A stretch of DNA of 64,000 nt, taken from the NCBI GenBank assembly GCA_947165485.1, contig CAMVAP010000006.1, forward strand, positions 1 through 64,000, in the 5' to 3' direction. The notes under the pieces were generated by a model. It ran no database searches. It had not been told where the DNA came from and saw only the letters and a program-made list of their open reading frames with translations. A program made the position numbers and the translations under genes. How positions within the stretch are numbered: position 1 is the first letter of the stretch; each line of letters opens with the position of its first letter. Below are positions 1 to 64,000 of the stretch, in pieces. Source of the stretch: an uncultured Prevotellaceae bacterium. Its GTDB lineage: Bacteria > Bacteroidota > Bacteroidia > Bacteroidales > Muribaculaceae.

Positions 1-26
1 TTGTTTGAAAATTTTATTTATTAACC

Positions 27-46
27 GTCCACAATTTTTAGTGGAC
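27..46 (+). promoter_or_regulatory. Small inverted repeat upstream of the response regulator
   Basis: GTCCAC (27-32) and GTGGAC (41-46) form a perfect 6-bp inverted repeat with an 8-nt A/T-rich spacer, ending 24 bp before the preferred start of the rprY-like gene. It could be an operator or a 5'-leader hairpin. It is short enough to be chance. Confidence 0.3.
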
Positions 47-70
47 AGCAATGAAAAAAAGAAGACAATT

Positions 71-781
71 ATGGAAGACAAACTGAGAATTCTTTTATGC
101 GAAGATGACGAGAATCTGGGCACCCTCACCCGTGAGTACCTGGAGGACAAGGGCTATAAAGCCGAATTGTTTGCCGACGGTGAAGCCGGTTACAAGGCTT
201 TCCTCAAGGGCAAGTATGACATCTGCCTGCTCGACGTGATGATGCCCAAGAAGGACGGTTATCAACTCGCACAGGAGATACGCGCCGTCAACAGCGATGT
301 GCCCATCATCTTCCTCACCGCCAAGGCCTTGAAGGAGGACATCCTGGAAGGGTTCAAGATCGGTGCCGACGACTACATCACCAAGCCCTTCTCGATGGAG
401 GAGCTGGTGCTGCGCATTGAGGCCATCCTGCGCCGCGTCAAGGGCAAGAAGGGCAAGGAAGTGACCGTTTACAAGATTGGCAAGTTCACCTTCGACACCC
501 AGCGCCAGGTGCTCTTCACCGACGACCGCAGCGACAACCTCACCACCAAGGAGAGCGAGCTGCTGAGCCTGCTGTGTGCCCACATGAACGAGATTCTGGA
601 GCGCAACTTTGCCCTCAAGACCATCTGGATTGACGACAACTACTTCAATGCCCGCTCGATGGACGTTTACATCACCAAGCTGCGCAAGAAGCTCAAGGAT
701 GACCCCAACATCGAGATCATCAACATCCACGGCAAGGGCTACAAGCTCATCGCCCCGGAGGCTGATAACGAGCCCAAGTAA
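71..781 (+). CDS. rprY: OmpR/PhoB-family response regulator, RprY type
   Basis: Two-component response regulator of 236 aa. The receiver domain (about 5-120) shows the acidic pair D12/D13, phospho-acceptor D55 (LLDVMMPKKDG), T83 and K105 (ITKPF). A winged-helix DNA-binding domain follows (about 130-230; FNARSMDVYITKLRKKL). Sequence and length resemble Bacteroides RprY, whose partner RprX is a membrane histidine kinase; the kinase is not in the window and may lie to the left. A TTG start at 5 would add 22 residues not typical of receiver domains, so the ATG at 71 is preferred. I infer cytoplasmic transcription control; target genes cannot be read from here. Confidence 0.88.
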   Translation: MEDKLRILLCEDDENLGTLTREYLEDKGYKAELFADGEAGYKAFLKGKYDICLLDVMMPKKDGYQLAQEIRAVNSDVPIIFLTAKALKEDILEGFKIGADDYITKPFSMEELVLRIEAILRRVKGKKGKEVTVYKIGKFTFDTQRQVLFTDDRSDNLTTKESELLSLLCAHMNEILERNFALKTIWIDDNYFNARSMDVYITKLRKKLKDDPNIEIINIHGKGYKLIAPEADNEPK

Positions 782-830
782 CCCCCACCCTTGCCACACG
801 AGCCGTTATCGCTCAGGCACTTTCAACACC

Positions 831-885
831 GGCATCGGGCCAACGCCAGCGAGACCCCAGGGTCCCCGCCCGTTGGCCCGATGCC
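831..885 (+). terminator. 15-bp perfect hairpin after the rprY-like gene
   Basis: Positions 831-845 and 871-885 are perfectly complementary (GGCATCGGGCCAACG against its reverse complement) around a 25-nt loop. It sits 50 bp after the stop of the rprY-like gene. No T-run follows, so it may be a factor-assisted terminator, an mRNA-protecting hairpin or a REP-like unit. Confidence 0.55.
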
Positions 886-962
886 AGCATTATGGCAGGG
901 GGTAATATTGTCCTAAATTGCGTTAAATCTCATTGAATCTACCGTCGATGTTGCCTAGCCAC

Positions 963-993
963 TTGCAACATTTTGCCAAAATCTGTACCTTTG
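963..993 (+). promoter_or_regulatory. Bacteroidetes-type promoter for the plsC-like gene
   Basis: TTG at 963-965 (-33 element) and TACCTTTG at 986-993 (-7 element TAnnTTTG) are separated by 20 bp, 28 bp before the ATG at 1021. This matches the known Bacteroidetes sigma-ABfr consensus. Confidence 0.7.
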
Positions 994-1020
994 CCATCAA
1001 ATAAACGCAATTGACAGGAA

Positions 1021-1743
1021 ATGATTTATCTTTATCGCATATACCAGTGGTGCATTGCATCCCCCATCATGCTAGTACTCAGCATCATCACGGCACTCAT
1101 CACCATTATAGGGACACTCTTCAATCAGGATTATTGGGGATATTTCCCCGCCAAGTGGTGGGCAAGGGCTTGGTGCTTTTTTCATCTGGTCAAGGTGCGC
1201 GTTGTGGGGCGTGAGCTCATCGACCACGAGACCAGCTATGTGTTTGTCGCCAATCATCAGGGAGCCTATGACATCTTCTCGATCTACGGCTTCCTCGGCC
1301 ACAACTTCAAGTGGATGATGCGCAAGGGCATCACCAACATCCCCTTGATTGGCACCGCTTGCCGCATGGCAGGCCACATCCTTGTGGATACCCACTCGGC
1401 CCAGGGCCTGCGCGACACCATGGCCGCGGCCAAGAAGAAACTCCACAGCGGCATGTCGATCGTCGTCTTTCCCGAGGGGCGCCGCACCGACACCGGACTC
1501 ATGGGACCCTTCAAGAACGGGGGCTTCAAGCTAGCCCTGGAGTTTGGGCTTCCCGTCGTCCCCATCACCATCGACGGCAGCTACAAGGTGATGCCTCGCA
1601 GCACCTTCAACGTCACCCCCGGGACCATCACGCTCACCTTCCACACGCCACTCCAGCACCAGGGCGGCAACGACATTGCCCAGGTGAGCCACCAGTGCCG
1701 CGAGATCATCCAGCAGGACCTCCCCGCCGACATGCGCGACTAA
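1021..1743 (+). CDS. plsC: 1-acyl-sn-glycerol-3-phosphate acyltransferase (PlsC family)
   Basis: Membrane-associated acyltransferase of 240 aa that would acylate lysophosphatidic acid to phosphatidic acid in phospholipid synthesis. An N-terminal hydrophobic segment (about 12-34) is followed by the family's HX4D catalytic motif at H79-D84 (NHQGAYD) and the substrate motif FPEGRRT near residue 150. Length is normal for the family. It is transcribed alone from the promoter at 963-993, and the next gene is convergent. Family assignment is firm; the exact acyl donor and lyso-lipid are inferred, and Bacteroidetes often have paralogues acting on other lysolipids. Confidence 0.9.
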   Translation: MIYLYRIYQWCIASPIMLVLSIITALITIIGTLFNQDYWGYFPAKWWARAWCFFHLVKVRVVGRELIDHETSYVFVANHQGAYDIFSIYGFLGHNFKWMMRKGITNIPLIGTACRMAGHILVDTHSAQGLRDTMAAAKKKLHSGMSIVVFPEGRRTDTGLMGPFKNGGFKLALEFGLPVVPITIDGSYKVMPRSTFNVTPGTITLTFHTPLQHQGGNDIAQVSHQCREIIQQDLPADMRD

Positions 1744-1765
1744 GATACAGCTTCATAACTGATAA

Positions 1766-2593
1766 TTATTCTATCGGGATTTGGATAATTGAGAGCCATT
1801 TTTCGGGGTCTTCCTGATTCCATGCACCATCAACGTAGCATGTGCGAGGATGACCGGCGATTTTGTAGCCCTGCTCCTCCAAATAACAGAAGGCTTCGGT
1901 ATAGGACTCATAGAAACGCTCATAGGGACCGATATGTTTCATGCAGAGCGCCTTAGGTATAGCTGGCAGGCGTTTAAACTGGATGATATCGCTGCTGATG
2001 CCCATTTCATCGACCTGTTCGCAATACTCGATGTCGATATCTGTCGGTTTGTATTCCTTGTTGTGCTCGATGGTGAAACAGTAACCCGGAGGCGAGCACT
2101 TGCAGCCCAGGCGTTGCATCTCGGGAGCAATCTTATTGACACACAAGGGTCCCAGGGCAGCGTAATCAGGGATTTGTTCACGATGACTTGCCACAATGAT
2201 CTCTGGCAATGACTGAATGCTGAATTTTTCCATTGTCTTCATTTCTTTGCGAGAGTTCCTCCAGTCGAACAGTCGTTCACGACGGGCCATCAGTTGCTGC
2301 AACCGCGCTTCCGTTTCCTTGATCTTGGTGTCAAGTTGGCGGATGCTGGGGGTATGCGAATCGTCTTGGTACAATTCCTTAATCTCGTCCAGCGTGAATC
2401 CGAGCCGTTGCAGATCGCGGATGGCTTGCAGTCTCTGCATCTGGTCGATGCTGTAGTAGCGATATCCCGTCCACTCGTCCACCTCGTCAGGCAGGAGTAA
2501 TTCCTTCTGCTCATAGTGACGCAAAGTCTTTACAGTGACCTGCATCAGCTTTGAGAACTCTCCGATTTTTAATTTTGTTTTCTTACTCATCAT
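1766..2593 (-). CDS. MerR-family regulator with GyrI-like effector-binding domain
   Basis: One-component regulator of 275 aa. The N-terminus is a MerR winged helix (FSKLMQVTVKTLRHYEQ, then GYRYYS) with a coiled-coil dimerisation segment (about 75-115). The C-terminal half (about 120-275) resembles the GyrI-like/AraC-effector domain of BmrR-type regulators (HIGPYERFYESY). Such proteins bind small hydrophobic or cationic compounds and often activate detoxification genes. ATG codons at 2593 and 2590 are both possible. A minus-strand promoter lies at 2619-2626. The neighbouring minus-strand acetyltransferases are plausible targets, but that is inference from context. Confidence 0.85.
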   Translation of the reverse strand: MMSKKTKLKIGEFSKLMQVTVKTLRHYEQKELLLPDEVDEWTGYRYYSIDQMQRLQAIRDLQRLGFTLDEIKELYQDDSHTPSIRQLDTKIKETEARLQQLMARRERLFDWRNSRKEMKTMEKFSIQSLPEIIVASHREQIPDYAALGPLCVNKIAPEMQRLGCKCSPPGYCFTIEHNKEYKPTDIDIEYCEQVDEMGISSDIIQFKRLPAIPKALCMKHIGPYERFYESYTEAFCYLEEQGYKIAGHPRTCYVDGAWNQEDPEKWLSIIQIPIE

Positions 2594-2618
2594 CGTACGA
2601 CATTTTGCTAAGCGACCA

Positions 2619-2626
2619 CAAAAGTA
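2619..2626 (-). promoter_or_regulatory. -7 element for the MerR/GyrI regulator
   Basis: The plus-strand CAAAAGTA reads TACTTTTG on the minus strand, matching TAnnTTTG. It lies 26 bp before the start at 2593. Confidence 0.55.
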
Positions 2627-2696
2627 TGGTATGCCCTAAGGGACGAGTCAAGTATCAACAATGGGTTTAACACAAGTTTAACAGTTGTCTAATTCT

Positions 2697-2789
2697 TCAT
2701 TCGCTGCTGCGCATCCTTGCCTGCTCCGGTGCCCATGCCGTCAAGCAGGCGGCACATGCCACAATGCCTATGCACAAACAACGTTTCAT
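2697..2789 (-). CDS. Possible 30-aa cysteine-rich small protein overlapping the GNAT stop
   Basis: A 30-codon minus-strand frame whose ATG (2787-2789) overlaps the TGA of the GNAT-zinc ribbon gene (2786-2788) as ATGA, the usual sign of translational coupling. The product begins MKRCLCIG, has four Cys (4, 6, 12, 15) in a hydrophobic stretch, and ends polar, so it looks like a tiny membrane or secreted peptide. I recognise no family. The coupling is the only real support; the frame is short and could be chance. Confidence 0.35.
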   Translation of the reverse strand: MKRCLCIGIVACAACLTAWAPEQARMRSSE

Positions 2790-3676
2790 TTTCTCCACCG
2801 TTTCAGCATGGGAAAGAAGCCTTGCATCATCTGGACGTATTCATCCCTAGTCATTGGCTTAGGCATCTGCTTGTTGACCTCGTCAATAAACTGGGCGCAG
2901 TGCTCAATCATCTCGTCCATCGTGCAGTCCTGCAGGAACTTGCCGTCCTTGTAACAGTACTGGCAGTAATCAAAGTTCATGCTCCCGTCAGCATTCGTGC
3001 CGCAATCCTCATTCTTAGCGAGTGGCATGCCACAACTCTGGCAGAACTGAGGAAGCTGGCCTGGCAGCAAGGCTTTCCTCTTGCTGGGGAATGTGGCATC
3101 GTAGGCCTCAAAAGCCTCTGGATTCTTATCGGCTACGAAATAGCCCTTGGGCGGACAATAAGTCGCCTCGATGATGCCGCTGTTTTTCAGCCAGCCGGGG
3201 ATGAGCTCCTGAGCGAGGAAATAAGGCACCACGGCATCGCGCGGCTCGGCATGGTAATGGATGCCCAGCTTGCAGGCCAGGTCGAAGCCCGCATGGCGAT
3301 AGAAGTCGATGTTGCCCTCCATACACAAGAAACCGATGCCCATTTCACGGGCCTTTTCCAGCGCATAATTCAGCAACTTAAGGCCGTAGCCCTTGCGCTT
3401 GTAGTCGGGATGGATGCTGATGGGGCCAAATGTCCATGACGAACGGCGCGTGCCGTCGTCGAGGACAAGTTCGGCCTTGGAAAACATGATGTGGCCCATG
3501 ATGCGTCCGTCCTCCTCCATCACAAGGTCCAGCTCGGGGACAAAGTCGGGATTGCTGCGGTACTGGTTGAGCACGTAATGCTCGGTGCAGCCAGGACGAT
3601 AGACATTCCAGAAAGCCTCACGGGTGAGGTTCTCCACCTCACGGTAATCACCAGGTTGTTCTAATCTGATATTCAT
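2786..3676 (-). CDS. GNAT acetyltransferase fused to a C-terminal zinc ribbon
   Basis: A 296-aa two-domain protein. Residues 1 to about 160 form a GNAT N-acetyltransferase fold with an acetyl-CoA loop-like segment (DYKRKGYGLKLL). The C-terminal part (about 215-290) is a putative zinc ribbon with paired cysteines (CQSCGMPL, CGTNADGS, CQYCYKDG), as in the zf-ribbon_2 family. The substrate is unknown. The start at 3676 (MNIRLEQ) is preferred over 3694 because an AAGGG stretch precedes it and GNAT proteins begin there. A minus-strand promoter (3731-3738) drives it, and a possible 30-aa coupled frame follows. Confidence 0.82.
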   Translation of the reverse strand: MNIRLEQPGDYREVENLTREAFWNVYRPGCTEHYVLNQYRSNPDFVPELDLVMEEDGRIMGHIMFSKAELVLDDGTRRSSWTFGPISIHPDYKRKGYGLKLLNYALEKAREMGIGFLCMEGNIDFYRHAGFDLACKLGIHYHAEPRDAVVPYFLAQELIPGWLKNSGIIEATYCPPKGYFVADKNPEAFEAYDATFPSKRKALLPGQLPQFCQSCGMPLAKNEDCGTNADGSMNFDYCQYCYKDGKFLQDCTMDEMIEHCAQFIDEVNKQMPKPMTRDEYVQMMQGFFPMLKRWRK

Positions 3677-3730
3677 AATGAAACCCTTAACCATTTTGGT
3701 ATTTCTATATTCTTTTTTAGTTTACTGCAG

Positions 3731-3738
3731 CAAAGTTA
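3731..3738 (-). promoter_or_regulatory. -7 element for the GNAT-zinc ribbon gene
   Basis: The plus-strand CAAAGTTA reads TAACTTTG on the minus strand (TAnnTTTG), 55 bp before the ATG at 3676. It separates this gene from the CAT-like gene upstream. Confidence 0.6.
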
Positions 3739-3778
3739 CTGATAGTTGCAGAAACATCCAAACAGCTTGTGGTGCCTG

Positions 3779-4396
3779 TTATATGCTTTTAATGACCTTT
3801 TGCAGTTCTTCTAAAAAACGTGCGGCATGACCGCCGTCCATCTGTGCATGATGGAACTGGAACGAGATGGGAAGGATGACTTTTAGCCACTTCTTGCGAT
3901 AACGGCCCCACATCACCATCGGATTGCAGAACTGATCGGAGTACTGGTTGACGATGCTATCAAGCTCTGTGCCAGTCACTGCCGATGTGCCGACAATCAC
4001 GGCTTCATCGTCCAGAATGTCTCGACAGGTTTGGCAGATGGTCTTTGTCAGATGCAGGTAATTGGCATTAAACTGCTCTAGATCGCCGGTAACGGCAATG
4101 TCGCAAAAGCTGAGTCCGCCCATAACATTGTCAACTATTACGTTAATGGCCATACGATCGTATTTGTACAGTTTCCCGTTCTGGGGCAACAAGTAAAACT
4201 CCTCTATCCGTGATGCAGCATTGCCGATGCACCAGCACAGGAGCATGTTGAACTTCAGCCCGCGCCGCCGACTTACCTTATACAGCCGGGTCACGTCTAA
4301 TGTTTTGGTGAGTGTCACCATCGGCATGGGCGATTTCATCCACAACCCGAATGCCACCGCACGATTGGTGTCCTCTGGATTGATTTCCTGTTTCAT
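3779..4396 (-). CDS. Chloramphenicol acetyltransferase-like (CAT fold) O-acetyltransferase
   Basis: A 205-aa protein with the CAT catalytic motif HHxxxDG at residues 182-188 (HHAQMDG; second His catalytic) close to the C-terminus, as in CatA trimers. It is slightly shorter than classical CatA (about 215-220 aa). The motif is intact, so acetyl transfer from acetyl-CoA to a small hydroxyl substrate is likely. Chromosomal CAT-like proteins of Bacteroidetes do not all confer chloramphenicol resistance, and I cannot tell from sequence whether this one does. Its start overlaps the stop of the upstream lipoprotein by 4 bp (4393-4396), so the two are co-translated. Confidence 0.82.
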   Translation of the reverse strand: MKQEINPEDTNRAVAFGLWMKSPMPMVTLTKTLDVTRLYKVSRRRGLKFNMLLCWCIGNAASRIEEFYLLPQNGKLYKYDRMAINVIVDNVMGGLSFCDIAVTGDLEQFNANYLHLTKTICQTCRDILDDEAVIVGTSAVTGTELDSIVNQYSDQFCNPMVMWGRYRKKWLKVILPISFQFHHAQMDGGHAARFLEELQKVIKSI

Positions 4397-4713
4397 CTAT
4401 TGCGTCGATGAGGTGGAAATTCCTTGACTGTATTATAGGCAACCACCTTGCCGTCGTTGTCAAAGGTGACGACAAACAGCATCTCCTCGGCATCAATCAC
4501 CTCGCCAACCACCTTGCGGTAGCCCCACTGCTCACCTGTCTCGTCGGCATTCTTGAACAAGGGTTTCCCAAGCAGGTGCTGGATGTCACTTTTGTTCATG
4601 CCCATTTCCACTTTGTTGATCTTAGTGGTATCACGCGTAGCGATACAACTGTCTAAGCCTAGGTTTATCACGAGAACAAGCATCACCGCGACAAGGATTT
4701 CTTTCATTTTCAT
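4393..4713 (-). CDS. Small BamE/SmpA-like lipoprotein
   Basis: A 106-aa exported lipoprotein. A hydrophobic signal segment ends in LDSC (lipobox, Cys about 23). The mature part carries the SmpA/BamE-type motif GMNKSDIQHLLGKP followed by a short beta-rich domain, the layout of small outer-membrane-assembly or DUF3862-like lipoproteins. Family membership rests on this motif only. Its stop overlaps the CAT-like start by 4 bp, an odd partnership between a periplasmic lipoprotein and a cytoplasmic acetyltransferase. Confidence 0.65.
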   Translation of the reverse strand: MKMKEILVAVMLVLVINLGLDSCIATRDTTKINKVEMGMNKSDIQHLLGKPLFKNADETGEQWGYRKVVGEVIDAEEMLFVVTFDNDGKVVAYNTVKEFPPHRRNR

Positions 4714-4744
4714 AATCGTCTGATTAATTATTCATAATGTTTCA

Positions 4745-7105
4745 TTACATACGTGCCTTCTGCTTCTCGCCGGCGCCGGTGCCGCGGTACTTGCTGCCTG
4801 CACTGTTGAACTTCCAGGTGAGGTCAAGTAAGAACGTGCGGCGGGCAGGATTGCTGGTGGTCAACTCGCGCGGGCCGAAGATGGTGGCCCCAGCCTTGCT
4901 GGTGTTGAGAAGGTCCATGCAGCGCGCGTCGACAGTCAGTGAGCCCATGCGATGCAGGCTGATGTCCTTCTGCACTCCGATGCCGCTATAGAACCTGCTC
5001 TTGGTGATGCGGAAGTTGTCGTAGTCACCACGCGATGTCACTTGCATCATGGCATTCAGGCGCCAGGCGTGCGGCAGCTCGATGTCGTTGTTCCACGTCA
5101 AGCCCACATACGGGTGGTTCAGCGTGAGGATGGAACCGTCGATAGTCGGCGTCTTGTAGTTCTGGAAAATGGCAATCGCCGTCCATGTGGGATGCCAGCA
5201 GCCAAACACGGGCCTCAGCGACGGCATGATGGTCAGTCGGTTATAGCTCTCCTTACTGTTAATGGGATGCACGAGGCTGATGAGCGGATCCTCTGACCCG
5301 GGATAAGGCTCGGTGGACATCGTCTCGGAGTCCTTGATGCGTGCGTAGTTCAGCGTCAGGTTCATCCACTGGTAGGCGGCATTGAAGACCAGGCTGTGGG
5401 TGTAGGTGGGCTTCAGGTAGGGATTGCCGCTCTGATAGCTGTAACGGTTGATATAGACGGTCGAGCTGGTGAGGCTGCTGTAGGCGGGGCGCTGGATGTC
5501 GCGGCGGTAGGACAGCGACAGCTGCACCTTGCCGACGGGAGCCGACACCACAAACGTGGGGAACCAGTCGCCATAGTCACGGCACACCTCATCTTCACGC
5601 TCATTGAAGTTGTAGTAGTCATTCTTCAGATGTTCGTAGCGCAGGCCCACCTGGGCGAATACCAGGCCAAAGCGTCGGCCAAACTCCACAAAGGCTGCCG
5701 TTGACGACTCGTTAATCTCGGTGTCGGTGGCCTTGACGGGAACACTTGCCGTTGCCGAGAACGAGTAGGCATCGGTGCGGTGGTTGTGGGAGTATTCACC
5801 GCCCGCCGACAGGTTGCCCTGCCAAACGGGGTAACTCAGGATGAGCTTCGAGGCCCAGAAGTTGTTGCGGCTGCTGGTGTTGCTCTCGATGCTGCGGCTG
5901 ACGGTGACACCGTCCAGGACGGTTGCCTCGCTAGTGCTGCCCGGCGTCTCGGTGCGGTCAAACAGGCCGTCCACGTTGAGGTCAATGCCCAGGGAACCCA
6001 CCTTGCCGTTGTAATAGGCATTGAAAATGTGCTTCCTGAAACGGTCGTGCTGCTCGACGTCGCTCACTGAGCGCTCGGTGAAGACGCCATTCACATAGCT
6101 ATCGGTGATGAACTGGTCATGGAAATCGGCGCCGGGATGGCGGTCATACTTGTAAAAAGCACCCATGCTGTGGTTGTCGTTGAACATATAGTTGATCTGC
6201 AGTTGGGGCGACAAGCCCTTCCAGATGTTCTTGCCCTCCTGCGTGACAAGGCCCTCGACCCGGTCAGGGCCCACAAAATAAGACAACTGGTTTTCCTGCA
6301 GCATCTTGGCGTGACCATATCGGCCTGCCCAGAACGAGGCAGTGATATCCAGTCCGCCCGTGCGGTAGTTCACATCCAGGTTGTTGGTAATCGTGTGACC
6401 ATACTGGTATAAGGCCATCACGTTATCCTGGAAGCTAAAGCCATCGCCCTGCGCCTTCTTGAGCGTGATGCGCACGACGGCCTTGGTCGAGGCGGCATAG
6501 CGGGCGCCCGGATTCTGTATAACATCGATATGCTGGATCTGGTCAGAGCGCAGGCGGGACAGTTCGCTCATGTCCTGCACCTTGCGCCCGTTGATATACA
6601 CCTCGGCCTCACCTCGGCCCAGCACCTTGACGGCGCCGTCCCGCTCGGCCTCAAGCGACGGCACACGCGACAGTGCGTCAGCCACGGTGCCGGCCTTCTC
6701 CAGGATGGTACCCTCGACGGTTGTGCGCAAGGCTTCGCCCTTGACACGGGTCTTGGGCAACTGGCTCTTGACAACCACCTCGCCCAGCATCATCGTGGCC
6801 TCGTTCATCTTAACAATCAGCCCATCGATAGGGTTGAGAAACTGCGTCTCATAGCCGACGCTCGACACCTTCAAGAGGCCACCACCGTTGATAGTCTTGA
6901 TCTGGAAGTGCCCTTGGGCATCGGTCATTGCACCCTGCACAAATGACGAGTCGGGCAGCGAGAGCAGCACCACGTTTACAAAGGGCATGGGATCGCCTTT
7001 CTCGTCAAGCACTGTGCCAGTCACATCCGGCACCTTAGCTACAGCCGACACGGTCATCAATGTTACAGCTATTGTAACTGCTAATCTATAATACATCTTG
7101 TACAT
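4745..7105 (-). CDS. TonB-dependent-receptor-like outer-membrane beta-barrel protein
   Basis: A 786-aa outer-membrane protein. A signal peptide is followed by a carboxypeptidase-regulatory-like beta-sandwich (about 25-110; TGTVLDEKGDPMPFVNV), a plug domain (about 125-215; DALSRVPSLEAERDG, VYINGRKVQD, RYAASTKAVVRI) and a long C-terminal barrel ending in aromatic-rich strands (LDLTWKF). This is the OMP_b-brl_3 type often near regulators rather than a SusC nutrient porin; no SusD partner is present. Start set at 7105 (MYKMYY), since a start at 7132 would place charged residues before the signal peptide. It follows the LiaF-like gene closely and is probably in its operon. Confidence 0.83.
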   Translation of the reverse strand: MYKMYYRLAVTIAVTLMTVSAVAKVPDVTGTVLDEKGDPMPFVNVVLLSLPDSSFVQGAMTDAQGHFQIKTINGGGLLKVSSVGYETQFLNPIDGLIVKMNEATMMLGEVVVKSQLPKTRVKGEALRTTVEGTILEKAGTVADALSRVPSLEAERDGAVKVLGRGEAEVYINGRKVQDMSELSRLRSDQIQHIDVIQNPGARYAASTKAVVRITLKKAQGDGFSFQDNVMALYQYGHTITNNLDVNYRTGGLDITASFWAGRYGHAKMLQENQLSYFVGPDRVEGLVTQEGKNIWKGLSPQLQINYMFNDNHSMGAFYKYDRHPGADFHDQFITDSYVNGVFTERSVSDVEQHDRFRKHIFNAYYNGKVGSLGIDLNVDGLFDRTETPGSTSEATVLDGVTVSRSIESNTSSRNNFWASKLILSYPVWQGNLSAGGEYSHNHRTDAYSFSATASVPVKATDTEINESSTAAFVEFGRRFGLVFAQVGLRYEHLKNDYYNFNEREDEVCRDYGDWFPTFVVSAPVGKVQLSLSYRRDIQRPAYSSLTSSTVYINRYSYQSGNPYLKPTYTHSLVFNAAYQWMNLTLNYARIKDSETMSTEPYPGSEDPLISLVHPINSKESYNRLTIMPSLRPVFGCWHPTWTAIAIFQNYKTPTIDGSILTLNHPYVGLTWNNDIELPHAWRLNAMMQVTSRGDYDNFRITKSRFYSGIGVQKDISLHRMGSLTVDARCMDLLNTSKAGATIFGPRELTTSNPARRTFLLDLTWKFNSAGSKYRGTGAGEKQKARM

Positions 7106-7132
7106 GATAAAATACTTTTTTAAAATTATCAC

Positions 7133-7678
7133 TTATTCTTTCACACTCACGCCTCCCAAAAAGTTGCTAGCGACGATATGGAGACACGGAGCACCTGAGA
7201 TGGAGCGTCCTGCAGTCTCATCACCCACACCACCAATGAAGTTGTGACTCTTCACAACGACATTAACATTGGAGGGGACAAACAGTTCGACACCGCCCAA
7301 AAAGGTGTGGACATCCATCTCCTCGTCCTCGGTGATGACTGCTTCACGCAGGTCCAGGCGCAACGCTCCGCAAAAGGCATCTAATCTCGCTCCATGGAAC
7401 GCCTCGCCCTGATAGCGGTAGGCGTCGGCACCAAACCGCACAGCGCAACTGATGCGCTTGCCGTCCTCTCCCTGAGGTACTGGACGCATGAGCCACTGAG
7501 ACGGATTCTTATTAAAACTGTAAATAACGAGTTCGGCTCCGATGTACAGCAAGAGAACGGGGCCGAAATACGCTGTCCAGGAATGTTCCCAATTCAGCTG
7601 GAAGATGCCCCACATGTCGGCCAATCTCAACAAGGCTGCCATGATGAAAATGATTCCGATAATTGTTCTGCGTGTCAT
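7133..7678 (-). CDS. LiaF-like membrane protein
   Basis: A 181-aa protein with two N-terminal hydrophobic segments (about 5-20 and 37-55) and a C-terminal beta-helical domain of the LiaF/cell-wall-active-antibiotics-response type (FCGALRLDLREA, FLGGVELFVPSNVNVVVKS, NFLGGVSV repeats). In Bacillus LiaF restrains an envelope-stress kinase; in Bacteroidetes such proteins often sit beside LytTR regulators, as here (divergent, 7875-8795). I infer a role in envelope-state sensing with that regulator. A weak minus-strand -7-like sequence (GAACTTTG) lies at 7727-7734. Downstream is the beta-barrel gene. Confidence 0.7.
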   Translation of the reverse strand: MTRRTIIGIIFIMAALLRLADMWGIFQLNWEHSWTAYFGPVLLLYIGAELVIYSFNKNPSQWLMRPVPQGEDGKRISCAVRFGADAYRYQGEAFHGARLDAFCGALRLDLREAVITEDEEMDVHTFLGGVELFVPSNVNVVVKSHNFIGGVGDETAGRSISGAPCLHIVASNFLGGVSVKE

Positions 7679-7772
7679 AGTTTGAAAACAGTTATTATTT
7701 AGCTAAAAAATGCGCTTTAAGCACTGCAAAGTTCCAACCAAACAGGCAATTCCACAAGTTTCTGGGATATTC

Positions 7773-7832
7773 TGCATGGTATTGTGACGAATGACACCTC
7801 TCAAGGGATAAAATGCATGATTGTGACGAATG
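7773..7832 (+). promoter_or_regulatory. Direct repeat upstream of the LytTR gene (candidate binding sites)
   Basis: ATTGTGACGAATG occurs exactly at 7781-7793 and 7820-7832 (start-to-start 39 bp), each preceded by TGCATG (7773 and 7814). The second copy ends 3 bp before the -33 TTG of the regulator's own promoter. LytTR domains are known to bind direct repeats, so autoregulation is a reasonable inference. Confidence 0.6.
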
Positions 7833-7835
7833 GGG

Positions 7836-7866
7836 TTGCTGGTTAATCACTTTTGCACTAACTTTG
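7836..7866 (+). promoter_or_regulatory. Promoter of the LytTR regulator, nearly leaderless
   Basis: TTG at 7836-7838 and TAACTTTG at 7859-7866 (20-bp gap). The ATG at 7875 begins only 9 bp after the -7 box, so the transcript leader would be only a few nucleotides. This also excludes the upstream start at 7830. Confidence 0.65.
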
Positions 7867-7874
7867 CAGACCCT

Positions 7875-8795
7875 ATGAGTGAAGAAAAAAAGGACACCAT
7901 CAAGACCCGCATCATCAGCATAGCTTTCATTGTGCTGGCGTTGGCGATTTTCAAGCCCTTTGGACTCGAAGCATGGCAATGGATGGGCTTGGCCCACCTG
8001 TTGGTGATATTCGTGTTGGGTATGGTGAGTTGCTTGTTGACCGAGGGCATCTTACAGTATGTTATCAAAAAGCCCAGGTCCCTTGAACGCGGTGTCGATT
8101 ACATCATCAGCCGCAACCTGTGGTTCCAACTCATCAACACTCCGCTTGTCTCGCTGCTGATATGCCTATACCGCCACTTCGTGATGAGTGACTTGGTACA
8201 TAGTAATGTATTGTCGTGGAGTAACTTTTTTGAGACACTGCTCATTATCGCTTTTGGCTCTTTCGCCATCGGCTTGTACTGGCGATTCAAATTCCGCAGC
8301 CGCTATCTGGCTGCTGAACTCGAAGAGACACGGCAATTGAACGAACACCTCAAGCGCATGCAGGAAGAAACCGAGCGGCAAGCCAAAGCTGCCATATCCA
8401 GCGACATAGTCACTCCACCCCAATCGGCTGACGTCGTTGCCCCGCTGCCAGCAACAATCACCCTTACCGGAAGCACCAGCGAGACAGTGACAGTGCAGAT
8501 ATCCCACCTATTATACATAGAAGCCGTGGGCAACTATGTGAAAGTTTACCGGTTGAAAAACGGGCTGGTGCATGCCGACATGTTACGCGCCACATCCAAG
8601 CAGATCGAAGAAGAATTGCGGGGCTACGCCAATGTCGTGCGCTGCCATCGCGCTTTCCTGGTCAACCTAAGCCAAGTGGAACAGGTCATCACCCGCTCAG
8701 GCACCATGCAGCTCATCATCAAGCACTGCAATGACAGCCTTCCCGTCTCACGCAGTAACATAGCTCAGGTAAAGAATGCCATTAATGGGATGTGA
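7875..8795 (+). CDS. Membrane-bound LytTR-family transcriptional regulator
   Basis: A 306-aa one-component regulator. Four hydrophobic segments occupy about residues 10-135, a coiled-coil linker follows (about 140-175), and a C-terminal LytTR DNA-binding domain ends the protein (about 195-300; LLYIEAVGNYVKVY, VRCHRAFLVN, PVSRSN). No receiver domain is present, so it is not a classical response regulator; signals are probably read by the membrane part. Start set at 7875 (MSEEKK), because the promoter's -7 box overlaps any upstream start. The LiaF-like and barrel genes are divergent and are candidate targets along with its own promoter. Confidence 0.85.
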   Translation: MSEEKKDTIKTRIISIAFIVLALAIFKPFGLEAWQWMGLAHLLVIFVLGMVSCLLTEGILQYVIKKPRSLERGVDYIISRNLWFQLINTPLVSLLICLYRHFVMSDLVHSNVLSWSNFFETLLIIAFGSFAIGLYWRFKFRSRYLAAELEETRQLNEHLKRMQEETERQAKAAISSDIVTPPQSADVVAPLPATITLTGSTSETVTVQISHLLYIEAVGNYVKVYRLKNGLVHADMLRATSKQIEEELRGYANVVRCHRAFLVNLSQVEQVITRSGTMQLIIKHCNDSLPVSRSNIAQVKNAINGM

Positions 8796-8821
8796 ACACG
8801 CTAACTTCATCCTGATCATAA

Positions 8822-8864
8822 ATCATAGCCGCGGAGCCATCCATGATGACACCGCGGCTATGAT
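8822..8864. terminator. Bidirectional terminator hairpin between convergent genes
   Basis: ATCATAGCCGCGG (8822-8834) pairs perfectly with 8852-8864 around a 17-nt loop. It lies between the ends of the LytTR gene (plus) and the PHP phosphatase gene (minus) and could serve both. Confidence 0.75.
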
Positions 8865-8887
8865 GTAACAATACCAGAAAACTAAAA

Positions 8888-9631
8888 TCACATGGTGATT
8901 AAGTCATTCTTGACAGTGGGCTCGATTTCCTTGCTCAGTTTCTTCCACTCCTTGGAATTGATGTAGTCCATGATGATGTGGGCGTGCTTGATGTTGTGCA
9001 TGTCACTGCCCAAGTAGTCAATCATGCCATTGCGCACAAACCACAGTGCGCTGTCACGCGCTTCCTCGCCAAAGTAGCCCGTGAACGACAGGATATTGAC
9101 CTGGAAACGGGCACCCGCATTGTGCAGCTGCTCGTAGCGCTTGCGGCGGTGTGAATAGTAGCTGTAACGCTCGGGATGGGCCAGGATGGTCTTGTAGCCC
9201 TTGATCTGCAAGTCAAACAACAGCTCGTCAAGATTCATCAACTCCTGCTGGAAAGAATTCTCGAGAAGAATGTGCTTGCCAGGCATGGGAATCAAGTGGT
9301 CGGCAGCATATTCCTTGTCAAAATACTCGTCCATGCGGTATTCGGCACTCAATTCCAACTCGATGTCCAGACCCTCATCGGTCACGGCATCCTTGAGCTT
9401 GAGGAATGCGTCCATCAGACTCTCACGTGTGTTCTCAAATGTCACTGCTGTCACGTGCGATGTGAGAATAACGCGGCTGATGCCCATCTCCATCTCGGCA
9501 CGCAACATCTCCAACGATTGCTCCATCGACTGTGAACCATGATCCACACCCGGCATGATGTGGCAGTGAACATCAGTATTATAAAAGAGTTTAACCTGCT
9601 CTCTATTTCGCTTGAATAGTTTGCCAAACAT
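8888..9631 (-). CDS. PHP-family tyrosine-protein phosphatase (CpsB/YwqE type)
   Basis: A 247-aa metal-dependent phosphatase of the PHP superfamily. Metal-binding motifs are visible: DVHCH (D20-H24), LTSHV, ELSAE, LAHPERY and GSDMHN. In Gram-positive bacteria CpsB/YwqE dephosphorylate the tyrosine kinases that control capsule polymer length; Bacteroidetes homologues sit in many polysaccharide contexts, though no capsule gene is next to this one. ATG codons at 9667 and 9646 are excluded because the minus-strand -7 box (9665-9672) overlaps or abuts them; 9631 (MFGKLF) fits. Length matches the family. Confidence 0.85.
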   Translation of the reverse strand: MFGKLFKRNREQVKLFYNTDVHCHIMPGVDHGSQSMEQSLEMLRAEMEMGISRVILTSHVTAVTFENTRESLMDAFLKLKDAVTDEGLDIELELSAEYRMDEYFDKEYAADHLIPMPGKHILLENSFQQELMNLDELLFDLQIKGYKTILAHPERYSYYSHRRKRYEQLHNAGARFQVNILSFTGYFGEEARDSALWFVRNGMIDYLGSDMHNIKHAHIIMDYINSKEWKKLSKEIEPTVKNDLITM

Positions 9632-9664
9632 AAATTGAAAAATCATCAATGATAAAATAACCTG

Positions 9665-9672
9665 CAAAAGTA
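9665..9672 (-). promoter_or_regulatory. -7 element for the PHP phosphatase gene
   Basis: CAAAAGTA on the plus strand is TACTTTTG on the minus strand. It decides the start at 9631 rather than 9667. Confidence 0.6.
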
Positions 9673-9814
9673 GTGTATTTTTTTATAATACAACAAATCT
9701 ATTCCATTTTTCTTATTTACAAGTTATTGTGAATGCTCAAACGCAGGTTCATTAGAATACATGAGACTATGAGTTAAAAATGCGTAATCCAGTGAGAAAA
9801 AGCGCTATTATAGC

Positions 9815-9843
9815 TTGACAGGAAGAAAAAAACTATATCTTTG
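9815..9843 (+). promoter_or_regulatory. Promoter of the trkA-trkH operon
   Basis: TTGACA begins at 9815 and TATCTTTG spans 9836-9843, a close match to the TTG / TAnnTTTG consensus with an 18-bp gap. The leader to the trkA ATG is about 50 nt. Confidence 0.72.
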
Positions 9844-9899
9844 CCCGAAATATTCATCAAGCAGTCCGTCAAACGGCTAACCATAACCTCAGTTCAATT

Positions 9900-11246
9900 A
9901 TGAAAGTCATTATAGTAGGTGCAGGCGCCATCGGAGTTCATCTGGCCGATCTGTTCTCCAAGATCAAGCAGGACATCATCGTTATTGATGAGGATGAGGA
10001 AAAGTTAGAACGCATCCAAGCCGATAGCGACCTGATGACCATACACTCATCGGCCAACACGCCCATCCAGGCCCTCAAGGACGCACGCGTCAACCGCGCG
10101 GACCTGTTCATCGCCGTCACGCGTGACGAGAATCTGAACTTGAGCCTGTGCGTGCTGGCCAAGTCCATGGGCGCACGGCAAACCGTGGCCAAAGTGGAGA
10201 ATGCCGAGTTCAGTGACCCGCAAATCATCGACGCCTTCAAGGCGGCCGGAATCTCTTCCATCATAGATCCCGACAATCTGGCGGCTCTTGACATCGTGAA
10301 TGGCCTGAAACTGACTTGGGCACGGCAACGCTGGGATGTGCATGGCGGTCTGCTCACGTTGCTGGGCATCAAGGTAAGAGAGTCCTGCAAAATACTCGGA
10401 CAGCCGTTCAAGGAAATCTTCAAGCCCGATTCGCCCTACCATGTGGTCGCCATCAAGCGCGATAACATAACCATCATGCCATCGGGCAATGACATGCTCA
10501 CGGCAGGGGACTTCGTCTATTTCATGACCACACGCGATTATGTTGCCAACATGAGAATCATCATGGGAAAGGACAACTACCCCGACGTGAAAAACGTCTT
10601 CATCGTGGGCGGCGGCAAGACGGCCGCCAGGGTGGTCAACATGCTGCCGCATGGTGTGAAGGCCAAAATCTTTGAGAACGACCCGCGCCGTTGTGAAGAA
10701 CTTATCGACCTGATGGACACCAGCCGCGTGATGGTCATCAATGCCGACGGACGCTCGGTGGCCAACCTGATGGAGGAAAACATCAAGGCGGCACAGGCCT
10801 TTGTCGCCCTGACCGGTAACGCCGAAGCCAATATCCTGGCATGCCTCACCGCTAAGCAACTGGGCGTGCGCAAGACCATTGCCATGATCGAGAATTTGGA
10901 CTATATGGACATTGCCGGCAATGTCGATATCGGCACCATCATCAACAAGCAGGCCCTGACTGCCAGCCACATCTACCAGATGCTGCTCAACGGTGATGTG
11001 CGCAACATGCGCAACCTGATGACCGTCAATGCCGACGTCGCCGAGTTCACCGCCCGTCCCGGGTCACGCATCACCCGCAAGAAAGTGAGGGAACTGGATT
11101 TCCCGCGCGAAGCCGAATTGGGCGGATTGGTGCGTGACGGCAAGGGCGTTCTTGTCAATGGTGAGACCCAAATCATGCCTGGGGATATTGTTGTGGTCTT
11201 TTGCCACGGGACCGAAATGAGCCGCATCGAGAAATTCTTCATTTGA
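9900..11246 (+). CDS. trkA: Trk potassium-uptake regulatory subunit TrkA
   Basis: A 448-aa peripheral cytoplasmic NAD(H)-binding subunit that gates the TrkH channel. It has the full duplicated layout: RCK_N with GAGAIG at residues 7-12, RCK_C, a second RCK_N (FIVGGGKTAARVV near 235) and a second RCK_C. Length is typical. trkH starts 10 bp after its stop, so the two form an operon driven by the promoter at 9815-9843. The pair imports K+ coupled to ion gradients for osmotic and pH balance. Confidence 0.95.
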   Translation: MKVIIVGAGAIGVHLADLFSKIKQDIIVIDEDEEKLERIQADSDLMTIHSSANTPIQALKDARVNRADLFIAVTRDENLNLSLCVLAKSMGARQTVAKVENAEFSDPQIIDAFKAAGISSIIDPDNLAALDIVNGLKLTWARQRWDVHGGLLTLLGIKVRESCKILGQPFKEIFKPDSPYHVVAIKRDNITIMPSGNDMLTAGDFVYFMTTRDYVANMRIIMGKDNYPDVKNVFIVGGGKTAARVVNMLPHGVKAKIFENDPRRCEELIDLMDTSRVMVINADGRSVANLMEENIKAAQAFVALTGNAEANILACLTAKQLGVRKTIAMIENLDYMDIAGNVDIGTIINKQALTASHIYQMLLNGDVRNMRNLMTVNADVAEFTARPGSRITRKKVRELDFPREAELGGLVRDGKGVLVNGETQIMPGDIVVVFCHGTEMSRIEKFFI

Positions 11247-11256
11247 TGTTTCCGCC

Positions 11257-12714
11257 ATGTTGAACAAGCGATTGATATGCAAGATTCTGGGCACTCTGTT
11301 ATGGATTGAGGCCGCATTCATGTCGCTGGGCCTCATCCTGGCCCTGTTGTATATGGAGAGTGACGCCATGGCCTTTGCTCTCACTGTGGGCATCACGATA
11401 CTGGTTGGCACGGTATTAAGGCTCACGGGGCGCCATGCGACAAACACTCTGGGCCGCCGGGATGCCTATCTACTGGTGACGATTGTGTGGATCGCTTTCG
11501 CCATCTTCGGGATGCTGCCATTCCTCATCGGTGGCTACATCGGCCATGTGACCGACGCTTTCTTCGAGACCATGTCGGGCCTGACGACAACGGGGGCCAC
11601 CATCATCGACCAGGTCGAAGGCCTGCCACACGGCATCCTATTCTGGCGCTCGCTGACGCAATGGATTGGCGGCCTGGGAATCGTGTTCTTCACCATCGCC
11701 ATCATCCCGTCGTTTGTGGGCGACTCAATCAAGGTGTTTGCTGCCGAGGCCACGGGTCCCATCAAGAGCAAGATGCACCCGCGACTGACCACCACGGCCA
11801 AAGCGCTGTGGGGAATCTATCTGCTGTTGACTGCCGTGTGCGCCGTTTGCTTCTGGTTCTTCGGCATGAGCCTGTTTGACGCCGTGAACTACTCAATGAC
11901 AGTGACGGCAACAGGCGGCTTTGCCACCCATGACGCCAGCACCGGCTATTTCAATAATGCTGCCATCGACTACACCGCGATAGTGTTCATGTTCTTCTCG
12001 GGCGTGAGCTTCGCCTTGCTCTATGCCAGTCTGTTTCAGGGCAAAGCCAAACAGTTGTTCAAGAATGCCGAGTTCCGTTTTTACACGGCATTGACGCTGA
12101 CAGCGACAGTAGTCATCGTCTATTTCCTGTTGCGTTACAATCATTACACCGTGAGTGACGCCATCCGTTACGCCCTGTTCCAAGTGGTATCGTTCATCAC
12201 CACAACGGGCATGTTCAACGAGGATGCCGCACAGTGGCACCACATCACATGGGTAGTACTGAGTCTGTGCATGTTCTTCGGTGGATGTGCCGGTAGTACG
12301 GCGGGAGGATTCAAGTGCGCCCGTGGAGTGATTGCGTTGAAGGTATTGAGCAATGAGATACGACACATGCTGCACCCCAAGGCCTTGTTGCCCGTCAAGG
12401 TGAATGGTTCGACAGTCCATAGTCAGGGCCAGATTACCCTAATGGCCTTCTTTCTCGCTTATATCCTGCTGTGCTTCACGGCCTACTTCATCATGATTCT
12501 GGCTGGCGTGGACAGTACCAATTCCATCACGATCGCCCTGAGTTGCGGCAGCAACGTGGGTCCCACCCTGGGCCTTGAAATCGGGCCGACGATGTCGTGG
12601 AGCATTTTGCCTGCTGGAGTGAAGTGGATTTTATCGGCACTAATGCTCATGGGGCGCCTTGAAATCTTCACCGTGCTGGTCGTTTTCACCCCATCGTTTT
12701 GGAAAGACCATTGA
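11257..12714 (+). CDS. trkH: Trk potassium-uptake channel subunit TrkH
   Basis: A 485-aa integral inner-membrane protein of the TrkH/KtrB superfamily. Selectivity-filter loops are recognisable in the four M1-P-M2 repeats: TTTGATI near residue 110, TATGGFAT near 218, a third segment ITTTGMF near 313, and SNVGPTL near 432. It forms the K+ path and is gated by TrkA, encoded immediately upstream. It ends just before a promoter for the L31 gene, and no terminator hairpin is obvious between them. Confidence 0.94.
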   Translation: MLNKRLICKILGTLLWIEAAFMSLGLILALLYMESDAMAFALTVGITILVGTVLRLTGRHATNTLGRRDAYLLVTIVWIAFAIFGMLPFLIGGYIGHVTDAFFETMSGLTTTGATIIDQVEGLPHGILFWRSLTQWIGGLGIVFFTIAIIPSFVGDSIKVFAAEATGPIKSKMHPRLTTTAKALWGIYLLLTAVCAVCFWFFGMSLFDAVNYSMTVTATGGFATHDASTGYFNNAAIDYTAIVFMFFSGVSFALLYASLFQGKAKQLFKNAEFRFYTALTLTATVVIVYFLLRYNHYTVSDAIRYALFQVVSFITTTGMFNEDAAQWHHITWVVLSLCMFFGGCAGSTAGGFKCARGVIALKVLSNEIRHMLHPKALLPVKVNGSTVHSQGQITLMAFFLAYILLCFTAYFIMILAGVDSTNSITIALSCGSNVGPTLGLEIGPTMSWSILPAGVKWILSALMLMGRLEIFTVLVVFTPSFWKDH

Positions 12715-12761
12715 TTTTCAAAAAAAAGCGTGAAAATTTTTCCAGTTTCAGAAAATCGTTG

Positions 12762-12769
12762 TACCTTTG
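12762..12769 (+). promoter_or_regulatory. -7 element of the L31 gene
   Basis: TACCTTTG, exact TAnnTTTG, 78 bp before the ATG at 12848. No clear TTG is seen at -33. The leader is long for a ribosomal-protein gene and could hold autoregulatory structure. Confidence 0.6.
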
Positions 12770-12847
12770 CACGCCATTACAAAAAATGAGGCGTTTACCA
12801 CCGCCACAACATTGTAAGTTTAACATTTTAAAGATATATCTAAAAAA

Positions 12848-13102
12848 ATGAAGAAAGATATCCATCCCAGCAACTATCGCGAGGTTGCTTTCAAGGACAT
12901 GTCTAACGAGGAGGTTTTCATCACTCGCAGCACTGTTAACACCAAGGAGACCATCGACATCGACGGTAAGACCTATCCTCTGGTAAAGCTCGAGATCACC
13001 AACACCTCTCACCCCTTCTTCACCGGCAAGCAGAAGCTCGTCGACACCGCAGGTCGCGTGGACAAGTTCATGCAGCGCTACGGCAACCGCAAGAAGAAAT
13101 AA
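12848..13102 (+). CDS. rpmE2: 50S ribosomal protein L31, type B (zinc-independent)
   Basis: An 84-aa ribosomal protein with the L31 signature ([36 protein letters not shown]). It lacks the CxxC zinc-binding cysteines of type A L31, so it is the C-minus paralogue. In many bacteria this form replaces the zinc form under zinc limitation; in Bacteroidetes it is commonly the only copy. It is monocistronic with its own promoter and a strong terminator at 13159-13201. Confidence 0.95.
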
Positions 13103-13158
13103 GACAACATGGCAACTATGCCGCCGTGAGCGCTCGCGGCTGGCAATACACAAGACAC

Positions 13159-13201
13159 AGCGACGCGCCCTTTCCATCAAGTGGAGGGCGCGTCGCTTGT
13201 T
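13159..13201 (+). terminator. Terminator after the L31 gene
   Basis: AGCGACGCGCCCT (13159-13171) pairs perfectly with 13185-13197 around a 13-nt loop, followed by a short T-rich run (TGTTT). Confidence 0.82.
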
Positions 13202-13245
13202 TCCATTCACTACCAAACGTTGCAGTTCATGTCAGGTGGTGGTCA

Positions 13246-14337
13246 CTACGGCAAGAACATCTCCTGCATTGATTCTGTCAAGTTGACGATTGAATTCTCG
13301 ATTCCATAGAGGTTACATGCGATTGCCGTCAACGACAGGACAGCAACTGCCAACAGGGGGCGCGTCAAGAACTTGTACCAGGACACACCTTCACGCCAGG
13401 GCTTGGTGTTGATCAGCAAAATGACTTCGAGCAAGAGCCACATCAAGACCAAGTGGTCACTGCCTCCCAGCAGATAACGGAATCCCATGGACCCATCCCC
13501 CACAAACAGACCATAGCATGCTCCACCAAAGTGAATCAATATCTTGGCCACAGTCACTGCCAGCAGTAAAGCGACGATAATTCTCCACAGCGTCCCCCAC
13601 CAGCCGTAACCAAACAGTTGCTTGTAGTCACACCACAACATGAGGGGCAATACCACCATGGTCATAAAACCAGCCACTTCATCCCCACTGCCTGAAATCT
13701 GGGGAATCATCGAGAACACCAGTGTCACAAGCATCATGTACAGCAGGTACTGCACCCCGATAAAGACTTGGATGAAAAAACCTTGTGGCAAAGTGTGGCG
13801 AGGCAAGCGTGGCGCAGAACGGAACAGGAACCATACCGGCACGATAAACAACGAGAAAACCGTGAGCACCGCCCACTCGATGTGGCGTTCCATCCAGTTG
13901 TAAAAGTCGCCCTGCAGGAAACCTTGCACCGCATTATGGCTCTCCTCGTCATCAAATGAAGCCTCAAAGCCGAAACCGAGCAAACTGTACATCAGCACGA
14001 TAAGCACGGCCATAATGACAAGCATCTTGACAGGCGGGAAACTCACCTGCCGCTTGCCGCTGATGTAGTCACGAATGAGGTAACCCGGACGCCACAGCAA
14101 CTGCCACAGGGTGTAGGGCAACGACCGCGTACCCACACCCCACACGTCCATCACTCCCTGCCACACACTGTGCCAGGTGATGGGGCCATAGGCGGCCTTC
14201 TGACCGCAGCGGGGACAGTAATTGTTGTCGCTCTCAGCACCACAGTTGCAACAACCGTGATGATCATGACTATCATGATAGTCAAACGGCTGACGTTGCC
14301 ACTGACGGAATCGACGGTATTTATCCTTAAAGCTCAT
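13246..14337 (-). CDS. DUF3667 membrane protein with N-terminal zinc ribbon
   Basis: A 363-aa protein. An N-terminal zinc-ribbon-like segment (CCNCGAE...YCPRCGQ) is followed by the DUF3667 signature (RPGYLIRDYI.GKR, FPPVKML) and five or six membrane segments. The family is common in Bacteroidota and has no established function. The start at 14337 (MSFKDK) is preferred; a start at 14382 would reach deep into the upstream gene. It overlaps that gene's end by 11 bp (14327-14337), so the two are probably co-translated. Confidence 0.8.
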   Translation of the reverse strand: MSFKDKYRRFRQWQRQPFDYHDSHDHHGCCNCGAESDNNYCPRCGQKAAYGPITWHSVWQGVMDVWGVGTRSLPYTLWQLLWRPGYLIRDYISGKRQVSFPPVKMLVIMAVLIVLMYSLLGFGFEASFDDEESHNAVQGFLQGDFYNWMERHIEWAVLTVFSLFIVPVWFLFRSAPRLPRHTLPQGFFIQVFIGVQYLLYMMLVTLVFSMIPQISGSGDEVAGFMTMVVLPLMLWCDYKQLFGYGWWGTLWRIIVALLLAVTVAKILIHFGGACYGLFVGDGSMGFRYLLGGSDHLVLMWLLLEVILLINTKPWREGVSWYKFLTRPLLAVAVLSLTAIACNLYGIENSIVNLTESMQEMFLP

Positions 14338-14914
14338 TTTCAATGGTTCCCAAGGGGGTATTAACAGGCGAGAGGCTTCCACGTTTGCGGCGTTCAGCTA
14401 TGTATTCCTGTAAGCTGGTGAAGTTGAACAACAGCAGGCAGATGCCCGTCACCAGCACAACCAGCGACACGTTCCCGCGCAACGCCGGCACCATGAGCGA
14501 CAACAAGCCGCACAAGACAACGATGGCGGGGCACAAGTAGTACCACCCCTTGATGCTGAGCGTGTTGCGGGACAGCAACAGATAGATGACGTGAAACAGC
14601 CCCAACACCACGATAAGCACGCCCATGAGTTGTTGCAGAATTTCGTCAAACAGGTGGGCCTTGAGAATCATCACCAGCCCGAAGCACAAGCCTCCCACAG
14701 CAGGCAACACGCCCAGGTAGTCGGCACTCGTGCGGGCGTCGGCGTGGCGCACGGCGACCATGACGAGATAAGCCACAGCGGGCAACAAGAAAGTGGCACC
14801 CATGACACGAGCGCCCCACAACATCACGTCGGGTACTCCATGAAACACGATCAGAATGACACCTGCCAGCAGTAAAATCACATTAGTCAGGAGGTTGATG
14901 CTTACCTTTTTCAT
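14327..14914 (-). CDS. Multi-spanning membrane protein, function unknown
   Basis: A 195-aa protein with about six hydrophobic segments and a short basic C-terminal tail (AERRKRGSL). The first segment overlaps a signal-anchor (NVILLLAGVILIVF). The pattern resembles small DUF308/HdeD-like membrane proteins, but I see no decisive motif. It overlaps the DUF3667 gene downstream by 11 bp and is divergent from the lipid kinase gene. Confidence 0.65.
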   Translation of the reverse strand: MKKVSINLLTNVILLLAGVILIVFHGVPDVMLWGARVMGATFLLPAVAYLVMVAVRHADARTSADYLGVLPAVGGLCFGLVMILKAHLFDEILQQLMGVLIVVLGLFHVIYLLLSRNTLSIKGWYYLCPAIVVLCGLLSLMVPALRGNVSLVVLVTGICLLLFNFTSLQEYIAERRKRGSLSPVNTPLGTIENEL

Positions 14915-14945
14915 TGATTTCTAAAAAGCTAAATTTTGGTTGTTA

Positions 14946-14966
14946 ATATTTTTCTCACAAAAATAT
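14946..14966. promoter_or_regulatory. 8-bp inverted repeat in a divergent promoter region
   Basis: ATATTTTT (14946-14953) and AAAAATAT (14959-14966) are perfect complements around 5 nt, between the divergent membrane-protein and lipid-kinase genes. It may be an operator. The A/T-rich sequence makes chance plausible. Confidence 0.3.
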
Positions 14967-15008
14967 CTCAAAAACGCATAACATCAAAAAAAATCTCGCA
15001 AAAAGTAT

Positions 15009-15016
15009 TATCTTTG
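15009..15016 (+). promoter_or_regulatory. -7 element of the lipid kinase gene, leaderless arrangement
   Basis: TATCTTTG (TAnnTTTG) ends 7 bp before the ATG at 15023, so transcription would start at or within a base or two of the start codon. This excludes the upstream start at 14936. Confidence 0.62.
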
Positions 15017-15022
15017 CAGTGG

Positions 15023-15928
15023 ATGAAAGAGAAACGCCGACATATCCTCGCCATTATCAACCCCGTGTCGGGAATTGGCAACAAGAACAAGATTCCTCGC
15101 CTCATCGACACAGTGGTTGATCAGGACACTAATGACGTGAGCATCGTCATGAGCGAGTATGCGGGTCACGCCCGTGAGATTGCGGCAATGGCAGTCAACG
15201 AGGGTATTGATGTGGTGGTCGCCATCGGTGGCGACGGCACCATCAACGAGGTGGGCAGCGCCCTTGTGGGCACCGACACCGCCCTGGCCATTGTGCCCAG
15301 CGGCTCGGGAAACGGCTTGGCACGCCACCTGCGCATCTCGATGAACGCCAGCCGCGCCCTGCAGGTGCTCAACAATGGACAAGTGGGGCTGTTTGACTAC
15401 TGCACGGTCAATGGCAAGCCTTTCTTCTGCACCTGCGGCATGGGCTTTGACGCCGAGGTGAGCTACAAGTTTGCCAACGAGGGCACCCGTGGCTTCATCA
15501 CCTACATCAAGACCACCCTCACCGAGTTTTTCAAGTACAAGGCTCAGGATTACACCATCGACATCGACGGCAAGACGCTTCAGGACCGCGCCTTTGTCAT
15601 CGCGTGCTGCAATGCGGCACAATATGGCAACAACGCCTACATCGCCCCGCGTGCCACCATGCAGGACGGGCTCATCGACGTGACCGTGATGCACGGCTTC
15701 AACCTGGCCCAGAGCGCCCTCATCGGGGCTCGCCTATTCTTCCGCCAGCTGGACAAGGACCGCCATGTGAGCATCTATCGCGGCAAGCACGTGAGCATCG
15801 AGCGCAAGGCCGACGACATCATCCACATCGACGGTGACCCCATCACGATGCCCGCCAAGCTCGACTTCCAGATCGTGAGCAAAGGCATCCGCATCCTAGT
15901 ACCACCAACCGCCCTCGACAACATCTAG
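15023..15928 (+). CDS. Diacylglycerol kinase-family lipid kinase
   Basis: A 301-aa DAGK_cat family protein. The nucleotide-binding motif GGDGTINEV sits near residue 70, with the glycine-rich SGSGNGLARHL about 25 residues later and INPVSGIGNK at the N-terminus. Members phosphorylate diacylglycerol or a sphingoid/ceramide base; Bacteroidales make sphingolipids, so the substrate is open. The start at 15023 is chosen because the -7 box ends at 15016. An MITE-like element begins 8 bp after the stop. Confidence 0.88.
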   Translation: MKEKRRHILAIINPVSGIGNKNKIPRLIDTVVDQDTNDVSIVMSEYAGHAREIAAMAVNEGIDVVVAIGGDGTINEVGSALVGTDTALAIVPSGSGNGLARHLRISMNASRALQVLNNGQVGLFDYCTVNGKPFFCTCGMGFDAEVSYKFANEGTRGFITYIKTTLTEFFKYKAQDYTIDIDGKTLQDRAFVIACCNAAQYGNNAYIAPRATMQDGLIDVTVMHGFNLAQSALIGARLFFRQLDKDRHVSIYRGKHVSIERKADDIIHIDGDPITMPAKLDFQIVSKGIRILVPPTALDNI

Positions 15929-15935
15929 CCAAAAT

Positions 15936-16208
15936 GGGTAAAAAAGGGACGGTTCTTTTGATGTAATTTTGATGGGTATGCACGGGGCTTGTGAACAAAA
16001 CAGATGATGCTGACTTGACTGGTTCTGGCAACAATATGGCGGGTATTGACATTTTGTCGGTCAATCATAATGATGATTACGTTTTTCTTTGTATATTTGC
16101 AGGTGATAGTCATCAAGAATATGAAAAAGCTCTTTGTAAACACTTTTCAGTACTATCCAGATCAAGGGGGTTGTTTTTTACATCAAAAGAACCGTCCCTA
16201 TTTTACCC
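15936..16208. mobile_element. MITE-like element with 31-bp terminal inverted repeats
   Basis: The 31-bp ends 15936-15966 and 16178-16208 are reverse complements at 30 of 31 positions (core GGGACGGTTCTTTTGATG). The 211-bp interior holds no convincing gene. Length and layout are those of a non-autonomous miniature element. The GGGACGGTTCTTTT core recalls REP-like sequences mobilised by IS200/RAYT-type Y1 transposases, which is inference from memory. No target-site duplication is obvious. It separates the lipid kinase from the glycogen operon and carries a promoter-like TATATTTG (16092-16099) reading toward that operon. Confidence 0.78.
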
Positions 16209-16239
16209 TTGAACTAAAAAGATTTAAAACCAAAATATA

Positions 16240-18201
16240 ATGAGTTATCTGAAATTTGACAAAAACCTGATGATCAACCTTGAGCAGTCGCTGCCCAAGG
16301 AGATGTTGCGCACCAACCAGTCGGGGGCCTACCATTGCACCACCATCGTGGGCTGCAATACCCGCAAGCAACATGGATTGCTGGTCATTCCAGTGCCAGA
16401 GCTTGACGACAACAACCACGTGCTGCTGTCATCGCTCGACGAGACCGTCATCCAGCACGGTGCCCCGTTCAACCTGGGTCTGCACCGCTACAAGGGTGAC
16501 ACCTACAGTCCCAACGGTCACAAGTACATCCGTGAGTATGACTGCGAGCGCGTGCCCACCACGACCTACCGCGTGGGTGGCGTAATCCTGAAGAAAGAGA
16601 AAATCTTCATCACCCACGAGAACCGCATCCTCATCCGCTACACGCTGGTGGATGCCCACTCGGCCACGACGCTGCAATTCAGGCCGTTCCTGGCCTTCCG
16701 CAACGCCAACGACCTGTGTGTTGAAAACGCTGTCGCCAGTCGCGACTACCAGGAGGTGGCCAATGGTATCGCCACTTGCATGTATAATGGCTATCCCACC
16801 CTGTACATGCAGATGAACCACAAGCCCCGCTTTGTGTTTGACCCGCACTGGTACAAGAACATCGAGTATATCAAGGACCAGGAGCGCGGCATCCCTTACA
16901 GCGAGGACCTGTATGTGCCGGGCTACTTTGAGGTCGAGATCAAGAAGGGCGAGCCGCTCATTTTCTCGGCTGGTATCGAGGAGGTCAACACCAGAACGTT
17001 GACCAAGATGTATGAGGACGAGATCAAGCCCCGCACGCCTCGCACTAGTTTCTACAACTGCATGAAGAACAGCGCCAAGCAGTTCTATATCACCAACAAG
17101 GAGGGTCACTACCTGCTGGCCGGCTATCCCTGGTTCAAGATTCGCGCCCGCGACGAGTTCATCGCTCTGCCAGGCTGCACACTGTCGGTACACCACCGCC
17201 AGGACTTTGAATTGATTATGGACACGGCCCAGCGCGCCCTCAACGACTGGATGCGCGACGGCACCCTCGACAAGCACCTCGACGGTCTGGAGTTGCCCGA
17301 TGTGCCGCTGTGGGCCATCTGGGCAGTGCAACGCTATGCCCACGACCTGAATGCCGATGCCGCACGAGAGCGCTACGGCAAGCTGGTCAAGGACATCATC
17401 AACTTTATTGCCGACGGCAAGCATCCCAACCTCAAGCTGGAGCCTAACGGCCTGGTAGCCACCGATGGCACCAAGCGTCCCGTCTCGTGGATGAACAGCA
17501 CCCACCCCGATGGCACACCGCTCATTCCGCGCACGGGCTATCTGGTAGAGTTCAATGCCTTGTGGTACAACGCTCTGCGCTTCGCCACCGAGGAACTCTT
17601 CACTGCCGACCGCTATGAGGACAAGGCCTTTGTGGAGCGCTGCAACACCATCGCCGACAAGTGCAAGCCAGCGTTCATTGAGACGTTCATGACCGACTAC
17701 GGCTACCTCTATGACTATGTGAACGGCAGCTACACCGACCTGAGTGTGCGCCCCAACATGATCATCGCCGCCGCCACCGACTACAGTCCGCTGGACCGCC
17801 GCCAGCGCAAACGCGTGCTCGACATCACCACCCGCGAGCTGTTGACACCCAAGGGGTTGCGCACCCTCAGCCCCAACAGTTACGGCTACATCCCCTGGTA
17901 TCTGGGCACCCCCGAGGAGCGCCAGACGGCCTACTATGCCGGCAGCGCCCGCCCCTGGCTGATGGATTTCTACAGCAAGGCCTACATCCGCGTCTTCGGT
18001 CTGAATAGCATCTCATTTATCGAGAGAATGATGATTGGCTTTGAGGACGAGATGAAGGAAGGCTGCATCGGATCGCTGAGCGAGCTGTATGACGGCAACC
18101 CGCCCTTCATTGGCCGCGGTGCCGTGAGCTTCGCCCCCAACGTGGGCGGCATCCTGCGCGTGCTGCGCACCTTCAAGAACCTGCACATCATTGACGAATA
18201 A
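16240..18201 (+). CDS. Glycogen debranching enzyme (amylo-alpha-1,6-glucosidase, GDE family)
   Basis: A 653-aa cytoplasmic enzyme. The N-terminal domain (about 15-230) matches the bacterial/archaeal GDE N-terminal beta-sandwich (SGAYHCTTIVGCNTRKQHGLL), and the C-terminal (alpha/alpha)6 catalytic domain (about 280-650) contains the GH133-type stretch PRTGYLVEFNALWYNALRF and the end segment EERQTAYYAGSARPWL. It would hydrolyse alpha-1,6 branches of glycogen. It leads a three-gene operon with a GT4 synthase 22 bp downstream and a GH57 enzyme. The MITE-like element lies 31 bp upstream. Confidence 0.9.
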   Translation: MSYLKFDKNLMINLEQSLPKEMLRTNQSGAYHCTTIVGCNTRKQHGLLVIPVPELDDNNHVLLSSLDETVIQHGAPFNLGLHRYKGDTYSPNGHKYIREYDCERVPTTTYRVGGVILKKEKIFITHENRILIRYTLVDAHSATTLQFRPFLAFRNANDLCVENAVASRDYQEVANGIATCMYNGYPTLYMQMNHKPRFVFDPHWYKNIEYIKDQERGIPYSEDLYVPGYFEVEIKKGEPLIFSAGIEEVNTRTLTKMYEDEIKPRTPRTSFYNCMKNSAKQFYITNKEGHYLLAGYPWFKIRARDEFIALPGCTLSVHHRQDFELIMDTAQRALNDWMRDGTLDKHLDGLELPDVPLWAIWAVQRYAHDLNADAARERYGKLVKDIINFIADGKHPNLKLEPNGLVATDGTKRPVSWMNSTHPDGTPLIPRTGYLVEFNALWYNALRFATEELFTADRYEDKAFVERCNTIADKCKPAFIETFMTDYGYLYDYVNGSYTDLSVRPNMIIAAATDYSPLDRRQRKRVLDITTRELLTPKGLRTLSPNSYGYIPWYLGTPEERQTAYYAGSARPWLMDFYSKAYIRVFGLNSISFIERMMIGFEDEMKEGCIGSLSELYDGNPPFIGRGAVSFAPNVGGILRVLRTFKNLHIIDE

Positions 18202-18206
18202 AAAAC

Positions 18207-18215
18207 AAGAGGAGG
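18207..18215 (+). promoter_or_regulatory. Strong Shine-Dalgarno of the GT4 gene
   Basis: AAGAGGAGG lies 8 bp before the ATG at 18224. Most genes here lack such a site, so it decides the start and suggests high translation. Confidence 0.7.
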
Positions 18216-18223
18216 AAAAAAAT

Positions 18224-19486
18224 ATGAAAGCATTAATGTTTGGCTGGGAATTTCCGCCTCACATCCTGGGTGGACTGGGAACAGCGAGTTACGGACTCAC
18301 CAAGGGCATGTGGGAGAACGGTGACATGGACATCACCTTTGTCATCCCCAAGCCCTGGGGCGATGAGCCCAAGGATTTTGCACACATCATCGGTGCCAAC
18401 AGCACACCGGTTGCATGGCGAGACGTGAACTGGGACTATGTACAGAGCCGCATCGGCAATGTGATGGACCCACAGATGTATTACAACCTGCGCGACCACA
18501 TCTACGGTGACTTCAACTACATGAGCACCAACGATCTGGGCTGCATTGAGTTCTCGGGACGTTACCCTGAGAACCTGCTGGAGGAGATCAACAACTACAG
18601 CATAGTGGCCGGTGTCATCGCCCGCACGGTGGATTGCGACATCATCCACAGCCACGACTGGCTCACCTATCCTGCCGGTATCCACGCCAAGCAGGTCACC
18701 GGCAAGCCTCTGGTCATCCACGTGCACGCCACCGACTTTGACCGCTCACGCGGCAATGTCAACCCCACCGTGTTCAGCATCGAGAAGGACGGCATGAACC
18801 ATGCCGACCACATCATCACCGTGAGCAACCTCACGCGCCGCACGGTCATCGAGAAATACGGCATCAACCCCGACAAGGTGACTACCGTGCACAATGCTGT
18901 CGATCCCCTCAACGATGAACTGCTCAACCTGCCCATTCCCCCGGGCAAGCAGAACAAGGTTGTCACCTTCCTGGGACGCATCACGATGCAGAAGGGACCC
19001 GAATACTTTGTCGAGGCTGCTGCCCAGGTGCTGCACAAGGTGAACGACGTGCAGTTTGTCATGGCCGGTAGCGGTGACATGATGAACAAGATGATACGCC
19101 TTGCCGCCAAGCGAGACATCGCCGACCGTTTCCACTTCACCGGATTCTTGAAGGGCAAGCAGGTGTATGAGATGCTCAAGGCCAGTGATGTGTACATCAT
19201 GCCATCGGTGAGCGAGCCATTCGGCATCTCACCGCTTGAGGCGATGCAGATGGGCGTGCCCTCGATCATCAGCAAGCAGAGTGGCTGCGCCGAGATTCTG
19301 GACAATGTCATCAAGATTGACTACTGGGACACCAACGCCATGGCCGATGCCATCTACAGCATCATCAAGTATCCCGCCATGTACAACGAGTTGCGCGAGC
19401 AGGGACTGGCCGAGGTAGCCCAGATCACCTGGGACAAAGCCGGTGCCAAGGTCATCGACATCTATCGCAAACTCATCAACCGTTAA
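18224..19486 (+). CDS. GT4 glycosyltransferase, probable glycogen synthase
   Basis: A 420-aa GT-B glycosyltransferase. The N-terminal donor loop motif GGLGTASYGLT (about 16-26) and the C-terminal family-4 motif SEPFGISPLEAMQMG (about 328-342) are clear. Placement between debranching enzyme and GH57 marks it as the glycogen-chain-elongating enzyme of Bacteroidales. The start at 18224 is set by an unusually strong Shine-Dalgarno (AAGAGGAGG, 18207-18215) for this phylum; a frame start at 18191 would include that site. A heptad stop array begins at its TAA. Confidence 0.87.
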   Translation: MKALMFGWEFPPHILGGLGTASYGLTKGMWENGDMDITFVIPKPWGDEPKDFAHIIGANSTPVAWRDVNWDYVQSRIGNVMDPQMYYNLRDHIYGDFNYMSTNDLGCIEFSGRYPENLLEEINNYSIVAGVIARTVDCDIIHSHDWLTYPAGIHAKQVTGKPLVIHVHATDFDRSRGNVNPTVFSIEKDGMNHADHIITVSNLTRRTVIEKYGINPDKVTTVHNAVDPLNDELLNLPIPPGKQNKVVTFLGRITMQKGPEYFVEAAAQVLHKVNDVQFVMAGSGDMMNKMIRLAAKRDIADRFHFTGFLKGKQVYEMLKASDVYIMPSVSEPFGISPLEAMQMGVPSIISKQSGCAEILDNVIKIDYWDTNAMADAIYSIIKYPAMYNELREQGLAEVAQITWDKAGAKVIDIYRKLINR

Positions 19487-19524
19487 CCGCTAACAACTTA
19501 AGAACTAAAAACTAACAACTCAAG
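19484..19524 (+). repeat. Heptad stop array after the GT4 gene
   Basis: Starting at the gene's own TAA stop (19484-19486) the sequence runs as units of 7 (one of 8): TAACCGC, TAACAAC, TTAAGAAC, TAAAAAC, TAACAAC. TAA recurs at a period close to 7, giving stops in more than one frame. It ends just before the GH57 ATG at 19529. Confidence 0.55.
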
Positions 19525-19528
19525 ATAT

Positions 19529-20974
19529 ATGAAAGCAATTTGTTTTTATTTCCAGATTCATCAGCCATTCAGGTTGAAACACTACCGCTTCTTTGACATC
19601 GGTAATGACCACTACTACTATGATGACTTTGCCGACGACGACATCATCACACGCATCGCCGAGCGGTCTTATCTGCCCGCCAACGAGATGCTGCTTGACA
19701 TGATCAAGGAGAATGGCAAGAAGTTCAAGGTGGCTTTCTCCATCAGCGGAACCGCACTGGAACAACTGGAGCAGTATGTACCCGAGTTCATCGACTCGAT
19801 GAAGGAACTGGCCGCCACAGGATGTGTCGAGTTCCTGAGCGAGACCTATGCCCACAGCCTGTCATCGCTCTATGATCCTGACGAGTTTGTTGCCCAGGTC
19901 AAGGCCCATGACGAGAAGATCTTCCAACTCTTTGGGCAGAGGCCCAAGGTGTTCCGTAACACCGAGCTCATCTATGATGATGATATCGCCTCGATGGTCT
20001 ATTCGATGGGCTTCAAGGCCGCTATCACCGCCGATGCCAAGCACGTGCTGGGCTGGCGATCGCCCAATTTCCTGTACAGTTCGGCCTCGGCACCCAAGCT
20101 CAAGTTGATGTTGAAGAATAGCAAGTTGAGCGACGACATCTCGTTCCGCTTCAGCAACCCCGAGTGGGCCTCCTATCCCCTCACTGCCGACAAGTACATC
20201 CACTGGATTGACGAGTTGCCCCAAGAGGAGCAGTTGATCAACTTGTTTATGAATTATGACGCATTCGGTGAATTGCAACCGCGCGAGAGCGGCATCTTTG
20301 AGTTCATGAAGGCACTGCCACGCTTTGCCGCCGAGAAGGATATCCAGTTCTGGACTCCTAGCGAAGTCGTTTCCAAGTTCAAGCCCGTTGCCGAGCTGGC
20401 TGTGCCCTACCCCATGTCCTGGACCGACGAGGCTCGCGACACCAGCGCATGGCTGGGCAACACCTTGCAACAGGAAGCTGTCAAGAAGCTATATTCCATC
20501 GGTGAGCGCGTGCGCCTGTGCACCGATCGTCGCATCAAGCAGGACTGGAACTACTTGCAGGCCAGCGACCACTTCTTCTACATGTCAACCAAGCACAATG
20601 ACGATGGCTCGGTACATAGCCACTACAGCCCTTATGACTCGCCGTACACAGCGTTCACCAACTACATGAACGTTTTGAGCGACTTCATGACCCGCGTCGA
20701 GGAGCAGTACCCGGCCAGCATCGACAACGAGGAGTTGAACTCACTGCTGCTGACCATCCGCAACCAGGAGCAGGAGATTGAGAAACTGCACCGCGAGGTT
20801 GACCTGATGCGCAACAACATCGTCAAGGACACTACCGGTGACTTCCCCATCGACATGCCCGCACCTGTAGAGGAGGAAAAACCCGCTCCCAAGGAAAAGC
20901 CTGCCACCAAGAAGAAAACAGCAGCCAAAAAGCCTGCGGCCAAGAAGAAAACCGCGGCCAAGGAGGCAAAATAA
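19529..20974 (+). CDS. Glycoside hydrolase family 57 enzyme with Lys/Ala-rich tail
   Basis: A 481-aa GH57 alpha-glucan enzyme. The N-terminal FQIHQPFRL motif and the nucleophile region VFRNTELIYDD (Glu in NTELIY) match the family, and SAYTHSLSSL-like and WTPSEV segments follow. It probably trims or branches glycogen in the cytoplasm with the two enzymes encoded upstream. The last 34 residues (448-481) are a Lys/Ala/Pro tail (KPAPKEKPATKKKTAAKK style) like a histone-H1 tail and unlike the usual GH57 end. A coiled-coil segment (about 405-435) precedes it. A strong terminator follows. Confidence 0.88.
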   Translation: MKAICFYFQIHQPFRLKHYRFFDIGNDHYYYDDFADDDIITRIAERSYLPANEMLLDMIKENGKKFKVAFSISGTALEQLEQYVPEFIDSMKELAATGCVEFLSETYAHSLSSLYDPDEFVAQVKAHDEKIFQLFGQRPKVFRNTELIYDDDIASMVYSMGFKAAITADAKHVLGWRSPNFLYSSASAPKLKLMLKNSKLSDDISFRFSNPEWASYPLTADKYIHWIDELPQEEQLINLFMNYDAFGELQPRESGIFEFMKALPRFAAEKDIQFWTPSEVVSKFKPVAELAVPYPMSWTDEARDTSAWLGNTLQQEAVKKLYSIGERVRLCTDRRIKQDWNYLQASDHFFYMSTKHNDDGSVHSHYSPYDSPYTAFTNYMNVLSDFMTRVEEQYPASIDNEELNSLLLTIRNQEQEIEKLHREVDLMRNNIVKDTTGDFPIDMPAPVEEEKPAPKEKPATKKKTAAKKPAAKKKTAAKEAK

Positions 20975-21013
20975 CCGCTTGAGGCACATTCCCATCAGGG
21001 CATTAGGGGGGCG

Positions 21014-21072
21014 TGTTGCAAAACTCAGCCGTCGAAAAAAAAGGAGACACTGAGTTTTGCAACATCCCCCTT
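21014..21072 (+). terminator. Terminator of the glycogen operon
   Basis: TGTTGCAAAACTCAG (21014-21028) pairs perfectly with 21050-21064 around a 21-nt A-rich loop. Outer G-run (21006-21011) and C-run (21066-21070) extend the stem imperfectly, followed by TTGTTTGTT. Confidence 0.8.
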
Positions 21073-21091
21073 GTTTGTTAGGGTTATCCCC

Positions 21092-21122
21092 TTGTGGCAT
21101 TCAAGAATATTTAGTAAATTTG
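21092..21122 (+). promoter_or_regulatory. Promoter of the 5'-nucleotidase gene
   Basis: TTG (21092-21094) and TAAATTTG (21115-21122) with a 20-bp gap. The leader to the ATG at 21158 is about 30 nt, and this excludes the earlier frame start at 21071. Confidence 0.68.
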
Positions 21123-21157
21123 CCGATTCAAACTATAACTATCTTACTTTATTGATT

Positions 21158-22675
21158 ATGGCAAAATTCCGCAACTTCATGTTAATGAGCATGTGCGCGC
21201 TGATGATGGTACCCGCCATGCGCGCCGAGCACTTGATGATTATCGCTGTTAATGACACCCACAGTCAGGTTGACCCCGCCAGCGACGGCAATGGCGGTGT
21301 TGCAAGACGCCGTGCCATCTATGACAAGCTGCGTGCCGACAACCCCAACACCGCGCTCATCCATGCTGGTGATGCCGTGCAGGGCACCCTATTCTTCTCG
21401 CTCTACCGCGGCGAGGTGGAATATGCCTTGATGGACACGCTGGGCTATGATGCCATCATCCTGGGTAATCATGAGTTTGACAACGGCATGGAGGAACTTG
21501 CCAATCATTACCGCAACGTGGATGCGGTGAAGATGAGCGCCAACTATGACTTCAGCGCCACGCCACTCGATGGCCTGTTCCATCCCTACTGGATCAAGGC
21601 TGTGGGCGACAAGCGCGTAGCCTTCTTTGGCATCAACGTCAATCCGGCTGGATTGATAGCCGACATGAACTGCAAGAACCTGCGTTACCGCAATGCCCCC
21701 GAAGTTGCCGATGCCACTGCCCGTTACCTCAAGGAGGTGCTGGGCATGGACTATGCCATCATGGTGTCTCACATCGGTTACAGCAGCTATGAGCCCACCG
21801 AACCTAACGACACACTCATCATCGGGCACAGCCATTACATCGACATGGTCATCAGTTCCCACTCCCACACGACCATCAAGCCTGGTAGCGGCATGGACCG
21901 CATTGCCAATGCCGACGGCAAGTTGATACCCATCGGACAAAATGGCAAGAGCGGCAAGCTGGTTGCTACCTATGACCTGGACTTGGAGACGGGCGATATC
22001 GTCTATAACCAAATCCCCGTTGATGCAAGTTGGGATGAAGCCGCCAGCCAGTACACGGCCATGAACCAGTGGCTTGACCAGTACCGCAACGGTGTGGACA
22101 GCATTATGAACAATCCGGTCGCCATCAGTGCCCGCTTCATGAAAAACTCCAGCGATGCCGCCCAGAACTGGGTGAGTGATGCCACAATGGACATCATCAA
22201 GGAACTCTCGGGCATCAAGAACATCGACTGCGCCATCATGAACAAGGGCGGCATACGCATGGATATGCCCAAGGGTACTGTCACCGAGGGTGTCATCAGC
22301 TCGATGTTCCCCTTTGACAACCGATTTGTCGTGCTTGAGATGCCTGGTACCGAACTCATCGAGAGTATCCAACTCATGTGCGGTCGCGGTGGTGATGCCG
22401 TGAGCAAGGAACTGCGCGCCACCTACAACGATGAGGGCAAACTCATCAAGGCCACCCTCAAGGGCAAGAATATCGACCCCGAGAAGATGTACAACGTTGC
22501 CACTATCGATTATCTGGCCAACGGCGGCGACTACATGACACCCATGACCCGTTGCAAGCGCCTGTTTGTCGATACCCAGAAGTATGGCAGCCACATCCTC
22601 AAGTATGTCAAGGCGCTTAATGCCGCAGGCAAGAAAATCGACGCCAAGGACGAAGTGAGGATTAAGAGGAAGTAG
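21158..22675 (+). CDS. Periplasmic 5'-nucleotidase/UshA-like metallophosphatase
   Basis: A 505-aa exported enzyme. A signal peptide (about 1-23, ending AMRA) is followed by the calcineurin-like metallophosphoesterase domain with NDTHSQ, GDAVQG, LGNHEFDNG and SSHSHTT, then the 5'-nucleotidase C-terminal domain (INKGGIRMDMPKG-like and FPFDNRFVVLEMPG). It probably releases nucleosides and phosphate in the periplasm. The start at 21158 follows from the promoter and signal peptide. Its TAG stop is the first unit of a seven-unit heptad array. Confidence 0.88.
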   Translation: MAKFRNFMLMSMCALMMVPAMRAEHLMIIAVNDTHSQVDPASDGNGGVARRRAIYDKLRADNPNTALIHAGDAVQGTLFFSLYRGEVEYALMDTLGYDAIILGNHEFDNGMEELANHYRNVDAVKMSANYDFSATPLDGLFHPYWIKAVGDKRVAFFGINVNPAGLIADMNCKNLRYRNAPEVADATARYLKEVLGMDYAIMVSHIGYSSYEPTEPNDTLIIGHSHYIDMVISSHSHTTIKPGSGMDRIANADGKLIPIGQNGKSGKLVATYDLDLETGDIVYNQIPVDASWDEAASQYTAMNQWLDQYRNGVDSIMNNPVAISARFMKNSSDAAQNWVSDATMDIIKELSGIKNIDCAIMNKGGIRMDMPKGTVTEGVISSMFPFDNRFVVLEMPGTELIESIQLMCGRGGDAVSKELRATYNDEGKLIKATLKGKNIDPEKMYNVATIDYLANGGDYMTPMTRCKRLFVDTQKYGSHILKYVKALNAAGKKIDAKDEVRIKRK

Positions 22676-22721
22676 GTTTTAGGCTTTAGGTTTTAGGCTT
22701 TAGGGTTTAGGGTTTAGGGAC
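22673..22721 (+). repeat. Seven-unit TAGGNTT heptad array starting at a stop codon
   Basis: Exact 7-bp units begin at the nucleotidase TAG stop: TAGGTTT, TAGGCTT, TAGGTTT, TAGGCTT, TAGGGTT, TAGGGTT, TAGGGAC. TAG is invariant while the other positions vary. It looks telomere-like but is internal and short. Confidence 0.8.
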
Positions 22722-22755
22722 TATTTGTTGAAAGAAAAGGAAAGGACAAAATATA

Positions 22756-25700
22756 ATGACCAAATTCAATCGTTTATTGTTGACAATTGTCGTTGTTGTG
22801 CTGGCATTGAACGCTACGGCACGCGGCACAAGCAAGTTGCCCAACCTGTTTAATCATGTCGATCAGGTAGCAATGGACCAGTGGGTGGATAGCGTTTTTG
22901 ACAGCCTGTCACCAGATGCCCGCATCGGGCAATTGATCATTGCCGCAGTAACACCGTCAAGCAATGACGCCACAAGAGACCTGGTCAAGCGATTGGTTAC
23001 ACAGAACCTCGTGGGTGGACTCATCTATGAGAAAAGCACCATCGCCGAGCAAGCCGAGGTCACCAATCTCGCCCAATCGTTGGCTTCAGTCCCCCTGATG
23101 ATCACCATTGATGGCGAGTGGGGACTGGGAATGAGGCTCAAAGAGGTGCCCAATTTCCAGCGCAACCTCATCCTGGGCGCTCTTGACGACGACATGCTGC
23201 TCTATGAGTATGGCCGTGAAGTGGCACGCCAGTGCCGTCGCATGGGCATTCAAGTGAATTTTGCACCGGTGCTCGACGTGAACGACAACCCGTTGAATCC
23301 GGTCATTGGTGACCGCTCCTTCGGTGAGAGTCCCGAGCTGGTGGCCCGCCACGCGATCGCCTTTGCCCGCGGCTTGGAGGATGGCGGCGTGATGGCCGTG
23401 GGTAAGCACTTCCCGGGTCATGGCTCATCGAGTGAGGATTCCCACAAGACCCTCCCCGTCATCAACAAGAAACTGCAAGAAATCAACACCTGCGAGCTGG
23501 TACCTTTCCGCAAGTTTATAGAGGCCGGATTGAGCGGCATCCTCACTGCCCACCTGCTAGTGCCCGCCATCGACAACGGCAAGGCTCCCACCAGTCTGTC
23601 TCAAGACTGTGTATCGACCCTGTTGCGCGAGGAACTGGATTTTGAGGGTCTCATCTTCACCGATGCGCTCAACATGAAAGGGGCTACCCAGATGCTGAAA
23701 GGTTCCCCCTGTGTCAACGCCCTGCTGGCAGGCAATGATGTGTTGCTCATGCCCGATAATGTCACCGACGAGATTGCAGCCATCAAGGCCGCCGTGGCCA
23801 ATGGCAAACTCAGCCAAAGCGTGCTTGACGAGCGTTGCAAGAAGATGCTGCGCTACAAGTATGCCCTCGACTTGACCGCCCGTCAACATGTGAACACCGA
23901 CAATCTGCAATCCGACATCAACTCCCAGCACGCCAGTGTCATCAAGCGTCAACTCACAGCCGGCAGTATCACCGTCATCAAGAATAACGACAATATACTG
24001 CCCATCCACAACATGCAGAGCCGCCACATCGCTGTCGCCACCATCGGCAACGAGAATGGCACTGCCAGCAAGTTCACCCGCCGCTGCGCCGACTATGCCC
24101 AAGTGAAGCGCTTTGATCTGGTCAAGGCCGGTTCTGCCAGTCAATTGGCCGAGCAGCTCCATGATGGCCACTTCAACACCATCATCGTGGAAGTGGGCGA
24201 GGACAATACTGACAACCGCGCTGCCCTCGATGCCGTGGTCAAGAAGTGCAAGAACCTCGTTGTGGTGCTGACCTGCAAGCCCTACGACATCAAGAACTAC
24301 GGCAAAGCCATCACCAACAAGCATGTCAAGGCAGTTGTGCTCACCTACGAGAACTCGACGATTGCCGAGGACTATGCGGCACAGACCATCTTTGGTGGTA
24401 ATGCGGCAAGCGGCATCCTGCCCATCTCGCTGGCATTTAATGGCAAGAAGACGCGCTATGATGCGGGACACGGCATCCACTATGGCGCCAATCGATTGGG
24501 CTACTCCATTCCTGCCGAGGTGGGACTGGATAACCGCTTGACTTCACAAATCGATTCGGTGTGTCGCCTGGGCGTGCAACAGCATGCCTTCCCGGGTTGC
24601 CAAGTCATCGTCGCACGACATGGCAAGGTGATTTATAAAGGCTCATTTGGCACCATCGACTATGGCAGCACGGTCAAGGTCGATGACAACACGCTGTTTG
24701 ACCTCGCATCGGTTTCCAAGGCCACTGGCACCATCAGCGGTGTTATGAAAGCCTTTGACGACGGCAAGTTCCGCCTTGACGACAAGGCGAGTGAATACAT
24801 TCCCGGCCTGCGGGACGGTGACAAGCAGGACATCACGTTCCGCGACCTGTTGTATCACGAGACAGGTATGCCCGCATCGCTCAACATGTGGCAGATGATG
24901 ATGGATCCCAGCACCTATAGCGGTGTGCTCATCGCTGGGGCCGAGGATGCCACCCACCCCATCAAGGTCATGAACGGTTCGTGGGGCCACAAGGATGCCA
25001 AGTTGCGCACCGACATCCTCTCGACCCACAAGACCGACAAATTCAATATCGCCATTGCCGACGGTGTGTGGGGCGGACGAGTCACCTATGACTCCATCAT
25101 GAACCGCATGTACCACGCCAAGCTGGGTAAAAAGAAATACCTGTACAGCTGCTGCAACTTCTCATTGCTCGCCGATGCCGTGCAGCGCATGACCCACTCA
25201 CCGCTCAACTACTATGTGAACAACTACATCTTTGCTCCCCTGGGTGCCTATCACACGATGTACCGCCCCTTGAGCAAATACTCGCGCGACGAAATCAGCT
25301 TCACCGAGAAAGACACCTACTTGCGCCGCCAGCACATGCATGGATATGTTCATGACGAGCTGGCAGCCTTCTCGGGTGGAGTACAGGGCAATGCGGGACT
25401 ATTCAGCAATGCCAATGACCTGGCCAAGCTCTTCCAGATGTGGCTCAATGGAGGAACCTATGGTGGCGTGCGGCTCTTGAAGTCATCAACAGTCGAGACC
25501 TTCATCACCCAGAAGAGTCCCAACAGTCACCGCGGACTGGGCTTCGACAAGCCCGTTGTGGGCAATCCCGATGCCAGCAACACCTGTGCCGAGGCCACAC
25601 CCGAGACCTTCGGGCACACTGGATTCACGGGCACCTGCTACTGGGTGGATCCCAAGAACGACATGTTTTACATCTTCCTGAGCAACCGCGTGAGCCCCAC

Positions 25701-25779
25701 GCGCAACAACCCAAACTTTGGCCGAATCAGCGCCCGCAGCCACATCCAATCACTCATTTACAAGGCCATCAGAAATTAG
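22756..25779 (+). CDS. GH3 beta-N-acetylhexosaminidase fused to a beta-lactamase-fold serine hydrolase
   Basis: A 1007-aa exported fusion (signal peptide about 1-22). Residues about 40-370 form a GH3 NagZ-like domain with the catalytic-loop motif KHFPGHGSSSEDSHKTLP, and a GH3 C-terminal domain follows (to about 580). From about 590 there is a serine beta-lactamase/esterase-like domain with SxxK (ASVSKATG near 655) and a late HTGFTG motif. The expected YxN motif reads YSCCNFSLL, so the Asn is replaced. The fusion type is known in Bacteroidetes; it suggests peptidoglycan amino-sugar removal coupled to a peptidase or esterase. The TlpA-like gene begins 18 bp later. Confidence 0.86.
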   Translation: MTKFNRLLLTIVVVVLALNATARGTSKLPNLFNHVDQVAMDQWVDSVFDSLSPDARIGQLIIAAVTPSSNDATRDLVKRLVTQNLVGGLIYEKSTIAEQAEVTNLAQSLASVPLMITIDGEWGLGMRLKEVPNFQRNLILGALDDDMLLYEYGREVARQCRRMGIQVNFAPVLDVNDNPLNPVIGDRSFGESPELVARHAIAFARGLEDGGVMAVGKHFPGHGSSSEDSHKTLPVINKKLQEINTCELVPFRKFIEAGLSGILTAHLLVPAIDNGKAPTSLSQDCVSTLLREELDFEGLIFTDALNMKGATQMLKGSPCVNALLAGNDVLLMPDNVTDEIAAIKAAVANGKLSQSVLDERCKKMLRYKYALDLTARQHVNTDNLQSDINSQHASVIKRQLTAGSITVIKNNDNILPIHNMQSRHIAVATIGNENGTASKFTRRCADYAQVKRFDLVKAGSASQLAEQLHDGHFNTIIVEVGEDNTDNRAALDAVVKKCKNLVVVLTCKPYDIKNYGKAITNKHVKAVVLTYENSTIAEDYAAQTIFGGNAASGILPISLAFNGKKTRYDAGHGIHYGANRLGYSIPAEVGLDNRLTSQIDSVCRLGVQQHAFPGCQVIVARHGKVIYKGSFGTIDYGSTVKVDDNTLFDLASVSKATGTISGVMKAFDDGKFRLDDKASEYIPGLRDGDKQDITFRDLLYHETGMPASLNMWQMMMDPSTYSGVLIAGAEDATHPIKVMNGSWGHKDAKLRTDILSTHKTDKFNIAIADGVWGGRVTYDSIMNRMYHAKLGKKKYLYSCCNFSLLADAVQRMTHSPLNYYVNNYIFAPLGAYHTMYRPLSKYSRDEISFTEKDTYLRRQHMHGYVHDELAAFSGGVQGNAGLFSNANDLAKLFQMWLNGGTYGGVRLLKSSTVETFITQKSPNSHRGLGFDKPVVGNPDASNTCAEATPETFGHTGFTGTCYWVDPKNDMFYIFLSNRVSPTRNNPNFGRISARSHIQSLIYKAIRN

Positions 25780-25797
25780 CTTTAATCTGAGATAATT

Positions 25798-26802
25798 ATG
25801 AAACGGATAACTTTTATTTTCACTGCACTGTTGCTGCTCGCATCTTGCAGCAAGGGGTACAAGGTCACCGTCACCTTCCCCGACGAGAGCGCCAACGGCG
25901 AGACCGCCTTCTTGACCAACTATGACACGGGTGACACCATAGCCACAGCCACTATCGAGAACAACACCTGCATCCTCGAAGGCACAGCCGACGATAGCTT
26001 CTTTGCCCGCCTGTATGCTGGCGGTAACCCCTATGGCTTCATCGTCGAGCCTGGTGAGGTAAGACTCAACATCGCCGAGGGTACCGCCATCAGTCCGCTC
26101 AACGACAAAATGGCGGCATGGAGCAAGGAAGCGCAAAAGATTGCAGATGACACAACGCTGACCGATGTCGAGAGCGATGCCCGCTATGCCGAGGAACTCA
26201 AGAAATTCTACCTCGACAACAAGGACAACGCCATCGGGCCTTGGGCATTCTGCAACTATTTGATGTACAAAGACTTCAGCGAGGCCGACATTGACGCGTT
26301 GCTCAAGGAAGCTCCAGCCGAGTATGCCCAGCTGAGACGTGTTGCCAAGATCAAGAACGCAGCCCGTCAACTCATCGTTACCGCCGAGGGGAAGAAGTTC
26401 ACCGACTTTGAAGTCATGGCCGAGGACGGTGCCAAGCAGAAGCTCTCAGATTATGTGGGCAAGGGCAAAATTGTTGTCGTTGACTTCTGGGCCAGCTGGT
26501 GCCCGCCCTGCCGTGCCGAGATTCCCAAGTTGCAGGCATTGAAGGCCAAGCACGGCGACAAGTTTGATGTGCTGGGCATTGCCGTATGGGACAATCCTGA
26601 CGACACCCGCAAGGCCATCGAGGAACTCAACATCACCTGGCCCGTCATCATCGGCACCAACAAGCTGACCGAACCCACCGACCTCTACGGCATCAAGAGC
26701 ATCCCCCACGTCATTATCTTTGGCCCCGACGGTACCATCCTGTCCCGAGGCCTGACGGGTGATGACCTTGCCCTTAAACTCAATTCCTACCTGAAGTTCT
26801 AA
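25798..26802 (+). CDS. TlpA-like thioredoxin lipoprotein with DUF4369-like N-terminus
   Basis: A 334-aa thiol-disulfide oxidoreductase anchored by a lipobox (LLASC, Cys about 17). The N-terminal domain (about 22-190) resembles DUF4369. The C-terminal AhpC/TSA-thioredoxin domain (about 195-334) carries the redox motif WASWCPPCR. It likely reduces or isomerises envelope disulfides. It begins 18 bp after the GH3 fusion and is probably co-transcribed. A terminator follows. Confidence 0.88.
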   Translation: MKRITFIFTALLLLASCSKGYKVTVTFPDESANGETAFLTNYDTGDTIATATIENNTCILEGTADDSFFARLYAGGNPYGFIVEPGEVRLNIAEGTAISPLNDKMAAWSKEAQKIADDTTLTDVESDARYAEELKKFYLDNKDNAIGPWAFCNYLMYKDFSEADIDALLKEAPAEYAQLRRVAKIKNAARQLIVTAEGKKFTDFEVMAEDGAKQKLSDYVGKGKIVVVDFWASWCPPCRAEIPKLQALKAKHGDKFDVLGIAVWDNPDDTRKAIEELNITWPVIIGTNKLTEPTDLYGIKSIPHVIIFGPDGTILSRGLTGDDLALKLNSYLKF

Positions 26803-26840
26803 AAAAATCTTCAAGTAACAAGACACTCTCTATTTTAACA

Positions 26841-26880
26841 CAAGCGGTTGAGCCTTAAAACGACTCAACCGCTTGCTTTT
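26841..26880 (+). terminator. Terminator after the TlpA-like gene
   Basis: CAAGCGGTTGAG (26841-26852) pairs perfectly with 26864-26875 around an 11-nt loop, followed by CTTTT. Confidence 0.85.
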
Positions 26881-26908
26881 ACACGCTCGTAACTTGTTTA
26901 TATATATA

Positions 26909-27000
26909 GGGGAGGTGGCGCGAAGCGCCGGAGGATTATGATTTTTCCATGAATTATATTCTCATGTAGCATCAACGCCCCGCCGCTCACGCGGCACCCC
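26909..27000. repeat. REP-like pair of GC hairpins flanking an A/T-rich spacer
   Basis: 26909-26934 is a G-rich unit with a GGCGC-gaa-like-GCGCC hairpin. 26978-27000 is a C-rich unit with GCCGC/GCGGC around 4 nt. The second unit's reverse complement resembles the first (GGGG...GCG...GG), so the two form a loose inverted pair, as in BIME-type extragenic repeats. It marks the left edge of the low-GC block. Repeat status across the genome is inference. Confidence 0.5.
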
Positions 27001-27003
27001 TTC

Positions 27004-28488
27004 TTATCTAAGATGGAGAGTATCTAATGTCCTATTGACGAACTCACGTAATTTGCTAATTATAAATTTGCCTTGACGCAATTTTTCGATTCGTGGATTT
27101 GGTGTTCCCTGATAATACCGGTTCTTGTCGAAAGCAAATGATTGTCCTGCGACACAATCATAGCCACAAATGAATGAGGCAATATCAGCGTCGGACATTA
27201 GCGAATCACGGTAATACACATGGTTGCCATCATGCGAATAATCAGAATCAGAATAATCAATACACGAAAAATCGCCTGATACAAAATACCTATCCTCTTG
27301 TACATAATGAGATGGAAATATCACAAATGTCGTTGGATTGGCTCCAGGCAACAGGCGATTTTCATAGTAAACATGCTTGCTGTCGGCAAACCAGTAACCT
27401 TCTACTCTATGTATGGTAGCAAAGTCAGTACCTTCAGGCATGGTCATCAGCTTTGGATTATAAACCGTTGTGCCATCAGTATGGAAAGCATTCCCTAGTC
27501 CAGCCTGCTCCATATTCTTGTGTTTTAGTGTATTGAGGTCTCGTATTGACGAGCCGTACGCCTCACAATATACACGATTTTTGTCTTTGGCATAGTGATA
27601 TTCCCCTTTCAATACGGCGAAAGACGCTGGGTCTGCCCCCTCTACTATATTGTTTTTGTAATAGACACACTTGGCATCAACTGCATAGAATGTATTTAAA
27701 GCCTTAAACGTGCGGTAATCACCTACTGGCACCGCTTTTTTCTCTTCCGGTTCATTAATATAATAGACCTGAAGGCTATCTAAAGCCCAATTGTCATCTA
27801 TCAGTCTGAAACTTCCCATATTTGCCACATGGAGAGGCTGGCCTCTCTTGTAGTAATCGTGTGCGTCATGAGCAAGATGTGAAAGTGCTTCATGAGCAAG
27901 ATCTGAAATATCGCCATTTTGTACGGCAAAAGTGGCAGGATCTGCTCCCTCTATCATAATGCTATTATACCATACATGGTGCATATCGGTTGCATAATGA
28001 TGGCCCAGGACTTTGAATGTACTTGGGTTAGCCCCTTCCAATATCTCATCCCAATAATAAGCATGGTTAACATCTAATGCATACGCTTTGTTTAGGCGTT
28101 TATAAGTCGAAGGATCATATTCAGGTTTCCTTTCCGATATAATTGATGTGAATGCTAAAAACAGGCAGATAACAGCCACAGGTACAAATGGGCAAAAATA
28201 GAACAGCCATGTCCTTCCCAATTTTTTGGAAAATTTAAACCACAACCTTATTAATGGGATCAGATAGATCGGGTAAAGCCAGATGGTCAGCGTTGCACCC
28301 CAACGGCAAATCTCGTCAATAGAGGATTGGATAGGCTCATCCCAAAAGAAGAATATGGACACATAGAAACCTATTGGCCACAACAACAGCGTTATAAGCA
28401 TCAACCGGACAAAGTTTTTCTGGACAGTCGTAGGCCGTTCTCCCAAAATACGAGCAACCAGTCCTTTTGATTTAGTTTTCTGTTCCAT
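27004..28488 (-). CDS. DKNYY-repeat membrane protein
   Basis: A 494-aa protein with N-terminal hydrophobic segments (about 35-55, 62-85, 90-115) followed by a long array of DKNYY-type units (YYWDEILEGANPSTFKV, HVWYNSIMIEGADPATFAV, CVYYKNNIVEGADPASFAV, HVYYENRLLPGANPTTFVI). The DKNYY family has no established biochemical role. Low GC and codon choice differ from the flanking glycogen and ppdK regions, which suggests acquisition. No partner gene is apparent; the nearest upstream feature is the hairpin-rich relic region. Confidence 0.8.
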   Translation of the reverse strand: MEQKTKSKGLVARILGERPTTVQKNFVRLMLITLLLWPIGFYVSIFFFWDEPIQSSIDEICRWGATLTIWLYPIYLIPLIRLWFKFSKKLGRTWLFYFCPFVPVAVICLFLAFTSIISERKPEYDPSTYKRLNKAYALDVNHAYYWDEILEGANPSTFKVLGHHYATDMHHVWYNSIMIEGADPATFAVQNGDISDLAHEALSHLAHDAHDYYKRGQPLHVANMGSFRLIDDNWALDSLQVYYINEPEEKKAVPVGDYRTFKALNTFYAVDAKCVYYKNNIVEGADPASFAVLKGEYHYAKDKNRVYCEAYGSSIRDLNTLKHKNMEQAGLGNAFHTDGTTVYNPKLMTMPEGTDFATIHRVEGYWFADSKHVYYENRLLPGANPTTFVIFPSHYVQEDRYFVSGDFSCIDYSDSDYSHDGNHVYYRDSLMSDADIASFICGYDCVAGQSFAFDKNRYYQGTPNPRIEKLRQGKFIISKLREFVNRTLDTLHLR

Positions 28489-28635
28489 ATTGATTTCTAT
28501 TTATGATTTTGACACTATATTCTGATTTGTCTGTTTATTTCGCAATTCTCTATTGCTTGTAACGATATATGCAATGAAAAATTCCTTGGCGAAAATACTA
28601 AAATAATTGCGAACCGCAAATCAGAGGCACAAATT

Positions 28636-28695
28636 GTCGCAGATTGTGCGACGTTTTTAGTCATTAATCGTCGGGAGCCCTCTTCTGACGATTAA
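28636..28695. repeat. Two hairpins next to the ppdK relic terminator
   Basis: GTCGCA/TGCGAC (28636-28641, 28647-28652) is followed by a T-run. TTAATCGTC/GACGATTAA (28664-28672, 28687-28695) has a 14-nt loop. With the relic terminator this makes three hairpins in 90 bp, typical of a junction where transcription units were cut and joined. Confidence 0.5.
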
Positions 28696-28727
28696 AAAAA
28701 GGACCTGCTCAAACGGACAGGTCCCTT
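28694..28727 (-). terminator. Terminator of the ppdK relic (minus strand)
   Basis: GGACCTG (28701-28707) pairs with CAGGTCC (28718-28724). Read on the minus strand the stem is followed by seven Ts (28694-28700), a canonical intrinsic terminator. The downstream side of the intact ppdK (32701-32732) has the same layout. Confidence 0.72.
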
Positions 28728-28749
28728 TACTTCTTTAGTTAGAGTTAGC

Positions 28750-28785
28750 TTATGCGTTCTCCACAGCGGCCTGGGCGGCAGCTAA
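28750..28785 (-). pseudogene. Relic of a ppdK 3' end
   Basis: Read on the minus strand this ends LAAAQAAVENA-stop. The intact ppdK at 32754-35468 ends LAAAQAAVEE-stop. Nine residues match, the nucleotide core ACAGCGGCCTG is shared, and both are followed by AGAGTTA-type sequence and a terminator hairpin. Upstream of the relic the similarity stops at once. I read it as the displaced or leftover C-terminus of a ppdK copy at an old insertion or deletion junction. Confidence 0.6.
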
Positions 28786-28794
28786 CGGATGCTG

Positions 28795-29157
28795 ATTATC
28801 AGTACATTACAATGAATCTGGGAAACATTTGGGAAACATTATGAGCATGAACTGCACATTCTGCACCCGATTTCCCCTAATTCAAACATACTAATCATCT
28901 TCTGTCTCTTCACTAATTTCTTGTCCTATAATTTTTAATTGTTAAACACTGATTGCATCTCCGTGGTTCAAACACGTTCTGCAAACTTTGTTTGCGAAGT
29001 TAATGATTTCTTCTGACTTTACGCTCATTCTGCATGGTTTTCTTGCAGAATGTGTTTGAGTTTTAACATATATAGACGAATTGGCATATCTTCTTGCCAC
29101 AATTTGTCTCAGTTAAAAGAAAAACGGACAGATTCTTGCGGTGTAAGTTTTGGTTTA
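28795..29157. other. Non-coding A/T-rich stretch inside the island
   Basis: No convincing gene. It contains two GGGAAACATT copies 11 bp apart (28820-28829, 28831-28840; a third at 29259-29268) and several TTGC/TTTG-rich segments. Nothing here identifies an integrase or replication gene. It may hold remnants of an element end. Confidence 0.45.
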
Positions 29158-29272
29158 AGTTTAGATGTTCTTATATATAATAAGTTAAAGTAAACCTTAA
29201 CCAATAATGATTGAGTTTACCATTTTCAGTTTAGAGGTTCATGTATAATAAATACATGGGGAAACATTAACC
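29158..29272 (+). repeat. Imperfect 70-bp-period direct repeat upstream of the AbiE-like pair
   Basis: 29158-29202 and 29228-29272 (45 bp each, start-to-start 70 bp) share AGTTTAGA-GTTC, a central ATATAATAA-rich stretch and a CTTAACC/ATTAACC end. The second copy holds an inverted repeat CATGTAT/ATACATG (29240-29258). This could be an operator array or an iteron-like remnant. Confidence 0.5.
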
Positions 29273-29515
29273 TAAATTTTGCAATATGAAACGACTTGAT
29301 GATTCCACCAATAATCATTTTTCTTTTTACAGAAGAATAATCCATTTATTAGTCCCATCCCCTTCTCATTCTACCCTCCTTTTCTGATAAGCCAGTTTTT
29401 GAAGAGAAGGGTAAAAACTGTATTTTCAAAGTAACATAATTATAAAAGTTAACAAAAATGTCTATAAAACGGGAAAAAATGCACTGATGTCCATGGTTTA
29501 TTCAAATGAAATGCC

Positions 29516-29523
29516 TACCTTTG
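29516..29523 (+). promoter_or_regulatory. -7 element of the AbiE-like operon
   Basis: TACCTTTG, exact TAnnTTTG, 33 bp before the ATG at 29557. It excludes the earlier frame start at 29506. Confidence 0.62.
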
Positions 29524-29556
29524 CATTTGAAAAATCATCAAAATTTCAAAGGTCTT

Positions 29557-30168
29557 ATGATAAACAGACATTCTATAGATAGCAATACTTTAAGGCAACG
29601 CATAGAAGCGATGCCTGAAGATAGTATTCTGTTCCGCTCTGACTTCCCAGAATATCACGCTGAGTTTGTTGGTAGCACCTTGTCTGAACTAACCAATGAG
29701 GAAGTATTGACAAAGATTGCGCAAGGCATTTATGCCAAACCTCGAAAAAGTCGGTTCGGAATTGTACTTCCTACTGTTGATAAAGTGGTACAAGCTATAG
29801 CAACCCGTGATAATGCCCAAGTTTTACCTTCAGGCATGACAGCGCTAAATATACTAGGGCTATCTACGCAGGTTCCAATGAATTATACATACTTGACAAC
29901 AGGCAGCGAGAGGACAGTTAAACTCGCCAATCGTCAAGTAACTTTGAAACGCGGTGTCCCCAAGAATTTCTGTTATGAGACTCGCCTCATTGCCTTATTG
30001 GTCCAAGCTCTTAGGTCGCTAAAGCAAGAGAATGTAACCGATAACGAGCTGCAGACGATAAATTCACTTATATCAAAAGAACCAAACAAGGAATCATTGA
30101 TGCGTGACGTGGATTTGATGCCTGCATGGATGAAGCGAATCATAAAACCGATGCTTAAAACAGAATAA
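29557..30168 (+). CDS. DUF6088/AbiEi-like antitoxin
   Basis: A 203-aa protein of the DUF6088 type: a short helical N-terminus and a winged-helix-like segment (LRQRIEAMPEDSILFRSDF), followed by the AbiEi-like core (QGIYAKPRKSRFG, LPSGMTALNILGLSTQ, TTGSERTVKL). These proteins pair with AbiEii nucleotidyltransferases as type IV toxin-antitoxin and phage-exclusion systems, where the antitoxin represses the operon and counters the toxin. The AbiEii-like gene starts 5 bp later. Start chosen from the -7 box at 29516-29523. Low GC. Confidence 0.83.
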   Translation: MINRHSIDSNTLRQRIEAMPEDSILFRSDFPEYHAEFVGSTLSELTNEEVLTKIAQGIYAKPRKSRFGIVLPTVDKVVQAIATRDNAQVLPSGMTALNILGLSTQVPMNYTYLTTGSERTVKLANRQVTLKRGVPKNFCYETRLIALLVQALRSLKQENVTDNELQTINSLISKEPNKESLMRDVDLMPAWMKRIIKPMLKTE

Positions 30169-30173
30169 AGACA

Positions 30174-31199
30174 ATGGGAAAACTTTGGTTAAACAATGAG
30201 CTTGTCGATCGTCTAGCGATGCTACAACAGACGGAAGCCACGCATCCTGGTATCAATCAAGTGGGTATAGAAAAGGACTGGTGGGTAACTGTCACGTTGA
30301 AAGCTCTGTTCCAGACGGACTGTCGTGAATGGTTGATATTCAAGGGAGGCACGTCACTCTCAAAAGGTTTCAATATTATTGAACGTTTTTCTGAGGACAT
30401 AGACTTAGCCATCAGCCACTCTTTCTTTGGCATAGAGAAGTCAAACAAAAGCCAACGCGATAAACTGAAGAAGCTGGCACGAAAGTATATACAAGAAAAA
30501 CTTTCGGCTCAAATTGACTCACATTTAAAGAGCATGGGTGTCACCGGGTACACCATCGAGAATGTCACCCAAGTGCAAGACAAGAATGGAGAATGGAAAC
30601 CTATAGACTCGGACAAAGATCCTACGGTCATACTGCTACATTATCCGTCCATCATTGAAGACACTATCACTTACATTCCTCCACGTGTGAAAATCGAGAT
30701 TAGCTGCCTCTCCATGGACGAACCAACAGAGGAACGTTACATTCACTCATTAATTGGTGAGACCTTTGAAGAGGAAGACATAGATGCCAATTGCAAGATA
30801 AGAACTGTTGTTCCTACACGCACATTCTTGGAAAAAATATTTCTGTTGGCCGAAGAGTTTCAGAAAGATAAGCCTAGAAGCGTTCGTATGTCCCGTCATC
30901 TGTACGACTTGGAGAAACTGATGGACACTGAATATGGGCGGGAGGCTTTGGCTGACCGCACTCTCTATGACGCAATTGTTGAGCATCGTAGAGCATATTA
31001 CGCCTTGAAGTATGTGAACTACGATCTTCATGCTCCTGCTTCTATCAATTTTATGATACCAGAGCAAGCAATTGAATCATGGAAAGCCGACTATGCAGAC
31101 ATGCGACGATTCTTCATCTATGGTCAGTCATTAGAGTTCGACGAGCTAATGCAAAAAATATCAGAGCTACAAAAAAGAGTAAGGGACATGGCAATATAA
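30174..31199 (+). CDS. AbiEii/AbiGii-type nucleotidyltransferase toxin
   Basis: A 341-aa nucleotidyltransferase. The MNT-fold motif is intact: FKGGTSLSKGFNIIERFSEDIDL (about 54-77), with the GG[TS]xxxK and DxD-like ED-D residues, then the family helices (SRHLYDLEKLM). Characterised AbiEii enzymes transfer nucleotides and block growth, helping abort phage infection. It is located 5 bp after the DUF6088 antitoxin gene in a low-GC island, as expected for a mobile defence cassette. The exact target RNA is unknown. Confidence 0.85.
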   Translation: MGKLWLNNELVDRLAMLQQTEATHPGINQVGIEKDWWVTVTLKALFQTDCREWLIFKGGTSLSKGFNIIERFSEDIDLAISHSFFGIEKSNKSQRDKLKKLARKYIQEKLSAQIDSHLKSMGVTGYTIENVTQVQDKNGEWKPIDSDKDPTVILLHYPSIIEDTITYIPPRVKIEISCLSMDEPTEERYIHSLIGETFEEEDIDANCKIRTVVPTRTFLEKIFLLAEEFQKDKPRSVRMSRHLYDLEKLMDTEYGREALADRTLYDAIVEHRRAYYALKYVNYDLHAPASINFMIPEQAIESWKADYADMRRFFIYGQSLEFDELMQKISELQKRVRDMAI

Positions 31200-31230
31200 G
31201 TTTTCCTCAACAAAAAAGATAAACGGCAAC

Positions 31231-31818
31231 ATGACACACCGACCGAGCAAGCAGTTTAACACCTACAAGGAGGGGCTGGATCTGGAGCTCCTCCGGGAGT
31301 ACTGCATGGAGCATGGGGAGGCGCGGACGTTTCTGCGCGGCGAGACGCTAGAGGTTGCGGGCGAGACGGCGCAGTGGGTAGCCTATGTGGAGCGGGGATG
31401 CTTCAAATACATGGTGCGCAACGGCGAGGAGGGAAAGGATTACTGCACAGGCTTCGCCTTCGAAGGAGAGTTCGTTGCAGATTACCCGAATTGTCTTTCT
31501 GGTAAGAATTCCGAGGTGACTATTATGGCTGGGACATCATGCAAAGTATTCCAAATCCAAGGCAAAGATTTGTGTTCTTTGCTGGAGTCTGCCAATATGA
31601 GAGACCTCAAACAAGCCATATCTGACAACCTTTTTGCCCAAGTATATACACAATATCTTGATTCCTATCGTATGACAACTAGAGAACGATATAAACGTTT
31701 ACTCAGTCGTTGTCCAGAAATTGTACAATGCATCAGTCTGAAAGATATAGCTTCTTATCTAAAAGTAACTCCTACCACAATCAGTAACATTCGCCGTGAG
31801 ATAACTTTCAGTCTGTAA
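31231..31818 (+). CDS. Crp/Fnr-family regulator with mosaic base composition
   Basis: A 195-aa one-component regulator: an N-terminal cyclic-nucleotide-binding-like barrel (about 30-115) and a C-terminal winged helix (KDIASYLKVTPTTISNIRRE, about 168-187). Cyclic-nucleotide contacts are not evident, as in many Bacteroidetes members. The first 250 bp are clearly GC-rich, while the rest from about 31490 is A/T-rich like the island, so two gene histories meet inside one reading frame. A perfect palindrome follows its stop and an SDR gene comes next, a probable target. Confidence 0.8.
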   Translation: MTHRPSKQFNTYKEGLDLELLREYCMEHGEARTFLRGETLEVAGETAQWVAYVERGCFKYMVRNGEEGKDYCTGFAFEGEFVADYPNCLSGKNSEVTIMAGTSCKVFQIQGKDLCSLLESANMRDLKQAISDNLFAQVYTQYLDSYRMTTRERYKRLLSRCPEIVQCISLKDIASYLKVTPTTISNIRREITFSL

Positions 31819-31820
31819 AT

Positions 31821-31838
31821 TCTCAAAACGTTTTGAGA
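31821..31838. promoter_or_regulatory. Perfect 18-bp palindrome, candidate Crp/Fnr operator
   Basis: TCTCAAAACGTTTTGAGA is its own reverse complement with no spacer, extended by AAA/TTT outside one mismatch (31817-31842). Zero loop argues for a protein dimer site rather than a hairpin. Its centre is about 80 bp upstream of the likely start of the SDR transcript. Confidence 0.6.
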
Positions 31839-31897
31839 GTTTGAATGTCTAATGACAATTTTATTTCGAAATATACGCTTAGCTTATACATTCTCAT

Positions 31898-31905
31898 TAC
31901 CTTTG
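31898..31905 (+). promoter_or_regulatory. -7 element of the SDR gene
   Basis: TACCTTTG, exact TAnnTTTG, 16 bp before the ATG at 31922. No clear TTG at -33, which fits an activator-dependent promoter. Confidence 0.6.
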
Positions 31906-31921
31906 TACTCAAAAAAGTGAA

Positions 31922-32635
31922 ATGAATATCCTCATTATTGGAGCTACATCAGGTATAAGAAGGGCTCTCTTTGAAAAATATGTATCAGAAGGGAATCATC
32001 TCGGAATTGTTGGCCGACGGACGAATTTGTTGGATGAACTGCAACTGCAGCATCCATACAACACTTTCGTTTTTGCAGCAGACATTACAAAACAGGACGA
32101 AATAGAACAGGCCATTCACACTCTTTGCGAGATACTTGGGAATATTGATATTGCCATAGTTAGCTCTGGGATTGGCGACCTCAATCCTTCACTTGTCTAT
32201 GCATTAGAACACCCAACGATAGAAACGAACGTAAAGGGATGGACATTTGTCATTGATACGCTTTACCATATATTTGAAAAGCAGGGGTATGGCCACCTCG
32301 TAGCAATCACTTCAATAGGAGGGCTACGAGGTGAACCAGTGGCTCCTGCTTATAGTGCAACCAAAGCCTATCAAATCAACTACATGGAAGCTTTGCGCAA
32401 AAAAGCTTTCAAGAGCGGTGGGCACGTAACAGTTACTGACATTCGTCCCGGTCTCGTAGACACTGCAATGGCAAAGGGCGAAGGTCTCTTTTGGGTGATG
32501 CCTGTTGATAAGGTTGTTGACCAGATATACGCTGCAATCCGTCACAAGAAATCAAAAGCATATGTCACCAAGCGATGGCATGTCCTCGGCATTATTAACA
32601 AGAACCTACCATTCTTCCTGTATAGATTATTGTAA
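31922..32635 (+). CDS. Short-chain dehydrogenase/reductase with altered glycine loop
   Basis: A 237-aa SDR. The catalytic Ser (ITSIGG), Tyr and Lys (YSATK) are present, and the NAD(P) loop begins GATSGI. The usual third glycine (GIG) is Arg here (GATSGIRRA); AGA differs from a Gly GGA codon by one base. That residue normally contacts the cofactor, so activity may be reduced or the fold adjusted. The substrate is unknown. It lies behind the Crp/Fnr regulator and palindrome and converges on ppdK, sharing its terminator. Confidence 0.83.
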   Translation: MNILIIGATSGIRRALFEKYVSEGNHLGIVGRRTNLLDELQLQHPYNTFVFAADITKQDEIEQAIHTLCEILGNIDIAIVSSGIGDLNPSLVYALEHPTIETNVKGWTFVIDTLYHIFEKQGYGHLVAITSIGGLRGEPVAPAYSATKAYQINYMEALRKKAFKSGGHVTVTDIRPGLVDTAMAKGEGLFWVMPVDKVVDQIYAAIRHKKSKAYVTKRWHVLGIINKNLPFFLYRLL

Positions 32636-32700
32636 TTTGACGGATGACATATATTGTGCAACATTTTAAGCCAAAAATTGTCCGAATTCATAAATAAGTA

Positions 32701-32732
32701 AAGGGACTTGCCCAATTGTGAGCAAGTCCCTT
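32701..32732. terminator. Bidirectional terminator between the SDR gene and ppdK
   Basis: AAGGGACTTGC (32701-32711) pairs perfectly with GCAAGTCCCTT (32722-32732) around 10 nt, with T-rich flanks on both strands. It lies between convergent genes. Confidence 0.85.
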
Positions 32733-32753
32733 TCATTATATCAGAGAGTTAAA

Positions 32754-35468
<2,715 letters not shown>

Positions 35469-35777
35469 TAATTAAAGAATTAAAGTTTTTGAACTGAATA
35501 TATTTGAAATATTTATGTAATTTGCTTTTTGCCGTGCAAAGTTAGTCATTTTATGTCAAAAAAAGATATAAACGGGCACAAAAAACACATTATTTCATTA
35601 AAATGTTATTAAAAACCCGAAATAACGACTTTTCTAGTGCAAAAACAAGCGCAATTGTTGCAAGTAATAATCTGAAATCGGGTGGCTTGGTCCGATTTTT
35701 CCTGTTAAAAATGTGACAGAAAGGAAAAAAGCATTATCTTTGCCGACTGTAAACGTAACACATTACTAGTTTTTATA
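35469..35777. other. Divergent promoter region of ppdK and a hypothetical gene
   Basis: 309 bp without a gene. CAAAGTTA at 35537-35544 is the minus-strand -7 box of ppdK (TAACTTTG), and TATCTTTG at 35735-35742 is the plus-strand -7 box of the 124-aa gene. The rest is A/T-rich with no repeat I can define. Confidence 0.6.
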
Positions 35778-36152
35778 ATGGACAACTCTACTAAGAAAAT
35801 GCTGGAAAACGACTCTAACGGGTTGTTGACCTATGAGTATATCGCCAACAACATGGGCAGCATCGACGATGACCTGCCTGCCCTGCTGGACAACATGATC
35901 TTGAAAGACCGTACAGGCCAGTTTGTGGTGAGTACCGCCCGTTATCTCAACGCCATCGACCGCGAGAAGTATGCATCCAACATCGACCTGCTGGTCAAGG
36001 CGGCTATCGCCAAGGACCGCGACCACGTGTATCTGGCCTATCTAGCCTCGTCGCTGTGGGGCTCGGACTACAAGGAGCACGCTGCCGAGTTGAGCGCCCG
36101 GGACGACAACTTTCGCCGCATCTACAAGCGCCTCTACCCCGTTGGCATTTAA
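35778..36152 (+). CDS. Hypothetical protein, 124 aa
   Basis: A soluble, mostly helical 124-aa protein with no signal peptide. The N-terminal part (LLTYEYIANNMGSIDDDLPALLDNM) reads like a helical pair, and the C-terminus is acidic/basic mixed (ARDDNFRRIYKRLYP). I recognise no family. It has a good -7 box (TATCTTTG, 35735-35742) and codon use like the core genes. It sits 39 bp before the cyclophilin lipoprotein gene and may be co-transcribed with it. Confidence 0.7.
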   Translation: MDNSTKKMLENDSNGLLTYEYIANNMGSIDDDLPALLDNMILKDRTGQFVVSTARYLNAIDREKYASNIDLLVKAAIAKDRDHVYLAYLASSLWGSDYKEHAAELSARDDNFRRIYKRLYPVGI

Positions 36153-36191
36153 TCAAGTCAGGAGTTTAAAAACAATCAGTATAATAATATA

Positions 36192-37055
36192 ATGACTAAG
36201 AATTTATTTTTATCGGTTGTGATGATGGCTTTCACGCTCATGGCGTGCTCGGCCAACAACACCGGCAGTAGCAACACTGCTGCCGCCAACAAACAAACCA
36301 AGGACAATAAAATGACTAAAGTTGAACTGGAAACCACGCTGGGCAACATCGTAGTGGAACTCTACAACGAGACGCCCCAGCACCGTGACAATTTCATCAA
36401 GCTCGTCAAGTCGGGATATTATGATGGCGTACTTTTTCACCGTGTGATCAAGGACTTCATGATCCAGACCGGTGACGGCAACTCCAAGACCGCCGGCCCC
36501 GACCAGCTCCTGGGCGACGGCGACCCGGGCTACACCATCGAGGCCGAGTTTGTCTATCCCAAGTACTTCCACAAGCGTGGCGCGCTGGCAGCAGCCCGCA
36601 CTGGTGACCAGGTGAACCCAGAGCGTCGCAGCAGCGGCAGCCAGTTCTACATTGTCACCGGTAAGATCTACAGCAGCGAGGATCTCAAAATAATGTCGGA
36701 ACGTCTTGTCAACAGGCAAAAAGAAGAGGTGTTCCGTCGCCTGATCAATGAGAACCGAGCCATCATCGAGGAGATGCAGAGGAACAACGACACCGCAGGG
36801 ATGAACGAACTGCAAAACAAGCTCATCCAGCAAACCGAGGCCGAAGTGGCCAACAGCCAGCCCGCCTCGTTTACCGACGAGCAGATCAACGCCTATACCA
36901 GCATCGGCGGTACGCCCCATCTCGACGGCCAGTACACCGTGTTTGGCGAGGTGATCAAGGGCATGGATGTGGTGGACAAGATCCAGTGCTCACCCACGGG
37001 CAAGGCCGACCGCCCCACGACCGACATCAAAATCATCAAGGCCAGGGTGCTTTGA
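36192..37055 (+). CDS. Cyclophilin-type peptidyl-prolyl isomerase lipoprotein
   Basis: A 287-aa envelope foldase. The N-terminus is a lipoprotein signal (LMACS, Cys about 19) followed by a Thr/Asn/Lys-rich linker. The cyclophilin core begins near residue 42 (VELETTLGNIVVELY) with FHRVIKDFMIQTGD and RRSSGSQFYIVTG. A helical insertion of about 75 residues (about 160-235; SERLVNRQKEEVFRRL) splits the core before the final GTPHLDGQYTVFGEV segment, a form seen in Bacteroidetes. Role: proline isomerisation in exported proteins. Confidence 0.9.
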   Translation: MTKNLFLSVVMMAFTLMACSANNTGSSNTAAANKQTKDNKMTKVELETTLGNIVVELYNETPQHRDNFIKLVKSGYYDGVLFHRVIKDFMIQTGDGNSKTAGPDQLLGDGDPGYTIEAEFVYPKYFHKRGALAAARTGDQVNPERRSSGSQFYIVTGKIYSSEDLKIMSERLVNRQKEEVFRRLINENRAIIEEMQRNNDTAGMNELQNKLIQQTEAEVANSQPASFTDEQINAYTSIGGTPHLDGQYTVFGEVIKGMDVVDKIQCSPTGKADRPTTDIKIIKARVL

Positions 37056-37079
37056 TCCAGCTCTAAAAGAAACACAACG

Positions 37080-37116
37080 GGACTTATAAGCGCGACAATG
37101 CTTATAAGTCCTTTAT
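37080..37116 (+). terminator. Terminator after the cyclophilin gene
   Basis: GGACTTATAAGC (37080-37091) pairs perfectly with 37100-37111 around 8 nt, followed by TTTATT. Confidence 0.85.
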
Positions 37117-37161
37117 TATGTAAAAAATGGCGCAAAAAACAAAAAAAATCACAGAAATGAC

Positions 37162-37191
37162 TTGGCATTTGAGAAAAAATAGCTAAATTTG
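37162..37191 (+). promoter_or_regulatory. Promoter of the DUF349 gene
   Basis: TTG (37162-37164) and TAAATTTG (37184-37191), 19-bp gap, leader of about 50 nt. Confidence 0.68.
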
Positions 37192-37247
37192 GGGGTTTAT
37201 AATTCAACATCAGTTGCACAATGCGACTGAATTAAATTAAACTTATT

Positions 37248-39149
37248 ATGATGGAACCGCGTGAACAATCTGAATCGATGAACAATCTCGAGAAAGATCA
37301 AGTACTGAGCACTGAGCCCCAGAACGAGGCACAGGAAGTTGTGAGTGAAGAAGTTAAAGTTGAGGAGGCAGCACCTGTCCAAGAGACAACCGCGCCCCAG
37401 GAACCCAAGGCCGAAGAACCTCAAGCCGAGGAACCTGCCGCACCAGCCCCCAAGCTCGACCTTGCCGGCAAGAGCAAGACTGAGCTGGTTGAGCTGATGC
37501 GCGAGGCTGCGACCCGTCCCATCGAGGAGGTCAAGGATGATGTCCAAGCCATCAAGGCTGCGTTCTTTGCCCTCAGACGAGAGGAAATCGCCAAGGAGAA
37601 AGAGGAATTCCTGGCCAACGGCAACGAGGAAAGTGACTTCACAGCCAAGGAAGATGACGAGGAGAACAACTTGAAGGAACTGCTCAACGTGCTCAAGGAA
37701 CGTCGCACCGAGTTCAACGCGGCTCAGGAAGCCAACCGTGAGGCCAACCTCGAGAAGAAGCGTCAAATCATTGCGCTCATCAACGAGATTGCCAACGACC
37801 CCGACAACATCAATCGCCAGTTCAACCGCGTCAAGCAGCTCCAGCAAGAATTCAAGGACACGGGCGAGGTGCCCGCTACTGCCGACACCGAGGTGTGGAA
37901 GGAATTCCAGCGTGCCACCGAGCGCTTCTATGACGTGCTCAAGATGAACAAGGAGTTGCGCGACTATGACTTCAAGAAGAATCTGGAGCTCAAGCAGCAA
38001 TTGTGTGAGGATGCCGAGGCGCTGGACGAGGAGTCGGATGTGGTAGCCGCCTTCAGGAAGTTGCAGGAGATGCACAACGAGTGGCGCGAGATCGGCCCCG
38101 TGGCCAAGGAGTTGCGCGAGGAATTGTGGGCCCGCTTCAAGGCCGCTTCCAGTGCCATCAACAAGAAATACCAAGCCTTCTTTGAAGACCGCAAGAGCAA
38201 GGAGAAAGAGAATGCCGACGCCAAGACCGAGTTGTGCGAGAAAATCGAGCAGATCAAGACCGATGACCTCAAGACCTATGCCCAGTGGGACGAGGTGACC
38301 AAACAGATCATCGCCCTGCAAGAGGACTGGAAGAAGTTGGGTTATGCTTCTCGCAAGGCCAATGCAGCCCTGTTTGCCAGATTCCGCAAGTCCTGTGACG
38401 AGTTCTTTGGCAAGAAAGCAGAGTTCTTCAAGTCGATGAAGGAGGAATTGACCTCCAACCTGGCCAAGAAGATTGACTTGTGCGAGCGCGCCGAGGCTCT
38501 CATGGATTCCACCGACTGGAAAGAAGCCACCGACAAGTTTGTCGAGATGCAGAAGGAGTGGAAGACCATCGGTCCCGTTGTCAAGAAGCAGAGCGACGCC
38601 GTGTGGAAACGCTTTATCGCCGCGTGTGACCACTTCTTTGAGCAGAAGAAGAAACAGAATGTCAACGTGCACGCTGTCGAGCATGAGAACCTCAAGGCTA
38701 AGAAAGAGGTCATCGCCACACTCAAGTCCACGATTGAGGAGGCAGGCGAGAATGCTGCCCAGAGCGTTCGCGACCTGATGGATCGCTGGCAGAACATCGG
38801 CCACGTCCCCTTCAAGGAGAAAGACAAGATTTACGCCCAGTATCGTGAACTCATCGACAAGGCGTTTGAGACGCTCAACATGCGCGGTCCCCGTTACAGC
38901 GACAGCGCGCCCCGTGGCAGTGGCCGTCAGTCAGGCAACGACCGTGGTCTGAGCGAGCGCGACCGCCTTGTGCGCACCTACGAGCAGCGCATGAGCGAGT
39001 TGAAGACCTTTGAGAACAACATGGGCTTCCTCACCGCCAACACCAAGAGCGGTAACTCGCTGGTTCAGGAAATGGAGCGCCGCATTGCCCGCCTGAAGGA
39101 GGAGATCGCCGATCTCGAGAAGCGCATCAAGGATCTCGACAACGAGTAA
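37248..39149 (+). CDS. DUF349 repeat protein
   Basis: A 633-aa, highly charged, almost wholly helical cytoplasmic protein. After an acidic, Pro/Glu-rich leader (about 20-80) it carries about four to five DUF349 units (recognisable WKEFQRATERFYDVL, LWARFKAASSAIN, AVWKRFIAACDHFF, IYAQYRELIDKAF), each a helical hairpin, and a C-terminal coiled coil (about 590-633). DUF349 proteins occur throughout Bacteroidota; their function is not established. It is monocistronic with its own promoter and a long hairpin downstream. Confidence 0.9.
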   Translation: MMEPREQSESMNNLEKDQVLSTEPQNEAQEVVSEEVKVEEAAPVQETTAPQEPKAEEPQAEEPAAPAPKLDLAGKSKTELVELMREAATRPIEEVKDDVQAIKAAFFALRREEIAKEKEEFLANGNEESDFTAKEDDEENNLKELLNVLKERRTEFNAAQEANREANLEKKRQIIALINEIANDPDNINRQFNRVKQLQQEFKDTGEVPATADTEVWKEFQRATERFYDVLKMNKELRDYDFKKNLELKQQLCEDAEALDEESDVVAAFRKLQEMHNEWREIGPVAKELREELWARFKAASSAINKKYQAFFEDRKSKEKENADAKTELCEKIEQIKTDDLKTYAQWDEVTKQIIALQEDWKKLGYASRKANAALFARFRKSCDEFFGKKAEFFKSMKEELTSNLAKKIDLCERAEALMDSTDWKEATDKFVEMQKEWKTIGPVVKKQSDAVWKRFIAACDHFFEQKKKQNVNVHAVEHENLKAKKEVIATLKSTIEEAGENAAQSVRDLMDRWQNIGHVPFKEKDKIYAQYRELIDKAFETLNMRGPRYSDSAPRGSGRQSGNDRGLSERDRLVRTYEQRMSELKTFENNMGFLTANTKSGNSLVQEMERRIARLKEEIADLEKRIKDLDNE

Positions 39150-39207
39150 TAACACGAGATCATCACGAGGCTGCAATAAAAAACTCCAGCTTTAACTTTT
39201 AATCGCG

Positions 39208-39273
39208 CTAACGCACGAGAAATTAAGCAAAAAATGATTTGTTATCAAATTTGCTTAATTTCTCGGACGTTAG
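39208..39273. repeat. Long hairpin between the DUF349 and sugar-transferase genes
   Basis: CGAGAAATTAAGCAAA (39216-39231) pairs perfectly with 39250-39265, and outer CTAACG/CGTTAG (39208-39213, 39268-39273) extends the stem past a 2-nt mismatch. Loop 18 nt, no T-run. It may be a terminator, an mRNA-stabilising hairpin or a small repeat element. Confidence 0.65.
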
Positions 39274-39340
39274 GCTGACATGAAATGCTACTAAGGAATC
39301 ATCAAACTTCCTTTTTTACCATTAACCACACTTCACCCGA

Positions 39341-40738
39341 ATGAAGAGCAAAGGCCGATATGGACAGTTTGTCAGATGGATATTCAGCATCATCGACTTG
39401 CTGATTGTTAATCTAGTGTATTTTGCCACCATCATGTGGAATCACGATTCCATGTCGGGAGGCAATGCGCTGTTTTCACGACCCGTGTGGCTTGTGCTCA
39501 ATGTGGCGATGGTGGTGGGTATCTATTTCTACAGCGATGTGCACGAGCGCCGCGTGTTCTATGCCGACAAGGTTGTGGGGCAAGCTCTTAAACTCGTGCT
39601 CACCCATGCGGGAATCTTTGTAACTCTCACCTCGTTTCTGGGGCCTAACGACACACCATGGCAACCGCTGGTGATGTTCTACGCCATCTTCTTCCTGGTG
39701 CTGGCCACCTGGTGGGTCGTGTCGCGACAGATGGTGAAACTCTACCGCAACCGCGGCTTCAACTTCAAGCGTGTCATCATCATTGGCGGCGGCACGGTGG
39801 GCGTGCGTCTCATCAATGAGATGCTGGCCGACCAGGGTTATGGTTACCACATCGTGGGCTTCTTTGACAACAACCCCAAGAACAGGTCGGTATCGGCAGC
39901 CTATCAGGGTACCCTCGATGACGTTGAGCAGTTTGTCAAGACGCATCAGGTGGATGAGATGTTCTGTGCCGTCCCCGACATCGAAGACAACCAGAACGTG
40001 TCACGCATGATACGCATTGCCGACAACAATGCCGTCGATTTCTATTATGTACCCCAGTTCGGGCGCACGGTGACCCGCCAGTTTGAACTGAGTTCGGTGG
40101 GCGAGATTCCCATTCTGGCCGTTCACCCCTACCCCTTGAAAAATCCCATCAACCGCTTGGTCAAGCGGGTATTTGACCTGCTGGTATCGACAGTGATGCT
40201 GATCCTGTCGCCCATCGTCATCATCCCTGTGGCCATCGGCATCAAGTTATCATCGCCTGGTCCCATTTTCTTTGTCCAGAAGCGCACTGGATACCGCGGG
40301 CAGGCCTTCAACTGCTACAAGTTCCGCACCATGCGCATGAATGCCGACAGCGACACACGCCAGGCCACCAAGGGGGATCCCCGCGTGACCCGTTTTGGCA
40401 ACTTCCTGCGTCGCACGAGCATCGACGAGCTGCCCCAGTTCTATAATGTGTGGCGCGGTGACATGAGTATCGTGGGGCCGAGGCCTCACATGGTGGCGCA
40501 GACCGAGATGTACAGCGAACTTATCGACAAGTACATGCTGCGCCACACCATCAAGCCCGGCATTACCGGCTGGGCACAGGTGCGCGGCTACCGTGGCCAG
40601 ACCGAAGAGCTGTGGCAGATGGAAAAACGCGTTGAGTATGACGTGTGGTATGCCGAGAACTGGACTTTCTTCCTGGACCTGAAAATCATCTTCCGCACCG
40701 TGTGGAACGCTCTCAAGGGCGAGGATAATGCGTATTGA
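39341..40738 (+). CDS. Polyprenyl-phosphate sugar-1-phosphate transferase (WcaJ/WbaP type)
   Basis: A 465-aa membrane enzyme that starts exopolysaccharide or O-glycan units by moving a sugar-1-phosphate from UDP-sugar to undecaprenyl phosphate. N-terminal membrane helices (about 10-115), a CoA-binding-like Rossmann segment (IIGGGTVGVRLINEM near 145) and the C-terminal catalytic domain are visible (KRVFDLLVS, KFRTMRMNADSD, RTSIDELPQFYNVWRGDMS, KPGITGWAQVRGYRG). It stands alone without a polysaccharide cluster, suggesting a housekeeping initiating transferase. Its TGA begins a heptad array. Confidence 0.92.
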   Translation: MKSKGRYGQFVRWIFSIIDLLIVNLVYFATIMWNHDSMSGGNALFSRPVWLVLNVAMVVGIYFYSDVHERRVFYADKVVGQALKLVLTHAGIFVTLTSFLGPNDTPWQPLVMFYAIFFLVLATWWVVSRQMVKLYRNRGFNFKRVIIIGGGTVGVRLINEMLADQGYGYHIVGFFDNNPKNRSVSAAYQGTLDDVEQFVKTHQVDEMFCAVPDIEDNQNVSRMIRIADNNAVDFYYVPQFGRTVTRQFELSSVGEIPILAVHPYPLKNPINRLVKRVFDLLVSTVMLILSPIVIIPVAIGIKLSSPGPIFFVQKRTGYRGQAFNCYKFRTMRMNADSDTRQATKGDPRVTRFGNFLRRTSIDELPQFYNVWRGDMSIVGPRPHMVAQTEMYSELIDKYMLRHTIKPGITGWAQVRGYRGQTEELWQMEKRVEYDVWYAENWTFFLDLKIIFRTVWNALKGEDNAY

Positions 40739-40740
40739 GA

Positions 40741-40776
40741 TTAGGGATTAGTGACTAGTGAACTAGCGACTAAGAA
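40741..40776 (+). repeat. Heptad stop array between the sugar transferase and recQ
   Basis: After TGAGAT, from the stop codon at 40736, come TAGGGAT, TAGTGAC, TAGTGAAC, TAGCGAC, TAAG units (40742 on), period 7 with one 8. It ends 6 bp before the recQ ATG. Confidence 0.6.
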
Positions 40777-40781
40777 AAAAG

Positions 40782-42635
40782 ATGACACGCGAGGAGAAAG
40801 CATTGATGGTGTTGAGGAGTTGCTACGGCTACGACAGTTTCCGCGGCCAGCAATGGGACATCATCAACCACACCCTCGACGGTGGCGACAGCATCGTGCT
40901 CATGCCCACGGGCGGCGGCAAGTCGTTGTGCTACCAGATTCCAGGACTGATGAGTGATCAAGGATTTGCCATCGTCATCTCTCCCCTGCTGGCGCTCATG
41001 AATGACCAGATCGACGCCCTGCAACAGAATGGCGTGCCAGCGTTGGCCCTTAACAGCGAGAAAAGCGAGACCGAGAACCGGCAGACCGTCAATTTGCTCA
41101 TGATGGGCAAGGTCAAGCTGCTGTATATTTCACCCGAGAAACTGCTGTCCGAGATAGACCGCTGGTCCAGCGCCATCACCGAGCGCATCTGCCTGATTGC
41201 CGTCGATGAGGCACACTGCATCTCGCAATGGGGACACGACTTCCGCCCCGAGTACACTCAACTGGGCAGCCTCAAGCAACGTTTTCCCGATGTCCCGGTC
41301 ATGGCACTCACCGCCACTGCCGACCGCATCACGCGCGATGACATCGCCAAGCAGCTGCACATCCCCGATGCACGGCTGTTCATCAGTTCATTTGACCGTC
41401 CCAACATCTCGCTCAACGTGGTGCAAGGCTCGACGGGAAGGGTCAAGTTCCGCCAAATCGTCCAGTTCATCAACCTGCACCGCGGCGAGAGCGGCATCAT
41501 CTACTGCCTGCGCCGCAAGGACACCGAGAAGATGGCCGATGAGCTCACCCGCCTGGGCATCAAGGCCGAGCCCTTTCATGCCGCGATGAGCGTGAAGGAA
41601 AAGATGCGCATCCAGCGGGACTTCATCAACGATGACTTGAAGGTAGTGTGTGCCACTATCGCCTTCGGGATGGGTATCGACAAGAGTAATGTGCGCTACG
41701 TTATCCACAGCAACATGCCGCGCAACATCGAGAGCTACTATCAGGAGATTGGCCGTGCGGGCCGCGATGGCCTGCCTGCCGACGCGTTGCTGTTCTACAA
41801 CTATGGCGACATGGTCACCCTGCAACACTTTGCCCAACAGTCGGGCCAGGTACAGATCAACATGGACAAGCTGCGGCAGATGCAGCAGTTTGCCGAGAGT
41901 GGCGTGTGCCGCCGGCGCATCCTGTTGAACTATTTCAACGAGCGTTTTGACCACGACTGCCACAACTGTGACGTGTGTGACAATCCACCTGAACGGTTTG
42001 ACGGCAGCCGACTGGCGCAGATGGCCCTCAGCGCCATCAAGCGCACTGGAGAACAAGCGGCGATGTACACCGTGACCGACATCCTGCGCGGCAGCAACAA
42101 GTCGGAACTCATCGAGAAAGGCTATGACAAGCTCAAGACCTTCGGTGTGGGCCACGACTTGGGTTATGCCGAGTGGAACGCCTACCTGTTACAGATGCTG
42201 CAATTGGGGTTATTTGAAGTCGCCTACGACGAGAACAACCACTTGAAAGTCACCGAGTTTGGCAATGAAGTGCTATATGGTCACCGCACCATCGAGTTGA
42301 ACCGCTATGAGCGCCGCGACATCAAGAAGAAGGCACCTCGTCAAGCCGACCAAGCCGCAATACACGACCTCACTTTCTCGACCTCGCCCAGCAAGCAGAT
42401 GGACAAGGCGCTGTTTGAAAAACTGCGTGACGTGCGCAAGGCCATCGCCACCGCCAGCCACATCGCCCCCTACATGGTGTTCAGCGACAAGTCATTACAG
42501 GCCATGGCGACCGAGAAACCGACCACCCAAGCCGAGTTTGGCATCCTCTATGGTGTGGGAAAAATGAAGTGTCAACGGTACTGGATTCCCTTCACCACCG
42601 CCATCCGCGACCACCTCTCTTCTTTAAACGGCTAA
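40782..42635 (+). CDS. recQ: RecQ-family ATP-dependent DNA helicase
   Basis: A 617-aa 3'-5' DNA helicase for recombination and fork repair. The superfamily-2 motifs are intact: FRGQQWDII (motif 0), TGGGKSLCYQ (Walker A, about 45), DEAHCISQWGHDFRPEY (DEAH and aromatic loop), TATADRITRDDI, GIIYCLRRKDTEKMA, IGRAGRDG. A four-Cys zinc-binding region (CRRRILLNYF, CHNCDVCDNP), RQC winged helix and a C-terminal HRDC-like domain follow. Slightly longer than E. coli RecQ. Monocistronic. Confidence 0.94.
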   Translation: MTREEKALMVLRSCYGYDSFRGQQWDIINHTLDGGDSIVLMPTGGGKSLCYQIPGLMSDQGFAIVISPLLALMNDQIDALQQNGVPALALNSEKSETENRQTVNLLMMGKVKLLYISPEKLLSEIDRWSSAITERICLIAVDEAHCISQWGHDFRPEYTQLGSLKQRFPDVPVMALTATADRITRDDIAKQLHIPDARLFISSFDRPNISLNVVQGSTGRVKFRQIVQFINLHRGESGIIYCLRRKDTEKMADELTRLGIKAEPFHAAMSVKEKMRIQRDFINDDLKVVCATIAFGMGIDKSNVRYVIHSNMPRNIESYYQEIGRAGRDGLPADALLFYNYGDMVTLQHFAQQSGQVQINMDKLRQMQQFAESGVCRRRILLNYFNERFDHDCHNCDVCDNPPERFDGSRLAQMALSAIKRTGEQAAMYTVTDILRGSNKSELIEKGYDKLKTFGVGHDLGYAEWNAYLLQMLQLGLFEVAYDENNHLKVTEFGNEVLYGHRTIELNRYERRDIKKKAPRQADQAAIHDLTFSTSPSKQMDKALFEKLRDVRKAIATASHIAPYMVFSDKSLQAMATEKPTTQAEFGILYGVGKMKCQRYWIPFTTAIRDHLSSLNG

Positions 42636-42702
42636 TTCCGCATATTTGGCTAATTAAACAATTCGCTTGGTTCATATAATCAGCTATTGTTAATTATGGG
42701 TG

Positions 42703-42723
42703 TCCGGGGAAAAATCGCCCGGA
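42703..42723 (+). terminator. Possible weak terminator after recQ
   Basis: TCCGGG (42703-42708) and CCCGGA (42718-42723) form a 6-bp stem around 9 nt with no T-run. Confidence 0.35.
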
Positions 42724-42746
42724 TTCCATAAGCGCCTCGATATGTT

Positions 42747-42838
42747 TAGGTGTTAGGCGTTAGGTAAGCGGATGCCACCTAAAACCTAAAACCTAAAACC
42801 TAAAACCTAAAACCTAAAGCCTAACAGCCTAAAACCTA
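42747..42838. repeat. Two opposing heptad stop arrays between convergent genes
   Basis: On the plus strand TAGGTGT, TAGGCGT, TAGGTAA (42747-42767) face the recQ side. On the minus strand, beginning at the FGE gene's own TAG stop (42838-42836), come TAGGTTT, TAGGCTG(T), TAGGCTT, then five TAGGTTT and TAGGTGG, down to about 42775. So each convergent gene is met by stops in its own orientation. Confidence 0.8.
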
Positions 42839-44764
42839 GTTGGTTGACGACAGTGCGAGCCTAAAGCCTACCAGGTTGCCGCCTTCAAAGGGTAAAGTGT
42901 AGGTGTACCTGCGCATCGCGCAACTGCAATAACTGGCGTTGTCATCAAAGCAGCCACCCCTCAAGACTCGTTGTGTGCCCGTGGCAGGCCCCGTGGGGTT
43001 GGTCTGCGGCTCGGGGCTATAACCTCCATACCAGTCCTGGCACAGTTCCCTCACGTTACCACTCATGTCATAGAGCCCCAACTCGTTAGGAAGCAGCAAG
43101 CCGACAGCTTGAGGCCCAAACAGGTGTCCCTGCTGGGCGATGCCCGCATTGCTATGATACCAAGCGACTTCCTCGATATAACGACTGCCGGAATAGCGGT
43201 AATGCCTGCTGCGGTTGCCACCACGAGCGGCAAATTCCCATTCGGCCTCGGTGGGCAAGCGGAAGGTAAGCCCCGTCAACTCATTCAGCCTGGCAATAAA
43301 TTCCTGACACTCGTCCCACGACATATTCTCGACCGGACCTTGTGGATCGATAAAACTGGTGAAATCTCCACCGCTGGGATTATAGCCCATGATAGCCGTC
43401 CACAGTTCCTGGGTCACTTCGGTTTGGCCGATGCAATAGCTCGACAATGTCACTTCATGAACCAGACAACGGTCGTCATCGTCACCGAAACTCAGCCCTT
43501 GCTCATCGGTATTGCCCATCATGAAGGTGCCCCCCTCGACAGGCATCATCTTGAAGGCCACACCGGCAACGTTATACTCCATGCCAACCCTCACGAGCAC
43601 CTGGGCCTGCAAGTCGCTCTGGTCATCGGTAATAGTGATTGTCGCGGTTCCTGCTCCTGTAGCCCTGATATATAGGGTTGCACCCATCATTGAAGGCCTC
43701 ACAACTTCATGATCAGAGCTGGTAGCCTGATAGGAGCCCTTGCCGTTACTGATGGACACCGTCGCGACATCGCCCACCAGCATCTCCACGTTATCCTCGC
43801 TCACGCCCAGCGCCACGGGTCTGCGGTCTTGCAGCGCCAGCCTCATGCCGTTGTAGCCATAACAGATGTTTGTTTCCTCATAACGCCGGGCCGTCACACG
43901 GCAGTCGGTGGCCGCATGAACCCGACTGCCGCCCCTGAAGACACGGAAGTCACTACCCTCATTCATATAGACAGGATCCACCTGTGGTGTACTGGGGTAT
44001 CGGGCATGGCTGCCCATGCACCACTCGGCAACATTGCCACTCATGTCGTAGAGGCCCAACTCATTGGGTTGCTTGGTAGCGACCTCTAGCGTCCAACTCA
44101 CATCACTGGAACAGTTGTCCCTGTACCATGCCACCTCATTGATGTCGTCACTGCCGGCATAGGTATAGCCCTTGCTCTCCTTGCCGCCACGTGCCGCATA
44201 TTCCCATTGCGCCTCGGTGGGCAGCGAGAAACGATAGCCCGTGAGCACGTTGATGCGATCAATAAATTCCAGGCTTTCATCCCACAGCAGGTCATCAACG
44301 GGCAACTTGTAGCCCTTATAGAAACTGCGGTTGATACCCATGGCGGCGACCCACACGGCTTGTGTCACCTCGGTTTCTCCTATATAATAAGATGACAAAG
44401 TGACCTCATGGGTCGGCATTTCGTCGCTTTTCCCGCTATTGTTGCCCATGGTGAATGTTCCACCATCCACCTTCACCATCTTGAAAGAGGAATTTCCAAC
44501 TTTAAACGTGAGCGTTTCATGGTAATGTTCCCCGCTCAGGATCACATCAATCAATGTGTTGATGTCGGCAATATTGACCTCACCATCGACGTTCACGTCA
44601 GCCGCAGAATCTTCGGTCGCGTCAAATATGGCATCGATAACCGCATTGATGTCACCGATGTTGACCTCTCCATCACCGTTCACGTCATAACCTGCACCTG
44701 GCGCTGCCGCCATCTTAAAGACCAGTGAGCACAGGCCAAACAATAGAAAAACCACTCGTTTCAT
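42836..44764 (-). CDS. Secreted protein with N-terminal dockerin and two FGE-sulfatase-like domains
   Basis: A 642-aa exported protein: signal peptide (about 1-21), a dockerin pair of EF-hand-like loops (DVNGDGEVNIGDINAVID, DVNVDGEVNIADINTLID; about 27-75), a first FGE/SUMF1-like domain (about 85-320; GGTFTMGNN, ETEVTQ, LPTEAQWEYAARGG, GNVAEWC), an Ig-like segment (about 325-395), and a second FGE-like domain (about 400-642; GGTFMMGNT, LPTEAEWEFAARGG, RGGCFDD). The Cys pair of true formylglycine-generating enzymes is not evident, so it is probably a binding or unknown-activity module. First of three minus-strand dockerin genes. Confidence 0.82.
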   Translation of the reverse strand: MKRVVFLLFGLCSLVFKMAAAPGAGYDVNGDGEVNIGDINAVIDAIFDATEDSAADVNVDGEVNIADINTLIDVILSGEHYHETLTFKVGNSSFKMVKVDGGTFTMGNNSGKSDEMPTHEVTLSSYYIGETEVTQAVWVAAMGINRSFYKGYKLPVDDLLWDESLEFIDRINVLTGYRFSLPTEAQWEYAARGGKESKGYTYAGSDDINEVAWYRDNCSSDVSWTLEVATKQPNELGLYDMSGNVAEWCMGSHARYPSTPQVDPVYMNEGSDFRVFRGGSRVHAATDCRVTARRYEETNICYGYNGMRLALQDRRPVALGVSEDNVEMLVGDVATVSISNGKGSYQATSSDHEVVRPSMMGATLYIRATGAGTATITITDDQSDLQAQVLVRVGMEYNVAGVAFKMMPVEGGTFMMGNTDEQGLSFGDDDDRCLVHEVTLSSYCIGQTEVTQELWTAIMGYNPSGGDFTSFIDPQGPVENMSWDECQEFIARLNELTGLTFRLPTEAEWEFAARGGNRSRHYRYSGSRYIEEVAWYHSNAGIAQQGHLFGPQAVGLLLPNELGLYDMSGNVRELCQDWYGGYSPEPQTNPTGPATGTQRVLRGGCFDDNASYCSCAMRRYTYTLPFEGGNLVGFRLALSSTN

Positions 44765-44818
44765 GTTATTGTCATCTTAGTTCTCAGGCAACCATGTTTA
44801 TCCCACCATCCCTCACAG

Positions 44819-47425
44819 TCATTGCTTGATGATGGCATTGAGGACGGCGTTTAAGTCAGCGATGTTGATCTCACCGTCACCGTTCACGTCGGCCACGTTG
44901 GTCACGCCATCACCAGGCACACGGGAATGACCACCGCTACCGGGCCCATTAATGATGACATCTATCACATTGTTGGCATCGGCAATGCTGATCTCGCCAT
45001 CGCCATTCACATCGGGCAAATCGGTTGACACATCCCCGAGAATCTGGGAGAAGTCCTTCCAATAATCTGCCGCTTGATAGGCTCCAACAGATTCGGGCAA
45101 GACATGCAGCGTCGCCTGGGCGTAATCCTCCATTCTGTTAAAAAGGGCACCACTGCAAGCGGGAGGGGTGTTGGCTAGACTGGTCACGCTGGTCAGCTGT
45201 CGGCACTCATTAAATACTGACCGCCCCATGCTGGTGACCCCACTGCCGATCCTGGCACTGGCAAGACGACTGCACCCCTGGAAAGCCCCGTCACCGATGG
45301 TGGTGACCGATTTAGGGATAGAGATCGCCTCTAGACCTGTACAGGAGCTGAACGAATAATTGCCTATTGTGGTGAGCGCATTGGAAAGCGCTACGCTCTT
45401 AAGCGCTGAACAGCAAGCAAAAGCGCTGGCACCGATCGTTTCCACCGAATTGGGGAGCGTGATTTCGGTCAACCCTGTGCAGACACTGAAGGCCGATGCT
45501 TCAATTTTCCTGAGCGAGTTGGGAAACACCACATCGGTCAATCCCTTGCATCTAGTGAATGCCTCCATGCCGATAGAGTTCACCGAGTTACCAATGACCA
45601 AACTCGTTATTTTCTCACATTCGGCAAACGCGTCATTGCCTATCGACGTCACTGAATTGGGAATGGTTACACTCGTCAACTTGGTGTTGCCCTTTGCGAT
45701 AACTTTAGGAATGCGCTGCACATGCTCACCAAACACTATTGACGGGCACTCCCCAAATAGAGCGTAAACTCCTGTATGCTGGCAATCAACGGCATTGAAG
45801 AACACAGTCTCAAGGTGTGAACACCATGAAAACGCATAATCGTGTATCACGGTTACCGATTCAGGAATTGTTATACTTGTCAAGCCGTCGCAGGCATAGA
45901 AGGCAAAACTACCGATGCTGGTGAGCGAGTTTGGGAGAGTGATTTGTTTCAGACCCGAGCAAATCGAAAAGGCATAAGATCCGATAGATGTCAGTCCTTC
46001 AGGGAGCGTGATCTGGGTCAGCCCTTTACAACTACTGAAGGCATTACCGCCAATGGTGGTCACCGTAGCGGGAAGCGTAATACTAGTCACATTGACACAG
46101 GTGCTAAAAGCATTATCGCCGATAGCAACGACAGGATACGTCACGCCATCATGGGCAACTTGGGCAGGAATCACGATGTCACCCATGTAGCTGTTGGGGT
46201 AGCCATTGTGAGTGACAATGGCTTGGTCTTCCACTACATTATAATATATGCCATCGACCTTGAAGTCATAGCCGTAACCATCGGTGACTTCCGAGCTATC
46301 GATGGTTGCGTCACCAACGATTTGAGAAAAATCTTTCCACCACATGGCCGCTTGATAGGCAGCGACGGTCTCGGGCAGGACATGGAGCGTTGCACGGGCA
46401 TAATCACCCAAGCCGTCAAGCAAACCACTATCATTAAAAGCAGGCGGTCTAACCGATAAACAAGTCACTTTGACCAGTTGTGGACAGCTATGAAAAATCG
46501 TATTACCGATTGAGTTGACACCACAGCCCAGGGTTACGCTGTCGAGCTTAGCGCATTGCTCAAAGGCGTAATCACCGATATAAGAAACCGAGTTGGAAAG
46601 GACTAAGTTGGTCAATCCAGTGCAGCCCTTGAAGGCACAAACGCCTATATCAGTAACCGAGTTGCCCATCACAATATATTCAAGCCCCGAACAGCCACTA
46701 AACGCATAACTCTGGATGGTAGTCACTGCATCGGGAATCACCAGGCTGGTCAGGCTCTTGCAGTCGCTGAAAGCGCTGCCACCAATGCTGATGAGCGACT
46801 CGGGGAGTATCACATCGGTCAGACTTGTGCACCTCTCGAACGCAAGACCTCCGATAGAGGTCACCGAATTGGAAAACGTCACATGCTTCAACTGCGCTTG
46901 ACGATAGGCCAGATATTCTGGAACCACCTGCACACGGTCGCCAAAGACGATTGATTCCAACGGGCAGTCTTTAAACACCTGGTACATTGACGGGCTTGTG
47001 CAATTAACGGCGTTGAAGTACAGGTCCTTGATGCCCGTGCAGCCCTCAAGAGCCTTCGGGTCTATGTGAGTAACCCCCTCGGGGATAGTCATGCTGGTCA
47101 AGCCAGTACAGTGGCTTAACGAATATGGACCTATAGATAAAATCGATGCGGGGAGTGTGACACTTGCCAAATCGGTGCAGTTGTTGAAAGCGTAGGCTCC
47201 GATGATGGTGACGGGATAGGTCACGCCCTCATGGGTGACACTCTCGGGAATCACGACATCTCCGCTATAGTAGCTGGAGGATTCATTACTAGTAACGACG
47301 GCTTGCCTATTCTCAATATTGTAATAGATGCCATCGGCCTCAAAGTCATAGCCCATGGCCGTCACTGGTGACAACAGTAGCATTGCCAGCAGCATGATTG
47401 GGTTGAATAGTGATATCTGTTTCAT
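44819..47425 (-). CDS. BspA-like LRR surface protein, two modules plus C-terminal dockerin
   Basis: An 868-aa exported protein. After the signal peptide, two homologous modules follow (about 25-385 and 385-790). Each starts with YDFxxDGIYYNV and ...VTYPV, contains about ten LRR_5 units (CTGLTSMTIPEGVTHI style) and ends in a WWKDFSQIVGD-like segment. A dockerin pair ends the protein (DVNGDGEISIADANNVID, DVNGDGEINIADLNAVLN). BspA-like LRRs mediate binding to host or other cells in oral Bacteroidetes; adhesion is inference here. Start at 47425 (MKQIS) fits the signal peptide. No T9SS tail is apparent. Confidence 0.85.
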   Translation of the reverse strand: MKQISLFNPIMLLAMLLLSPVTAMGYDFEADGIYYNIENRQAVVTSNESSSYYSGDVVIPESVTHEGVTYPVTIIGAYAFNNCTDLASVTLPASILSIGPYSLSHCTGLTSMTIPEGVTHIDPKALEGCTGIKDLYFNAVNCTSPSMYQVFKDCPLESIVFGDRVQVVPEYLAYRQAQLKHVTFSNSVTSIGGLAFERCTSLTDVILPESLISIGGSAFSDCKSLTSLVIPDAVTTIQSYAFSGCSGLEYIVMGNSVTDIGVCAFKGCTGLTNLVLSNSVSYIGDYAFEQCAKLDSVTLGCGVNSIGNTIFHSCPQLVKVTCLSVRPPAFNDSGLLDGLGDYARATLHVLPETVAAYQAAMWWKDFSQIVGDATIDSSEVTDGYGYDFKVDGIYYNVVEDQAIVTHNGYPNSYMGDIVIPAQVAHDGVTYPVVAIGDNAFSTCVNVTSITLPATVTTIGGNAFSSCKGLTQITLPEGLTSIGSYAFSICSGLKQITLPNSLTSIGSFAFYACDGLTSITIPESVTVIHDYAFSWCSHLETVFFNAVDCQHTGVYALFGECPSIVFGEHVQRIPKVIAKGNTKLTSVTIPNSVTSIGNDAFAECEKITSLVIGNSVNSIGMEAFTRCKGLTDVVFPNSLRKIEASAFSVCTGLTEITLPNSVETIGASAFACCSALKSVALSNALTTIGNYSFSSCTGLEAISIPKSVTTIGDGAFQGCSRLASARIGSGVTSMGRSVFNECRQLTSVTSLANTPPACSGALFNRMEDYAQATLHVLPESVGAYQAADYWKDFSQILGDVSTDLPDVNGDGEISIADANNVIDVIINGPGSGGHSRVPGDGVTNVADVNGDGEINIADLNAVLNAIIKQ

Positions 47426-47455
47426 GATCCTGATCAAGATGAGAGGTTACTATAA

Positions 47456-48322
47456 TTAGTGTTGGTTGATGATGGCATCGAGGATGGCGTTGATGTCGGC
47501 GATGTTGATCTCGCCGTCACTGTTCACGTCGGCCACATCGAGCAGACTTTCTCCACTGGGCAAACGGGAATGGCCGCCACTGCCCGGGCCATGCACGATG
47601 ACCTCGATCACATTGTTGGCATCGGCTATATTGATCTCGCCGTCACCATTCACATCCTCGGGGACCGGAACCGGTATATCTCCAATGATTTGGAAGAAGT
47701 CGGACCAAACGGAAGCCGCCAGATAATCGGCCTCATATCCCTCCATGACATGCAGCTTGGCATGGTAATACATCGTGTAGTTGTTAAACAAGCCATAATT
47801 ATCCACCACAGGGGGCGTGGCTGCGAGACATGTCACACTGGTCACTCGGCTACATCCATCCAGTATTGAGTGACCGATGGTCTTGACCCCGCGGCCAAAG
47901 GTGACACTGAGCAGATGGCTGCAACCCATAAACGCCCATTCCTCGATGGTGGAGACCGAGTGGGGAATCGTAACACTTGACAGACCAGAGCAACCATTAA
48001 ACGCCTGCTGGCCGATGGTGGTTATCGAGCCAGGCATGGAGATGCTGGTCAACCCTGCACAACCACTGAACGCATGAGCGCCAATGGCTGTAACCGGATA
48101 GGTGATACTGTCATGGGCCACTTCGCTGGGGATTACCACCTCGCCGTTATAACCGCCAGGAATCCCGGTACCATCACTAGCTGTACCGGGTTTGGTGACA
48201 ATGGCCTGGCCGTTTTTCACATTATAAAAAATGCCATCGACCATGAAGTCATATCCCATGGCAGCAGTCGGCACCAACTGCAGCAGGGCGAGCAAAGCCA
48301 GATGTAACAAAGTCTGTTTCAT
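47456..48322 (-). CDS. Short BspA-like LRR protein with C-terminal dockerin
   Basis: A 288-aa exported paralogue of the preceding protein. It has a single short module: signal peptide, YDFMVDGIFYNV entry, about four LRR_5 units (GCAGLTSISMPGSITTIG style), a VWSDFFQIIGD exit and a dockerin pair (DVNGDGEINIADANNVIE, DVNSDGEINIADINAILD) linked by GPGSGGHSR, the same linker as in the large neighbour. It is read from the promoter near 48434-48463 and probably heads the three-gene minus-strand set. Confidence 0.84.
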   Translation of the reverse strand: MKQTLLHLALLALLQLVPTAAMGYDFMVDGIFYNVKNGQAIVTKPGTASDGTGIPGGYNGEVVIPSEVAHDSITYPVTAIGAHAFSGCAGLTSISMPGSITTIGQQAFNGCSGLSSVTIPHSVSTIEEWAFMGCSHLLSVTFGRGVKTIGHSILDGCSRVTSVTCLAATPPVVDNYGLFNNYTMYYHAKLHVMEGYEADYLAASVWSDFFQIIGDIPVPVPEDVNGDGEINIADANNVIEVIVHGPGSGGHSRLPSGESLLDVADVNSDGEINIADINAILDAIINQH

Positions 48323-48382
48323 ATTGATTTTGAGATTTCAATATCCGCAACAAAAATAATATACCCTGCACCAGTCCACAAT

Positions 48383-48394
48383 ACCCAAATGGGT
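48383..48394. promoter_or_regulatory. 12-bp palindromic site in the leader of the dockerin cluster
   Basis: ACCCA-AA-TGGGT, a perfect 5-bp inverted repeat around 2 nt, between the minus-strand promoter and the ATG at 48322. Possible operator; short. Confidence 0.35.
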
Positions 48395-48433
48395 GTTTCT
48401 TGTAACGAGGGTGACATTGGGATTTCGCACTTG

Positions 48434-48464
48434 CAAAGTTACTGAGAATAATTGGATTTCCAAT
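48434..48464 (-). promoter_or_regulatory. Promoter with palindrome over its -33 element (dockerin cluster)
   Basis: CAAAGTTA (48434-48441) is TAACTTTG on the minus strand, and CAA at 48461-48463 supplies the TTG 19 bp away. The palindrome ATTGGA-TT-TCCAAT (48451-48464) covers that -33 element, suggesting a regulator site. The leader is about 105 nt. The 300-bp gap between divergent genes holds nothing else I can define. Confidence 0.55.
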
Positions 48465-48593
48465 GGGTTAACAGCATCATTCTGACTTCATTTTAGACTT
48501 TCTAAAATGTTAAATATCAATCTATTATAAAACAAAAAGTTCATTTTGGGATAATCTTGCAGAATATGGCTCAAAATATTGGAGAAAAAGTCT

Positions 48594-48601
48594 TACTTTT
48601 G
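48594..48601 (+). promoter_or_regulatory. -7 element of the TPR regulator gene
   Basis: TACTTTTG, 28 bp before the ATG at 48630. It excludes the frame start at 48579. Confidence 0.58.
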
Positions 48602-48629
48602 CGACACCATAAACCAACAAACCCTAGAA

Positions 48630-50417
48630 ATGAAACCGAGAAATCTTATTTTCACACTCGCAGTTTTCACCCTGGCCCTGACATGCTGCAACGGTGGCCA
48701 TGACACTGCCGCGATGCGAGAGTTGGCCAGCATCGATTCGGCACTGACCATCGCGCGACAATATGAAAGCGCCCAGCAACGCCTGGACTCCATGCGCCCC
48801 GCCTCGTTTTCCAAGGCCGAGCGTGCCTACTATAACCTGCTCATTACCCAAGCCCACTACAAGAACTACATCGACGACACGACCGATGCAGTGATCAATG
48901 AGGCCGTCAATTACTACAAGAATCATGGCGATGAGCCCGAGAAACTCACCCGCTCACTGCTTTACCAGGGTTGCGTCTATGAAATCCTGGGTGATGCCGA
49001 AAAAGCGATAGCGTCCTACAAGGATGCCGAGAACGTGGCCGAGGATGATGACATGGAAAACAAGGCCTACGCCAAACTAAGGCTTGCTACCCTCTATGCC
49101 GACAATTCCAACTATGCTGGCCTGAAAATCAAGAAATACAAGGAGGCCCTCGACCTGTACCGTCGATTGGGAGACAAACATTACCAGATCGTGTGTCTTA
49201 CCGACATTGGCGGCTTTTATCGCAACGATACCACCAGCAGCGACAGCGCCCTGTATTACATCAATCGAGCGATAGAATTGTCACAGGCCCAGCACGAGAA
49301 TTGGTTCCTGTTCCAGAACCTGTATTATCGCGCCGAGATGTACTGCCTGCTCACCAGGGAGTACAACAAGGCCCGAGTGGATATTCTCAAGGCGCTGGAA
49401 GCCGGCAAGGGCGAGATTGACCATCCCCGGGCACACTATATAGCCGCCGAGACTTACCTGAACTTGGGCCGCCGCGACTCAGCACTGTACTATCTGAACC
49501 ATGCGCCCGCCAGCGGCAGGATGAGTAAAAGCGTCAGTGACAAGGTGATGTATTACCGCATCCTGAGCGAGATTGGCAAGGCAGACAAGGATTGGGACAC
49601 ATACACCACCAACTTTGAACGAGCCAACGAGATGGCCGACTCTATATTATTAGATAATGTGAATAAGAATTATCTGGAAGTAGAGAAGAAATATGACCTC
49701 CAGCTCGAAGAGCTCAAGAAGGTGAAAAGTGAGTCACGCATGAGAGGCGCCATCATGCTAGCGGCACTGCTGGCCTTGCTGGCGCTAGGGCTGACGTTCC
49801 TGGCATGGCGTTACCGCAGCCGCCTGAGGCAAAAGACGACCGAATATGAGCTGCAACGGGCCGACCTTGACGCATCGCTGGCCAGCCTGCAACAGATGAG
49901 GACAACCATCGGCAACTATGAGCACCAACTCAAGGCCACGCAAGACGAGCTGCGAGGCAACGAGGTGCGCATGAGTGAGGAACTGGCCACCCTGGAAGAG
50001 AGAAAGCGCCAGAGCGACGAGATGCGCTCGATTCTTGACAACCAGATTCAGGTGATTCACAAGCTCATGCAGCTGTCCTACGAGAACACCGAGGCCACCT
50101 TCATCCGCAAGTTCACCGAGGTGATGTCTCTCCCCAACGAGGGCGCTCTACCCACCGACTCCTACTGGAGCAACCTTTATACCCTGGCCAACGAGTTGCA
50201 CAACAATGTGCTGGTCGAGGCTCAGCGCATCGCCGGTGGCACACTCAACGAGAGCGAAATCAACTTCCTAGCCCTGTATTGCTGCGGTTTCTCGCGGACG
50301 GTCATCATGATCTGCATGAAGTATAGTAGCCTGGGCACCGTCTCCAACAAGAAGATCCAGATTGCCAAGAAGCTGGGTGTCAACAACCTCGACGACTTTG
50401 CTAACAATTATAGATAG
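48630..50417 (+). CDS. TPR membrane protein with LuxR-like C-terminus (candidate regulator)
   Basis: A 595-aa protein. An N-terminal lipoprotein-like signal (ALTCC, Cys about 18) precedes TPR-type helical repeats (about 60-340; YEILGDAEKAIASYKDAENVA). A single membrane segment (about 370-392, LAALLALLALGLTFLAW), a long coiled coil (about 400-485) and a C-terminal helix-turn-helix-like region follow (LNESEINFLALYCCGFS, about 535-590). Such TPR-TM-HTH proteins in Bacteroidetes are thought to be membrane-tied regulators; no DNA target is known here. Its TAG stop starts the longest heptad array. Start taken from the -7 box. Confidence 0.75.
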   Translation: MKPRNLIFTLAVFTLALTCCNGGHDTAAMRELASIDSALTIARQYESAQQRLDSMRPASFSKAERAYYNLLITQAHYKNYIDDTTDAVINEAVNYYKNHGDEPEKLTRSLLYQGCVYEILGDAEKAIASYKDAENVAEDDDMENKAYAKLRLATLYADNSNYAGLKIKKYKEALDLYRRLGDKHYQIVCLTDIGGFYRNDTTSSDSALYYINRAIELSQAQHENWFLFQNLYYRAEMYCLLTREYNKARVDILKALEAGKGEIDHPRAHYIAAETYLNLGRRDSALYYLNHAPASGRMSKSVSDKVMYYRILSEIGKADKDWDTYTTNFERANEMADSILLDNVNKNYLEVEKKYDLQLEELKKVKSESRMRGAIMLAALLALLALGLTFLAWRYRSRLRQKTTEYELQRADLDASLASLQQMRTTIGNYEHQLKATQDELRGNEVRMSEELATLEERKRQSDEMRSILDNQIQVIHKLMQLSYENTEATFIRKFTEVMSLPNEGALPTDSYWSNLYTLANELHNNVLVEAQRIAGGTLNESEINFLALYCCGFSRTVIMICMKYSSLGTVSNKKIQIAKKLGVNNLDDFANNYR

Positions 50418-50498
50418 TTGATAGTTGTTAGTTGTTAGTTCTTAGTTGTTAGTTCTTAGTTGTTAGTTCTTAGTTGTTAGGTGTTAGGTGTTAGGTGT
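50415..50498 (+). repeat. Twelve-unit heptad stop array
   Basis: Twelve consecutive exact 7-bp units begin at the gene's TAG stop: TAGTTGA, TAGTTGT x2, then TAGTTCT alternating with TAGTTGT, then TAGGTGT x3. TAG is invariant in every unit, and the alternation of G/C at unit position 6 suggests amplification by 14-bp slippage. The convergent transporter gene ends 26 bp later, also with a TAG (read on minus). Confidence 0.88.
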
Positions 50499-50523
50499 TG
50501 GCCTGGACCTGAAAACTGAAAAA

Positions 50524-51867
50524 CTAAATAATTCCTGTGAGATAGAGGAAGATGAAAATGATACTCACGGGAGCCACATAGCGCAAACAGAAGACAAAGT
50601 AGGATTCTGACTTGCCCTTGAGACGACCACCGTTGGTCAACTGGTCGTGGAGCACCTTGCGATCCATGATCCAGCCCACATATACTGCAGTGAACACTCC
50701 ACCCATGAGCATGAAGATGTTGCTGGCGGCATAGTCCATCGCGTCAAAGATGCTCTTGCCAAAGATCTTGACATCCTCAAGCACATTGAACGACAACGCG
50801 GCCACCACAGCCAGGGCAAAGGTAAACACGGCTGTCCATGCAATGGCACGGGGACGCGACATCTTGCGCTCCTCGATCATAAAGGTGATGGGGATCTCGC
50901 TCAATGAGATCGTCGAGGTCAACGAGGCAAAGAACACCAGCAGGAAGAACAACAAGGCCCAGAAATATCCACCCGTCATCTGCTGGAAGATGCCTGGCAG
51001 CACCTCAAAGATGAGCCTTGGGCCAGCCGTCGGCTCTACACCAAAGGAGAATACAGCAGGGAAAATCATCACACCCGAGAGGATGGCTACCAGCGTGTCG
51101 AGCACACCCACCATCGTGGCGTCCTTGACCAGCGAAATGTCATCCTTGAAATAGGAGCCGTAGGTCACCAGGCATGAGATACCGATGGAGAGAGACAAGA
51201 AGGCTTGCCCAAACGCATCCAGCACCCCTCGCAGGGTCAATTGGGAAAAGTCGGGATAGAAAAGGAATTTCAACCCCCTTGATACGCCAGGCAGGAACAA
51301 CGCCTTGATACAGAAGATTATGAGAATGAGAAACAGCAACGGCATCATGATGCTGGACACACGTTCAATGCCCTTCTCGATGCCACGGCTCATCACCATA
51401 AAGTTAAACACCAGGAACAACACCGTCCACCCCACACAGCGCCATGGATTGGCCACCAGCGACGAGAACATATCGTTATACTCCTGGGCGCTGTGACCGC
51501 TCAATTGCCCCATCGCCGCCTGATACAGGTACTCGATGATCCAGCCGCACACCACGCTGTAAAAGCCGATGACCACAAAGCTGCCCAAGATGCAGACATA
51601 GGTAAACAAATAATACTTCTTGCCTGGAGATAACTGCTTGAGCGCAGCCTTCATATTGCTGTGGGTCGATCGACCGATCACAAACTCACTCAATATCACA
51701 GGAATACCCATCACCAGAATGCAACAGATGTACACCAGGATAAAGGCACCACCACCGTTTACTCCTGCCTCATAGGGGAAACGCCAGATGTTTCCCAGTC
51801 CCACAGCCGACCCTACCGCTGCCGCGATAGCGCCCATGCGTGTTGCAAATCCCACTCGTTTTGCCAT
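50524..51867 (-). CDS. Sodium-dependent transporter of the NSS/SNF family
   Basis: A 447-aa inner-membrane protein of the neurotransmitter:sodium symporter family, about 11 to 12 helices. The sodium/substrate-site signature is at the N-terminus (RMGAIAAAVGSAVGLGNIWRFPY, TM1), with GGGAFILVY in TM2 and a Ser-rich TM8 (ASLTSTISLSE). Bacterial members mostly import amino acids such as tryptophan, leucine or tyrosine; the substrate cannot be told. Upstream (61 bp) is the short HhH-type gene, also minus. Confidence 0.92.
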   Translation of the reverse strand: MAKRVGFATRMGAIAAAVGSAVGLGNIWRFPYEAGVNGGGAFILVYICCILVMGIPVILSEFVIGRSTHSNMKAALKQLSPGKKYYLFTYVCILGSFVVIGFYSVVCGWIIEYLYQAAMGQLSGHSAQEYNDMFSSLVANPWRCVGWTVLFLVFNFMVMSRGIEKGIERVSSIMMPLLFLILIIFCIKALFLPGVSRGLKFLFYPDFSQLTLRGVLDAFGQAFLSLSIGISCLVTYGSYFKDDISLVKDATMVGVLDTLVAILSGVMIFPAVFSFGVEPTAGPRLIFEVLPGIFQQMTGGYFWALLFFLLVFFASLTSTISLSEIPITFMIEERKMSRPRAIAWTAVFTFALAVVAALSFNVLEDVKIFGKSIFDAMDYAASNIFMLMGGVFTAVYVGWIMDRKVLHDQLTNGGRLKGKSESYFVFCLRYVAPVSIIFIFLYLTGII

Positions 51868-51928
51868 ATCTTTACAGTTTTCAGGTTAATATTATTTTTC
51901 TCAAGTATCGTCAAGACCATGCCTGATG

Positions 51929-52237
51929 TCAGAAACTGGGCACTGGATCCACGCGCCTGGGCTGGGGAGAACTTCCTGACGACCGGGCGGGTTGCTTCTT
52001 CTTGCGCACCTTGCGCTTGGCGTGACGGGGCTTCTTGGGCACCGCTGTGGTATCATCGACACGAGCCGAGTCAATCTCCGATTCAAACTGGATCAGGGCT
52101 GCCTCGTGAGCGTCGGTCGGCACCTCGGTTTTGCAAGAGCGCACGGCAAGCGTGGATAACAGAATGACGGCAATAATGACAAGCAGCACTATAGTGCCGC
52201 GACGCTCGTGCCTTGTCATGTCAAAGAAATCCCTCAT
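51929..52237 (-). CDS. Short membrane-anchored protein, probable truncated HhH/ComEA-type protein
   Basis: A 102-aa protein: a cytoplasmic N-terminus MRDFFDMTRHERRG, one membrane helix (about 16-33) and a basic, Pro-rich tail (KKPRHAKRKVRKKKQPARSS). The N-terminus resembles Bacteroidetes helix-hairpin-helix proteins of about 250-320 aa, but the HhH domains are missing and the frame stops 60 bp before the next gene, so I read it as shortened. It has its own minus-strand -7 box at 52272-52279. Confidence 0.6.
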   Translation of the reverse strand: MRDFFDMTRHERRGTIVLLVIIAVILLSTLAVRSCKTEVPTDAHEAALIQFESEIDSARVDDTTAVPKKPRHAKRKVRKKKQPARSSGSSPQPRRVDPVPSF

Positions 52238-52271
52238 TCCATCAGAACAGTCTTTTCACAATACGTTGTCA

Positions 52272-52279
52272 CAAAAGTA
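52272..52279 (-). promoter_or_regulatory. -7 element of the short HhH-type gene
   Basis: CAAAAGTA on the plus strand is TACTTTTG on the minus strand, 35 bp before the ATG at 52237. Confidence 0.55.
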
Positions 52280-52384
52280 CCCCATTTTCACGACACCAAC
52301 AATCACCTTTCCCTTTTTTTAATAAAAAAAGTAGAATTCAAATATTTTTTCGCCTAAAAACATCTTTCATCCATAAAAAATCAT

Positions 52385-52392
52385 TACTTTTG
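52385..52392 (+). promoter_or_regulatory. -7 element of the VanZ-like gene
   Basis: TACTTTTG (TAnnTTTG), 33 bp before the ATG at 52426. Confidence 0.55.
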
Positions 52393-52425
52393 CAGGCTGA
52401 AATAAAAAAGATTTGAAACAATTAA

Positions 52426-52884
52426 ATGAAGAACTTCATTTTATCAATACCTCGCGGAGTATCATCGGCAGTAATGGTGCTGATCGTGCTATACTTCACG
52501 TTTGCCAATAATCCTCTGGGGGTTGATGCCCTCAAGATATTCCCCTATGCTGAACAGGTGGGACATTTCATTTTATACTTCATAACAGCTCTGGTATTCA
52601 TTCTGGATTATGCCAAGGCCCGACTCCCCCACCACAGCAAGATCAATCAGGAAATGGCGCTTGCCGCTGTAGCAGCAGTGATTTCTATTGTCATGGAGAT
52701 CTTACTCATGATCAAGACCAACGGCTACAACTATGACTTGCTTAACTTCTATGCCGCCACGGTTGGCGCCACGGCAGCATTCCTGTTCTACCACTTCTGG
52801 TTGCTGCACCCCTTCCGTCATTACCTGTACCACTCCATCCAGCACCACTGGCGCTACCAGCACCGCCGCAAGAAGAGAAAATAA
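52426..52884 (+). CDS. VanZ-family membrane protein
   Basis: A 152-aa protein with four hydrophobic segments and the VanZ-like pattern: DKxxHF-type motif as EQVGHFILYF (about 42-53) and the later DLLNFYAATVGATAAF (about 104-119). The C-terminus is His/Arg/Lys-rich (HSIQHHWRYQHRRKKRK). VanZ proteins can lower glycopeptide binding, but most chromosomal members are of unknown function. Monocistronic; the next gene is the HTH-methyltransferase. Confidence 0.75.
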   Translation: MKNFILSIPRGVSSAVMVLIVLYFTFANNPLGVDALKIFPYAEQVGHFILYFITALVFILDYAKARLPHHSKINQEMALAAVAAVISIVMEILLMIKTNGYNYDLLNFYAATVGATAAFLFYHFWLLHPFRHYLYHSIQHHWRYQHRRKKRK

Positions 52885-52922
52885 ACGTGAGTATTCACTA
52901 CTCTCAATGATTATAAATGTTT

Positions 52923-52963
52923 TTTAGGTGATATTTTTGTCAAACTCAAAAATATCACCTAAA
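52923..52963. promoter_or_regulatory. 17-bp-arm inverted repeat spanning the core promoter of the HTH-methyltransferase
   Basis: 52923-52939 (TTTAGGTGATATTTTTG) and 52947-52963 are perfect reverse complements around a 7-nt spacer. The left arm ends in the TTG of the -33 element (52937-52939), and the right arm contains the first four bases of the -7 element TAAATTTG (52960-52967), so any dimer bound here would cover the promoter. A terminator for the VanZ-like gene is the alternative, but no T-run follows. Confidence 0.75.
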
Positions 52964-52967
52964 TTTG
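52937..52967 (+). promoter_or_regulatory. Promoter of the HTH-methyltransferase gene
   Basis: TTG (52937-52939) and TAAATTTG (52960-52967), 20-bp gap; leader of about 26 nt to the ATG at 53000. Confidence 0.7.
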
Positions 52968-52999
52968 TCATATTCTAATCAAAAGCATGTGATACTGTT

Positions 53000-54184
53000 A
53001 TGTTATTCTCGGACAAAATCAAGCAACTGCGCATCGAGAGCGGCAAGCGACAGAAGGATCTTGCCAAAGCCATAGGAGTGGATGTGCCGGCTTACAGCCG
53101 ATATGAACATGGCGAGCGGCGCCCCAAGCGCGATCAGGTATTGAGGCTGGCACGCATCTTCAAGACCGATGCCGATGAACTGGTAGCCGCATGGCTCGCC
53201 GATGAAGCCTATGCCCACATCGCTCACGACAAGATGGCCATGCGGGCGGCCCACCTGTTACAAGCCACACTCAGTGGCGACGAGGTCACTGATGCACCCA
53301 GCCGGCAACATCACGAGCCCGAAACCACAGCAGCCACCGCTCAACCCATCCAGCGCGACATGATCGCCAGAATGAGACGGTCATCATTGCCCCTGCTGGT
53401 GGAAGGAGATGCCGCCACGGTGATGCAGCGCATCGAGGACGAGAGTATCGATTGTATAGTGACCACCCCACCCTACTGGCGCCGCCGCACCCAGGGCACT
53501 GAAAGCATCACTGCCGCCACGATGGAAGAATTTATCAACCAGTTGCTCCTCACCACAGCCCAAGCGTGGCGCGTGCTCAAGCCCCAAGGCTCGTTGTGGC
53601 TCAACATGGGAGACGACACGACCCAAGGCTTTGTGCAAGGTATTCCCTGGCGAGTGGTCATCAACATGATTGACCAGCAAGGATGGCACCTGGTCAACGA
53701 GGTGGTGTGGAATAAAACGACGACTTCACCACAAGGCAGCCATGACCACCTGCGCAAGGTGCACGAGTTCCTGTTCCATCTGGTCAAGAGCGACGATTTC
53801 TATTACAATGATGAAGAACTGCGGCGCACCTATGCCCTCATCATGCGTAATGATGACAAATCCCGCAAGTCATCGACCAAAGTCAAGGAACATTACCTGC
53901 AACCCGAGGAGGCCCACGGCATGGTGCCCGGTGATGTGTGGACCATAGGCGTGCAGCGCTCGGGGATCGCACACTATTGCGTGGCTCCCGACATGCTCTA
54001 CCGACTGCCGCTCGTCGCCACCTGTCCCCGCAACGGCATCGTGCTCGATCCCTATTGCGGCACGGGTACCGCCTGCAAGATTGCTTATGAGTTAAACCTG
54101 CACAGCATTGGCATCGACATCAACGGCAAGTACATCAGGCAAGCGCGGGCCAGCATCGAGCAAAAACCCTTAAGCCTGTTCTAG
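53000..54184 (+). CDS. XRE-type HTH fused to a beta-class DNA methyltransferase, solitary
   Basis: A 394-aa fusion. Residues 5-62 form an XRE helix-turn-helix (LRIESGKRQKDLAKAIGVDVP, then YSRYEHGERRPKRDQVL), like controller proteins of restriction systems. After a linker (about 70-135) comes an amino-methyltransferase domain with catalytic motif IV as TTPPYW (155-160) before the SAM motif I as DPYCGTGTA (350-358), the beta order; (S/T)PPYW favours N4-cytosine or N6-adenine methylation. No restriction endonuclease is adjacent. The promoter-wide inverted repeat suggests self-repression through the HTH. Downstream is an ABC-F gene. Confidence 0.88.
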   Translation: MLFSDKIKQLRIESGKRQKDLAKAIGVDVPAYSRYEHGERRPKRDQVLRLARIFKTDADELVAAWLADEAYAHIAHDKMAMRAAHLLQATLSGDEVTDAPSRQHHEPETTAATAQPIQRDMIARMRRSSLPLLVEGDAATVMQRIEDESIDCIVTTPPYWRRRTQGTESITAATMEEFINQLLLTTAQAWRVLKPQGSLWLNMGDDTTQGFVQGIPWRVVINMIDQQGWHLVNEVVWNKTTTSPQGSHDHLRKVHEFLFHLVKSDDFYYNDEELRRTYALIMRNDDKSRKSSTKVKEHYLQPEEAHGMVPGDVWTIGVQRSGIAHYCVAPDMLYRLPLVATCPRNGIVLDPYCGTGTACKIAYELNLHSIGIDINGKYIRQARASIEQKPLSLF

Positions 54185-54304
54185 TGTGGATAATGCCGAT
54201 CAAGGCGTGAAGCAATTTTTGGGCAAATTCATGTTTTTTTTGATATAATTGGTTGCGCCTCGGCCATTGATGCGGGCATCATGGCTTCGGCATACACAAT
54301 TTTT

Positions 54305-54328
54305 TGTAATTTTGCGGTCAAAATTACA
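54305..54328. promoter_or_regulatory. 10-bp inverted repeat containing the ABC-F gene's -7 element
   Basis: TGTAATTTTG (54305-54314) and CAAAATTACA (54319-54328) are perfect complements around 4 nt. The left arm contains the -7 box TAATTTTG (54307-54314), 22 bp before the ATG at 54337. It may be an operator or a transcript-end hairpin. Confidence 0.5.
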
Positions 54329-54336
54329 ATTCTAGC

Positions 54337-56271
54337 ATGATTTCTATTCAAGGACTCAAGGTGGAGTTTGGCAGCCAGGTGCTGTTTGAGAACATCAGTT
54401 ACGTCATCAACAAGCGTGACAAAATCGCACTGGTGGGCAAGAATGGCGCTGGCAAAACCACCATGCTCAAGATCATCACTGGTGAGCAACAGCCCACTAG
54501 CGGCACTGTCGCACGCCAGGCCGACATCACTATCGGTTACCTGCCGCAACAGATGCAGCTTCAAGACTCACTCACAGTCAAGCAGGAAGCCGCTCGCGCC
54601 TTTGAACACCTGCAACTGATGGACGATGCCATCAACCGCATGAACCAGGAACTGGCCGAGCGCACCGACTATGACAGCGAGGACTACCAGGAACTCATCG
54701 AGCGTGTGGCCCAGAAGACCGAACTGCGCGCCTTGATGCAGAGCGAGAATGTCGAGGCCGAGATTGAGAAGACGTTGATGGGTCTAGGTTTTGAGCGCAG
54801 CGACTTCAATCGCCCGACCAGCGAGTTTAGCGGTGGGTGGCGCATGCGCATCGAGTTGGCAAAGTTACTGCTGCGACGCCCCGATGTACTCCTGCTCGAC
54901 GAGCCCACCAATCACCTGGATATCGAGTCCATCCAGTGGCTGGAAGCATTCTTGAAGAACCGCAACGGTGCTCTGTTGCTGGTGTCCCACGACCGTGCAT
55001 TCATCGACAATGTCACCAACAGGACCATCGAGATTTCACTGGGCAAAATCTATGACTACAAGGTGAGTTACAGCCAGTTTGTGGAATTGCGCAAGGAACG
55101 CGTGGAACAGCAGATGCGCGCCTATGAGAACCAGCAGAAACTCATCCACGATACCGAGGATTTTATCGAGAAGTTCCGCTACAAGGCCACCAAGGCCGTG
55201 CAGGTGCAAAGCCGCATCAAGATGCTCGACAAGCTGGAGCGCATCGAGGTGGATGAGGTGGACCACTCCCGCATGAGGCTGAAGTTCCCGCCCGCCCCCC
55301 GCAGCGGCGACTATCCCGTTATCGCCGAGGACCTGCGCAAGGACTATGGCAACCTGAATGTGTTCCACGACGTGACCTTCACCATCAAGCGCGGTGAGAA
55401 GGTTGCCTTTGTGGGCAAGAACGGTGCAGGTAAATCCACCCTGGTCAAGTGCATCATGGGTGAAATCCCGTTTGACGGCAAGCTACAGATTGGCCACAAC
55501 GTCAAGATTGGCTACTTTGCACAGAACCAGGCGCAACTGCTTGATGAGAATTTGACCGTTCATGACACGATTGACTATGTGGCAGTGGGCGACATACGCA
55601 CCCGCATCAACGACATCCTGGGTGCCTTCATGTTTGGCGGCAAGAATGCCGACAAGAAGGTCAAGGTGCTGAGCGGTGGCGAGAAAAGCCGACTGGCCAT
55701 GATACGCCTGTTGTTGCAACCCGTCAACCTGCTCATCCTCGATGAGCCCACCAACCACCTGGACATGCCCAGCAAGGACGTGCTCAAGGAAGCCATCCAG
55801 GCTTTTGACGGCACGGTGATTGTCGTATCTCACGACCGCGATTTCCTGAATGGCATCGTCAGCAAGGTGTATGAGTTTGGCGAACACCGCGTGCGCGAGC
55901 ACCTGGGTGGCATCTATGACTTCTTGCACAAGAAGCAACTCGACTCGCTCCAGCAACTTGAGGTCAAGAACACACCTGCCGCAACGAGCGATCTTGTTGA
56001 GACCGAGGCGGCAAGCCAGGGCAAGATGGATTACCAGCGGCAAAAGGAGCGTGAGCGCCGCATCCGTCAAGCTGAGAAAAAGGTCAAAACCCTAGAGGCC
56101 AAAATTGCTGAACTCGAACAGCAACTCGCCGACATCGAGGACAAACTGTCCACCGCCACTACCGAGGATCTGGACATCTACTACACCCACTCCAAGGTCA
56201 ACCGCGAGCTGGAAGAAGTCATGGCCAACTGGGAAGCCGCCAGCGAAGAACTAGAAAAAACCAAGCAATAA
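54337..56271 (+). CDS. ABC-F family ATPase
   Basis: A 644-aa soluble protein with two ABC cassettes and no membrane part. Walker A sites GKNGAGKTT (about 34-42) and GKNGAGKST (about 360), signature motifs SGGWRMR and LSGGEKSR, and Walker B LLLDEPTNHLD and LILDEPTNHLD are visible; the P-site linker region and a C-terminal coiled coil (about 575-640) are present. ABC-F proteins act on the ribosome, as housekeeping translation factors (Uup/EttA type) or antibiotic-protection proteins; Uup/YdiF-like layout with the C-terminal coiled coil favours housekeeping. The GNAT gene starts 5 bp after its stop. Confidence 0.92.
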   Translation: MISIQGLKVEFGSQVLFENISYVINKRDKIALVGKNGAGKTTMLKIITGEQQPTSGTVARQADITIGYLPQQMQLQDSLTVKQEAARAFEHLQLMDDAINRMNQELAERTDYDSEDYQELIERVAQKTELRALMQSENVEAEIEKTLMGLGFERSDFNRPTSEFSGGWRMRIELAKLLLRRPDVLLLDEPTNHLDIESIQWLEAFLKNRNGALLLVSHDRAFIDNVTNRTIEISLGKIYDYKVSYSQFVELRKERVEQQMRAYENQQKLIHDTEDFIEKFRYKATKAVQVQSRIKMLDKLERIEVDEVDHSRMRLKFPPAPRSGDYPVIAEDLRKDYGNLNVFHDVTFTIKRGEKVAFVGKNGAGKSTLVKCIMGEIPFDGKLQIGHNVKIGYFAQNQAQLLDENLTVHDTIDYVAVGDIRTRINDILGAFMFGGKNADKKVKVLSGGEKSRLAMIRLLLQPVNLLILDEPTNHLDMPSKDVLKEAIQAFDGTVIVVSHDRDFLNGIVSKVYEFGEHRVREHLGGIYDFLHKKQLDSLQQLEVKNTPAATSDLVETEAASQGKMDYQRQKERERRIRQAEKKVKTLEAKIAELEQQLADIEDKLSTATTEDLDIYYTHSKVNRELEEVMANWEAASEELEKTKQ

Positions 56272-56276
56272 CCGTC

Positions 56277-56819
56277 ATGTTGAGAAAGATTCAGATTGAC
56301 AGCGGCAATGTTGATAATCAAGAGTTGAGGCAGCTCTACGGGACGGCCTTTCCTGTCGAGGAGCAGATTCCATACGATGACCTGATTTATCTGATGGACC
56401 GGTTGGACATCGACTACATGGCCTACTATGAGGGAGAGATGCTGGTGGGGCTGACGATGGTCCTGCACCTGCCCAAGTATAATTGGGGATGGTACTTTGC
56501 AGTGCAGGAACAACTGCGAGGCCACGGATATGGTCAAGAGATTCTCGCCGCCCTGCTGGGCTCCTATCGTGACAAGCGTCCATTCATCATCGATATTGAG
56601 TCCCCCATGCAGGCCGACGCGCCTAATCCCGAGCAGCGCCAGCGCCGTCATGCGTTCTACCTGCGCAACGGACTGAAGGACACACCGACGAGCCGCACCT
56701 TTGAAGGCATCACCTACACCATCATGACCAATAGCGACGAGCCATTCACCCAGCAGGACTATGACAGCATTCTCACCTCATTGCGCTCGGTGTGGGAGAA
56801 CATGCCCCGCCAACAATAG
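56277..56819 (+). CDS. GNAT-family acetyltransferase
   Basis: A 180-aa protein with a GNAT core: acetyl-CoA loop VQEQLRGHGYGQEIL (about 76-90) between predicted strands, and FYLRNGLKDTPTS at the usual F-Y-xxxGF position. The substrate is unknown. It begins 5 bp after the ABC-F stop and is likely co-transcribed with it; whether it modifies a ribosomal or translation protein is speculation. Length is normal. Confidence 0.82.
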   Translation: MLRKIQIDSGNVDNQELRQLYGTAFPVEEQIPYDDLIYLMDRLDIDYMAYYEGEMLVGLTMVLHLPKYNWGWYFAVQEQLRGHGYGQEILAALLGSYRDKRPFIIDIESPMQADAPNPEQRQRRHAFYLRNGLKDTPTSRTFEGITYTIMTNSDEPFTQQDYDSILTSLRSVWENMPRQQ

Positions 56820-56846
56820 CCGATAAGACTTATTAACTCTTGTTGT

Positions 56847-56877
56847 TTGCCCAATTGGAGGCAAAACACTACATTTG
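56847..56877 (+). promoter_or_regulatory. Promoter of the beta-rich envelope protein, nearly leaderless
   Basis: TTG (56847-56849) and TACATTTG (56870-56877), 20-bp gap. The ATG at 56883 is 6 bp after the -7 box, so the leader is at most a few bases. This excludes the frame start at 56847. Confidence 0.62.
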
Positions 56878-56882
56878 CAGGC

Positions 56883-57845
56883 ATGAAGTGGGCCTTATCC
56901 ATATTGTTGTTCATTGCCGCATTTATCGCAGCAGCCCAGGAGAGTCAGAGCATCAAGCTGCAGTTTGATCAATCCAAAATCAGTCCGCAGTTCACCATGC
57001 CCGAGATGCCCATGACCGTCCTTCCCTCGACCAGTATCAAGCCCACGTTCAACTCCAACCTGCCCACAACAACCGACCTCAAGTTAGACTATCGCATGAG
57101 CGGGCTAGCCGATTCTCTGGCCATTTACCAGCAAGACCGGAGCAGCTCTCGGCTAACGCCACTACCCCGTTTCAGCTACGACACCAACCCCTATAGCCGT
57201 GACTGGTCATCAAGTGGTGTCATCACCCGCGTGGGTAACGGTTATCTTACCGGAGCGGGTACCCACACGACCTACCCTGGCATGGGCAACGCGACAAGTG
57301 CCAGTGTTGCCATCACGATGCCGGTGGGTGACCGCCTGGCAGTGACGGCAGGCTTGACGGGCAGCAAGTATCACTTTGACCGCTCGGCGTGGAACGATTA
57401 CGGCGTGTTCGGCAACGCGACATTCCGCCTCAACGACCGCCTGTCGCTCAATGCGTTCGGACAATACTACATCAACCAGCGATATCACTCGATCGCCGCC
57501 ATGCCTTTTCTGGGCAGCACATCCTATGGTGGCACACTGGGCTGGCGTGCGAGTGACCATTTCTCGCTCGACGTGGGAGCCCGCCGCCTCTATGACCCCT
57601 ACACGGGCCGCTGGCTCACCATGCCTATTGTTCAACCCACCATCAACCTGCTGGGAGCGCCCATCTCGTTTGATGCGGGCCCATTGATTTACCAGTTACT
57701 AGACAACTTGTTGGGCAGCGGCAAGAAGAACCGTGACTGGGGCGACCCTCGCTATAGACCTGTGACTGCCCCTGGAGCCGTCATGAGCCAGCCAGGATTC
57801 AACCCCAACAGTCCCGTGCCCATCCCCGACGCCTTCCGCCACTAA
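56883..57845 (+). CDS. Exported beta-rich protein, possible outer-membrane barrel
   Basis: A 320-aa protein with a clear signal peptide (about 1-19, ends IAAAQ). The first half is Ser/Pro/Thr-rich; the second (about 120-260) alternates polar and hydrophobic residues in strand-like blocks (ASVAITMPVGDRLAVTAGL, ATFRLNDRLSLNAFGQYY, FSLDVGARRLYDP), as in small outer-membrane barrels. I recognise no named family. It is preceded by the GNAT gene and followed by a Crp/Fnr regulator; both gaps have their own promoter elements. Confidence 0.65.
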   Translation: MKWALSILLFIAAFIAAAQESQSIKLQFDQSKISPQFTMPEMPMTVLPSTSIKPTFNSNLPTTTDLKLDYRMSGLADSLAIYQQDRSSSRLTPLPRFSYDTNPYSRDWSSSGVITRVGNGYLTGAGTHTTYPGMGNATSASVAITMPVGDRLAVTAGLTGSKYHFDRSAWNDYGVFGNATFRLNDRLSLNAFGQYYINQRYHSIAAMPFLGSTSYGGTLGWRASDHFSLDVGARRLYDPYTGRWLTMPIVQPTINLLGAPISFDAGPLIYQLLDNLLGSGKKNRDWGDPRYRPVTAPGAVMSQPGFNPNSPVPIPDAFRH

Positions 57846-57882
57846 TTTCTTTGGGTTTTATGGTTTTTTAGGGGTCGGGATT

Positions 57883-57912
57883 TTGGCAGGTGGGAAACTT
57901 GTTGTAATTTTG
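57883..57912 (+). promoter_or_regulatory. Promoter of the Crp/Fnr regulator
   Basis: TTG (57883-57885) and TAATTTTG (57905-57912), 19-bp gap, 20 bp before the ATG at 57932. Confidence 0.65.
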
Positions 57913-57925
57913 CACGTTAAACGTG
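57913..57925. promoter_or_regulatory. 13-bp palindrome at the Crp/Fnr gene's transcription start
   Basis: CACGTT-A-AACGTG is a perfect inverted repeat immediately after the -7 box, where a bound dimer would block initiation. An autoregulatory site is the simplest reading. Confidence 0.45.
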
Positions 57926-57931
57926 TGTTGA

Positions 57932-58633
57932 ATGGATATCAAGGGCACCATAGAGGACATCATCAGAGAGGACATGGCCGACATCTGGTCAATCTTGAGC
58001 AGCGAGGAGAAACACCTCATCGCTGAACACTTTACTGTCCACACCTATCGCAAGAACCAGATCATCTATGCCGAGAAGGACGAGCCACAATACCTGTGGG
58101 TACTCATCAAGGGGAAGGTGAAACGGTTCAAGAATGGAGTTGGTGGCAAGCAACAGATTTTGAGATTGTACCGTCCCATCCAGTACTTTGGCTATCGAGC
58201 CTGGTTTGCCCATGAGCCCTATGTTGCGAGCACCATGGCTATCGAGCCGTCGCAGGTGGGCACACTGCCCATGACCATCGTCAAGCGTCTCATCGACGAC
58301 AACATCAAGTTGGCCTGGTTTTTCCTTCATGAGTTATCCAAGCACTTGGGCGGTAGCGAGTCCAAGGTGGTCACTTTGACCCAGAAGCATATCCGCGGTC
58401 GATTGGCCGAGGCTCTGTGTATGCTGGTTGATAACTATGGCTATGAGGACGACGGTAAGACACTGAAGATCTACATGGCCCGCGAGGATCTGGCCAACCT
58501 TTCCAACATGACCACTGCCAATGCCATACGCACACTCTCAACCTTTGCTCAGGAACGCATCATCACCGTTGATGGCCGCCGTATCAGGATTGTTGACGAG
58601 CCCACCCTGCGCAACATTAGCCGCTTTGGATAA
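57932..58633 (+). CDS. Crp/Fnr-family transcriptional regulator
   Basis: A 233-aa one-component regulator: cyclic-nucleotide-binding-like barrel (about 25-145; NQIIYAEKDEPQYLWVLIKGKVKRF) and C-terminal winged helix (about 165-225; MAREDLANLSNMTTANAIRTL). No Fe-S cysteine set is present. Ligand unknown. The DUF4924 gene starts 8 bp after its stop, so the two probably share a transcript. A palindrome at its own start site suggests feedback control. Confidence 0.86.
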   Translation: MDIKGTIEDIIREDMADIWSILSSEEKHLIAEHFTVHTYRKNQIIYAEKDEPQYLWVLIKGKVKRFKNGVGGKQQILRLYRPIQYFGYRAWFAHEPYVASTMAIEPSQVGTLPMTIVKRLIDDNIKLAWFFLHELSKHLGGSESKVVTLTQKHIRGRLAEALCMLVDNYGYEDDGKTLKIYMAREDLANLSNMTTANAIRTLSTFAQERIITVDGRRIRIVDEPTLRNISRFG

Positions 58634-58640
58634 AGTCCCT

Positions 58641-59207
58641 ATGATCATCGCACAACAAAAACGCCAAGACAATATCGCCGAGTATCTCCTATACCTGTGG
58701 CAGGTAGAGGACTTGCTGCGTGCCTGCAAGTTGAACATCGACACGGTGGACAAGGCCATCATCTCACGCTATGATGTTGACGACAAAACCCGCCACGACA
58801 TCAGGGAGTGGTACGAATCCCTCATCCAGATGATGGAAATGGAGAATGTGCGAGAGAAAGGGCACATCCGCGTGTGCCACAATGTACTCATCAGGCTCAA
58901 CGACCTCCACCAGCAACTGCTGGCCGATCAGGGCCGTTTTCCCGATTACCACGCCGATTACTACCGCACCCTGCCTCACATCGTGCAACTGAGGGCTTCA
59001 ATGCCCGAGGCCGAGCGTCCCGGTGAACTAGAGACCTGCTTCAATGCCCTGTATGGCGTGATGGTGCTCCACCTGCAAGGCAAGGAAATCTCACAGGACA
59101 CCGCTGCGGCAATTTCCCAGATCTCACATTTCATCGGCCTGCTTGCCGCCTACTACAAGCGGGACGAGGAAAAACCATTATTTGGTGATGACCTAAACGA
59201 TAACTAA
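58641..59207 (+). CDS. DUF4924 family protein
   Basis: A 188-aa soluble helical protein (IAQQKRQDNIAEYLLYLWQVEDLLRA at the N-terminus, NALYGVMVLHLQGKEIS later), typical of the Bacteroidota DUF4924 family of unknown function. The start at 58641 follows the Crp/Fnr stop by 8 bp; a frame start at 58521 would lie inside that gene. rfbD begins 5 bp after its stop, so it sits in a run of tightly spaced genes. Confidence 0.85.
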   Translation: MIIAQQKRQDNIAEYLLYLWQVEDLLRACKLNIDTVDKAIISRYDVDDKTRHDIREWYESLIQMMEMENVREKGHIRVCHNVLIRLNDLHQQLLADQGRFPDYHADYYRTLPHIVQLRASMPEAERPGELETCFNALYGVMVLHLQGKEISQDTAAAISQISHFIGLLAAYYKRDEEKPLFGDDLNDN

Positions 59208-59211
59208 CGCA

Positions 59212-60102
59212 ATGAATACAACCCATATACTCATCACGGGCGCCAATGGCCAACTGGGTCACGAGATGCGCAATGTGCTGGCCGGAGACCAGCGTTTTAC
59301 AGCCATTTTCACCGATGTGGCAGGCGAGGACATCTCCATGCTTGATATCACCGATGAAGCTGCTGTTGAGCAGATGATTGCTGGCAACGCCATCGACGTG
59401 ATCGTCAACTGCGCTGCCTATACCGCCGTGGATGCCGCCGAGGACAACGAGCCCCAGGCAGCACGCCTCAATGCCCATGCCGTGGGCATTCTTGCCCGCG
59501 TCGCCAAGCGACATGGGGCACGCATGATCCATGTCTCGACCGACTATGTGTTTGACGGTCAGGGCTGCATCCCTTACACCGAGGACATGCCCACCGCACC
59601 CCAGTCGGCCTATGGTCGCACCAAGCTCGATGGCGAGCGGCAACTCATCGCAGCGCTGGGCACCGATGCCGTGATCCTGCGCACAGCATGGCTCTACTCG
59701 CCCTACGGCAAGAACTTTGTCAAGACGATGCTCACACTAGGCAAGGACAAACCCGCATTGAAGGTCGTGTTTGACCAGGTGGGATCTCCCACTTGTGCCC
59801 ACGATTTGGCACTGGCCATCGTCACCGTGATGACTGCTGAGCAATGGCATGGTGGTATTTATCACTACAGCAACGAGGGAGTCATCTCGTGGTATGACTT
59901 CACCAAGGCCATCCACCGCCTGGCGGGCATCACCACGTGTGACGTGCAGCCTTGCCATAGCGACGAGTTCCCTGCCAAGGCCCACCGTCCCGCCTATAGT
60001 GTGCTTGACAAGTCGAAGTTTAAAACGACATTTGGCGTTACCGTTCCCTACTGGCAGGACAGCCTCGACAAGACCATCCAGCGATTATTAACGACTCACT
60101 GA
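59212..60102 (+). CDS. rfbD: dTDP-4-dehydrorhamnose reductase
   Basis: A 296-aa NAD(P)H-dependent reductase completing dTDP-L-rhamnose synthesis. The Rossmann motif GANGQLG is at residues 9-15, and STDYVFDG and the catalytic Tyr-Lys pair (YGRTK) are present. Length is typical. The other rhamnose genes (rfbA, B, C) are not in the window, so the pathway is split across the chromosome. Followed after 22 bp by prfC. Confidence 0.93.
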
Positions 60103-60124
60103 TAACTATATTCACCAGAAAACA

Positions 60125-61702
60125 ATGTCATTAAGTACCGAAATCACCCGCCGTCGCACTTTTGCCATCATCTCCCACCCCGATGCCGGCAAGACCACGT
60201 TGACCGAGAAGCTGTTGCTCTTTGGTGGCGCGATTCATGTGGCAGGCGCAGTAAAATCCAATAAAATCAAGAAAACCGCCACCAGCGACTGGATGGAGAT
60301 CGAGAAACAACGTGGCATCTCGGTCGCCACGTCGGTCATGGGATTCAACTACGGCGATTACAAGATCAATATCCTCGACACGCCTGGCCACCAGGACTTT
60401 GCCGAGGACACCTACCGCACCCTGACCGCAGTTGACAGCGTTATCATCGTGGTCGATGTAGCCAAGGGCGTTGAGACCCAGACCCGCAAATTGATGGAGG
60501 TGTGCCGCATGCGCAACACGCCGGTCATCATCTTTGTCAACAAGCTCGATCGCGAGGGCCGCGACCCGTTTGACATTCTCGACGAGCTGGAGCAGGAGCT
60601 CAAGATCGACGTGCGCCCCTTGAGCTGGCCCATCAACATCGGCGCTCACTTCAAGGGTGTGTATAACATCTATGAGCACAACATCAGCCTGTTCAAGCCC
60701 GACAAGCAGCACGTCACCGACCGCGTGGACATCAGCGACATCAACGACCCCGCCATCGATGAAGCCGTGGGCAAGGCCGATGCCGAGAAGCTGCGCGCCG
60801 ACATCGAACTCATCGACGGCGTGTATCCCGAGTTCAACACGCTCGATTACCTGGATGCCAAGGTGGCACCTGTGTTCTTTGGTTCGGCTCTGAACACATT
60901 CGGTGTCAAGGAGTTGCTGGACTGCTTTGTGCGCATTGCACCATCTCCCCGCCCCGTCAGCGCCATCGAGCGCACCGTTGAGCCTGGAGAGGAGAAGTTC
61001 ACGGGATTTGTTTTCAAGATCCATGCCAACATGGACCCCAACCACCGCAGCTGCATCGCCTTTGTCAAGGTGTGCTCGGGTGTGTTCCAGCGCAATGGCA
61101 ACTACAAGCACGTGCGTAGCGGCAAGAGTTACCGCTTCAGCGCCCCCACCGCCTTTATGGCTCAGAAAAAAGAAATCATCGATGAGGTGTATCCCGGCGA
61201 CATCGTGGGTTTGCCCGACAACGGCATCTTCAAGATTGGCGACACCTTGACCGAGGGCGAGGAACTGCACTTCAAGGGTCTGCCCAGCTTCTCACCCGAG
61301 ATGTTCAAGTACATCGAGAACTCCGACCCCATGAAGACCAAGCAGCTCAACAAGGGTCTCGAACAGCTCATGGACGAGGGCGTGGCCCAGATGTTCATCA
61401 ACCAGTTCAATAACCGCAAGATCATCGGCACTGTAGGGCAGTTGCAGTTTGAGGTCATCCAGTACCGCCTGCTGCACGAGTATGGTGCCCAGTGCCGCTG
61501 GGAGCCTATCCACCTGTACAAGGCGTGCTGGATCGAGAGCGACGATGATGAAGCGCTCGAAGCCTTCAAGAAGCGCAAGCACCAGTTCATGGCGCTTGAC
61601 CTGGAGGGTCGCGACGTGTTCCTGGCCGACTCCAACTACGTCTTGCAGATGGCACAACAAGATTTCCCCAAGATCACCTTCCATTTCACCAGCGAATTCT
61701 AA
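60125..61702 (+). CDS. prfC: Peptide chain release factor 3
   Basis: A 525-aa translational GTPase that recycles RF1/RF2 from the ribosome after termination. The G-motifs are intact: [14 protein letters not shown] (G1, about 18-31), the ISVATS switch I, DTPGHQDF (G3), [10 protein letters not shown] (G4). Domains II/III follow ([16 protein letters not shown]). It is the only termination factor here and, notably, is followed by one of the heptad stop arrays. Confidence 0.95.
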
Positions 61703-61728
61703 TACACTTTTAATAACAAACACGATAA

Positions 61729-61791
61729 AAACTAGAAACCAGAAACTAGAAACTAGGGACTAGAAACTAGGGACTAAAAACTAACAACCGA
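61729..61791 (+). repeat. Heptad stop array after prfC
   Basis: Nine 7-bp units: AAACTAG, AAACCAG, AAACTAG x2, GGACTAG, AAACTAG, GGACTAA, AAACTAA, CAACCGA. Seven of the nine bear TAG or TAA in the same position; CTAG also reads TAG on the minus strand. It ends 6 bp before the next ATG. Confidence 0.78.
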
Positions 61792-61796
61792 TAGCA

Positions 61797-63263
61797 ATGG
61801 AAAGATTGAAAAAATTATACGAGCAATATGTGGGTAGCCAGCCCACCGAGGTTGTCCTCATGGACAAGGCGGGCTCCAACCGCCAGTACTATCGCCTGCA
61901 TGGTGAGCGTTCCATCGTGGGCGTCATCGGCGAGTCGCGCGAGGAAAATGACGCGTTCATCTACATGGCGCGTCACTTCCGCCAGCAGGGCCTGTCCGTT
62001 CCCGAGGTCTATGGCGTGAGCGAGGACCACATGGCCTACATCCAGGAGGACCTGGGCAAGAAGCCCGAGAACATCCTGTGGAACAAAATACGCCGCAGTT
62101 CCATCACCCATGCTTTCACCAGCGAGGAGAAGGAATTGTTGCGCCGTGCCATGCGTGACTTGGTGGACATCCAGTTCCGCGGTGGCCAGGGCTTTGACTA
62201 TGACAACTGCTATCCTGCCAAGTGCTTTGACGAGCGTTCTATCAAGTGGGACTTGAACTACTTCAAGTACTGCTTCCTCAAGGCAACCGGTGTGGTCTTT
62301 AACGAGGCCAAGCTAGAGAACGACTTTGACCGCATGACCAGCGACCTGTTGTCGGTTCCCAGCGACACGTTCATGTACCGCGACTTCCAGTCACGCAACG
62401 TGATGCTCGTGGGCGATGCCGAGCACCCTGCCGACTGCAAACTGGCATTCATCGACTTCCAGGGTGGCCGCCGGGGGCCGTATTACTATGATGTAGCCTC
62501 ATTTGTGTGGCAATCGCGCGCCAAGTATCCCGACGACCTCAAGAAAGACCTTGTAAAAGCCTATCTGGAGAAACTCAAGGAGTATCAGCCCGACCTCGAC
62601 GAGAAGCAGTTCTATGACAACCTGCGGCTGTTTGTGCTCTTCCGCACCCTTCAGGTACTGGGAGCCTATGGTTTCCGCGGCTACTTTGAGAAGAAGCCCG
62701 ACTTCATGAAAAACAGCATCGTGCCTGCCGTTGCCAACCTGCGCAAGCTGGTCATCGACAAGCCTTTCACCCATTATCCCTACCTGAGCCTCGTCATCGA
62801 CGAGCTGGTCAACCTCAAGGACTTTGTCAGCGAGGACAAGGGGCTCACCGTCAGGGTCATGAGCTTTGCCTACAAGAAAGGCATTCCCCACGACCCGTCG
62901 GGCAACGGTGGCGGCTTTGTGTTTGACTGCCGCGCATTGAACAACCCGGGCAAGTATGACAAGTACAAGGCGTTCACCGGACTTGACCAGAACGTCATCG
63001 ACTTCTTGCAGAAGGAGAGCACCATCGACGAGTGGCTGCAACACGTCTATGCTCTGGTCGATGAGTCGGTTGAGCGATATGTGAACCGCAAGTTTACCGA
63101 CCTGATGGTATGCTTTGGCTGCACGGGAGGCCAGCACCGCTCGGTGTATGCCGCCGAGCACCTGGCCGAGCACATCCACGACAAGTTTAACGTGCGCGTC
63201 GAGCTGTCCCACCGTGAGCAACCCGACCACGAGCGCACCCTTAACCCCATCGACAAGCAATGA
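61797..63263 (+). CDS. AmgK-like sugar kinase fused to a RapZ C-terminal domain
   Basis: A 488-aa fusion. Residues about 15-330 are an aminoglycoside-phosphotransferase-fold kinase (DKAGSNRQYYRL phosphate loop; catalytic YRDFQSRNVML; metal-binding FIDFQGGRRGP), the family of cell-wall amino-sugar kinase AmgK. Residues about 355-488 match the RapZ C-terminal domain (FDCRALNNPGKYDK, FTGLDQNVIDFL, CFGCTGGQHRSVYAAEHLA), which in E. coli senses glucosamine-6-phosphate. The RapZ N-terminal P-loop domain is absent. Its TGA overlaps the ATG of a MurU-like gene (ATGA), so kinase and uridylyltransferase are made together. Confidence 0.85.
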   Translation: MERLKKLYEQYVGSQPTEVVLMDKAGSNRQYYRLHGERSIVGVIGESREENDAFIYMARHFRQQGLSVPEVYGVSEDHMAYIQEDLGKKPENILWNKIRRSSITHAFTSEEKELLRRAMRDLVDIQFRGGQGFDYDNCYPAKCFDERSIKWDLNYFKYCFLKATGVVFNEAKLENDFDRMTSDLLSVPSDTFMYRDFQSRNVMLVGDAEHPADCKLAFIDFQGGRRGPYYYDVASFVWQSRAKYPDDLKKDLVKAYLEKLKEYQPDLDEKQFYDNLRLFVLFRTLQVLGAYGFRGYFEKKPDFMKNSIVPAVANLRKLVIDKPFTHYPYLSLVIDELVNLKDFVSEDKGLTVRVMSFAYKKGIPHDPSGNGGGFVFDCRALNNPGKYDKYKAFTGLDQNVIDFLQKESTIDEWLQHVYALVDESVERYVNRKFTDLMVCFGCTGGQHRSVYAAEHLAEHIHDKFNVRVELSHREQPDHERTLNPIDKQ

Positions 63264-64000
63264 AGGCACTGATCTTTGCAGCGGGACTGGGCACCCGATT
63301 GCGCCCATTGACCGACGACCGCCCCAAGGCAATGGTCGAGATTGCCGGCAAACCCATGTTGCAGCACGTCATCGAGCGCGTGGCGGCAGCGGGGTTTGAC
63401 GACATCACCATCAACATCCACCACTATGGCCAGATGATCATCGACTTCCTGGAGCGGAACAACAACTTCGGCCTTAACATCCACATCAGTGACGAGCGGG
63501 GCCTGCTGCTCGACACGGGCGGCGGCATCCTCAAGGCCCGCCAGTGGCTGGATGGAGACGAGCCCTTCCTGGTGCACAACACCGACATCATCACCACGCT
63601 GGACCTGAAGGCATTCTACGACCACCACGTGCAGCACGATGCCATGGCCACCATCCTGGTCAAGGACCGCCAGACGCAGCGCTACCTGCTGCTGGACGAG
63701 AACGACCGCATGTGCGGATGGACCAACAAGGCCACTGGCGAGATCAAGCCCGAGCCCGAGAAACTGGTGGGCAAGCAGCTGAAGGAGTTGGCCTTCGGCG
63801 GGCTGCACGTCATCTCGCCACGCATCTTCCCCCACCTGGAGCGTTACCGCCGCCAGCAGGGAGAGAAGTTCTCGATCATCCCGTTCTACATTAGCGAGTG
63901 CAAGCACCTCCTCATCCACGGCTACCACCCCGAAGCCGACTACCAGTGGCTCGACATCGGCAAGCCCGAGACGCTGGCCCAGGCACAAGCGCTAGCGAAT
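63260..64000 (+). CDS. MurU-like sugar-1-phosphate nucleotidyltransferase (3' end beyond window)
   Basis: Partial gene, 247 codons without a stop at the window edge. The nucleotidyltransferase signature AAGLGTRLRPLTDDRPK is at residues 7-23, followed by KPMLQHVIERV, LLLDTGGGI and HNTDIITTLD. The best fit is MurU (MurNAc-1-P uridylyltransferase) of the peptidoglycan-recycling pathway, because it is translationally coupled (ATGA) to an AmgK-like kinase, as amgK-murU is in Pseudomonas. Other NDP-sugar pyrophosphorylases cannot be excluded from sequence alone. Confidence 0.85.
   Translation, partial: MKALIFAAGLGTRLRPLTDDRPKAMVEIAGKPMLQHVIERVAAAGFDDITINIHHYGQMIIDFLERNNNFGLNIHISDERGLLLDTGGGILKARQWLDGDEPFLVHNTDIITTLDLKAFYDHHVQHDAMATILVKDRQTQRYLLLDENDRMCGWTNKATGEIKPEPEKLVGKQLKELAFGGLHVISPRIFPHLERYRRQQGEKFSIIPFYISECKHLLIHGYHPEADYQWLDIGKPETLAQAQALAN

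Follow-up and report, generated by a model that had tools for sequence, protein, structure and literature searches.

Short tandem arrays with a period of 7 bp (heptads) are abundant between the genes of the bacterial genome studied here and of its relatives. Near genes these arrays have a fixed polarity and abut gene ends, they keep register with stop codons and not with start codons, the stop codon is switched at arrays, the units are species-specific, and individual arrays are present in one genome and absent from another. We lean towards the view that they are gene-edge repeats which spread, take on the units of their species and are laid against gene ends with fixed polarity, and that the stops which they offer in all frames are probably a by-product. 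The stop register, which is matched to the identity of the stop and absent at starts, provides a sharp clue to array placement.

Heptad arrays in the window

The window, the whole 64,000-bp stretch of DNA that was analysed, comprises bases 1-64000 of contig C6 of a 3.03-Mb genome in 100 contigs (G000), and its arrays and neighbouring features are listed in Table 1. Six intergenic arrays had been reported there by the initial annotation, five of them with coordinates, and the sixth is taken to be that at 61726. The five were recovered as described, namely those at 50415, 22673 and 42838 with a TAG stop as unit 1, that at 19484 starting at a TAA and that at 40741 following a TGA, and the 7-bp rule ascribed to all of them is broken by one 8-bp step each at 19484, 40741 and 42838.

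Table 1. Heptad arrays and neighbouring features in the window
Feature	Position	Strand	Remark
AACTAA-type array	19484..19520	+	starts at TAA stop, ends before ATG 19529
TTTAGGY/TTTAGGG heptad array	22673..22723	+	TAG stop is unit 1
Short TAG/TAA heptad array	40741..40774	+	between TGA stop (40736) and recQ ATG (40782)
Opposite arm TTTAGGTGTTAGGCGTTAGG	42745..42764	+	recQ side
Separator GCGGATGCC	42768..42776	+	between the two arms
TTTAGGT heptad array	42777..42838	-	TAG stop of ORF 42836-44764 is unit 1
ORF	48579..50417	+	weak BT3442 family match, 65 bits, below the curated cut-off of 940
TTAGTTG/TTAGGTG heptad array	50415..50498	+	between convergent genes
Convergent ORF, sodium-dependent transporter family	50524..51867	-	
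AACTAGA/GGGACTAG array	61726..61789	+	between prfC and next ATG (61797)

The array at 50415 had been described as 12 exact units, which is right for the spacing, TAG being found at 50415, 50422, 50429 and at every seventh base on to 50492, and wrong for the sequence of the units. Its first TAG (50415-50417) is the stop of ORF 48579-50417, and a further TAG at 50411 is out of register with it. At this site two relatives, G006 and G009, carry a TAA stop and no array, and the protein ends at the same codon in all three (...NNYR* in the window and G006, ...PYR* in G009). At the 22673 site, G006 has TAA without an array and G009 has TAA with a different (TTAGGAG) array. The 8-bp step of the 42838 array lies later than unit 1, and because of it this array is scored off by one in the majority-register test. 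TAA recurs at 19484, 19491, 19499, 19506 and 19513 in the 19484 array, of which no counterpart was found at this site in G006 or G009, and TAG or TAA recurs at 40742, 40749, 40756, 40764 and 40771 in the 40741 array. The array behind prfC begins 23 bp after a TAA and runs toward the ATG; L239 carries it as the window does, L240 and L303, which share ~84-89% identity with the window over the longest aligned pieces, lack it, and it has been gained or lost between genomes ~84% alike. The prfC protein is 98% identical to those of the MAGs RUG12225 (uncultured Bacteroidales), Muribaculaceae bacterium Tb.RUG.404 and one uncultured Porphyromonadaceae bacterium, which places the genome with the uncultured Bacteroidales of this group. 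Separately, imperfect 18/33-base repeats occur at 20874-20962 of the window, at the 3' end of ORF 19529-20974, and were read from the letters as a repetitive lysine/alanine/proline-rich tail.

Abundance and period of the arrays

A tandem-repeat scan with a threshold of 28 bp or longer was applied to 864 kb of G000 and returned 71 arrays of period 7. Periods 4, 5 and 6 gave 0, 0 and 5 arrays, periods 8, 9, 10, 11, 12 and 13 gave 5, 7, 0, 0, 9 and 0, and period 15 gave 5; the 61 arrays of period 14 reflect a length of twice 7. Period 7 is thus dominant, periods which are not multiples of 7 having yielded 0-9 arrays. Block shuffles of the first 464 kb yielded none at any period from 4 to 15. The window together with 400 kb yielded 61 period-7 arrays against 0-4 for each of periods 4-6, 8-13 and 15, and two of the 61 lay mostly inside called genes, i.e. 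the repeats are mainly intergenic. Gene ends were taken from an in-house ORF caller and not from curated annotation.

The 864-kb sample is made up of a first 400 kb partly chosen at listed matches (57 arrays), a second, poor 400 kb (10 arrays) and the window (4 arrays). It represents 28.5% of the genome and holds 121 of the 335 and 137 of the 418 whole-genome matches to two array patterns (33-36%), from which we infer about 200 heptad arrays across the whole genome. Contig C3 of G000 begins inside a heptad array (L064:1-62), and short-read assemblies may therefore break at arrays and contain too few of them.

Unit classes and conserved core

The 71 arrays of G000 were classified as 29 TTAGG.., 25 AACTAA., 9 AACTAG., 3 AACTGA. 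and 5 others. Across 209 TTAGG units of G000 the five bases are conserved at 0.92, 1.00, 1.00, 1.00 and 0.98, figures that lean high because the classes were set by their own consensus and the register was anchored on TAGG. Across 160 AACTAA units the six bases are conserved at 0.98, 0.97, 0.99, 0.95, 0.94 and 0.87, the third base of TAA being the least kept. The statement that non-core positions vary freely and only the stop triplet is kept does not agree with these data, as one class retains TTAGG (5 of 7 bases) and the other AACTA(A/G), and the conserved core of the unit is larger than the stop triplet.

This result bears on the function proposed along with that statement, a fail-safe termination in which arrays are kept for the stops that they place in every frame behind that of the gene itself. 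Its arithmetic is correct, since 7 mod 3 = 1 does bring stops into all three frames. Selection for stops is nevertheless an unlikely explanation in our judgement, given a conserved core that exceeds the stop and only 71 arrays among the 634 called genes of the G000 sample.

The main units (TTAGGYT and AACTAAC/AACTAGA) contain GG at most, with some GGG variants, e.g. at 22673, and the main units lack G-runs able to form quadruplexes. AACTGA heptads, including TAACTGA repeats, were found in the genus member G430, their reverse strand being stop-free by inspection.

Polarity and placement at gene edges

Near genes, TTAGG arrays lie after genes and AACTRA arrays mostly before ATGs, both on the coding strand. 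Samples from ten genomes (G000, G009, G006, G449, G420, G430, G326, G318, G186 and G021) were pooled, and the pooled counts describe placement and not density because the stretches of the relatives were mostly picked at listed matches (G430 excepted). Within 12 nt of a gene, arrays are T/G-rich reading away from it in 78 of 94 cases at 3' ends and in 48 of 49 at 5' ends, which is to say that 48 of the 49 read A/C-rich toward the ATG. Farther than 12 nt from a gene this polarity is weak or gone (15 T vs 17 A at 3' ends, 19 T vs 11 A at 5' ends).

Of 85 associations of TAG-core arrays with a stop, 66 are within 3 nt of it, compared with 4 of 12 for stop-less arrays, and although part of the gap is forced, because only a stop-carrying array can overlap the end of an ORF, the stop does therefore matter to placement. 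The 12 stop-less associations, two of which are one locus, are heptads that have no stop on the coding strand and follow a stop in G000, G009, G420, G430, G318 and G186. The more frequent abutment of TAG-core arrays agrees with selection for termination, whereas the occupation of the same kind of site by stop-less heptads, as well as the similar repeats that precede start codons, speak against it.

Register with stop codons

Register was determined for coding-strand TAG-core arrays starting between -25 and +12 of a stop in the ten pooled genomes. Register 0 was found in 40 of 74 arrays, with ~11 expected, and the other six registers in 10, 4, 4, 5, 9 and 2 (binomial test on 1/7, p = 1.3e-15). 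The phase with the stop codon that the initial annotation had noticed is thus far above chance, in G000 alone (14/22) as in the pool, to which eight of the ten genomes contribute. It recurs in other genus members and in family f28 (G326, 5/9), and all three arrays of family f10 (G021) are in register 0 but share their upstream sequence and could be copies of a single one. The pooled sets thus include probable copies, namely these G021 loci among the stops and, among the starts, two loci of G186 with the same flanks, which in our judgement are too few to alter the conclusions. Chance was rejected as an explanation on the above p value against 1/7 and on the empty block shuffles.

When arrays starting between -25 and +6 of a stop were split by core, register 0 was found in 39 of 67 with TAG, 8 of 11 with TAA and 3 of 4 with TGA, and the stop at register 0 was TAG in 37 of the 39, TAA in 8 of 8 and TGA in 3 of 3, respectively. 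No register was detected at start codons, the 33 A-type arrays within 12 nt of an ATG being distributed as 8, 3, 5, 3, 5, 2 and 7 (chi-square p = 0.40). At such arrays 41 of the 74 genes end in TAG, versus 261 of 1408 called genes (Fisher p = 2e-13), and stop-codon usage in such genomes is in this sense partly tied to repeats. Register with all three stop types is a point in favour of fail-safe termination, and the occurrence of arrays after TAA and TGA stops as well (33/74 for TAG-core arrays near stops) is a point against it.

A null of 1/7 is a generous one, as any array running past an ORF end supplies the in-register stop itself; PMC4679880 makes the same point for TAACTGA, where the array itself gives the first in-frame stop. 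By our own reasoning, if overrun occurred in a random frame, about two thirds of the arrays should have one or two units before the stop, and a unit-like match (at least 5 of 7) just upstream of the stop was seen in only 10 of the 40 register-0 arrays.

Array-less relatives, i.e. best BLAST matches in the sampled stretches and not proven orthologues, were compared for 31 register-0 arrays of G000, G009, G006, G449 and G420, the 9 of G326, G318 and G021 being left out. Any match in the samples was available for 15 of the 31, and five of these were dropped, either because every matched relative also has an array (L072/L162, L138/L150) or because the 3' end was unaligned (L159). In the 10 testable cases the protein of the relative ends at the same codon in 6, is displaced by one codon in 3, and differs by 5 and 8 codons in the remaining one (at least 6 of 10 at 1/7 chance, p = 0.001). 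The six same-end cases include the 50415 and 22673 arrays, and the stop of the relative is TAA in five of them, the sixth having TAG in G006 and TGA in G009. Judged from these alignments, the array therefore usually appears to overlie a pre-existing stop and to convert it. Creation of the stop by the array, with replacement of the protein end, was considered as well and fits the array of L076 (minus strand, 15898; end shifted by 5 and 8 codons) and perhaps also the three cases displaced by one codon, but not the other six.

Proposed origin of the arrays

In the gene-edge reading, short period-7 tandem arrays would arise and change in intergenic DNA, each species using a few unit sequences, and the units would be spread and homogenised by slippage and by recombination among arrays. 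At a 3' end, a new array would be laid against or over the existing stop, an overlapping array would survive where its own TAG, TAA or TGA core falls on that stop, and TAA would often become TAG with the protein end retained; the few bases that a stop has in common with the end of an array (TA, A-GG) probably strengthen the register bias and may guide placement. Before a start codon, the A/C-rich unstructured strand may act as a harmless or useful leader in Bacteroidota, which rely little on Shine-Dalgarno sites. Read outward from a gene at either end, a nearby array is mostly a T/G-rich TTAG heptad. The polarity that fades beyond 12 nt stands against this reading, and so does the outward T/G strand at 3' ends, for which it does not account. 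The excess in register is likewise greater than a pure tolerance model allows, with ~24 same-end register-0 cases (our estimate, 60% of 40) against ~6 per other register, and thus needs a placement mechanism or selection.

A rival reading is stop-codon seeding, in which an array starts from the stop triplet, or from TA/TAG microhomology of the stop with an existing array during template switching, and the stop is its first unit. We consider seeding possible but less likely than the gene-edge reading. The identity of core and stop at register 0 and the lack of register at ATG agree with it, as do the junctions TAG-G, TAA-GG, TGA-GG and TAA-AGG, which by eye have A or TA in common with the array, and two array-less relatives that are already unit-like at the junction (AGCTTTAA, TATTAA). 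On the other hand, in five of the six same-end cases the relative has TAA in place of the TAG of the array gene, which makes it probable that the TAG core was absent beforehand; the unit sequences are genome-wide and not local, and the junctions [TAA]TTAGG and [TAA]nTTAGG lack obvious common bases. A broader version, by which the stop codon across the bacterial order is the anchor or seed for TAG-, TAA- and TGA-core arrays built outward, the ancestral stop being converted to match, seems doubtful to us to a similar degree. If true, stop-anchored building would be a gene-end-guided repeat propagation that records stop-codon switching, and it was not found described in the literature searched.

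Paired arms and RNA folding

The arrays might also be RNA elements, in which hairpins of the paired arms (T-type, GCGGATGCC or GGCATCCGC, A-type) would terminate transcripts or protect their 3' ends, and A-type arrays would act as unstructured translation leaders; this, too, we regard as unlikely. The order is T then A in 30 of the 30 intergenic regions with both types (26 tandem, 3 divergent and 1 convergent), as such an element would have it, but 134 of the 164 array-bearing intergenic regions have one type only. The two-armed composite of the window matches several places in G006 and G009, and 43 matches to GCGGATGC were found in the 464-kb sample, 22 of them intergenic by gene calls, with heptads on both sides by eye in 10 of the 22.

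As + strand RNA, 42745-42838 folds with z = -4.7, and stable folding was predicted for composites with z of -5.4, -4.7, -3.0, -2.7 and -2.5, while two others (-0.7 and +0.8) were no better than shuffles (60 shuffles each). The pre-start array of L062 has an mfe of 0.0, in keeping with an unstructured leader, and the 50415 array, with z -0.8 on the + strand and an mfe of 0.0 on the - strand, does not conform to a hairpin role. Because paired-arm hairpins are stable in some cases and not in others, a terminator role is possible but not general. The 9-mer GGCATCCGC / GCGGATGCC also forms the arms of intergenic hairpin-like inverted repeats (L062:7971-8004 and L075:13639-13666), as if one motif were common to terminator-like hairpins and array joints.

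Relation to known heptameric repeats

The arrays belong to a known kind, intergenic heptads with gene-edge polarity having been described in PMC4692102 and start-codon heptads with all-frame stops in PMC4679880. The passages of PMC4692102 considered here report G-rich heptameric repeats, GGGAATC in Xanthomonas and GGGGA(C/T)T in Nostoc/Anabaena, which resemble ours in being of period 7, mostly intergenic and abundant. According to these passages, the G-rich strand is the sense strand up to 50 bp from a stop or the antisense strand in the 50 bp before an ORF; of the Xanthomonas GGGAATC repeats that follow an ORF, most are on its coding strand and no more than 50 bp from the stop, some overlapping it, convergent (inverted) pairs occur in Xanthomonas, and few repeats lie between divergent genes. 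The same polarity was observed here for the T/G-rich strand within 12 nt and is weak or absent farther away. The unit is a different one, with quadruplex-forming G runs there and mainly GG or single G here, and stop register is not reported in those passages. Gene-edge polarity in Bacteroidales, with units mostly without three or more G, argues against G-quadruplexes as its general cause. GGGAATC contains no stop in any frame by inspection, and stop-free Xanthomonas heptads with the same placement, as the passages of PMC4692102 describe them, are further evidence against fail-safe termination.

In the parts of PMC4679880 considered here, TAACTGA direct repeats are recorded from marine Beggiatoaceae, some Cyanobacteria and five Bacteroidetes as intergenic heptads, most of them in forward orientation shortly before a start codon and some overlapping an upstream stop, and the author states that TAACTGA gives stops in all three frames and is so confined to ORF ends. 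The AACTRA class likewise lies in forward orientation a few nt upstream of start codons, and G430 carries the very same unit. The window units TTAGTTG, TTTAGGY and AACTAGA are different ones, and the post-stop TTAGG arrays are a separate class. Tandem repeats in archaeal Borgs (PMC9879509) and DNA-structure features of prokaryotes (PMC4060949) are related themes.

Long simple sequence repeats and cyanobacterial STRR are similar in that heptanucleotides are the most abundant class in many genomes, and polymerase slippage has been proposed for them. We know of no polarity or stop register for these repeats. No literature on such repeats in Bacteroidales or Muribaculaceae was found, and searches with four array strings of 10-12 bases returned no bacterial-repeat paper by title among the matches listed. 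As far as searches of the open-licence literature show, three features are new, namely a stop register that agrees with the identity of the stop, the lack of such a register at starts, and the arrangement of the Bacteroidales arrays in two classes.

Turnover among relatives

Arrays come and go between species, and some persist. TTAGTTG-type matches (up to 2 mismatches) were found in 40 of 61 genus genomes and 43 of 393 order genomes, and TTTAGGC-type matches (up to 3 mismatches) in 37 of 61 genus genomes; match counts per genome within one genus range from 0 to 418. No real period-7 array was present in small samples of the array-poor G452, G442 and G437 (20, 50 and 48 kb; a 2.1-kb piece masked). 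Behind the gene ending at L070:14746, the units differ among G000 (AACTAGA), G006 (GGACTAA) and G009 (AACTGAA). Near-identical units are conserved between G009 L138 and G006 L150, where the genes are 87% alike, and array site and class are common to G000 L072 and G449 L162 (84% alike). Arrays kept at ~84-87% species identity fit selection better than free slippage; they count against the gene-edge reading, and the conservation of some arrays between species is a point for fail-safe termination. A pattern scan for one composite joint across the named genomes gave no match, near records of the own genome possibly having been excluded.

Other repeated sequences were encountered in the same stretches. 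About 120 bases at L070:17982-18104 have over 20 matching places in G009 and further ones in G006, several of them on both strands, and constitute a separate dispersed repeat family near heptad composites. About 400 bases at L076:6690-7099 match more than 30 places in G009 and G006 at ~65-79% identity, and apparently represent a multi-copy domain.
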